Shown one piece after another: positions 1-34,646 of a DNA stretch of 34,646 nt. This DNA is from Synechococcales cyanobacterium bin2.concoct.b11b12b14.033 (GTDB lineage: Bacteria; Cyanobacteriota; Vampirovibrionia; Caenarcaniphilales; Caenarcanaceae). The stretch spans positions 1 through 34,646 of the forward strand of contig JAAFJH010000014.1 in the NCBI GenBank assembly GCA_013298875.1. The letters run 5' to 3'. The position numbers were made by a program, and so were the translations under genes. Positions within the stretch are counted from its first letter, which is position 1. Each line of letters starts with the position of its first letter. Below the pieces are notes generated by a model. That model was given only the letters and a program-made list of their open reading frames with translations. It made no database searches and was not told where the DNA came from.

Positions 1-2
1 AA

Positions 3-392
3 GAAGTTTTGGGAATTCAAGCGGCAAACTTCATTTACGAAAGTTCTTCACTTGAATTTCACCCTGAATGGAAATATGAAGTGATTAAGCATTTCTATTC
101 AAACAAGATTATAATAGATACGGTCAGATTGATAAATGCCATCTTACTAAGGACAGAGAACAGTTTTGATTTAGTCGATAATAGTAAAGTTCCAATGCTA
201 ATTGTTGTAGGAAAAGATAATTCCATTTTTGAAAGCTATAAAAAATCTGCACCTCAAAGTTTTATAGACAAAGTCCATGTAATTGCCGGGGGACATACTG
301 CTGCCAGAGAAAGTTCCGTAGATGGAATACAATTACTTTCTGATTTTCTAAAAGACATTTCAAAATTAAGGTTGAGTAATGAAAGTTTCTGA
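3..392 (+). CDS. alpha/beta hydrolase, C-terminal part (cut by window edge)
   Basis: The frame is open to the left edge, so this is the C-terminal ~130 residues of a longer protein; a TTG at position 9 is in frame but is unlikely to be the real start. The segment VPMLIVVGKDNSIF followed about 25 residues later by VIAGGHTAA matches the last strands of alpha/beta hydrolases, where the Asp (GKD) and His (GGH) supply the catalytic acid and base. The nucleophile serine must lie upstream of the window. Substrate unknown. The stop overlaps the start of the following TetR gene by 14 bp, so the two are almost certainly co-transcribed and the regulator may control the hydrolase. Base composition looks more G/C-rich than the argS region next door. 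Confidence 0.75.
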   Translation, partial: EVLGIQAANFIYESSSLEFHPEWKYEVIKHFYSNKIIIDTVRLINAILLRTENSFDLVDNSKVPMLIVVGKDNSIFESYKKSAPQSFIDKVHVIAGGHTAARESSVDGIQLLSDFLKDISKLRLSNESF

Positions 393-987
393 CGATAGTA
401 CACGCTCCATTTTGATAAAACATGCTCTACTTTTGATATCTCAGCTGGGTGCACATGCTGTGAGCTTGCGTGAAATTGCTCGTTCAGTGGGTATTAGTCA
501 TATGGCTCCGTATAAGCATTTTGTAAATAAAGAGGCTCTCTTTGCTACCATTGTAGAAGATGGATTTACCTCTTTAAATGACCGTTTCAAAGTTGTTGAG
601 CAAAGTGTACATGATCCAGAAAAAAGATATCAAAAGATGTGTGAAGTCTATGTCCGCTTTGCCATGGAAAATCCAGAACAATATAAGTTAATGTTTTCGG
701 GTTTTCTGGGAAGAGATCGGAATCATCAGGGTATTAAGGTAAAAAGCGAAGATTGCTTTTCTTATCTGGTGAGGCTAATGGAATATTGTCAATTTCATAA
801 GTTTATTAAAGCCGGGAACATTTCCGAGATTTCTTTATTTATATGGTCTCAAATTCATGGATTCTCAAATCTCTGGATAGAAGGGTGTTTTTTGAAAATT
901 GATGCGGAAATGTCTCCCTCGGAGCTTGATAAGTTGATTCAGCATCAGATTAAGATGACTCTTACTGGTGTAAGCAATTTGAATTAA
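379..987 (+). CDS. TetR/AcrR-family transcriptional regulator, WHG-type C-terminal domain
   Basis: A 202-residue DNA-binding repressor-type protein. The N-terminal helix-turn-helix spans about residues 13-58, with recognition region SLREIARSVGISHMAPYKHF, typical of TetR. The C-terminal ligand/dimer domain contains IWSQIHGFSNLW near residues 154-166, resembling the W-x-x-x-HG pattern of the TetR_C_33 (WHG) domain. Length is normal for the family. Start ATG at 379 lies inside the end of the upstream hydrolase gene in another frame, which implies translational coupling. The likely role is control of its own operon in response to a small hydrophobic molecule; the ligand cannot be read from the sequence. 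Confidence 0.85.
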   Translation: MKVSDDSTRSILIKHALLLISQLGAHAVSLREIARSVGISHMAPYKHFVNKEALFATIVEDGFTSLNDRFKVVEQSVHDPEKRYQKMCEVYVRFAMENPEQYKLMFSGFLGRDRNHQGIKVKSEDCFSYLVRLMEYCQFHKFIKAGNISEISLFIWSQIHGFSNLWIEGCFLKIDAEMSPSELDKLIQHQIKMTLTGVSNLN

Positions 988-1053
988 TCTTACGCACATA
1001 TAATAATGGTTGGTTTTGGTTAAGTTTTAAATTTATTAAACTCACATTATTAA

Positions 1054-2715
1054 TTACATTTTTTCAGGTGCATCAATAATTAATACTTCTAAACCTTTTT
1101 GCATAATGCGTTGAAAAGTTTTTATTAAACTCAAGCGAGCCAAACTCAAATTTTTATTATCTGGATTTATAACTTTGCAACTACCATAAAAACTATGGAA
1201 TTTATTAGCAATATCAATTAAATAATGAGCTAAAGCACTCGGATTTAATGTTTCAGCCGCTCTGTGTACTTCATGATTAAAAAATGATAATTTCAAAATT
1301 AAATCTTTAGTACTTTGTTTTTCTCGGTCAGATAAGCTTTCAGTCATAATTAAATCTAAAATTTCGCTTTTAATATCTTTTAAGTCTTGTTCTTTAAATA
1401 AATCTTGGCAAGCATTTCGCAAAATACTACAAGCCCGAGCATGAGCATATTGAACATAAAAAACTGGATTTTGATCATCAGCTTTTTTGGCCAAATCTAT
1501 ATCAAAGGCCAATTTATTATTAATATTGCTTAGTAAAAGCATAAATCTAAAAGCATCAGCACCTACTTCTTCCAAAACTTCTTCTACCGTAATTACTGAG
1601 CCATTTCGTTTAGACATTTTTACTTCAGTGCCATTTCGCAAAAGACTGACAAATTGAATGAATAAAATTTGAAATTTGCTTTCATCGTAACCCAAGGCTT
1701 TTAGCGTAACTTTCAAACTAAGCTCTTGGCCTTGATGATCAGCTCCAAAAATGTCTAGTAAATTAGTAGCTCGTTCAAATTTATTAATATGATAAGCAAT
1801 ATCTCCCGCTAAATAAGTTGGGTTTTTACCTTCTGATTTAATTAAAACCCTATCTCTTTCATCTCCTAATTCGCTTGATTTAAGCCAAAGTGCATTATCT
1901 TTTTGATAAGTTAAATTTTTACTCTCTAATGTTTTTAAGGTTTTTTCCAGGCAATTATTTTCATGTAATTCCTTCTTTTCGCTGAACCAAAGGTCAAAGT
2001 TAACTCGAATGTTTTTTAATACTTCTTTTTGTTTATTTAAAATGCGTTCTTTTACAATATTGGTTAATTCTTCTAGTTTTAAATCGGGTTTTAAATCAGA
2101 TAAATATGGTTGTATTAATTCAGCGGGATACTGATCAGCACCTTCAAAAGCTTGATCTGGTTTATATAAATTCCAGGCTGAAAGTCCTAGTTTATTAATT
2201 TGTTCGCCAGCATCATTAATATAAAATTCAGTTATTATATTTTGTCCAATTGTCTTTAATAAATTTGCTAAAGCACTTCCAATTACCGCTCCTCGTCCAT
2301 GTCCTAAATGTAAGTCTCCAGTCGGATTAGCCGAAACAAATTCAATTAAAAGCTTTTGATTATCATTTTGGTTTTTTGTTTGAGTAATTAGGCTTTGAGT
2401 ATTATCAAAATGCTGTAATATTTCTCCGTAAGCCGAAGGCTTGAGCTTAAAGTTAATAAAACCCGGCTTAATAACTTCAATTTCCGCAAAGTCTTTTAAT
2501 TTCTCATCCAAAACTTTTTTAATTTCTTCAGCCAAAACATAAGGAGCTTTTTTAAGAACTTTACTTAAAGCTAACGGTGCAGTACTAGAAATATCGCCAT
2601 AATTCTGATTTTGTGGGATTTCAACTTTATTTTGTAAATTTAAATTATTGTTTTCGGCCAAATAAGTGCCTAAGTAATCCTGAATATATTGCGAAATTAA
2701 GTCTTGAATTAACAT
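1054..2715 (-). CDS. argS: arginyl-tRNA synthetase
   Basis: A class I aminoacyl-tRNA synthetase that charges tRNA-Arg with arginine. At 553 residues it is of normal length for bacterial ArgS. Order of parts: N-terminal tRNA-recognition domain (about 1-110), then the ATP-binding HIGH-type signature HLGHG at residues 136-140 in NPTGDLHLGHGRGAVIG, the KMSKR loop at 366-370 (EVKMSKRNGSVIT), and the DALR anticodon-binding domain with the A-x-Y-L-I-D segment near the C-terminus. The ATG at 2715 gives the usual N-terminus; the leader is AT-rich with no Shine-Dalgarno sequence. It is divergent from the glycosidase gene, separated by a 133-bp spacer. Confidence 0.97.
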   Translation of the reverse strand: MLIQDLISQYIQDYLGTYLAENNNLNLQNKVEIPQNQNYGDISSTAPLALSKVLKKAPYVLAEEIKKVLDEKLKDFAEIEVIKPGFINFKLKPSAYGEILQHFDNTQSLITQTKNQNDNQKLLIEFVSANPTGDLHLGHGRGAVIGSALANLLKTIGQNIITEFYINDAGEQINKLGLSAWNLYKPDQAFEGADQYPAELIQPYLSDLKPDLKLEELTNIVKERILNKQKEVLKNIRVNFDLWFSEKKELHENNCLEKTLKTLESKNLTYQKDNALWLKSSELGDERDRVLIKSEGKNPTYLAGDIAYHINKFERATNLLDIFGADHQGQELSLKVTLKALGYDESKFQILFIQFVSLLRNGTEVKMSKRNGSVITVEEVLEEVGADAFRFMLLLSNINNKLAFDIDLAKKADDQNPVFYVQYAHARACSILRNACQDLFKEQDLKDIKSEILDLIMTESLSDREKQSTKDLILKLSFFNHEVHRAAETLNPSALAHYLIDIANKFHSFYGSCKVINPDNKNLSLARLSLIKTFQRIMQKGLEVLIIDAPEKM

Positions 2716-2784
2716 AGAAAATTATTAAATTAAAAATAAAAACATTAAAGCAAAGAATATCAAAAAAAGATTTAATTCATTATT

Positions 2785-2814
2785 TTGTATTGAGACTCTA
2801 TTGTCTAATATAAT
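2785..2814 (+). promoter_or_regulatory. predicted sigma70-type promoter of the glycosidase gene
   Basis: A perfect TATAAT lies at 2809-2814, with TTGTAT (4 of 6 matches to TTGACA) at 2785-2790 and an 18-bp spacer. The expected transcription start near 2821 gives a leader of about 28 nt before the ATG at 2849. This is pattern matching only. Confidence 0.45.
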
Positions 2815-2848
2815 TTTAAATTAAGGCATATTTTTACTAAACTTTAAA

Positions 2849-4048
2849 ATGAAAAAGCTATTTATTTACTTATTAACAATTTTTTCTATTCAATTATTCT
2901 TCACTCATTCAGCAGTTTGGGCAAATATAACTGATCTTGAGCAAGAAACTATTATGCCCGGTCTCATTCATCACCGCTTTATTAAAAACTTAAATCGAGG
3001 CTCAGTAATAATTAATATCCTCGAAATTGATACCAGGCAAGGATTTATGGTAAAGCCAGCTTTGGCTCAGCCGAATACAATTTGGGCGAAAGCAACTTTA
3101 CCGGAAATAGTCGCTCGTGAAGGTGCAATTGCTGGTATTAATGCTAATTATTTTACTAATCGTGGTATGCCAATTGGCTCTTTAGCGATAGACCGTGAGT
3201 GGATTACTGGGCCATATTCCCGTAGAGCTTCGGTTAGCATAGACAAAGAAGGTAAATTACACTTTGCACGTCCTTCAATTAGCGGCAGCTTAACAGTTTA
3301 TAAGAGTGAACTGGGTAATAGTAATGCTTTAAGTGCTTATTTTCCGGCCGGTAAAAAAAATGCTGACTTCAATTTGAAAGTAGATAATATAAATCAATCT
3401 GAAAAGCTTAATTCAAATGGTATTAGTTTTTTTAATCATTGGTGGCAAGAGCAAGTTAATTGTGGAAATGGCCGTGCTTGCCTATTAGTTGATGGAGGAG
3501 GTATTGTCCGAACCCGAGTAAATACTTATGATAGTGCTAATCCTATTCAGCCTACTCGTACTGATTATGTTTTATCCGCTTCTTCAGATGATAAGCTGGG
3601 CAATATTTTTCGGGGAGACAAATTAACTTTAACTTGGTATAGCGATCCCGATTGGTCCAATACTGTACACGTTGTAGGAGGTGGACCTTATTTAATTAGC
3701 CGGGGCGAAATTGTTTTAAATGAAAAAATTGAAGGTTTTACCTCAAGGTCTGGTATTGGTGGGGTTGCTCCCAGAACTGCTGTTGGTATGACAGCTCCAG
3801 GACGTTTCATTTGGCTAACAGCCGATGGCAGACAAAAAGATTCGGTGGGTTTAACCTTATGGGAGTTATCCGCTTTACTAAAAGAAATTGGAGTTATTGA
3901 AGCTATTAACTTAGACGGAGGAGGCTCCACTACTTTAGTTTTAAATAATCAAATTATTAATAGCCCTTCAGATAGCGGTGGAGCCCGTAAAGTAAGTACC
4001 GCTTTAGTTTTATACAAAAGGAAATCTTTTGGCATGGGAGGGCCTTAA
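2849..4048 (+). CDS. exported phosphodiester glycosidase family protein (NAGPA domain)
   Basis: A 399-residue secreted protein. The signal peptide has a Lys-Lys n-region and a hydrophobic core ending about HSAVWA (residue 25). The mature part is a NAGPA/phosphodiester glycosidase domain (PF09992 type): GINANYFTNRGMPIG at 96-110 matches the N-G-x-F/Y-F signature, VVGGGPYLI at 275-283, PRTAVGM at 308-314, and INLDGGGSTTLVL at 353-365 is the hallmark DGGGS motif. The family cleaves sugar phosphodiesters such as GlcNAc-1-P linkages; bacterial members are linked to envelope polysaccharide or exopolysaccharide metabolism. An internal ~60-residue insertion (around 160-215, with two Cys) separates the N-terminal motifs. 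The following small gene starts 2 bp after the stop, so the two form an operon. The exact substrate is unknown. Confidence 0.9.
   Translation: MKKLFIYLLTIFSIQLFFTHSAVWANITDLEQETIMPGLIHHRFIKNLNRGSVIINILEIDTRQGFMVKPALAQPNTIWAKATLPEIVAREGAIAGINANYFTNRGMPIGSLAIDREWITGPYSRRASVSIDKEGKLHFARPSISGSLTVYKSELGNSNALSAYFPAGKKNADFNLKVDNINQSEKLNSNGISFFNHWWQEQVNCGNGRACLLVDGGGIVRTRVNTYDSANPIQPTRTDYVLSASSDDKLGNIFRGDKLTLTWYSDPDWSNTVHVVGGGPYLISRGEIVLNEKIEGFTSRSGIGGVAPRTAVGMTAPGRFIWLTADGRQKDSVGLTLWELSALLKEIGVIEAINLDGGGSTTLVLNNQIINSPSDSGGARKVSTALVLYKRKSFGMGGP
4036..4042 (+). promoter_or_regulatory. strong Shine-Dalgarno for a TTG start
   Basis: GGGAGGG inside the end of the glycosidase gene, 8 nt before the TTG at 4051. 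It decides the start of the downstream 108-residue gene, and stands out because most single-gene leaders here have no such site. Confidence 0.65.
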
Positions 4049-4050
4049 AT

Positions 4051-4377
4051 TTGACCCAAGGTTATTCCTCCTATTCATCAGAAGAAGCAAAATTACCCAA
4101 TTGTTATTATATTTTAGGATGGGAACAACCTAATTTCAAGGTGGCAATCTTGTGTCGTGGAGACTCTGGACCTGCTTTATGTCGTACTTGGAAAGAAAGC
4201 TTAAAACTACGTACCAGCTTATTAAATGATCCTCGAGCTAATAAAAACCCAAATGCCCAAATTATAATTAGATCTTTGCGTATTTATCGTTTGCCGAAGG
4301 GGGAAGCTTTATTATGGAGACCCGGAGATTTATGGGTGTATGTCGATCGTCGAGCAGTAGAAGCTTTGGAAGCTTAA
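4051..4377 (+). CDS. conserved-looking orphan, 108 residues
   Basis: Not recognised. A soluble protein of 108 residues starting at TTG 4051, supported by GGGAGGG 8 nt upstream and by its position 2 bp after the glycosidase stop. It has no signal peptide or membrane segment. Visible features are three Cys in the first half (NCYYILGW, ILCRGDSG, LCRTWKES), several Trp, and a C-terminal segment LWRPGDLWVYVDRRAVEALE that looks like the last strand and helix of a compact alpha/beta domain. The operon position suggests a role with the exported glycosidase, but it lacks an export signal of its own. Codon use matches its neighbours, which supports it being a real gene. Confidence 0.6.
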   Translation: MTQGYSSYSSEEAKLPNCYYILGWEQPNFKVAILCRGDSGPALCRTWKESLKLRTSLLNDPRANKNPNAQIIIRSLRIYRLPKGEALLWRPGDLWVYVDRRAVEALEA

Positions 4378-4455
4378 ATAATATCTTTACCTGCGAAAAT
4401 TATACTTTTGCTTTGAACATTCATTCCTGTAAGTTAATTCAAATACTAAGCGTTT

Positions 4456-4495
4456 TTTTAATATTTACTTAAATAAAATTAAGTAAATATTAAAA
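4456..4495. repeat. 16-bp perfect inverted repeat, A/T-rich
   Basis: Left arm 4456-4471 (TTTTAATATTTACTTA) and right arm 4480-4495 are perfectly complementary, with an 8-nt loop. Each arm has only one G or C. It lies in the 191-bp spacer between the 108-residue orphan and the giant pentapeptide gene, about 75 bp before the ATG of the latter. A run of T precedes it on the + strand, and no T-run follows it, so it is not a classical intrinsic terminator for the upstream gene. It could be an operator, a cruciform-prone site, or a terminator read from the other strand. Confidence 0.6.
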
Positions 4496-4568
4496 TATAC
4501 AATAATAGAATTATATATATTAATATGTACTGATCCAATATAATCTCTTGATAAAATTCTCCTAAAGC

Positions 4569-7500
4569 ATGCATATCAGTTCTAGTAAAAAATTAATTCC
4601 ATTTAATTCAAATACAGGTGTTAAAACTGGAAGGCCAATACAATCCCAAAAAATTGTAGCTGCTTCTTCTGAAGCCAAACATGGTTTACCAGGAACACCT
4701 TCCGAGTTTTCTAATGAAGCAGCTTCACAAATACTTGAAACTCAAAGAAAAATGGCTGAAGAATTTGCCAAAGAATCCGGAATTCCCTTAAAACAAGCAG
4801 CAAATCAGATTGAAAATTCAAATACAAAAATGAGTTTATTTTCAACGCCATTTCCCAAAGCGGGTCAAGACTTAAGTGGATTGGATCTAAGAGAGCATGA
4901 TTTAAGAGGAGCTGATCTTAGGGGATGCAAGTTTAAAGGCGGAAGGGAATTATTTGGTCTTTTAGAAAAAGGTTTTCCTAGGCTGCCTACTGATTTATCC
5001 GGTGTTAACTTTGCAGGTTGCGATTTAACAGGTGCAAACTTATCAGCTCATAATTTAACAGGAGCTAATCTGAGTGGTTGTAATGTGGAAAATACTAGGT
5101 TTCCAAGTAGATTGGAGGATGTTAATTTAAGCGGCTGTATTAATCTGCAAAAAGGTCAGTTGCCCCGTGAATTAGCTGGAGTTAATTTGAGTGAATGTAA
5201 TTTAGCAGGTTGGCATATGATGGATTTTAATTTGCGAGATGCCAATTTAACAAATGCTAATTTAACTGAAACCTCCTTCCGGAACGCTAATCTGTCTGGA
5301 GCTAACTTAACTAATGCTAATTTGAGAGAAGTAAGTTTTAGATTTGCTAACTTAACAAATGCAAATCTTACTAATTCTTCCTTGGAACTTGCTCATTTGG
5401 AGGGAGCCAATTTAACAAGGGCTAACTTGACAGATGTTGATTTAAATGGTGTAGATTTATCGAACGCTAATTTAACTGAGGCGGTTTTACCTCAGCCTCA
5501 AGCCGCCACATCAGAACAAACGCCTGTTGACTTAAGAGAGCAAGATTTAAGAGGGGGTTCAAAATTACAGGACGACTTAAAAAATGCTAATTTATCTGGT
5601 GCTAATTTATCTGGCAGGCAGGATTTGAGAGGCCTTGATTTATCGGGAGCCAATTTATCGGGAGCTAATTTAACAAGTGCTAATTTGTCTGGTGCTGATT
5701 TATCATCAAAAGCGAACTTAACAAAAGCAAACTTAACAGAAGCGAACTTAACAGAAGCTTCTCTAGAGAGTAGCTATTTATATGAAACAAAGTTACCTGG
5801 AGCCAATTTAACAAGTGCGAACTTAAGAAGAGCCTCTGTGGCAAATACTGATTTAAGCGGAGCTAACTTAACCGGAGCAAATTTAACAACCTCTGATTTT
5901 AGCTCAGTAAATTTATCCGGAGCCAATTTATCTGGTGCAATTTTTAGTGGAGCATTTCTAGCTCATTGTAATTTAATGGGAGCTAACTTAACCGGTGCTA
6001 ATTTCACAGATACAAGAAAGTTAAGTAATTGTAATTTAAGTGGAGCTAACTTAGCCGGAGCTGATTTAAGTGGAGCTGATTTAACCAGGTCTAATTTAAG
6101 TGGAGCCAATTTAACCGATGCCAATTTAACCGGTGCCAATTTAGGTAGGGCTGATTTAAGTGGAGCTGATTTTACAAATGTAATCGGCTTATCAACTGCA
6201 AATTTTAACGAAGCAGTAGTATCCCAAGAAGCATTACAGCAAATAAGAGCAGAAAGACAACTCAATAATCCACCTAGACCTTTAAGCTTTGTAGAATATG
6301 CAGGTGCCGCCCAAGAAGCATTTCCTTCCTTAGAGCAGTATCCTGAATTGAAAGTAACCACTAATGGCATCATTTTAGACGAAAGAAGTGGAATATTATT
6401 AGCTGTAACTGAAGTTCCCGCTGGGGAAGAATTTAATCTTGTATATAAGTTAACCTGCCCAGCTGATAAAGTTGGGTTACCCGAAAATAGTAGATTAACA
6501 GTTAGCGATCTTAGCTACCCTGAGGGGAATAGTCTTACAGTACAAGCTCAAAATGATGATAGAGACATTCAATTAAGATTCAGCGGTGAGCCAAAAGAGT
6601 TGTATTCGATCACGATTGAAGTTCCGGGAGAGGATGGCGGTGAGCCACGTATAATTAATTTGAGTCAGGAAACTGGCAAAGTATTTCCATTTTTGCAAAG
6701 TTTATTTCAGTCCCGGGAAAGACCACCTTTAAACTCAGCTGACCTAGCTTTAATTAATGAAATTACTGGTAAATCCCCACCAGCTGAATATGCCGCAGAC
6801 TTAATTTCGAGCCGGCCAGAAGATTGGTGGAAAGTATTGGCTCCTAATGTTTCCTTGGAAGAGTTAGAAAATACGTTAAAGCCCGGTGGAGCTTCTAGCC
6901 GTGGTTTTCTTGGCTCAGACGGTTCCCTAGAAGAAATAATGACAAGAGATAATCAAGTGGTCAAGAATCTTTATGGTTTAACTCATGCTGATTTGGCTTT
7001 ACCTTTACTGAAAGCCGTGAAAGCTGCACAAAACAGTGTAACTGGTACATTTGAGCATAATGGAGAGCAATATCAAGTGGAATCTTTTGGGTGGGTTGGC
7101 TCTCAAGTATCCCCTTTTGATGGACTAATATATCCTGGTGCCAATAAAGATCTTACTGTTACTAGGCTAAGCGATTCAACAAATTTTCAATTTCCAGGTT
7201 TAGAAGCTACTTTAGCTTTAGAAGGTTTTTATCAAGACACACAAAGCAGAACTCCTCCCGAGGCCATAGCTGAGTTTTTTGGGCTTAATGAAATTTCTGA
7301 AGATCAGCCAAATCAATCGGTTCAATCTAATGAAAGGCAAAAAGAGAGAGAGAGGCAAGCAAGATCATCACTTAACGAACAACAAATAATGCAAGCCCGT
7401 CGTTTAGGGTTGCCAGATACTGCAAGCGAACAACAAATAATTCCACAGCCAGATTCAGGTGGTGGTATTGGAACAGAAGCAATAATAGAAGAACCAAGAG

Positions 7501-7898
7501 GAGAAGCTAATCCCAAAGATCAAGTAACTGAGGCTGAACATCTAGGTAGGACAGATTCAGTCAGAGAAGATAACAACTCTAATGCGTCTATAACTGAAAG
7601 TGTAAACTCAGAAATTAATCAAGCAGAAGGCTTACCAGTTGATTCTGCTAACAAATCTAGAAATTTTTTGCCAGAACTAGAACTGCTTGCTAAAAGAAAT
7701 TATAATTTAGTATCTCAACTACCGTTTAAAGACGAAACAGTTATACCACCCACAGATTCACGTGTTTCTACCGGTGATAAAAAAGTAGTAACAGATAGTA
7801 CTCCCGACGATGGTATCTCAGACGGTGTGAGCCAGCCAGTAGTACAAATTCCAGTACAAATTTCATCAAAACAAGTAGAAAAAGTTTTGGTTCAATAA
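4569..7898 (+). CDS. giant two-solenoid pentapeptide-repeat protein with novel C-terminal half
   Basis: A 1109-residue protein with no signal peptide, so probably cytoplasmic. Residues 1-100 form a polar Ser/Asn-rich lead-in with a short helix around 48-85. Residues 101-306 and about 320-550 are two blocks of A(D/N)LxG/xx pentapeptides, which fold as right-handed quadrilateral beta-helices. Both blocks open with the same cap (DLREHDLRGA at 106-115, DLREQDLRGG at 321-330), and a Pro/Gln/Thr linker (308-319) separates them. From about 575 the repeats stop. A probable beta-rich segment (590-690) and a mixed globular segment (about 745-900, containing DWWKVLAPNVSLEEL and LTHADLALPLLKAVKAA) follow, then a polar, probably disordered Gln/Glu/Ser tail to 1109. 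The C-terminal half matches no family I can name. Known pentapeptide proteins include gyrase-protecting DNA mimics (Qnr, MfpA), but most have no known function; this one's role is unknown. Confidence 0.85.
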   Translation: MHISSSKKLIPFNSNTGVKTGRPIQSQKIVAASSEAKHGLPGTPSEFSNEAASQILETQRKMAEEFAKESGIPLKQAANQIENSNTKMSLFSTPFPKAGQDLSGLDLREHDLRGADLRGCKFKGGRELFGLLEKGFPRLPTDLSGVNFAGCDLTGANLSAHNLTGANLSGCNVENTRFPSRLEDVNLSGCINLQKGQLPRELAGVNLSECNLAGWHMMDFNLRDANLTNANLTETSFRNANLSGANLTNANLREVSFRFANLTNANLTNSSLELAHLEGANLTRANLTDVDLNGVDLSNANLTEAVLPQPQAATSEQTPVDLREQDLRGGSKLQDDLKNANLSGANLSGRQDLRGLDLSGANLSGANLTSANLSGADLSSKANLTKANLTEANLTEASLESSYLYETKLPGANLTSANLRRASVANTDLSGANLTGANLTTSDFSSVNLSGANLSGAIFSGAFLAHCNLMGANLTGANFTDTRKLSNCNLSGANLAGADLSGADLTRSNLSGANLTDANLTGANLGRADLSGADFTNVIGLSTANFNEAVVSQEALQQIRAERQLNNPPRPLSFVEYAGAAQEAFPSLEQYPELKVTTNGIILDERSGILLAVTEVPAGEEFNLVYKLTCPADKVGLPENSRLTVSDLSYPEGNSLTVQAQNDDRDIQLRFSGEPKELYSITIEVPGEDGGEPRIINLSQETGKVFPFLQSLFQSRERPPLNSADLALINEITGKSPPAEYAADLISSRPEDWWKVLAPNVSLEELENTLKPGGASSRGFLGSDGSLEEIMTRDNQVVKNLYGLTHADLALPLLKAVKAAQNSVTGTFEHNGEQYQVESFGWVGSQVSPFDGLIYPGANKDLTVTRLSDSTNFQFPGLEATLALEGFYQDTQSRTPPEAIAEFFGLNEISEDQPNQSVQSNERQKERERQARSSLNEQQIMQARRLGLPDTASEQQIIPQPDSGGGIGTEAIIEEPRGEANPKDQVTEAEHLGRTDSVREDNNSNASITESVNSEINQAEGLPVDSANKSRNFLPELELLAKRNYNLVSQLPFKDETVIPPTDSRVSTGDKKVVTDSTPDDGISDGVSQPVVQIPVQISSKQVEKVLVQ

Positions 7899-7927
7899 TC
7901 TTGGCTAGATTTAAAAAGAAGAATAAA

Positions 7928-9145
7928 CTATTTTTTTTGAGGCTGAATAGAATAAGCTTTTTGAGTAATTTCCCCCGTCTCAATGTCGACTAAGACAGCT
8001 TTAATTTTTAATTCTTGATCAGTTTGGCTTTCACTAATAATTTTTAAAACCTGCTTAGCCGAAGAGATTTTTTGTCCATTTATTTCGGTTATTAAAGAGC
8101 CAACTAGCATGCCAGCTTTATTAGCAGCTCCATCAGGAGAAAGCTTGGCAATTAAAGCACCTTCTTTATAACCTTTATCGAGTAAATAAGCAGTTAAAGG
8201 ATTAGCGATTTCATTCAAATCAATTACTGAAACTCCTAATTGCATTCTTTCAACATGTCCTTTTTGTTTTAATTCAGTGGTAATTTTGAGGGCTAATTTG
8301 GATGGTACTGCAAAACAAATACCCTGATAGCCGCCCGACCGGGAAAAAATGGCTGTATTAATGCCAATTAAATTACCATCTGCATCAATTAAAGCTCCCC
8401 CCGAATTACCAGGATTAATGGCTGCATCCGTCTGAATAAAATCTTCTTGGTCGAGAATACCCAAATTATTTCTTTTGATAGCACTGACAATGCCCATGGT
8501 TACAGTTTGCCCAATGCCAAATGGATTACCTACTGCTAAGGCTATATCGCCAACTTGCAAATTATCCGATTCCGAAAATGGCAAATAAGGCAAGTCTTTT
8601 CCTTCAATTTTAAGTAAAGCCAAATCAGTTTTCGGATCCGCACCAATTAGCTTAGCTTCCGCTTGTTTGTTTTTATTTTCTTGTCCGTCTTCTGCTTCAA
8701 AGGAAATATAAATTTTATCGGCTCCTTTAATAACATGGCTATTAGTTACAATATAACCATCAGCAGAGATTATGACGCCCGAACCTAAACTTTTTTCGTG
8801 ACGATTTTGTGGCCCTAATAAAAATTCCTCTTCTCCTAAAAGTAAATCCCAAAACGAAGAAGAACGATGAATATTTTTTTCTGAAAAGACATTAACTACC
8901 GCTGATCTGGCTCTTTTGACGGCATGAGCATAACTTTGAGAATGATTAGTATTTTTTGAATAAATAGATTTATCTCTTTTTTCATCATTGGCATCAAAGG
9001 AATTATTGGATGGGTTAATAATATTTTTAATTTGTGGCAGTTGCCCGAATAATAAGCCTAAACCTAGCCCAAGCCCCAAAGCTAAAAAGACGGTAAACCA
9101 AAAATTAAGCGGTTTAACTGGTTTATGACTTGGATTATTTTGCAT
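7928..9145 (-). CDS. HtrA/DegP-family serine protease, membrane-anchored
   Basis: A 405-residue trypsin-like periplasmic protease for quality control of misfolded envelope proteins. One N-terminal transmembrane anchor lies at about residues 14-34 (FWFTVFLALGLGLG...). The catalytic triad is visible: His137 in IVTNSHVIKGA, Asp174 in DPKTDLALLKIE, Ser248 in NPGNSGGALID. A single PDZ domain occupies about 295-395 (AKLSPDGAANKAGMLVGSLI). The architecture of anchor, protease and one PDZ matches DegS or the cyanobacterial HhoA/HhoB/HtrA group rather than two-PDZ DegP. A low-complexity linker (about 41-75) follows the anchor. It converges with the pentapeptide gene, with 29 bp between their stops. 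No Shine-Dalgarno is seen before ATG 9145. Confidence 0.93.
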   Translation of the reverse strand: MQNNPSHKPVKPLNFWFTVFLALGLGLGLGLLFGQLPQIKNIINPSNNSFDANDEKRDKSIYSKNTNHSQSYAHAVKRARSAVVNVFSEKNIHRSSSFWDLLLGEEEFLLGPQNRHEKSLGSGVIISADGYIVTNSHVIKGADKIYISFEAEDGQENKNKQAEAKLIGADPKTDLALLKIEGKDLPYLPFSESDNLQVGDIALAVGNPFGIGQTVTMGIVSAIKRNNLGILDQEDFIQTDAAINPGNSGGALIDADGNLIGINTAIFSRSGGYQGICFAVPSKLALKITTELKQKGHVERMQLGVSVIDLNEIANPLTAYLLDKGYKEGALIAKLSPDGAANKAGMLVGSLITEINGQKISSAKQVLKIISESQTDQELKIKAVLVDIETGEITQKAYSIQPQKK

Positions 9146-9310
9146 TTTATTCTTTTGGATTAGTTTAGTAATATTAAGAGAAGAAGTTTTTATAGTTTTT
9201 AATTCAGCTTTATAAATTATAAGTTTGAATTGGTAATTTAGGTTTTTCTGAAATTTTTAAATTAAAATAAAGTAGATTTGCAAATAATAAAAATAATTAA
9301 ATAAAAAATA

Positions 9311-10939
9311 ATGAGCCAAGATGAAAGAGCTGATTCGTATAAATTAAGAGAAGAACGCTTACATAAAAAAGAGTTTTTAATCCAGAATTTTCAAATTAAC
9401 CCTTATCTTTTACATTTAGAAGCGGATTTTGAATCGAATAATCTTAAGTCTCAGTCTGAAAAATACTGGACAGAATTTAAAGAAAAGCGTTTATTAAGCC
9501 AAGAATTTAAAGAGCGTTTTGAAAATTTGGCAGCTGGCGAAAAAATAGAAGATTTGATTTGGGTGGCTGGGCGAATTCATAGTGATCGAAATAATGGAAT
9601 GTTTTTGGATATTTACGATGAAAATGGCAAAATTCAAATTGTTACCGAAAAGTCAGAATTGGAAAATCCAGGTTCCTATGAGCAATTGGATAAACATTTT
9701 CTTGAATTAATTGATAAAGGTGACATTGTTGCGGTGCAAGGGAATCCGTATCGAACTCAGAGAGGGGAATTAAGCCTTAAAAGCAAAAATATCTGGTTAC
9801 TTTCTAAAGCTATTCAGCCACCACCCGAAATTATTGAAAATAAAAGAAGACGCCTTGGCTTAACTGATGTAGAGACTAAATATAGGCAAAGATATTTAGA
9901 TTTAATGGTTAATCCGCACAGCCGTGAAGTTTTTAAAAAAAGAGCCAAAATTATTGCAGAAATCCGTCATTATTTAAATGAAAAAAACTTTTTAGAATTT
10001 GAAACTCCCGTCTTGCAAACCGAAGCGGGTGGAGCTGCCGCCAAGCCTTTTACTACTCATCATAATGCATTGAATTTGGGGCTTTATTTGCGCATCGCTA
10101 CTGAATTACATTTAAAACGTTTATTGGTAGGTGGCTTTGAGCGAGTTTATGAAATTGGGCGTATTTTCCGTAATGAAGGAATCTCTACGAGGCATAATCC
10201 AGAATTTACGTCTATTGAAATTTACCAAGCTTTTGCCGATTATACCGATATGATGAGCTTAACTGAAAATTTAATTGTTGATTTAGCGGAAAAGGTTTTA
10301 GAACATTCAGTAATTAATTATCAAAATCATCAAATTGACTTAAAACCGGCTGGTGGTTGGCGTAGAGTAAAAATGACTGATTTAGTGCATGAAATGACAG
10401 GCAAATTAATTGACCCAGAAAAAACAACTTTAAATGAAGCAATTAATTTTGCCAAAGAAGCGAAAGTTGAAATTAAAGCTGGAATGACGGTCGGAGAGAT
10501 ATTAATTGAATTTTTTGAACAAAAATGTGAAAGCAAATTAATTCAGCCAACTTTTGTAACTCATTATCCACGTGATAATTCTCCTTTAGCTTTTTGTTCA
10601 GCTCATTCAGTCGAGGCAGGTCAAGTTAATATAAACAATAATCCACAAACTTTAGAGCGTTTTGAATTATTTGCCGTCGGTCGAGAATTAGCTAATGGTT
10701 TTACCGAATTAAACGATGCACAAATACAAAAGCAAGTTTTCGAAATGCAACAAAAGCAGAAATTAGCTGGTAATGATGAAGCTCATCCTTTAGATCAAGA
10801 TTTTGTTGAAGCCTTGGAATATGGCATGCCGCCGGCTGGTGGAGTAGGAATTGGAATTGACCGTTTAATTATGTTACTGGTAAATGCTGATTCAATCCGG
10901 GATGTAATTTTATTCCCAACTATGAAACCCATGCATTAA
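9311..10939 (+). CDS. lysS: lysyl-tRNA synthetase, class II
   Basis: Charges tRNA-Lys. At 542 residues it is about 35 longer than the E. coli enzyme, mainly through a short N-terminal extension and a charged segment around residues 42-75. The OB-fold anticodon-binding domain is at about 84-170 (VAGRIHSDRNNGMFLDIYDE). The class II catalytic core follows: motif 1 around 225-240 (FLEFETPVLQTEAGG), motif 2 at 286-302 (FRNEGISTRHNPEFTSI) and motif 3 near 518-526 (GVGIGIDRL). The start ATG 9311 has a purely A/T leader without Shine-Dalgarno. It is divergent from htrA and lies upstream of, but 108 bp from, the carbonic anhydrase gene. Confidence 0.97.
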   Translation: MSQDERADSYKLREERLHKKEFLIQNFQINPYLLHLEADFESNNLKSQSEKYWTEFKEKRLLSQEFKERFENLAAGEKIEDLIWVAGRIHSDRNNGMFLDIYDENGKIQIVTEKSELENPGSYEQLDKHFLELIDKGDIVAVQGNPYRTQRGELSLKSKNIWLLSKAIQPPPEIIENKRRRLGLTDVETKYRQRYLDLMVNPHSREVFKKRAKIIAEIRHYLNEKNFLEFETPVLQTEAGGAAAKPFTTHHNALNLGLYLRIATELHLKRLLVGGFERVYEIGRIFRNEGISTRHNPEFTSIEIYQAFADYTDMMSLTENLIVDLAEKVLEHSVINYQNHQIDLKPAGGWRRVKMTDLVHEMTGKLIDPEKTTLNEAINFAKEAKVEIKAGMTVGEILIEFFEQKCESKLIQPTFVTHYPRDNSPLAFCSAHSVEAGQVNINNNPQTLERFELFAVGRELANGFTELNDAQIQKQVFEMQQKQKLAGNDEAHPLDQDFVEALEYGMPPAGGVGIGIDRLIMLLVNADSIRDVILFPTMKPMH

Positions 10940-10953
10940 AACACTATGATACC

Positions 10954-10993
10954 ATCAGAAGAAGATAAACCTAAAATCTGATCTTCTAGGTTT
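10954..10993. repeat. overlapping inverted repeats between lysS and the carbonic anhydrase gene
   Basis: Three mutually exclusive short pairings are visible: ATCAGA 10954-10959 with TCTGAT 10977-10982, AGAAGAT 10960-10966 with ATCTTCT 10981-10987, and AAACCTA 10967-10973 with TAGGTTT 10987-10993. No strong T-run follows, so termination is uncertain. It may be a weak 3-prime end structure of lysS mRNA. Confidence 0.3.
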
Positions 10994-11047
10994 CGCATAA
11001 TATCATTTTATGACTAAGTTCCTAATCTAACCAAAATAAAAAAATAG

Positions 11048-11782
11048 ATGAATAATAATAAATCCTTGGGCAATTTCATTTTAATTTTTAGCAGCCAAAT
11101 ATTAATTTCCGTACTTTTAATTTTTATTTATCACAAATATATAATTGAAAAACCACATATTTTGGAAACTGGCAATAATTCTTTTACTTCAGAAATAAGC
11201 AGGCCAAACTTAGATACTAAAACTGATTATATACATCCAACTGCTTCAATTATAGGGAAAGTATTTATTGGTCATCAAGTCTTTGTTGCTCCTCAAGCTT
11301 CTATTCGGGGAGATGAAGGCGTACCTATTTATATTGGTGATAAGGCTAATATTCAAGATGGAGTGGTAATTCATGCTTTGGAAACCGAAGAACATGGGGA
11401 AGAAATTAAAAATCATTTACTAGAAGAGCATAAACTTCATAAAAAATTTGCTGTTTATATTGGCAATAAAGTTTCTCTAGCTCATCAAAGCCAAGTTCAT
11501 GGCCCAGCCATTATTGAAGATAATACTTTCATTGGTATGCAAGCCTTTGTTTTTAATTCAGTTATTGAAGAAAATTGTGTCATAGAGCCAGCATCTGTTA
11601 TCATCGGTGTCCATATTCCGAAAAATCACTATGTAAAAGCGGGTAGTATAATTACTTCGCAAGCTTTAGCAGACGCATTACCTATAATTAGTGAAGATTA
11701 TCAATATAAGAACATCAATAAAGCCGTTACGGGTGTAAACTCTCAGCTGGCAATTACTTATAACAAAAAATACGGTTATTAA
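11048..11782 (+). CDS. Cam-type gamma carbonic anhydrase, membrane-anchored or exported
   Basis: A 244-residue left-handed beta-helix enzyme predicted to hydrate CO2 to bicarbonate. It aligns by eye with the archaeal prototype Cam with an almost constant offset. Metal ligands His81/His117/His122 of Cam correspond to His109 (VVIHALE), His146 and His151 (LAHQSQVHG). Catalytic Glu62 and Glu84 correspond to Glu90 (RGDEG) and Glu112 (HALE). Arg59, Asp61, Asn73, Gln75 and Asn202 correspond to Arg87, Asp89, Asn101, Gln103 and Asn231. The acidic-loop region (ETEEHGEEI, 112-120) is present, separating it from CamH-type homologues that lack it. Residues 8-30 are hydrophobic, an uncleaved anchor or a signal peptide without clear cleavage site, so the active domain (about 55-235) should face the periplasm. 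The metal (Zn or Fe) cannot be told from the sequence. Confidence 0.92.
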   Translation: MNNNKSLGNFILIFSSQILISVLLIFIYHKYIIEKPHILETGNNSFTSEISRPNLDTKTDYIHPTASIIGKVFIGHQVFVAPQASIRGDEGVPIYIGDKANIQDGVVIHALETEEHGEEIKNHLLEEHKLHKKFAVYIGNKVSLAHQSQVHGPAIIEDNTFIGMQAFVFNSVIEENCVIEPASVIIGVHIPKNHYVKAGSIITSQALADALPIISEDYQYKNINKAVTGVNSQLAITYNKKYGY

Positions 11783-11825
11783 ATTCTAGCAGTTTTTATA
11801 CTATGTGCTTAAAAGCTTATATTTT

Positions 11826-12674
11826 TTACTTAATTATAAAATCGTCATCACCGTTCTGTGGCCGCCAACCCGGAAAGACCGACAGCATAAAGAATAATAG
11901 GCTTTGCTGAAATCTTCCAAACAAGGGATTATTAACGGTTTTAGACGATAATTTTTTAGGGATTAGATCGAGAGAAATATATTTGCAAAGAGCAGTACGC
12001 CCAAACCAAGATAATAAATAAGTTATACCACCAGATAAATTTTTAATATGTGCACGAGGAATATGAGCCAAAGCAATAACCGGAATTTTGCCTTCCTGAA
12101 CTTTTTGTAAATTGCTCATCCCAGCCTTCTTATCGAACTTATGACCAAAAAACCATTTACCAACAAAAAATAGAGGAAGCATTTTTAATGATATATTTAA
12201 TGCATTTTTTAAAGAAACATCTTTCGCTAATTGTTGTACTTCATGAATAGACTCAATTACTTCACTTGGTACAAAAAATGTATAATCAATAGCCGTAAAA
12301 ATAGTTGCAAAAATATCTAATGTTTTAATTATTAAATTCAAAGAGCCGCCTGAAAACACTCCTAATAAGCTTCCTAGCAAGCCGGCTGCTGCAAGACCTA
12401 AGCCTAGGACGCTACGCTCTTTACTAAAATAATTTTTGATATTTTGATAAGCTTCTTGGATTTTATTTATTAAAGATTCAGAGTCATTGCTTGAATTAAT
12501 GCTTTGAGAATTAACTTGGCTGGAATTAATACCCGAAATTAAAAAACTTGATTTGTTTGTATTTACTAATAAAGGAGGAGAAGAAGGACCTATATAATTA
12601 TTATTCTTGACAGAGCCTAACTGCTTGCTGTAAGTAAGACCTAAGGGTGAATTAAAGGAATTAACAACTCTCAT
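11826..12674 (-). CDS. membrane protein of unknown function, 282 residues
   Basis: Not recognised. The first ~65 residues are polar and Ser/Asn-rich (SSQVNSQSINSSNDSES) with no signal peptide. Hydrophobic stretches follow at about 88-112 (Gly/Leu-rich), 118-135, 164-176, and one near the C-terminus (LLFFMLSVFPGW). Between them lies a soluble stretch with VIALAHIPRAHIKNLSGG (two His), and the C-terminus is charged (NGDDDFIIK). It is flanked by the convergent carbonic anhydrase gene (43 bp between stops) and a 242-bp A/T-rich spacer upstream in which I see no clear promoter. The Ser/Asn-rich lead-in resembles that of the orphans at 25764-26879 and 4569-7898. Function unknown. Confidence 0.65.
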   Translation of the reverse strand: MRVVNSFNSPLGLTYSKQLGSVKNNNYIGPSSPPLLVNTNKSSFLISGINSSQVNSQSINSSNDSESLINKIQEAYQNIKNYFSKERSVLGLGLAAAGLLGSLLGVFSGGSLNLIIKTLDIFATIFTAIDYTFFVPSEVIESIHEVQQLAKDVSLKNALNISLKMLPLFFVGKWFFGHKFDKKAGMSNLQKVQEGKIPVIALAHIPRAHIKNLSGGITYLLSWFGRTALCKYISLDLIPKKLSSKTVNNPLFGRFQQSLLFFMLSVFPGWRPQNGDDDFIIK

Positions 12675-12916
12675 AATTAATAAAATTTAGATTCGAAAAT
12701 AAAAAATATTAACAAAAAACCTTATATCTAAAGTGTAAATTAAATATGTAAAGTTAATTCTTAATAAATAATGAATTTTTAAGTTTACTACTATTACAGC
12801 TTTTAATAGTATCTAGCAAGATATTTCACAAAAAATAAAGTGTTAGAGTAAGTCTAGAGAAATGATTAATACTACTTTCCCTGAAACTACTCTTCCCCAC
12901 TGCTTGTTTTTAAATT

Positions 12917-13657
12917 TTAATTTGGAACATTAACCTGAGTGCTTCTGTTGAACTTTAGAAACAACTTATCACCTGAATTAACTTCCACATCACGGCCTTT
13001 ACTTATACCAGCTCCTGCTAATCCAATGCCGGCTCCAATTGCACTACCTAATGCGACAGAGCTTCCAGTACTGCGAGTTCTACTTCCAATCCGAGAACCG
13101 ATTAAGCCTCCTAAAGCACCAATACCAGCACCAGCAGCAGTTTTTCCGGCGGCGGCAGCTACTCTTTTACCTTTAGTATTTCCGGATAAAATAGTGGATG
13201 AATTATCCTCAACAATATAAGCTTCACCAGTCAAATTAGCTGAGCTTCCATTCGGGTAAATTACTCTAATGGCTTTTAACTGCAATTCGCCCGGATTATC
13301 AAAACCTCTTTTAGCAGGGCTTACTTTAGAAACTGTAAATTCAACTCTTGATCCAACTGGAATACCATTGCTAGCTTGATTTAAAGTTAAAAACCCTCTT
13401 TCCCCTACTCTGGTGGAATTAGAAGATAAACCACGATCGATTGTACCAGCAACACTTGTCCCGGCTGCAATTGACACAACTCGTCCCGATAAAACTGTTT
13501 GATTTGAATAAGTGTCTGCGGAAGAAGAGTTATTATAAGTGTCAGTGTTTGAAGAATAAGGATTAGACTCTAAATCTTGGGAAGCATAACCAGCGGCATA
13601 TACGCTACCCGATGAAATAAGAGCTAATAAAATAAGTGAGTATAATTCTTTATGCAT
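12917..13657 (-). CDS. secreted glycine-zipper protein
   Basis: A 246-residue exported protein. The signal peptide runs to about residue 21 (LILLALISSGSVYA then AGYASQ). Residues 22-52 are a Ser/Asn/Tyr-rich linker. Residues 55-148 look like a small all-beta domain (GRVVSIAAGTSVAGTIDRGL, then IPVGSRVEFTVSKVSPA), with a loose resemblance to the beta domain of VirB10/TrbI-type proteins. Residues 165-220 form a Gly/Ala/Ser glycine zipper (GKTAAGAGIGALGGLIGSRIG and a second copy SAIGAGIGLAGAGISKG) of the kind that inserts into or associates with membranes. The last stretch, GDKLFLKFNRSTQVNVPN, resembles the end of that beta domain. AGGA upstream of ATG 13657 is a plausible ribosome binding site. 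Probably an envelope protein; function unknown. Confidence 0.7.
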   Translation of the reverse strand: MHKELYSLILLALISSGSVYAAGYASQDLESNPYSSNTDTYNNSSSADTYSNQTVLSGRVVSIAAGTSVAGTIDRGLSSNSTRVGERGFLTLNQASNGIPVGSRVEFTVSKVSPAKRGFDNPGELQLKAIRVIYPNGSSANLTGEAYIVEDNSSTILSGNTKGKRVAAAAGKTAAGAGIGALGGLIGSRIGSRTRSTGSSVALGSAIGAGIGLAGAGISKGRDVEVNSGDKLFLKFNRSTQVNVPN

Positions 13658-13854
13658 GATTAAAATTCCTGGTTTGGAAATGGAAACTTATAAATTTAAT
13701 TTATCAGACTTTTTGATTCTAAGTTATATATAAATTAATAAATAAGACTTTTGATTAATAACAAGATTAGTATTTTCAATAATTTTTTAGATAAATTCTT
13801 AGTTTGTATGCTCGATTTACTCATTCTGCAAGTTAATAAGAGCTTTATTAATAT

Positions 13855-15624
13855 TTAGTCATTATAAATAATAAGCTTGAAGCCAAAAAGTAGAATTAAA
13901 GCACCTAAACTAGCAATAATCAAAAAATAATTATAAGGAATTTGATTCAGCTGAAACCCTGCGAAAGAAGCTATTAAGATAATTGTGCCTAAAAACATAA
14001 AAGCAATTCCTTTTGTAATATTTTCAATGCGCGTAATTTTCCTTTCTAGCGGCTGCAAATCAATTGGTACTTGCAAATTTCCATTATTAATTTTGTCAAC
14101 TAATTCTAAGGCCTTAATGGGTAATCCAAGTAAACTTATAAGTTCAGTATTTTCGGTTAAAGCTTTTCCACCAATTTTGAATATCATTTTTTCGAGTATA
14201 TTAATTTTACGTGAAGAATTCAGCCATTTTTGACTGTACGGTTTTAAAGCTTGAATGAAATCAAAATTAGGATTAAATCCACGGCACAAACCTTCTATCA
14301 AACCAATTGTCCTAAAAAAATAAGCTAAGCTGGGTGGCATATGAATTGGATTATTAGCAATTATTTTATTTATATCTTCTTTTATATTGTTTAAATTTAT
14401 CTCCCTGAGAGTTCCTCCACCATAATATTTATAAGTTATCTTTTGAATTAATTTCATTAAAAGCTCTAAATCAGCACCAGGACGAAGTAATCCCATTGAA
14501 TTTAAAGATGCAATTAATTTATCGGTATTTTGACTAACTAAAGCTAAAATTGCCTCCTGAAAGTTATCACGGACTTTTTGGTCAATTTTATAAGTCATAC
14601 CAAAATCATAAAGAATTAATTTTCCTTCATCATTAATCGCAATATTCCCCGGATGAGGATCAGCGTGGAAAAAGCCATGTTTAAAAAACTGATCGTAAAA
14701 AATATCTAAAAGCTTTTTGCAAATCCAGTCTGCATTGTGACCAACAAATACTAAAGCTCTCGGGTCATTAATTTTATAGCCTGGTACATATTCCAAAGCC
14801 AAAGTATTTTTACTGACAAAGTCCCAAGAAACTTGCGGAATAATTAAATCTGGGTGGTCATCACCTAAATTCAATTTCATTCTCTCAGCATTTAAAGCTT
14901 CTTGTTTAAAGTCAATTTCTTCAAAAAGTACTTTTCCAAATTCATCACAAATTTCTGGCCAATGTTTATTTTTGGCCCAGGCAATATGTCTTTCAAAAAA
15001 GACGGAAAAAGCTCGTGCAATGCTTATATCTTGTAAAAAAATTTCTTCTAAATCAGGTCTTTGTACTTTTAATACAATTTCTTGGCCACTTAAAGTAATA
15101 GCTTTGTGAACTTGCCCAATACTAGCTGAGGCTAAAGGTTTTTGTTCAATACTTCTAAATAATTCGCCAACTGGAGCTTCCAGTGCTTTTTCAATAATAT
15201 TATTAATAGTTTCAATTGACAGAGGATTTGTATAATCTTGCAGAGAAGCTAATTTATCTACATATTCAGCCGGAACAATATCTTCTCGAACTGATAAAAA
15301 CTGACCAACCTTAATGAAAGCGGCTCCCAAAGAAGTTAAACTATCATGAATTATTGCAGCATTCTTTATTCTTAAATTTTTAATTTGTTTCTGAATAATA
15401 AAATTTTTCTTATTATTTTCGAATTCAACTTCTTGGCAAGCCGCCAACCATAAAGTAAAAGCCAATTTGCTGGCTTTACGAAAACGCTGATTGCTTATAG
15501 CGTAAAAAGACAAGATAATTAAATCAAAAGCAAAATTAAAAAAACTAAAAATAGGCCAATTCGGCAATAAAGGCTTTTCGGGAATTGAAAATTTAGCTTT
15601 TGCCAAAGCCGGATAATATTTCAT
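13855..15624 (-). CDS. UbiB/AarF (ABC1) atypical kinase-like protein
   Basis: A 589-residue member of the ABC1/ADCK/UbiB family, membrane-bound ATPases needed for ubiquinone or related isoprenoid-quinone metabolism. Family signatures: the KxGQ motif at 105-108 (FIKVGQFLS), the Ala-rich replacement of the glycine loop at 164-175 (PLASASIGQVHKA), the lysine in VLKVQRP at 186, HADPHPGN at 320-327 and the metal-binding DFG in LYDFGM at 340-342. Two C-terminal transmembrane helices lie at about 540-560 and 565-587, as in UbiB. Cyanobacteria and plants have several paralogues, so the exact substrate cannot be given. It is the second gene of an operon with the 116-residue coiled-coil gene 39 bp upstream. 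A good AAGGA site precedes the ATG. Confidence 0.9.
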   Translation of the reverse strand: MKYYPALAKAKFSIPEKPLLPNWPIFSFFNFAFDLIILSFYAISNQRFRKASKLAFTLWLAACQEVEFENNKKNFIIQKQIKNLRIKNAAIIHDSLTSLGAAFIKVGQFLSVREDIVPAEYVDKLASLQDYTNPLSIETINNIIEKALEAPVGELFRSIEQKPLASASIGQVHKAITLSGQEIVLKVQRPDLEEIFLQDISIARAFSVFFERHIAWAKNKHWPEICDEFGKVLFEEIDFKQEALNAERMKLNLGDDHPDLIIPQVSWDFVSKNTLALEYVPGYKINDPRALVFVGHNADWICKKLLDIFYDQFFKHGFFHADPHPGNIAINDEGKLILYDFGMTYKIDQKVRDNFQEAILALVSQNTDKLIASLNSMGLLRPGADLELLMKLIQKITYKYYGGGTLREINLNNIKEDINKIIANNPIHMPPSLAYFFRTIGLIEGLCRGFNPNFDFIQALKPYSQKWLNSSRKINILEKMIFKIGGKALTENTELISLLGLPIKALELVDKINNGNLQVPIDLQPLERKITRIENITKGIAFMFLGTIILIASFAGFQLNQIPYNYFLIIASLGALILLFGFKLIIYND

Positions 15625-15640
15625 TCTTTCAGTTCCTTCC

Positions 15641-15657
15641 CTCCCCTAAAGTGGGAG
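15641..15657 (-). promoter_or_regulatory. small G/C hairpin before the UbiB-like gene
   Basis: CTCCC 15641-15645 pairs with GGGAG 15653-15657 across a 7-nt loop in the 39-bp spacer. On the mRNA it pairs part of the G-rich stretch just upstream of the AAGGA ribosome binding site, so it might modulate translation of the second gene. Weak evidence. Confidence 0.3.
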
Positions 15658-15663
15658 CTAATT

Positions 15664-16014
15664 TTATTTATTCTTTAATTCTTGCATTTCATCTTGTATT
15701 TGCTTAACTTGATGGGATAATTCTTTGATACTAAGGGTTAAATCTTCTAAAACTCGGTGAGAATTATTATTTTTTGAATCTGATTCTTCTTCATCACTTG
15801 AGTCTTTAATTTCAGTTTGTAATTTATCGCAAAAACTATTTACTTTTTTAATTAAATTTTCTCTTTTGTTTTCAATTAATTGATTTAAAGATTCACCATT
15901 TTTGTCAAATTTATTTGTAAATCCAAATTCATCCACTAATTCTGCTAAATTATCTTCTAAATCTTTACGAAATACTTTTAAGCTCGCCATGGCTAGTTTA
16001 CCAATCTTTGACAT
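15664..16014 (-). CDS. coiled-coil protein, 116 residues
   Basis: Not assigned to a family. A highly charged, helical protein: residues 1-60 contain a Phe/Leu helix with LEDNLAELVDEFGFTN, residues 70-85 a Ser/Asp/Glu low-complexity linker (DSSDEEESDSKNNN), and residues 88-115 a clear heptad-type coiled coil (LTLSIKELSHQVKQIQDEMQEL). The organisation loosely resembles phasin or granule-associated proteins and other small scaffolds. It has no signal peptide or membrane segment. GAGAGG upstream of ATG 16014 is a fair ribosome binding site. Located 39 bp before the UbiB-like gene on the same strand, hence the likely first gene of that operon; it may act as its partner at the membrane, but that is inference. 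Confidence 0.65.
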   Translation of the reverse strand: MSKIGKLAMASLKVFRKDLEDNLAELVDEFGFTNKFDKNGESLNQLIENKRENLIKKVNSFCDKLQTEIKDSSDEEESDSKNNNSHRVLEDLTLSIKELSHQVKQIQDEMQELKNK

Positions 16015-16294
16015 TAATTTGACCTCTCTATTTTTTAGCTTAATAAATCTTACGCTAATGTCTTTTATACCACTTAATCAAAGTTTTGAACTGACAAATC
16101 ATATTTTTTAGTTTTTACTTAATTTAAATTACTCTCCCAAATAAATTTGGATAATGCCGCTGATTTTCCGGGAATTACATCTGTACAAACCCTAATTAAC
16201 TCATTAGAAGCCTATTAAAACTATATCTTTAATCTAAATTTAAAAAATGGCTTTTTAAATGAATTATATAAATTAACCGAAGAGTAAGCTGTTT

Positions 16295-16528
16295 ATGAGT
16301 ATTAATTTTGGTAGAGAAAATCCATTTTTAGGGCCAAAAAGTAATTTGGATGAAATTTTAGGTAAAGTTTTAAACCATACTAATAAAGCCAAAACTGCCC
16401 CAACGAATCAAGATAATAAGCTAGAGCCAGGAAAAGCTGATTCTTTTAAAATGACCAATAATAATATTGACCTTAACTCCATCAAGAGCTTTGGCATACA
16501 AAATGGTTTTAAACCTTCAAATAATTAA
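16295..16528 (+). CDS. small orphan, 77 residues
   Basis: Not recognised. A polar, Asn/Lys-rich 77-residue product starting MSINFGRENPFLGPKSNLDE with a short predicted helix (LDEILGKVLNHT) and otherwise disordered-looking sequence. No signal peptide, membrane segment or Cys. Its stop is 5 bp from that of the convergent Nfu-like gene. The upstream GAAGAG is only a weak ribosome binding site. Codon use matches the neighbourhood, but the small size and low complexity leave doubt. The 280-bp spacer to the left (16015-16294) holds the divergent leaders of this gene and the coiled-coil gene; I see nothing else there. Confidence 0.45.
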   Translation: MSINFGRENPFLGPKSNLDEILGKVLNHTNKAKTAPTNQDNKLEPGKADSFKMTNNNIDLNSIKSFGIQNGFKPSNN

Positions 16529-16533
16529 AAAAT

Positions 16534-16797
16534 TTAAACTGCAATAACTTCTATTTCTGGGTCAATTTCTTCTCTCAGTCGCTTTTCAATACCGTATTTA
16601 ATGGTCATTTGGCTAGACGGACAATTTATACAAGCTCCTTTTAAACTTAATTTAACAATTTTTCCTTCCACTGAATGTAATTCTAAGTAGCCACCGTCGG
16701 CATTAATTCCTTTTTCAACTTCAGCCAAAACATTATTAATTTTCAGCATAAAGCCAATTGAACCAAAATTTGATAAATTTGTATTTTCTTTAAACAT
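16534..16797 (-). CDS. NifU C-terminal (Nfu) domain Fe-S scaffold protein
   Basis: An 87-residue single-domain Nfu protein that likely carries and delivers Fe-S clusters. The domain runs from about residue 18 (INNVLAEVEKGINADGGYLEL) to the end and includes the conserved CxxC pair at Cys56 and Cys59 (KGACINCPSSQMT), which binds a cluster at a dimer interface. Size is as for stand-alone Nfu proteins of cyanobacteria. An internal ATG at residue 17 would give a version beginning right at the domain. Its start lies 2 bp after the stop of the VOC gene and it is the last gene in the gatB cluster. Confidence 0.9.
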   Translation of the reverse strand: MFKENTNLSNFGSIGFMLKINNVLAEVEKGINADGGYLELHSVEGKIVKLSLKGACINCPSSQMTIKYGIEKRLREEIDPEIEVIAV

Positions 16798-16799
16798 TT

Positions 16800-17249
16800 T
16801 TATTTAGTATCTCCAATTTCAGTTAAGCCAGTATTCTCAAAAATAGCTTCTGGGTGAGCATAAAATTTAAATTCAAGCAAATTAAAAAATGGATCTTGCA
16901 AAAAGAAAGTTTTATGTTCAATAATTTTACCAATAAAGCGAGTTTTTTCCGTTTCAAAAAATATTAAGTTTTTAGTTTTAGCTCTCCCCAAAAGCTCTCC
17001 CCAATCACTTTCTTGGGTAAAAATCAAACCAAAATGTTGCGGATAAATACTTTTTGGCAAAGTCAATTCTTGTTTAGTAATATGCCCCACTAATTGATGA
17101 CCATATAAATTCAAAATTATAGACGAGGCATTCTCTCGGCCAGTTATACAGCCTAAACCTTCAATGTAAAATTCTTTAGTTTGTTCAATATTTTTAATCG
17201 GAAAAGCAGTGTGAAAAATAAATTTGGAATTTAAGCTTGAGTCGGTCAT
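16800..17249 (-). CDS. VOC-superfamily (glyoxalase/dioxygenase-like) protein
   Basis: A 149-residue protein of the vicinal-oxygen-chelate fold. The beta-alpha-beta-beta-beta pattern is visible: FHTAFPIKNIEQTKEFYIEG (residues 12-31) and FFLQDPFFNLLEFKFYAH (115-132), the latter matching the family's DPxGNxxE segment. Candidate metal ligands are His13, His72 (YPQHFGLIF) and Glu126 (LLEF), the usual positions, so it is probably a metalloenzyme acting as a dimer or two-half site. Substrate unknown; related proteins include glyoxalase I, fosfomycin-resistance enzymes and ring-cleaving dioxygenases. AGGA precedes its ATG. Co-directional with DUF2721 (16 bp) and the Nfu-like gene (2 bp). Confidence 0.85.
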   Translation of the reverse strand: MTDSSLNSKFIFHTAFPIKNIEQTKEFYIEGLGCITGRENASSIILNLYGHQLVGHITKQELTLPKSIYPQHFGLIFTQESDWGELLGRAKTKNLIFFETEKTRFIGKIIEHKTFFLQDPFFNLLEFKFYAHPEAIFENTGLTEIGDTK

Positions 17250-17265
17250 TTAAGATTTCCTATAT

Positions 17266-17712
17266 TTATAAATAATTTTTAGTTTCTAGTTTTAAAGCCT
17301 TAAGAGATAAACTAATATCTAGCAAAAAGCCAATTAAAGAGGAAATTAAAGAAACTAAACAAGAAATAAAACAAATTTCAATTAATACTTGTAAATCTAC
17401 TTTTAATACTTGCCCAGCGAACAAACTCAAAATAGTGATCGCGATGGCAAAAATACTAAAAGAAGCCAAGGAAATAACTAATCTTATCAATTTAGCTCTT
17501 TCATATAGTATTTTCATTTGAATTTTTAATTGGCTTGCTTCAAATTCTTCTTTAGAAGCTTTTATTTCTTTAACTAAAATTCTTATTCTGTCAATAGCTC
17601 GCCCAAAGCGATTAGTCATTGATAATAATAATAAACCAACCCCTGATATTAAAATTACTGGCCCCAAAGAAACTTGTAAGATTGGAAATAAATTAGTTTG
17701 ATTATCTAACAT
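17266..17712 (-). CDS. DUF2721-family membrane protein
   Basis: A 148-residue integral membrane protein. Three hydrophobic segments are visible: about 13-30 (SLGPVILISGVGLLLLSM), about 78-100 (VISLASFSIFAIAITILSLF) and about 108-134 (LQVLIEICFISCLVSLISSL). Between the first and second lies the charged segment NRFGRAIDRIRILVKEIK, the diagnostic feature of DUF2721. The family is common in cyanobacteria and proteobacteria and has no established function. It sits 5 bp downstream of gatB and 16 bp upstream of the VOC gene, so it is part of that transcript. Length is normal for the family. Confidence 0.85.
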   Translation of the reverse strand: MLDNQTNLFPILQVSLGPVILISGVGLLLLSMTNRFGRAIDRIRILVKEIKASKEEFEASQLKIQMKILYERAKLIRLVISLASFSIFAIAITILSLFAGQVLKVDLQVLIEICFISCLVSLISSLIGFLLDISLSLKALKLETKNYL

Positions 17713-17717
17713 TGCTC

Positions 17718-19178
17718 TTAAACTTCTTTAATAAGTTCATCCAAAAGCTTATTGACCAAAGGCGGAGAGGCTTTTCCTTTAAACTTTTTCATGGCTTGCC
17801 CAACAAAGAAAGATCTCATTTTATCTTTACCTTCTTTTAATTCCTTGAATTGTCCAGCAAATTCTTCCGTTAAAGCTTTTATTTCGCTTAATATGGCACC
17901 TTCATCCGAAATTTGTTTTAAGCCTTTTTGTTCACAAATCTCGCTAGGACTTAAATCTGAAATGAATAATTCGGATAATAAATCTTTTTTGGCACTACTT
18001 TCACTAATCAAACCAGCTTCAACAATTTTTAAAGTTTCGGCTAAAACACTTGGTTTTAATTTTGTCTCAAAAAAGCCTAATTTTTCTTCTTTTAGGTAAG
18101 CAGCAATCGGTCCATTAAGCCAGCCAGCTATTTTTTTCGGATTATCAAATAATTGGGTGCATTGATCAAAGAAAAGCCCTCTTTCATAATCTTCGACTAA
18201 TATATAAGCTTCTTCCGAGTTTAAATTATATTTGTTTAAATAAATATCTCTTTTCTGGGCAGGCAATAAAGGTAAGCTTGCTTTAGTATTTTCGATTTGT
18301 TCAGCTTTTAAAATAATTGGCTTTAAGTCTGGCTCAGGGAAATACCGATAATCATTAGCTTCTTCTTTGCTTCTCATCGAAAAAGTACAGCCTTTATTTT
18401 CTTCCCACAAACGGGTTTCCTGGACAATTTTGCCGCCTTCTTCAAGGATTTCACCTTGTCTTTCAATTTCATATTCAATGGCTCTTAAAATTGAACGAAA
18501 GCTATTGACATTTTTAATTTCGGCTCGGGTGCCTAATTTATCTGAACCTTTTGGTTTAAGACTGATATTGATATCGCAACGCATACTCCCTTCTTCAAGG
18601 TTGCCATCACAAACATCACAGTAAATCAATAAAAGCCTCAATTCCTGCACATAAAGCTTAGCTTGCTCAGCCGTAAAAATATCTGGTTCACTAACTATTT
18701 CAATTAAAGGTGTGCCAGCTCTATTAATATCTACCAAGGAATAAGCTGAACCATGCAGTCTGTCAGCTCCGGCATGCACTAATTTACCCGCATCTTCTTC
18801 CATATGTACCCGCCGAATGCGTGGACTAGTTCCGTCAGGTAATTTCAAAGTTCCCCACTCAGCAATTGGCAAATCAAATTGAGAAATCTGATAACCTTTG
18901 GGCAGGTCGGGGTAAAAGTATTGTTTACGGTCAAATTTGGATTCTAAATTAATTTGGCAGTTTAAGGCTAAGGCGGCTTTCAAGGCTAAATTTAAAGCAT
19001 TTTCATTTAAAACTGGCAAAACGCCTGGGAGGCCGAGGCAAATTGGGCAAACATTACTATTTTGGTCGGTTCCAAACTCAGTTGAGCAAGCACAAAATAA
19101 TTTAGTTTTGGTTTTTAGCTGGGCATGAACTTCTAAACCAATTACTAATTCATATTTATCAAGAATTGATGAGGACAT
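17718..19178 (-). CDS. gatB: aspartyl/glutamyl-tRNA amidotransferase subunit B
   Basis: The kinase/transamidation subunit of GatCAB, which converts mischarged Glu-tRNA-Gln (and often Asp-tRNA-Asn) to the amide using ammonia from GatA. 486 residues, normal length. Visible: YELVIGLEVHAQLKTKTKLF at the N-terminus, four cysteines (29, 31, 44, 47 in CAC...CPIC) of the GatB zinc site, DLPKGYQISQFDLP, RVHMEEDAGK (acidic residues for Mg-ATP) and EGSMRCDINIS, then the C-terminal helical YqeY-like tail ending LVNKLLDELIKEV. No Shine-Dalgarno precedes ATG 19178. It heads a tight cluster with the DUF2721, VOC and Nfu-like genes. gatA and gatC are not in the window. Confidence 0.97.
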   Translation of the reverse strand: MSSSILDKYELVIGLEVHAQLKTKTKLFCACSTEFGTDQNSNVCPICLGLPGVLPVLNENALNLALKAALALNCQINLESKFDRKQYFYPDLPKGYQISQFDLPIAEWGTLKLPDGTSPRIRRVHMEEDAGKLVHAGADRLHGSAYSLVDINRAGTPLIEIVSEPDIFTAEQAKLYVQELRLLLIYCDVCDGNLEEGSMRCDINISLKPKGSDKLGTRAEIKNVNSFRSILRAIEYEIERQGEILEEGGKIVQETRLWEENKGCTFSMRSKEEANDYRYFPEPDLKPIILKAEQIENTKASLPLLPAQKRDIYLNKYNLNSEEAYILVEDYERGLFFDQCTQLFDNPKKIAGWLNGPIAAYLKEEKLGFFETKLKPSVLAETLKIVEAGLISESSAKKDLLSELFISDLSPSEICEQKGLKQISDEGAILSEIKALTEEFAGQFKELKEGKDKMRSFFVGQAMKKFKGKASPPLVNKLLDELIKEV

Positions 19179-19186
19179 ATTATTAA

Positions 19187-19549
19187 TTAAGTTTTAAAAA
19201 AAACAATTTTATCAAAATCATTGAGTTTTAATTTTATAATTTCACATACTTTTTTATTTATTTCTTTTCCTAAGCTTTTTCTGATGACAACATTCAAAGC
19301 AGCAAATTTGTCTTGAGTTACCTCAACTTCTCCTTATACTTGCTGCTCAGTTGTCCACTTTTATTCTTTTTATTCTTACGTTTCTTTTATTTGTTTTGAA
19401 TAGCTGGATAGAGTTTTGGCTTGAGTACCGCTTCCATATACTCTACATTTCCCATGACTAGTGTATTCAACTTGTTTTGACTTAATTTCTTTTATTAATT
19501 CTTCTAACTTTAGATTATTACTGCCTAAATCTAGTTCGGGGAAAAAACT
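19187..19549 (-). pseudogene. decayed coding region of unknown family upstream of gatB
   Basis: This 405-bp spacer contains no intact gene but shows protein-like sequence broken by frame changes on the minus strand. Segment 1 (19549-19379) reads ELDLGSNNLKLEELIKEIKS and ends HGKCRVYGSGTQAKTLSSYS plus a short tail before a stop. Segment 2 (19380-19321), in another frame, reads RKNKKNKSGQLSSKYKEKLR. Segment 3 (19333-19190), back in the first frame, reads TQDKFAALNVVIRKSLGKEI and ends at TAA 19187. No start codon opens segment 1; an in-frame TGA lies just before it at 19552-19550. The most economical reading is a gene remnant with about two frameshifts and a lost N-terminus. I do not recognise the family. 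Confidence 0.4.
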
Positions 19550-19583
19550 TCACGGTGAATATCCAAAACTGACCCCGAGACCC

Positions 19584-20657
19584 TTATTTTTCAAGATTTT
19601 TATTTTCATTTTTATCGTCTTTCAAGCTGGCATTAGTAATTTTATTTTTGCTATTTTCTTCTTTCGGGTGAAATTTTGGAATTACTCTCTGAGACAAAGC
19701 TATAAACGAAGGAGATTCTCCTTTTTGGTCGGAAGAAATTATAATTTGTGCTCTTACCAATTCATCTTGTCCTAAATTATTAGCAGTAAATAATCTTCTT
19801 AAGCCAGGGCTAATTGTGGTTTCTTCACTGCCGTTTCCTTCTACTGGTCGGCGTATTGCCATAATTTCTGCTTCCGATTTAGCATCTTTCGCTTTTGAGG
19901 TTTCTGAATCTGGAAAGTCGGTTAATAAAACTTTATCCAGAATTGCTTCTCCTTTTGTACCAGAGGGTAAATCATATTTCAACTGAGCAATATAATTATC
20001 ATTTTCTTCAATATAACCAGGAATTATTAAACGAATTTTGCCAGTTTTTAATAAATTGCCGGCCTTTTCGCCATAATATTTCCACATTTGTTCAGACAAA
20101 ATTTCTTCCGAACTAATTTTCCAGGTATTGCCCACTTTTTTTAAAGTTGTAATTCCTTGCACCCATGATAAAAACTTAGGAGCAGCACCAATATTTTTGG
20201 CATTTTCGCCTTGCCCAGTTGCACTAGTAAATTCATTGAGGGTAATAGTTGCATAATCTCCACAAACCTGAATACTGGCTGGGTTAGATTGAATTTTAGC
20301 ATCTTTATATTCAAGCCAAAAAGTACTTAGATTTTCTTTGATTTTTTTCATGTCAAAACCATCTTTACTTTTAAAATCAGGGGCATAAAACTTTATTAAG
20401 TCTTCCGCATTATGATTATTCCAAGTTTTTTGGGCGGAAGTTAAAATATTACTAATTTCTTCAAAGTCTTCTTCCTGGCCAGGACAACCTAAAAATACAA
20501 ATTCTTGTTTAGCATTAATATTAGAAATTTTACTTTTGCTTTTATTATAATTTTTATTTGTTTTAGCGTCGATTGGGTGAATTGGTGAAACTAAAAGCTG
20601 CCCAAAAAAGCCTAAAATAATTAAAAAGCTATAATTTATTTTTATTTTTACTTTCAT
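19584..20657 (-). CDS. secreted protein with NTF2/SnoaL-like domain
   Basis: A 357-residue exported protein. The signal peptide spans about residues 1-31 (basic n-region KVKIK, core FLIILGFFGQLLV). Residues 60-190 resemble the NTF2-like/SnoaL fold: a first helix EISNILTSAQKTWNNHNAED, then LIKFYAPDF and a closing strand VGNTWKISSEEIL, as in DUF4440-type proteins. Residues 205-330 contain a second beta-rich segment (LIIPGYIEENDNYIAQLKYD...RAQIIISSDQKGE). The C-terminus is Lys/Asn/Glu-rich and probably disordered. No catalytic residues can be assigned. Its start codon is separated from that of ybeY, on the other strand, by one nucleotide, so its promoter must lie inside ybeY unless one of the starts is wrong. 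Confidence 0.7.
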   Translation of the reverse strand: MKVKIKINYSFLIILGFFGQLLVSPIHPIDAKTNKNYNKSKSKISNINAKQEFVFLGCPGQEEDFEEISNILTSAQKTWNNHNAEDLIKFYAPDFKSKDGFDMKKIKENLSTFWLEYKDAKIQSNPASIQVCGDYATITLNEFTSATGQGENAKNIGAAPKFLSWVQGITTLKKVGNTWKISSEEILSEQMWKYYGEKAGNLLKTGKIRLIIPGYIEENDNYIAQLKYDLPSGTKGEAILDKVLLTDFPDSETSKAKDAKSEAEIMAIRRPVEGNGSEETTISPGLRRLFTANNLGQDELVRAQIIISSDQKGESPSFIALSQRVIPKFHPKEENSKNKITNASLKDDKNENKNLEK

Positions 20658-20658
20658 A

Positions 20659-21147
20659 ATGATTAATTTAAATTTGATTAGCGGAATAAAATGTCATGCA
20701 AGAAGCAGGATTTTACCCAAAAAATGGTGGGAATACAATGTAGAAAACTTAGCATTAATTACCTTAGAAACTCAAACAAAATTCACTCTAAAACCAAAAA
20801 CTCTTTCTTTTGATTTACAAATAATTAAAAGCTCTGAAATGCAAAAGATAAATTTTGAATATCGAAAAATAAATAAAATAACTGATGTTTTATCTTTTCC
20901 CGCTTGGGATCAAAGTTTTCCTCATTTTAATTTGCAATTTATTTCACTAGGTGATATTTTCATTTGTCAAAATAAAATCGAAGAGCAAGCTTATGAATAT
21001 GGACACTCAATCGAAAGAGAAGCTGCTTTTCTATTTGTACATGGATTTTTACACTTACTTGGCTATGACCATGAAACCTCGGCCGAAGAAAAAGAAATGT
21101 TTGGCTTGCAAAAGCTAATTTTGGAAGAAGCTGATTTCAAAAAATAA
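20659..21147 (+). CDS. ybeY: YbeY endoribonuclease / rRNA maturation factor
   Basis: A zinc-dependent single-strand RNase involved in 16S rRNA 3-prime end maturation and ribosome quality control. At 162 residues it is typical in length. The three-histidine zinc site is complete: His128, His132 and His138 in HGFLHLLGYDHE. The conserved mid-protein segment NFEYRKINKITDVLSFP (65-81) corresponds to the family's N-x-x-Y-R-x-x-x-x-x-TDVLSFP. LGDIFIC (97-103) matches the usual LGDI strand. The ATG at 20659 gives the expected N-terminal beta strand (INLNLISGIK). No Shine-Dalgarno is present. Its stop is 4 bp from the convergent DUF456-like gene. Confidence 0.95.
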   Translation: MINLNLISGIKCHARSRILPKKWWEYNVENLALITLETQTKFTLKPKTLSFDLQIIKSSEMQKINFEYRKINKITDVLSFPAWDQSFPHFNLQFISLGDIFICQNKIEEQAYEYGHSIEREAAFLFVHGFLHLLGYDHETSAEEKEMFGLQKLILEEADFKK

Positions 21148-21151
21148 AAAC

Positions 21152-21643
21152 TTAAAACAAAGCTAAAAATAAAGTTAAAATTAACATACTCAAAACAGCT
21201 CCCACTTCAATTACCAGTCCTAAAAAGGAATCAAAAGTGATTGACAAAGCTAATTGAATTTTTTCTTGGTTAATATTATCCGAACCATCTACGCATAAAG
21301 CCAATAAAGCACCTGCAAAAACCCCAATTAAAGCTCCCAAAAATGGAATGGGAATAAATATTGCTCCTAGCAGGCTTCCGACAATTGGCATCCAGGAGTT
21401 TTTTTCTAAAGTATCTTTGCTACCTTTAGCTGTCATCACAAAACCGCTTAAAATAGCAATTAACCATAAAATTCCAAAAGCAATCAACCAATTCCAGTGA
21501 AACCAATGCCAGGCTACATTCAAACAAATAATGCCCGCTATGGTTAAAGTGCTAGATGAAAAAAATTGATAAATTAAACTTAAAAAGCCGCTTAAAATTA
21601 AAAGCCCACCGCAAATTGTTAGAACAAGATTTAATTCGCTCAT
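21152..21643 (-). CDS. DUF456-like small integral membrane protein
   Basis: A 163-residue hydrophobic protein with about four to five membrane helices (about 6-26, 33-47, 51-70, 86-118 as a Gly/Pro hairpin pair, 140-162). The central segment MPIVGSLLGAIFIPIPFLGA followed by LIGVFAGALL has the G-x-x-x-G-x-x-x-x-P-x-P glycine-rich repeats typical of DUF456. No function is established for that family. It converges with ybeY (4 bp) and lies downstream of tRNA-Pro on the same strand, 23 bp after the tRNA 3-prime end, so the tRNA transcript could continue into it. The family assignment is moderately sure. Confidence 0.65.
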   Translation of the reverse strand: MSELNLVLTICGGLLILSGFLSLIYQFFSSSTLTIAGIICLNVAWHWFHWNWLIAFGILWLIAILSGFVMTAKGSKDTLEKNSWMPIVGSLLGAIFIPIPFLGALIGVFAGALLALCVDGSDNINQEKIQLALSITFDSFLGLVIEVGAVLSMLILTLFLALF

Positions 21644-21666
21644 TTATTTTTTATTTAATTTAAATA

Positions 21667-21740
21667 TCGGGATGAGAGGATTCGAACCTCCGACCCTCTG
21701 CTCCCAAAGCAGATGCTCTACCAAGCTGAGCCACATCCCG
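21667..21740 (-). tRNA. tRNA-Pro (anticodon TGG)
   Basis: Read on the minus strand, a 74-nt cloverleaf is visible: acceptor stem CGGGATG pairing with CATCCCG, D-arm around GGCTCAGCTTGGTAGAGC, anticodon stem-loop TCTGC-TTTGGGA-GCAGA with anticodon TGG, and T-arm GGAGG-TTCGAAT-CCTCT. The discriminator base is A and no CCA is encoded. TATAAT at 21764-21759 (minus strand), 19 nt upstream of the 5-prime end, is a likely -10 box. Confidence 0.97.
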
Positions 21741-21860
21741 AAAAATTAATACTATTAAATTATAAACAGAAAACGCTTGGAAATATCACTTTCGAGAATA
21801 AATAAATAAAAATTTACTGTTATGATCGTTTTATCTAGTATTTCTTTCAATTTTTAAATA

Positions 21861-22205
21861 ATGCCAGAATCCACTTTCAAAGAGCTAAGCCCTCTTCAAG
21901 TTTCCGAAATTATTGACAATAAGCTTGACAATATAAAATTATTGGATGTACGTGAATTACATGAATATGAACATTGTCATTTATCTAAGTCTATACATTG
22001 TCCGCTGAGCGAATTTCCTCAATGTTTAGAAAAATTAAACTTAAATGATAAAAGCGAAAAAATTATAATTTATTGTCATCATGGAGTTAGAAGTGCGAAA
22101 GCTGTGATGTATTTGATGGAAAATAATTTTGATAATGTTTATAATTTAACCGGTGGAATTGATGCTTGGTCACTTGAAGTAGACCAGAATATGCCTCGTT
22201 ATTAA
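21861..22205 (+). CDS. single-domain rhodanese-like protein
   Basis: A 114-residue rhodanese (sulfurtransferase) domain. The active-site loop YCHHGVRSA carries the catalytic Cys72, and the six-residue loop C-HHGVR-S is typical of sulfur-transferring rhodaneses rather than Cdc25-type phosphatases. Other family marks are LLDVRELHEYEHCHL near residues 28-41 (the DVRE motif) and NLTGGIDAW near the end. It has no signal peptide, so it should act in the cytoplasm, probably in sulfur delivery. It is monocistronic: tRNA-Pro is divergent upstream and a 170-bp spacer separates it from gyrB. Confidence 0.93.
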   Translation: MPESTFKELSPLQVSEIIDNKLDNIKLLDVRELHEYEHCHLSKSIHCPLSEFPQCLEKLNLNDKSEKIIIYCHHGVRSAKAVMYLMENNFDNVYNLTGGIDAWSLEVDQNMPRY

Positions 22206-22314
22206 AAATTTTACATTCCTTTGTATATTTGTTCTCTAATTTCCGAATGCTCCTAGGCTAATTAGTTAAAAGAGGCTTCTTAATTTCAGGAATTAGAGCC
22301 AGAAAATGTGAATA

Positions 22315-22344
22315 TTGAGGCTTAATCTGTTAAACTAATAAAAT
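22315..22344 (+). promoter_or_regulatory. predicted gyrB promoter
   Basis: TTGAGG at 22315-22320 and TAAAAT at 22339-22344 with an 18-bp spacer, ending 31 nt before the gyrB ATG. It is a fair sigma70-type match (4/6 and 5/6). Confidence 0.4.
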
Positions 22345-22375
22345 ATTATTTTCCCTTTTTGGTTTGAAAAATTAA

Positions 22376-24370
<1,995 letters not shown>

Positions 24371-24438
24371 CTTTTTTCCAAAAATTACTCTAAAACACCT
24401 ATAATTTAGCTTTTGTATAATATAAAACTTATCAATTC

Positions 24439-25641
24439 ATGGACTTCAGCTTTTTAACATATTATTTAATGCTTCCCTTGCTTGAATTTTTCAGAGAGCT
24501 TTTGGGGAATTATGGCTGGTCTATTATTATGGTTACGATTGTCATTAAACTGGCTTTATTGCCTCTTTCTTTAAAACAAGTACAATCATCTCAAAAAATG
24601 CAAGCCCAAATGGCCAAATTAAAGCCTGAGCTTGCAAAAATTCAAGAAAAATATAATTTACGCAAAAAAAAATATGAATCTAATCCTGAAAAATTAGACG
24701 AAATTCAGCGTGAGTTTCAGGAGCAAATGACTAATCTGTATAAACAGAATGGTGCTTTAAATCCGCTGGGTGGTTGCTTACCAACTTTATTGCAATTTCC
24801 AATTTTGATTGCTTTATACTGGACATTTAGTGGCCCACCTTTTCAGCCAAGTATTTTATTTACATCACTCAAAGCTACTAATCAGGTTTCAACCAAATCT
24901 CCCAAAGCTATAAAATATGTTAAGTCTGCCGATGCAAATTTTATTGATGCCAAAGGTCAAATCAGCCGCCTTAAGCTAGAAACCAATATACCTGAACAAT
25001 TAGTAGTTGGTGAAACTTATGAATTAAAAGTCAATAAAGTTTTAGGCAAAGGCAAAATTGAAGCTGGCCAGTGGAGGCTTTTAACCAAAGATCAAAATGC
25101 ACATGCTGCGGCTTTCAAAGGTGAAAAAGATTGGGCTAAAAATATTATTGAATTCAATCCATCGTCAGATAATCCAAATACAGCCACTATTAAAGCTTTA
25201 AAAGAAACCGATAAATTTTCCATTCAATATTTTATTGAGGAACAAAGAGGACATGAAAGATTTTTATTCATTGAAGATTTAGGCCGCCTAGGAATTTTAA
25301 ATGCCACCACTCATAAGCCTAACTGGGATATTTGTATTTTAATTGTTTTAATGGGAGCTAGTTTTTGGGTTTCTAATAAATCAATGATGCAAAGTTCTCC
25401 GCAAATGCCTTCACTGGATGACTCTCAGCAAGAAGTGCAAAAGCAAATGCAAAATTTAATGCCAATTATGTTTTTAGGTATGATGGCTTTTTTACCAATT
25501 CCAGCAGGGGTTTTCTTATACTTCATTGCCAGTAATATTATTCAATTATTACAAACCTTTTTAGTGCAAAAGCTAATTCCCATCAAATCAACTGATAATG
25601 CTAATGAGCCAGTTCAAATTGAGAAAAGCTCTGTTTCATAA
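24439..25641 (+). CDS. yidC: YidC/Oxa1 membrane protein insertase, cyanobacterial type
   Basis: Inserts membrane proteins alone or with SecYEG. 400 residues. The N-terminus MDFSFLTYYLMLPLLEFF followed by NYGWSIIMVTIVIKLALLPL resembles cyanobacterial YidC, which begins MDFG with no long N-terminal periplasmic domain. The charged coiled-coil loop LKPELAKIQEKYNLRKKKYE (about 75-100) and the conserved NPLGGCLPTLLQFPILIALY (about 111-130) are diagnostic. A ~150-residue insertion (about 140-290) predicted to face outside separates the first two helices from the last three (WDICILIVLMGASFW, LMPIMFLGMMAFLPIPAGVF, and one near 365). TATAAT boxes at 24400-24405 and 24416-24421 lie very close to the ATG, so the mRNA leader may be short. 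Confidence 0.94.
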   Translation: MDFSFLTYYLMLPLLEFFRELLGNYGWSIIMVTIVIKLALLPLSLKQVQSSQKMQAQMAKLKPELAKIQEKYNLRKKKYESNPEKLDEIQREFQEQMTNLYKQNGALNPLGGCLPTLLQFPILIALYWTFSGPPFQPSILFTSLKATNQVSTKSPKAIKYVKSADANFIDAKGQISRLKLETNIPEQLVVGETYELKVNKVLGKGKIEAGQWRLLTKDQNAHAAAFKGEKDWAKNIIEFNPSSDNPNTATIKALKETDKFSIQYFIEEQRGHERFLFIEDLGRLGILNATTHKPNWDICILIVLMGASFWVSNKSMMQSSPQMPSLDDSQQEVQKQMQNLMPIMFLGMMAFLPIPAGVFLYFIASNIIQLLQTFLVQKLIPIKSTDNANEPVQIEKSSVS

Positions 25642-25686
25642 ATTAGAAAAATTTTTAAATATACTATTCATTCATTTAATTATAAT

Positions 25687-25715
25687 TTGTCAATATTAAA
25701 GCTATAGTTTATACT
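25687..25715 (+). promoter_or_regulatory. strong predicted sigma70-type promoter of the membrane orphan
   Basis: TTGTCA at 25687-25692 (5 of 6) and TATACT at 25710-25715 (5 of 6) are separated by the ideal 17 bp. The expected start near 25722 gives a leader of about 42 nt to ATG 25764. It is the best promoter match noticed in the window, and it indicates that the gene after yidC has its own transcript. Confidence 0.55.
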
Positions 25716-25763
25716 TTTATTAAGGCTTAATGTTTTGTTAATTTTTACAATTTTAATTAATAA

Positions 25764-26879
25764 ATGATTATAAAAGGTCAATCTACTCTCAAAAATTTTC
25801 ATAATAATAATAGTACTAGTAAGTTTCGAAGCTCAAAATCTTCATTACAAAGCATAAAGTATGGCTTAGCCATAGCAACTATTCCTCTTTCGGCTTTATG
25901 GGCAACTTCGGCTACTTTTTCTCATTTAAGTTCAGCTAAAGATAATCCTTTTTTAAATTCTTTGGTTTCTAATCAAAATCTTTTGGCTTCGCTTATATTT
26001 GCCGCTGTAGGAACTTCTGGCTTTTTGAGCATGTATCCATTACGTAGTATAAATTTTGCTTTAGCTTCTTTAGGCACTTTGGCTGGTTATTTTGCCGTTA
26101 ATGCCGAAGCTGACGAAGATAAAAAACATAATATTTTACAAGTTTTGGAAGCAATGGTAATTGGCTTTTTGGGTGGAGCGGCTGTTTCTAAAGCTAATGT
26201 AGCTTATAATTCTTCTAATTTAAGTTTGGAATTCTCCACTGTAAATAATTTAACTGATATAAAAAAAGGTTGGCAAAATAATTTTACAACCGAAACAAAA
26301 ATTTTAAGAGAGCAGCTTTTTAATTTACCTTCTTTAACGAAAGACTTTTTCACTGGGTCCTCAAGCGGTATTAAAAATGTGTTTTATCCAAGCTCCGAAT
26401 TTAAAAACCTAGGTAAATTAGATAGATTTAGGGGAGCGGCTACTAAATATGGCACTAATTGGTCGAGCGGAGCTTTTCAACTTACGGGAATAATGCGGCT
26501 TTTAGCTTGTGGTTTAAGTCTTTCTTCAATTTTTTTGAAAGATGATAAACAGAATAAACACTCTGAAAAAGCAGATCCTTTAGCAAATACTAGCAGTTGG
26601 TTAGTCAGTCTTAGCTTGATTCCAGCGGCTATTGCGGCTTTAAGTAAGAATAGTAAATGGGCGAATCTTCCTAATTTATTATTTAATGCTTCGGCTTTAT
26701 TAGCTATACCGGGCTTAGTTTTAAAATTAATGCCTGAAAGCTGGATTAATAATCTTTTTGGTGAAGACAAGGCCAAATCAGTTAATGATTTTATTAAAAT
26801 AGTAGGTGGTTTATTTACAAAATTATTAATTGCACTGCAAATGTTGGCTTATGCTTTATCGCAATGCCTCAAAAAATAA
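25764..26879 (+). CDS. polytopic membrane protein of unknown function, 371 residues
   Basis: Not recognised. A polar Ser/Asn/Lys-rich N-terminus (residues 1-32, NNNSTSKFRSSKSSLQS) is followed by four hydrophobic segments (about 34-52, 73-90, 96-113, 125-141). A ~95-residue soluble region comes next (about 145-235: YNSSNLSLEFSTVNNLTDIK ... TKYGTNWSSGAFQ), then four more segments (about 236-258, 274-293, 302-322, 345-368). This gives roughly eight helices arranged 4+4 around a soluble loop. No catalytic or transporter signature is seen. The gene has its own promoter and lies between yidC and the LuxR-type regulator gene. The N-terminal lead-in resembles those of the orphans at 11826-12674 and 4569-7898. 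Confidence 0.65.
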   Translation: MIIKGQSTLKNFHNNNSTSKFRSSKSSLQSIKYGLAIATIPLSALWATSATFSHLSSAKDNPFLNSLVSNQNLLASLIFAAVGTSGFLSMYPLRSINFALASLGTLAGYFAVNAEADEDKKHNILQVLEAMVIGFLGGAAVSKANVAYNSSNLSLEFSTVNNLTDIKKGWQNNFTTETKILREQLFNLPSLTKDFFTGSSSGIKNVFYPSSEFKNLGKLDRFRGAATKYGTNWSSGAFQLTGIMRLLACGLSLSSIFLKDDKQNKHSEKADPLANTSSWLVSLSLIPAAIAALSKNSKWANLPNLLFNASALLAIPGLVLKLMPESWINNLFGEDKAKSVNDFIKIVGGLFTKLLIALQMLAYALSQCLKK

Positions 26880-27061
26880 AGTTTAGCTTTTTTATCAGGG
26901 GTGTCAAACATTAAAACTGGCATCAAGATTCAAATAAATACGTCAAATACCTTAACTCAGATTAAAAAATATTAATTCTCGCTATTTAAACTAGCCTAAG
27001 TGGCATAAAAAATTTGTTATCAAAAGGAAAGGGCTATTCCTATAAATAACAATAAATTCTC

Positions 27062-27067
27062 GGAGGG
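27062..27067 (+). promoter_or_regulatory. strong Shine-Dalgarno for a TTG start
   Basis: GGAGGG lies 7 nt before TTG 27075 and fixes the start of the LuxR-type regulator. There is no ATG in a better position. Confidence 0.65.
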
Positions 27068-27074
27068 TAAAAAT

Positions 27075-27890
27075 TTGTTTAAGGAAACAAAAATCATTAA
27101 GTCTATTTTGTGGGGGCAAAGGTTTAGCGGCTTACCGGCGGATCAACTTATTCCAGTTAATTTGGGAGCAAGAATACATTCGTTGAGGGTAATTTCGAGG
27201 GAAAGCCTCATTGAGCAAGCTTTATGTATAAGACCAGACTTACTAATCTTTGAAACTGATACGCCAGGCGAAAAAAGCTGGTCTCAGTTAATAAATTTTA
27301 CCAAATCAAAATTATCAGATTGTGGATTTATTGCCATTTTGAATGAATTAAGCAGTCAGGATTTAATTCGTGATTTAGCAATTGCTCAAGTAGACAGCAT
27401 TATAAAGCATGATCGCTTACACCTTGAAATTCCATATGCAATTAGAGCCTTCCAAAAGAATGAAACCTTTTTAAATTCACAAGTTGCCAAAATCATTTGC
27501 TCTTTTGTGCAAAATCAGCTCTCTAATTCTTTGAACAGCATTAATAATAATGTAAATATTTCTAGCAAAGATAGAGGCTTATTAACAAGCTTAACCAATC
27601 GGGAATTAGAAGTTTTAGCCTGCTTAACACAAGGTTTAAATTATAAAGCGATTGCCAAAAGATTGTTTGTGAGTGATTCGACGGTCAAAACTCATGTTAA
27701 TAATATTTTTACTAAGTTAAATGTTAATGATAGAACTCAGGCTGTCTTATATGGCTTAAAACACGGTATTGATCAAATTGCAGCCGACATATTTCAAAGA
27801 ATGGAATCGGCTATTTCGGAATCTGAAGAAATTTACAATGCACCCAATACTGGCTCTCACCCAAATAATAATTTGTTTTTGCAGTTTTAA
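27075..27890 (+). CDS. NarL/FixJ-like LuxR-family regulator with degenerate receiver domain
   Basis: A 271-residue DNA-binding protein. The C-terminal LuxR helix-turn-helix is at about 172-232: LTNRELEVLACLTQGLNYKA then IAKRLFVSDSTVKTHVNNIF. Residues 1-130 are laid out like a response-regulator receiver, but with the phosphorylation site replaced: the usual PDLxLLDxxMPG reads PDLLIFETDTPG, placing Glu60 at the phospho-Asp position. The paired acidic residues after beta 1 are not recognisable, while Lys111 (IIKHD) sits where the conserved Lys is expected. It is therefore probably a pseudo-receiver working without a kinase; no kinase gene is nearby. The TTG start is supported by GGAGGG. A tail (about 240-271) is polar. 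Target genes are unknown. The 195-bp spacer upstream shows no strong promoter match. Confidence 0.85.
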   Translation: MFKETKIIKSILWGQRFSGLPADQLIPVNLGARIHSLRVISRESLIEQALCIRPDLLIFETDTPGEKSWSQLINFTKSKLSDCGFIAILNELSSQDLIRDLAIAQVDSIIKHDRLHLEIPYAIRAFQKNETFLNSQVAKIICSFVQNQLSNSLNSINNNVNISSKDRGLLTSLTNRELEVLACLTQGLNYKAIAKRLFVSDSTVKTHVNNIFTKLNVNDRTQAVLYGLKHGIDQIAADIFQRMESAISESEEIYNAPNTGSHPNNNLFLQF

Positions 27891-27894
27891 TTTT

Positions 27895-28662
27895 TTAATA
27901 AGCACCTTGGTCTTGCAACCATTTTAAGCTAGAGGTGGCGGCTTCTACGTCTTGATTGTCTATTTTACCATCGGTCTTTAAGTCTAAAAATTCTTTATAC
28001 TTATCAGTGCATAGCTCTCCGCCAGATTGACAATCAGAACTTACTTGAGTCCAAATATCATTGCTTAAAGAAGGTATGCCAGCCATTAATTTGTACTTAT
28101 ATTCGTCTCCGACCGCTAGACCATTTACCTGACCCGTTTCAAAAATAAATTGTAAAAGCCCTCCAATTTGCTGGCTGACCTTACCATTAGAAGAAGTTGA
28201 GAGAGCAATATTCACTAATTTAGCAAAGAATTTGCGGCCTTTATACTTGCTAAAATATTTTTCAGCCATTTCCAAGTCATTATCATTAAAACCGGTCAAT
28301 TCAAATACTCTTGCTTTACTTTGCGGATTAGTGGCTATATATTCGATTAAACTTCTTAATTGATTGTATTCAGTTTCGGACAGATTAGAAATATTATTAG
28401 AAAAAACTTTGGCTAAAGTACGTTTTGTATCCGGTATTAGACGAGCTTTAACTGGCCCCCAAACCGCTTGTGGATTAAAAACTGGCACTGACTGTATGCT
28501 AGCCTGCCCAGATAATAAATTAGGAGTATTATTAGCAGGCGGTGTTGGATTAGCGGGAGGCATTTCAGCCGGACTTATTTGGTTTTGATATTCATAGTAT
28601 TCATCGCTAGCTTCAGTATAAGCAATATAAGCACTTGGTGGTTGAGTATAGTCGAGTGGCAT
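27895..28662 (-). CDS. orphan with C-terminal EF-hand/dockerin-like motif
   Basis: Not recognised. I place the start at ATG 28662 (255 residues): a TATAAT box on the minus strand at 28701-28696 puts transcription start near 28689, downstream of the TTG codons at 28719/28716 that would add 19 residues. The N-terminal ~70 residues are Tyr/Pro/Asn-rich and probably disordered (ISPAEMPPANPTPPANNTPN). Residues 75-215 are mostly helical (LSETEYNQLRSLIEYIATNP, NDLEMAEKYFSKYKG). Near the C-terminus DLKTDGKIDNQD resembles a 12-residue EF-hand or dockerin calcium loop but has Lys at loop position 3. Two Cys (CQSGGELC) lie just before it. No signal peptide is visible. It converges with the regulator gene, 4 bp between stops. 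Confidence 0.6.
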   Translation of the reverse strand: MPLDYTQPPSAYIAYTEASDEYYEYQNQISPAEMPPANPTPPANNTPNLLSGQASIQSVPVFNPQAVWGPVKARLIPDTKRTLAKVFSNNISNLSETEYNQLRSLIEYIATNPQSKARVFELTGFNDNDLEMAEKYFSKYKGRKFFAKLVNIALSTSSNGKVSQQIGGLLQFIFETGQVNGLAVGDEYKYKLMAGIPSLSNDIWTQVSSDCQSGGELCTDKYKEFLDLKTDGKIDNQDVEAATSSLKWLQDQGAY

Positions 28663-28695
28663 TTTGAATATTAAGTTAGAGGTAAGGTTAGTTTC

Positions 28696-28701
28696 ATTAT
28701 A
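28696..28701 (-). promoter_or_regulatory. predicted -10 box that decides a start
   Basis: TATAAT on the minus strand, ending 34 nt before the ATG at 28662. No convincing -35 box is present. It favours the ATG over the upstream TTG pair as the start of the downstream orphan. Confidence 0.35.
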
Positions 28702-28749
28702 AAAAGTTTCTGCCAACAATGAATGAAACTCTTTATAAACTACTGAATT

Positions 28750-29799
28750 TTATTTTAATAATTCCGACAAGGCATCAATGAAAGAAACTTTTGTATATAA
28801 ATTTACGGCCGTATCAGCTGTATTGGTTAAGTTATTAACAGTTCCGCTTAATAAATAGGCATTACTTAAAAACCTTTGCCAATCAACACTTTCGCTAGGT
28901 AATTTTTCACCTTGAGAAATATTAATTGCCATAGGCATATCACTTTCTGAGCTGCCAAGCGAGCGATAATATTGATAATTGTAGTTTTTAAATTGTTTGA
29001 CTTTTTCAATTGTGAATATATCAGGCGAAGCATTTGAAGAATTATTATCTTGTTTAAGATTTTGTGAAATAAGCAATAAAATTAATAGCTTTTGATTTTC
29101 GTCTGGACTTAAAGTTTTTTCTTTACTTTTACTAAGTAAATCAATAGTTTGTTCCTTAACTTTTGTCTCTAAATTATTATTAACTTTAAAGTCATTTGTA
29201 TTTGTTAAGTCTTTACTAGAAATTAACTCTGTTCTTTGTTTATTCGTTAAATAGCTTGGGTCATAATAGCTTCCAGTAAAATTCGAGAAAAAATCTCTAT
29301 TAATTCCATCAAAAACTGCTCCACTGATATTGCTTTTGTTGATATTTACTTTTTTAAGATTTGCACCATTAAAATTTGCCTCAACCAAATTAGAATTTTC
29401 AATGCCAGCCAATTTTAAATTTGCACCTTCAAAATTTGTATAAGGAGCGTTTACTTGGTTTAGGATAGCCCAGTTTAAGTTAGCATCCTTAAAATTCGCA
29501 TAAGTTAGATTTGCTTTACTAAAATTTGCCCATTTCAAGTTGGATTTCTCAAAATTAGCATTTTCTAAATTACTGCCTTGAAAGTCTGTCGCACTTAAAT
29601 CTTCGCCTATGAATTTTAAGTTTCTCAAATCCATATTTCTAAGTTTTTGTTTGGATAAAGAAGATACTTTTAAATGCTGTTTTAATTCCTGTATATTTTC
29701 AAAAGCTATCGTCTTCAAAGACTGGAAGAATGTACAAATGATCAAAGAAAGCTTTAGGTAGAAATAAAGTTTATTAATTTTTGAATTAATTTGGTTCAT
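28750..29799 (-). CDS. exported pentapeptide-repeat protein
   Basis: A 349-residue protein. A hydrophobic segment near residues 12-31 (FYLKLSLIICTFFQSLKTIA) is a signal peptide or anchor, so the repeats face outside the cytoplasm. Pentapeptide repeats occupy about 45-165 (DLRNLKFIGEDLSATDFQGS then NLENANFEKSNLKWANFSKA), giving about 20-24 repeats, or roughly five to six coils. The remaining C-terminal half (about 185-349) is helical, rich in Asn/Lys/Ser (SKEKTLSPDENQKLLILLLI) and unlike any family I recognise. Repeats here are A/N-F and N-L with bulkier residues than in the giant protein at 4569-7898, so the two are not recent duplicates. Function unknown. Confidence 0.8.
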   Translation of the reverse strand: MNQINSKINKLYFYLKLSLIICTFFQSLKTIAFENIQELKQHLKVSSLSKQKLRNMDLRNLKFIGEDLSATDFQGSNLENANFEKSNLKWANFSKANLTYANFKDANLNWAILNQVNAPYTNFEGANLKLAGIENSNLVEANFNGANLKKVNINKSNISGAVFDGINRDFFSNFTGSYYDPSYLTNKQRTELISSKDLTNTNDFKVNNNLETKVKEQTIDLLSKSKEKTLSPDENQKLLILLLISQNLKQDNNSSNASPDIFTIEKVKQFKNYNYQYYRSLGSSESDMPMAINISQGEKLPSESVDWQRFLSNAYLLSGTVNNLTNTADTAVNLYTKVSFIDALSELLK

Positions 29800-29853
29800 T
29801 TGATTGAGATAATATTTGAAAATATAATTTTATTTTATATTAACGATTGACTA

Positions 29854-30648
29854 TTAGCCAAGAGCAATATCCAAAAACATCATAATTATAAACCCAAGGA
29901 TTAAGCCTCTAGTAGCATACTTACCATACCCGTGTTTATGAGCTTCGGGTATAATTTCATCTCCAATTACATAAAGCATTGCTCCCGCTGCAAAAGCTAA
30001 GCCCCAAGGAAGTAAAGCTTTCATCATAGAAACAGCTAAAAAGCCAATAAGGCCACCAATCGGTTCAATCAAGCCGGTCAAAAAAGCAATTTGTAAAGCT
30101 TTGGACTTTGAATAATCTTCGGTTAAAAGAGCTAAAGCTACCACCAAACCTTCTGGCATATTTTGCAAACCAATACCAACCGCAATTGGAATGGCTTCAG
30201 ATAAACTTTCACTGCCAAAACCGACTCCAACCGCTAAACCTTCGGGAAAATTATGAATGGTAATAGCTAAAATAAAAATCCAAATTCGTTTCAAATTAGC
30301 ACTCATAATGCCGGATTCATTATTGGAAGGTAAAATTTTAATCGGGAAATATTTATCGCAAAAATATAAAAAACAAGCTCCAATAATCATACTAGTTGAC
30401 ACAATAAGTGGCGGTAAATATTTGATTCCAATATAAAGTTTTTCAACCGTTTCAATAGCAGGAATAATAAGCGAAAAAGAAGTAGCCGCAAGCATAATAC
30501 CAGCCCCAAAACCCATCATAATATCTTGAGCTTTTTGAGAAATATGCTTCGTGAATAAAATTGGTAATGCTCCAACTCCGGTCGCTAAAGCCGAACACAT
30601 AGAACCAATAGATGCAATAACCCAAAGTGGTAAATCAGTAATATTCAA
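29854..30648 (-). CDS. ZIP-family divalent metal transporter (GufA-like)
   Basis: A 264-residue membrane transporter with about eight helices, predicted to import Zn or related divalent metals into the cytoplasm. The transport-site motifs are HNFPEGLAVG at 132-141 (helix IV) and QNMPEGLVVA at 162-171 (helix V), the H-N-x-P-E-G / Q-N-x-P-E-G pairing characteristic of the GufA subfamily. The loop between helices III and IV (about 100-120) is short and lacks the His-rich stretch of eukaryotic ZIPs. The start is TTG 30648; an in-frame TAA lies two codons upstream and the next ATG (codon 17) would truncate the first helix. No Shine-Dalgarno is seen, so the start is uncertain. Confidence 0.9.
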   Translation of the reverse strand: MNITDLPLWVIASIGSMCSALATGVGALPILFTKHISQKAQDIMMGFGAGIMLAATSFSLIIPAIETVEKLYIGIKYLPPLIVSTSMIIGACFLYFCDKYFPIKILPSNNESGIMSANLKRIWIFILAITIHNFPEGLAVGVGFGSESLSEAIPIAVGIGLQNMPEGLVVALALLTEDYSKSKALQIAFLTGLIEPIGGLIGFLAVSMMKALLPWGLAFAAGAMLYVIGDEIIPEAHKHGYGKYATRGLILGFIIMMFLDIALG

Positions 30649-30768
30649 ATTTTAAGCAAAAATGCAAGTAATTATTTTGTAAGTTTATCAATTTAGGAAT
30701 AAATTTACATTATTTACAAAACTGATGAGTTGACTTTGGAGCGACAAAGGTGGCTTTAATATAATTTT

Positions 30769-32685
30769 TTATTTGGCCATATTAAATAGTTTTTCAATTT
30801 TTAATTTTTGAGAATTGAATTTTTCTTTTTCCTCGCTAGATAAGTTTAAATTATTAATTTGATCTATTAATTTATTTAATTCGGGCTTTAATAAATGTTT
30901 TTGGCTTTCATTGGCTTCCGTAAAAGACTGTATATAAAATTCAAGTGCTTTGTGAAAACTATCATAATTAGTATTTGCTTCCGCCAAAGCTAAAAAGGTA
31001 TAAGCAATTATTCTTTTGGTTTTATAATCGGCCTGATTGGAAAGTGTTTTATAGTGAAACTTTAGTGCTTCTTTAAAATAAAAAATTCGATCTTCTCGGC
31101 TAGCCTGCAATAAAGCTATATCATAATAAATAAAACCTATATTCTGGCAAGCAAATTTATAATACTGAATTTGTTTTTGTTTATCATAAAATTTTAAAGC
31201 TTTTTCAAAGCTGCTGAGAGCTAAATTTAATTCGGCTAAAGCCTGAGTATTATTAGCAATATTACGATGAATTAAACCTAATAAACTATACCAAAAACCC
31301 CGTTCTTCGATATTATAACAAAGGCTAATCGCCTGCTTGCAGAGTGGAATTAATTTTTCTTGGCAATATTTCCATAAACCTAATTCCTGAAAAATTGAAT
31401 GTAAAAATAAAATGCAATAACGATTTTTTTCAAAGCTTTGTTTTTGAACAATTAATTCTAAAGAAATAAAACTTTGTTCTAACTGACTAATCCAGATTTT
31501 TTCTTGCTGCCATAATGAATTACTTTCTAATCTTTTGAGTAGTAAATTATCAATTGTATTTTCTTCAGTACTTTCTTCTTGTTTGCCTATTAATTCATTT
31601 TTTATAAAGCTTTTTAAAAATTCCGGAATATAATAAATTAAATTTTCATCCTCAAGAGCTTGTTTGGAAGCAATTTGTAAACCTGAAAGGCAAATTAAAT
31701 ATTGTAAAATATCTTTTAAATCTTCTTTAGATATTTCATTTTTTAAACTATTATTAGCCAGAATATACAAATCATTTAGGGTAAACCCACTACTAGGGAA
31801 GTAATAAGCTATTTTAAGTAAGTTTTTAATTGTATTAGGCAAATGTTTAATTGTATAAGCAAGAGGTAAATAAATTTCATAATCCTTCTCAGGTGAGGAT
31901 GATTTAATATTTTGTTTTTTAATGTTTTCAAGATATTTGTGAATAAAAAGACTATTTTCTCCTTGCAGACCACCTAAAGCCATTAAAATAATTTCGGGTG
32001 AATATTTACAATAATTTGCTAAAGTCAATAATTCTCCGCGATCAGCCGTTTTTAACAGTAAATCACTTCGATAATTCAACAAATTAAGGCTTAAATCGAA
32101 GCATTGACCTTCCGAAAAATTTGTAATTTGTAAAATATCAGTTTCATTTTGATAATTGTTTTCAAGCTCTTTAGAAATAAATTTAAAATTAGAAATTACA
32201 ATAACTTTGGCACTTTTTAAATAATTCAATAATAATTGCAATTCATCTTCTGGCAAGGCTTGAGTAAGCTGATCGATAATAATTATTATATTTTGATTTT
32301 TAGTTAATTTTTTTACTTGGGCTAATAAGTCGGATGAGCTTTTTTGTTTTAATTCCTTCAAAATAAGCAAAGCTAAAATCTCCGCCGTCTTAAAAGCTTT
32401 ATTAACTCTAATATAAACATATTCACTCTGATTATTAGCGGCATAAGTTTGGGCAAATTGCTCAATAAAATGATGTAAACCTAAAGCCTCTTTGGAATTA
32501 ATACAAACTAAGTTTTTTTCAGCAAAAATATTTTCAAGCTGCTGAGTAGAAGCCGATAAACTGATAGTTAAAAAATTAATTAAACATTGTCTTTGGGCAA
32601 TTAATTGCAGCTTTTGCTTTCTAAACGAAATTAATAAATCATTTAAATCTTTTCTTGGATTTGTTAATTTGTAAAACCAATTCAA
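30769..32685 (-). CDS. STAND-like NTPase lacking its P-loop, with TPR repeats
   Basis: A 638-residue protein that reads like a STAND/NB-ARC ATPase without a working nucleotide site. Residues 57-75 (KNLVCINSKEALGLHHFIEQ) occupy the place of the P-loop strand and helix but contain no GxxxxGK[ST]. A Walker-B-like strand NIIIIIDQ (132-139) is followed by a sensor-like strand AKVIVISN (159-166). YCKYSPEIILMALGGL (225-240) resembles the GLPLA region. Residues about 270-390 look like a winged-helix segment. From about 430 to 620 are TPR-type helix pairs (ERGFWYSLLGLIHRNIANNT and similar). The start is TTG 32685, forced by an in-frame TAG upstream and supported by GGAAG. Such proteins act in signalling, regulation or defence; function here is unknown. 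Confidence 0.7.
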   Translation of the reverse strand: MNWFYKLTNPRKDLNDLLISFRKQKLQLIAQRQCLINFLTISLSASTQQLENIFAEKNLVCINSKEALGLHHFIEQFAQTYAANNQSEYVYIRVNKAFKTAEILALLILKELKQKSSSDLLAQVKKLTKNQNIIIIIDQLTQALPEDELQLLLNYLKSAKVIVISNFKFISKELENNYQNETDILQITNFSEGQCFDLSLNLLNYRSDLLLKTADRGELLTLANYCKYSPEIILMALGGLQGENSLFIHKYLENIKKQNIKSSSPEKDYEIYLPLAYTIKHLPNTIKNLLKIAYYFPSSGFTLNDLYILANNSLKNEISKEDLKDILQYLICLSGLQIASKQALEDENLIYYIPEFLKSFIKNELIGKQEESTEENTIDNLLLKRLESNSLWQQEKIWISQLEQSFISLELIVQKQSFEKNRYCILFLHSIFQELGLWKYCQEKLIPLCKQAISLCYNIEERGFWYSLLGLIHRNIANNTQALAELNLALSSFEKALKFYDKQKQIQYYKFACQNIGFIYYDIALLQASREDRIFYFKEALKFHYKTLSNQADYKTKRIIAYTFLALAEANTNYDSFHKALEFYIQSFTEANESQKHLLKPELNKLIDQINNLNLSSEEKEKFNSQKLKIEKLFNMAK

Positions 32686-32783
32686 GTTTATCTTCCATTT
32701 TATTATTTTCTAAATTTTTAATGCCACCGAAAACCCCTAAAAGCATTTTTTAAATGGTATTCCCTAAGCTTAATTCAAGTTTT

Positions 32784-32813
32784 AGCCAAATTAGTTGATG
32801 CAATCTTTTTATA
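32784..32813. repeat. 30-bp repeat element, copy 1
   Basis: A 30-bp sequence that recurs at 34617-34646 in the same orientation with 28 of 30 bases identical. On the minus strand its core reads ATTGCATCAACTAATTTGGC. It lies about 100 bp upstream of the start of the P-loop-less STAND-like gene. Confidence 0.7.
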
Positions 32814-32847
32814 AGCCAAAATTAAATCTGTTTTCAAATGAGATTTT

Positions 32848-34350
32848 TTAAGATAAATTAAGAAATAATCCTTTCACTTTTTCTCCGATCTTCGAAACGA
32901 GTTTTTCTGGATCTCTTGCATCCTGAGCCTTATCTTCGTCATTAGCTTTTTTATATGTTTCTGGATCAAATCTTTGGGTTAAAAATGAAGGGGCAGATTT
33001 CTTTTCTTCTTCGGTTATTGGTCTGACTAGTAAATTTGCGTTTTTATAACCAGTTGCAAAATCAGAGCTGAAATTATTATCTCCTCTAACTTTAAACTGA
33101 GAGTAAAAATCTCCATCACCATTTAATATTGTAATTTGTCCGTTTGGATATTTTGCTTTTGCAACATTTAGTATATCTTTTTTAGACATTGCTGGAGTTG
33201 AAACGGCTGACATAAATTGACCATTTACAAATATCAAAGCTGATCTTGTTTCTCCTCTTTCTTGATTTGAAGATATTTGCAAGTCTGATTCCCGTAAAAC
33301 TTCAAATCCGATATTAATTGAAATTATACTGTGGTCTTGCTTTAGCTCAGCAATTTTTGCCTCAACTTGTTCCTCAGTACTTCCTCTAAGGTCTATTAAT
33401 TCAATTGAACCATCTTGCTTCGATACATAGCCTCCTGTCTTTTCCAAAATACCAAATATACTACCTTTACTCTCAAAAACTTGACCATCTGGTTTCTTAA
33501 AGTACCTATAGCCTGTCGGTGTTTTATTATCTTCAATAAAGCCAGTTCCTAAAATTCCATCAATTATTAAACCTTGTTGTCTTAAAATTTTTTCTGCTTC
33601 TTGTAAATCTGTTGATGGACTTGGTATTAAAAAAGATTTTGGATTAGTTCTTTCAACAAAGACATTTGACAAATGAATATTTGCTTTTTGGACATTATAC
33701 TTTTCTACTTCTCTATTTTGATTTGCAATTATATAATACTCAGTTCCATTTTCAAGGAAAAAGCGGCCTTTGATAGAGGAATCTTTATTATTCCAAGAGT
33801 CTTTATTATTCCAAGAGTCTTTATTATTCCAAGAGTCTTTATAAAACAGTCCTTTTCTAGTAAGTATTGAGGGATTATTTTCATCAGGAAAACTAAAAAA
33901 ATATTCTTTTGGCTTATTGGTATTCTTGTCGATTTCTAGCCTATTACTTTCTTCTAAGGTTTTTAGTGGGTTTTCTAAATCTCTTGGTTTTGTTGATGTT
34001 AAAGCTATATTTCCAGCCATAAGATTTCCATTTTGATTACTAAGAGAAAGGCTTGATATATTAGTGTAAGTTTCCGGAGGATTCTTTTCTAAAGTATTCA
34101 ACAAATCTATAACCCATTTATTTTTGTTATTACTAAAGTCAATAATATTTTGATTTTTTACATGGCTCTCAAATTCATCCGTACTTATAATTTGATCACC
34201 GTTTGTATCAGCTTTTTCCACTGAATTTAAGAAAGAAGAAATTCTGTCATTTCCTTCATTTGTAAAAGCGTTAGAAAGTTGTAATTTTTTTCTTAAAGGT
34301 TCTATTTGATTAAAATTAAGGTTTCTTTTTAGATATAGATAATCAGCCAT
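32848..34350 (-). CDS. EF-hand protein with possible degenerate glycosidase-like domain
   Basis: I choose ATG 34350 (500 residues) over an upstream TTG at 34383, because a predicted promoter at 34413-34386 would start transcription between them and GGGAAAGAG precedes the ATG. A canonical EF-hand loop lies at residues 48-59 (DTNGDQIISTDE, all calcium ligand positions filled). Residues 170-191 are a perfect triplicate of KDSWNN from an 18-bp tandem repeat. The C-terminal region (about 341-420) has a motif order reminiscent of the phosphodiester glycosidase gene at 2849-4048: ETRSALIFVNGQFMSAVSTP, a spaced helix, then QITILNGDGDFYSQF where that enzyme has AINLDGGGST. If related, the site is degenerate. 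No signal peptide. The family is otherwise unrecognised. Confidence 0.6.
   Translation of the reverse strand: MADYLYLKRNLNFNQIEPLRKKLQLSNAFTNEGNDRISSFLNSVEKADTNGDQIISTDEFESHVKNQNIIDFSNNKNKWVIDLLNTLEKNPPETYTNISSLSLSNQNGNLMAGNIALTSTKPRDLENPLKTLEESNRLEIDKNTNKPKEYFFSFPDENNPSILTRKGLFYKDSWNNKDSWNNKDSWNNKDSSIKGRFFLENGTEYYIIANQNREVEKYNVQKANIHLSNVFVERTNPKSFLIPSPSTDLQEAEKILRQQGLIIDGILGTGFIEDNKTPTGYRYFKKPDGQVFESKGSIFGILEKTGGYVSKQDGSIELIDLRGSTEEQVEAKIAELKQDHSIISINIGFEVLRESDLQISSNQERGETRSALIFVNGQFMSAVSTPAMSKKDILNVAKAKYPNGQITILNGDGDFYSQFKVRGDNNFSSDFATGYKNANLLVRPITEEEKKSAPSFLTQRFDPETYKKANDEDKAQDARDPEKLVSKIGEKVKGLFLNLS
33783..33842. repeat. 18-bp tandem repeat inside a coding region
   Basis: Three identical copies of CTTTATTATTCCAAGAGT (33783-33800, 33801-33818, 33819-33836) followed by a partial fourth. 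18 is a multiple of 3, so the repeat encodes exact copies of a six-residue unit (KDSWNN, minus strand) and copy number can change without a frameshift. Confidence 0.95.
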
Positions 34351-34385
34351 AAGTTCTCTTTCCCTGAGTAGAAATATATTCAAGC

Positions 34386-34413
34386 TTTATAATTTTTATT
34401 TTAAACAATTCAA
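34386..34413 (-). promoter_or_regulatory. predicted promoter of the EF-hand gene
   Basis: On the minus strand TTGAAT (34413-34408) and TATAAA (34391-34386) are separated by 16 bp. The expected start near 34379 precedes ATG 34350 by about 29 nt. Confidence 0.4.
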
Positions 34414-34616
34414 GTTAAGGCAAAATTATTTTATGAATAAACTTTAGTAATATTTCATAGCTTCACAGGCGACAAAAATCAAACTTCAATAATTTAAGAA
34501 CTAAACTCTCTTCTCTGAATCGGAATAAACAGGACTAACGTTTGAAAATATAATTCTCAGAAAATAAACTATAAATGTCAATCCTGAAAATTCTAAAATC
34601 TTGATTATCCTGATTC

Positions 34617-34646
34617 AGCCAAATTAGTCGATGCAATTTTTTTATA
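34617..34646. repeat. 30-bp repeat element, copy 2 (at window edge)
   Basis: 28 of 30 bases match the copy at 32784-32813. It runs to the window end, so it may be longer. It lies about 270 bp upstream of the EF-hand gene start. The rest of the spacer 34414-34616 holds no open gene; one TTGACA is seen on the minus strand without a good -10 box. Confidence 0.7.

What the first reader, a model, noticed from the sequence alone, without database searches (positions are those of the whole stretch)
4569..7898. Giant two-solenoid pentapeptide protein with an unrecognised C-terminal half
About 450 residues of A(D/N)LxG repeats form two blocks (101-306 and 320-550), each opening with nearly the same cap (DLREHDLRGA and DLREQDLRGG), which points to duplication of a whole solenoid with its cap. 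The following ~550 residues contain a beta-rich segment, a globular segment with Trp-Trp and LTHADLALPLLKAV, and a disordered tail, none of which I can assign. Pentapeptide solenoids of this size fused to a new domain could be a scaffold or effector. Seen directly: repeats, caps and boundaries. Inferred: the duplication and domain split.
Basis: partly seen in the sequence, partly recalled or inferred. Interest (0 to 1): 0.6.

Follow-up and report, generated by a model that had tools for sequence, protein, structure and literature searches.

The report
Pentapeptide protein with shared family tail
A large bacterial protein from a non-photosynthetic relative of cyanobacteria joins two pentapeptide beta-helices to a middle domain found nowhere else we searched and to a tail shared with five other big proteins of the same genome whose bodies differ, so it looks like one of a lineage-specific set of modular, probably exported proteins.

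Summary
The 1109-residue ORF (4569-7898, +) is real and coding throughout. Two pentapeptide solenoids (about 101-307 and 331-552) are confirmed by Pfam, AlphaFold2 (mean pLDDT 76; linker 310-329 below 40) and Foldseek. The proposed duplication of a whole capped solenoid is not supported: each block resembles other pentapeptide proteins of this lineage better than it resembles its partner, and the 'cap' is just two pentapeptides. Residues about 560-925 match nothing in Pfam, NCBIfam, PHROGs, PADLOC, PDB, phage or plasmid records, or 381 other genomes of the same class, including one of the same genus; a single-sequence fold gives no usable model. The 'disordered tail' is the real finding: its blocks recur at the C-terminus of five other large ORFs of this genome (553-1403 aa) with other bodies, and in no other genome sampled. 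Sequence order is a lysine/serine-rich start, a variable body, a Pro/Gly linker and a conserved tail. The organism is related to Caenarcaniphilales (Melainabacteria). The genome keeps flagellar-type export-gate genes, but one rod/hook-domain search found nothing. Best reading: one of a lineage-specific set of exported modular proteins; the export route is inferred. New variant of a known kind.

The parts
4569..7898 (+). whole ORF, 1109 aa
   Evidence: codon-position G+C pattern
4569..4868 (+). residues 1-100: polar, Lys/Ser-rich start with no Asp/Glu in residues 2-28; no family match; no hydrophobic signal peptide visible
4869..5486 (+). residues 101-306: pentapeptide solenoid 1 (about 10 coils)
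   Evidence: Pfam; AF2; Foldseek
5493..5558 (+). residues 309-330: flexible linker between the solenoids, containing DLREQDLRGG
   Evidence: pLDDT 28-37 for residues 310-329
5559..6224 (+). residues 331-552: pentapeptide solenoid 2 (about 11 coils), entered by a short helix 331-338
   Evidence: Pfam; AF2 pLDDT mostly 84-95
6225..6266 (+). residues 553-566: C-capping helix of solenoid 2
   Evidence: AF2
6333..6668 (+). residues 589-700: beta-rich segment (Ig-like alternation, by eye), no family match
   Evidence: low-confidence strands only
6669..7343 (+). residues 701-925: mixed alpha/beta segment with WW and LTHADLALPLLKAV; found only in this genome
7437..7895 (+). residues 957-1109: C-terminal tail shared with five other large ORFs of the genome
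   Evidence: hold-out weak
7449..7508 (+). tail block 1 (PDSGGGIGTEAIIEEPRGEA), 81.7% DNA identity over 60 bases to the 553-aa ORF of contig C23
7742..7797 (+). tail block 2 (around DSRVSTGDKKVV), 80.4% DNA identity over 56 bases to C23; 89.7% over 39 bases (7755-7793) to the 964-aa ORF of C88

Best explanation
The protein is one of at least six large modular proteins of this lineage. Most read as a disordered start, a variable body, a Pro/Gly-rich linker and a conserved disordered C-terminal tail. In this member the body is two rigid pentapeptide beta-helices followed by a beta-rich and an alpha/beta segment. The shared tail most likely acts in a step common to all six, such as export, chaperone binding or anchoring, while the variable bodies do the specific work, probably binding outside the cell (adhesin- or effector-like), with the beta-helices as stiff spacers or binding faces. 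The most likely route is the flagellar-type export gate that this genome keeps. Shown: the architecture, the shared tail, restriction of tail and body to this genome among those sampled, presence of export-gate genes. Inferred: export, its route, and the binding function.
For: Tail shared by six ORFs with otherwise different bodies. P0001 tail vs C23 tail: local score 120, Z 12.9, shuffle p 1.5e-7; other pairs up to Z 20.8. DNA identity of 80-90% in two tail blocks. In 381 other genomes of the class the best match to the tail model is E 0.022, against 8e-25 or better in this genome. Three of the four tail proteins with a clear ATG start have no Asp/Glu in residues 2-28 and the fourth has one; 13 of 80 control ORFs have none. 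Export gate: full-length FHIPEP protein (669 bits) on C95, FlhB on C1 and FliH on C95. No Flg_bbr_C rod/hook domain in this genome; only one, FlgC-sized, in each of two sister genomes. No VirB4. Soo et al. 2014 (PMC4040986) report Melainabacteria (Gastranaerophilales) with partial flagellar gene sets that would not make a functional flagellum.
Against: No experimental or direct computational evidence of export; N-terminal composition is a weak signal. With P0001 left out, the tail model built from the other five finds it only at E 0.018, no better than an antisense ORF, so its membership rests mainly on the C23 and C88 pairs. The FHIPEP and FlhB proteins score below the curated cut-offs of both the flagellar and the injectisome models. 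Absence of hook proteins rests on one domain search in a 93% complete assembly. The neighbouring genes are housekeeping. Type I or other routes could not be searched.
Confidence: 0.4

Rival explanations
1. Cytoplasmic or envelope scaffold: the tail is an intracellular docking motif (for example for a PDZ domain, such as that of the neighbouring HtrA-type protease), and the solenoids hold partners together.
For: No classical signal peptide; the convergent neighbour 7928-9145 is an HtrA-type protease with a PDZ domain; several tails end in hydrophobic residues.
Against: The six C-termini are not uniform (VLVQ, SV, TGV, VSS, LSN, VLA). The same-genus HtrA gene has quite different neighbours, so the pairing is not conserved.
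Confidence: 0.25
2. Surface protein exported by another route, with the C-terminal tail as an uncleaved signal as in type I secretion.
For: The conserved signal-like part is at the extreme C-terminus, with short hydrophobic ends.
Against: No RTX-type repeats or neighbouring ABC exporter were seen in the loci read. A type I system was not searched for genome-wide.
Confidence: 0.15
3. Fast-evolving lineage-specific ORFs whose tails are alike by local duplication and recombination, with no common transport function.
For: Tail identity is at DNA level in short blocks. A tandem pair on C88 keeps both ends (88.6% and 97.3%) with unrelated middles, and one copy is frameshifted.
Against: Tail blocks sit at the extreme C-terminus in all six proteins on five contigs, and the reading frames are long and intact.
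Confidence: 0.15
4. Gyrase-protecting DNA mimic of the Qnr/MfpA type.
For: Pentapeptide beta-helix; Foldseek lists Qnr and MfpA.
Against: Scores far below the curated Qnr and MfpA cut-offs; solenoids are not notably acidic (D+E 12% and 8%); two blocks on a 1109-residue protein.
Confidence: 0.03

Closest known systems
Pentapeptide repeat superfamily (PF00805), e.g. HetL (3du1) and the synthetic beta1 solenoids
   Same: Quadrilateral beta-helix; best sequence and fold matches
   Different: Two helices in one chain plus an unassigned body and a family tail; HetL equivalog cut-off not reached (244.2 vs 260 bits)
SopA/NleL, type III effectors with an N-terminal pentapeptide domain fused to a ligase domain (PMC8145042)
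   Same: Large protein, pentapeptide domain followed by another domain; NleL is among the sequence and fold matches, over the solenoid only
   Different: No HECT-like domain match; two solenoids; unrelated C-terminal domain and tail; no demonstrated secretion
PipB/PipB2 effectors
   Same: Pentapeptide-rich secreted proteins; partial matches of 171-198 bits in the repeats
   Different: Below the curated cut-offs of 274 and 354; the PipB models are 291-350 positions long with no unassigned body or shared tail
Other large pentapeptide ORFs of the same family of genomes (L058 899 aa, L059 918 aa)
   Same: Polar start, pentapeptide blocks, unassigned C-terminal parts
   Different: No shared tail and no similarity to residues 560-925

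Membership tests
[quoted passage not shown]
   PF00805 299.7 bits, 13 stretches
Pentapeptide repeat superfamily | quadrilateral beta-helix fold | tested here: met
   AF2 pLDDT 76 and Foldseek matches to HetL, beta1, Qnr, MfpA; predicted, not solved
Qnr/MfpA gyrase protection proteins | score above curated model cut-off | tested here: not met
   117.8 vs 240 (Qnr), 77.9 vs 360 (MfpA) bits
Qnr/MfpA gyrase protection proteins | acidic, DNA-like surface | tested here: inconclusive
   composition only: D+E 12% and 8%, K+R 8% and 6%; no electrostatics computed
SopA/NleL E3 ligase effectors | HECT-like catalytic domain | tested here: not met
   no match of residues 560-925 in Pfam, NCBIfam or PDB sequences; PRK15377 83.4 vs 500 bits, repeats only
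Type III secreted substrate | translocation by a type III apparatus | not testable with these tools
   needs a secretion assay; export-gate genes are present
Shared-tail family of this genome (described here) | C-terminal tail with the linker block and the DSRV..TGE.KVV block | tested here: met
   vs C23: Z 12.9 and two DNA blocks; but hold-out model only E 0.018

The most novel reading that the evidence does not exclude
A lineage of non-photosynthetic cyanobacterial relatives has turned the export gate of a lost flagellum into a secretion system for a private set of large proteins that share their ends and exchange their middles, this protein being one of them.
Probability: 0.15. Interest if true: 0.8.

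Novelty: new variant of a known kind. Interest (0 to 1): 0.45.

Why it matters
How Melainabacteria deal with other cells is largely unknown, and their partial flagellar gene sets have no assigned use. A private set of large proteins with a common tail and different bodies gives concrete candidates for what those export genes might carry, and a tail that can be tested as a signal. The unassigned domain adds a protein fold question with a defined boundary (residues about 560-925).

Tried and rejected
Duplication of a capped solenoid: rejected, since A-B is not the best pair; the unit-shuffle control in that call breaks the repeat register and was not used. Structure of residues 561-924 from a single sequence: mean pLDDT 38.4, not used for fold search. 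Weak class-wide matches to the C-terminal domain (best E 0.003-0.009, 26-27% identity, an autotransporter-like repeat ORF, L027): judged chance. Viral contigs, phages and plasmids: no relatives. Tail alignment search of viral contigs could not run, being too diverged. The 458-aa ORF on C88 looked like a seventh tail member but does not pass the model (not listed at E 1 with the six-row model, E 1.8 with P0001 held out). HtrA as a functional partner: neighbourhood not conserved. Type IV secretion: VirB4 family absent. Promoter and terminator scans gave no more than shuffles. Two paper searches returned nothing.

Full report
What is there. The ORF at 4569-7898 (+) is 1109 codons with an ATG start. 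Its codon-position composition is that of a gene, also in the unassigned half. It lies between a phosphodiester-glycosidase-type gene and a small ORF upstream and a convergent HtrA-type protease, among housekeeping genes (argS, lysS, gatB, gyrB, yidC). A protein conserved in the same genome and its same-genus relative finds its closest named relatives in Candidatus Caenarcaniphilales/Caenarcanales MAGs; the window's genome is therefore a relative of that group (Melainabacteria), 2.15 Mb, 145 contigs, 93% complete.

The solenoids. Pfam, NCBIfam and PDB sequence searches place pentapeptide repeats over residues 101-550. AlphaFold2 on residues 90-600 without an alignment gives mean pLDDT 76, with two beta-helices, a linker at about 310-329 below pLDDT 40 and a capping helix at 553-566. 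Foldseek matches are pentapeptide proteins. Solenoid A and solenoid B are no closer to each other (score 283) than to other pentapeptide proteins of this family of genomes (B: 361, 349, 413; A: 311). The genome carries pentapeptide repeats on ten contigs, so a common repeat consensus explains the likeness. The 'cap' is a pair of pentapeptides.

The unassigned body. Residues 560-925 have no match in Pfam, NCBIfam, PHROGs, PADLOC or PDB sequences, in phage, plasmid or viral contig collections, or in GTDB contigs by peptide pattern. A search of 382 genomes of the class finds it only in its own genome, not even in the same-genus genome, which is 88% complete. A single-sequence fold is useless (pLDDT 38). 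Strand pattern and composition suggest a beta-sandwich-like part (589-700) and an alpha/beta part (701-925); this is inference.

The tail. Reading the other pentapeptide ORFs of the genome showed similar C-termini. A four-row model found a fifth member, a 1403-aa ORF without pentapeptides, at E 6.3e-8, and a weak sixth, a 553-aa ORF, at E 0.10. A six-row model over 382 genomes gives E 8e-25 or better for six ORFs of this genome and nothing below 0.02 elsewhere. These values include training rows; the fair tests are as follows. Held out one at a time, five members are recovered at E 3e-12 to 3e-5 but P0001 only at 0.018. Shuffle tests of pairs give P0001-C23 Z 12.9 (p 1.5e-7), with other pairs up to Z 20.8. 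At DNA level P0001 shares 81.7% over 60 bases and 80.4% over 56 bases with C23, and 89.7% over 39 bases with the 964-aa ORF on C88, all in the tail. P0001 is thus a member, but a divergent one. Two members lie side by side on C24 with 83% and 73% DNA identity in the linker and tail and otherwise unrelated bodies. A separate tandem pair on C88 keeps 88.6% and 97.3% identical ends around unrelated middles, one copy being frameshifted. Exchange of bodies between conserved ends is the simplest reading.

How it may work. The start of P0001 has no acidic residue in positions 2-28 and is rich in Lys, Ser and Asn; two other members share this and a fourth has one acidic residue, against 13 of 80 control ORFs with none. 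The genome has a full-length FHIPEP export-gate protein, FlhB and FliH, but the rod/hook C-terminal domain was not found in it, and only one FlgC-sized protein, beside an FlgB-like one, in each of two sister genomes. VirB4 is absent. Soo et al. (PMC4040986) note Melainabacteria with subsets of flagellar genes that would not build a flagellum. I therefore think export by the flagellar-type gate the most likely route (within an overall confidence of 0.4), with a binding role outside the cell. Export, route and role are inferred, not shown.

Comparison. It is a member of the pentapeptide superfamily by repeats and predicted fold. It is not a Qnr, MfpA, HetL, PipB2 or SopA/NleL equivalog by curated cut-offs. 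The summed repeats do pass the cut-off of the small Alr5209 family model (203 vs 125 bits), which I attribute to the many repeat copies. The architecture resembles pentapeptide effectors such as SopA and NleL (PMC8145042), with a different body and a family tail.

Verdict. The new points are the tail family and the restriction of the body to one genome among those sampled.

Noticed in passing
G000 contig C88: L097 5787-7639 and L021 569-2727: Tandem pair of ORFs with 88.6% identical 5' ends and 97.3% identical 3' ends (running into the next gene) around unrelated middles; the left copy is frameshifted. Suggests exchange of bodies between conserved ends, or an assembly effect.
   Followed up: partly
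L123 10154-12328, L124 810-1883 and 17381-18013, L125 7803-8726: Export-gate genes scattered on separate contigs: a full FHIPEP protein, FlhB, and a second FHIPEP copy holding mainly the cytoplasmic part, split across the ends of C118 and C1.
   Followed up: partly
L128 3169-4020 and L129 4923-5745: In two sister genomes an FlgB-like and an FlgC-like gene stand together with no other rod or hook gene next to them; no further Flg_bbr_C domain was found in those genomes.
   Followed up: partly
window 11826-12674, 25764-26879, 32848-34383, 27895-28719: Long ORFs without any credible family match; the first two begin with polar, Lys/Ser/Asn-rich starts like the tail proteins.
   Followed up: no
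window 28750-29799 (-): A second, smaller pentapeptide protein (349 aa) with a hydrophobic signal-like start.
   Followed up: no
L095 11693-13584: A POTRA/beta-barrel (ShlB/FhaC-like, by eye) outer-membrane transporter gene directly after the 1403-aa tail protein, with a masked stretch inside.
   Followed up: no
window 21667-21740 (-): tRNA gene (Rfam RF00005, 68.8 bits).
   Followed up: no
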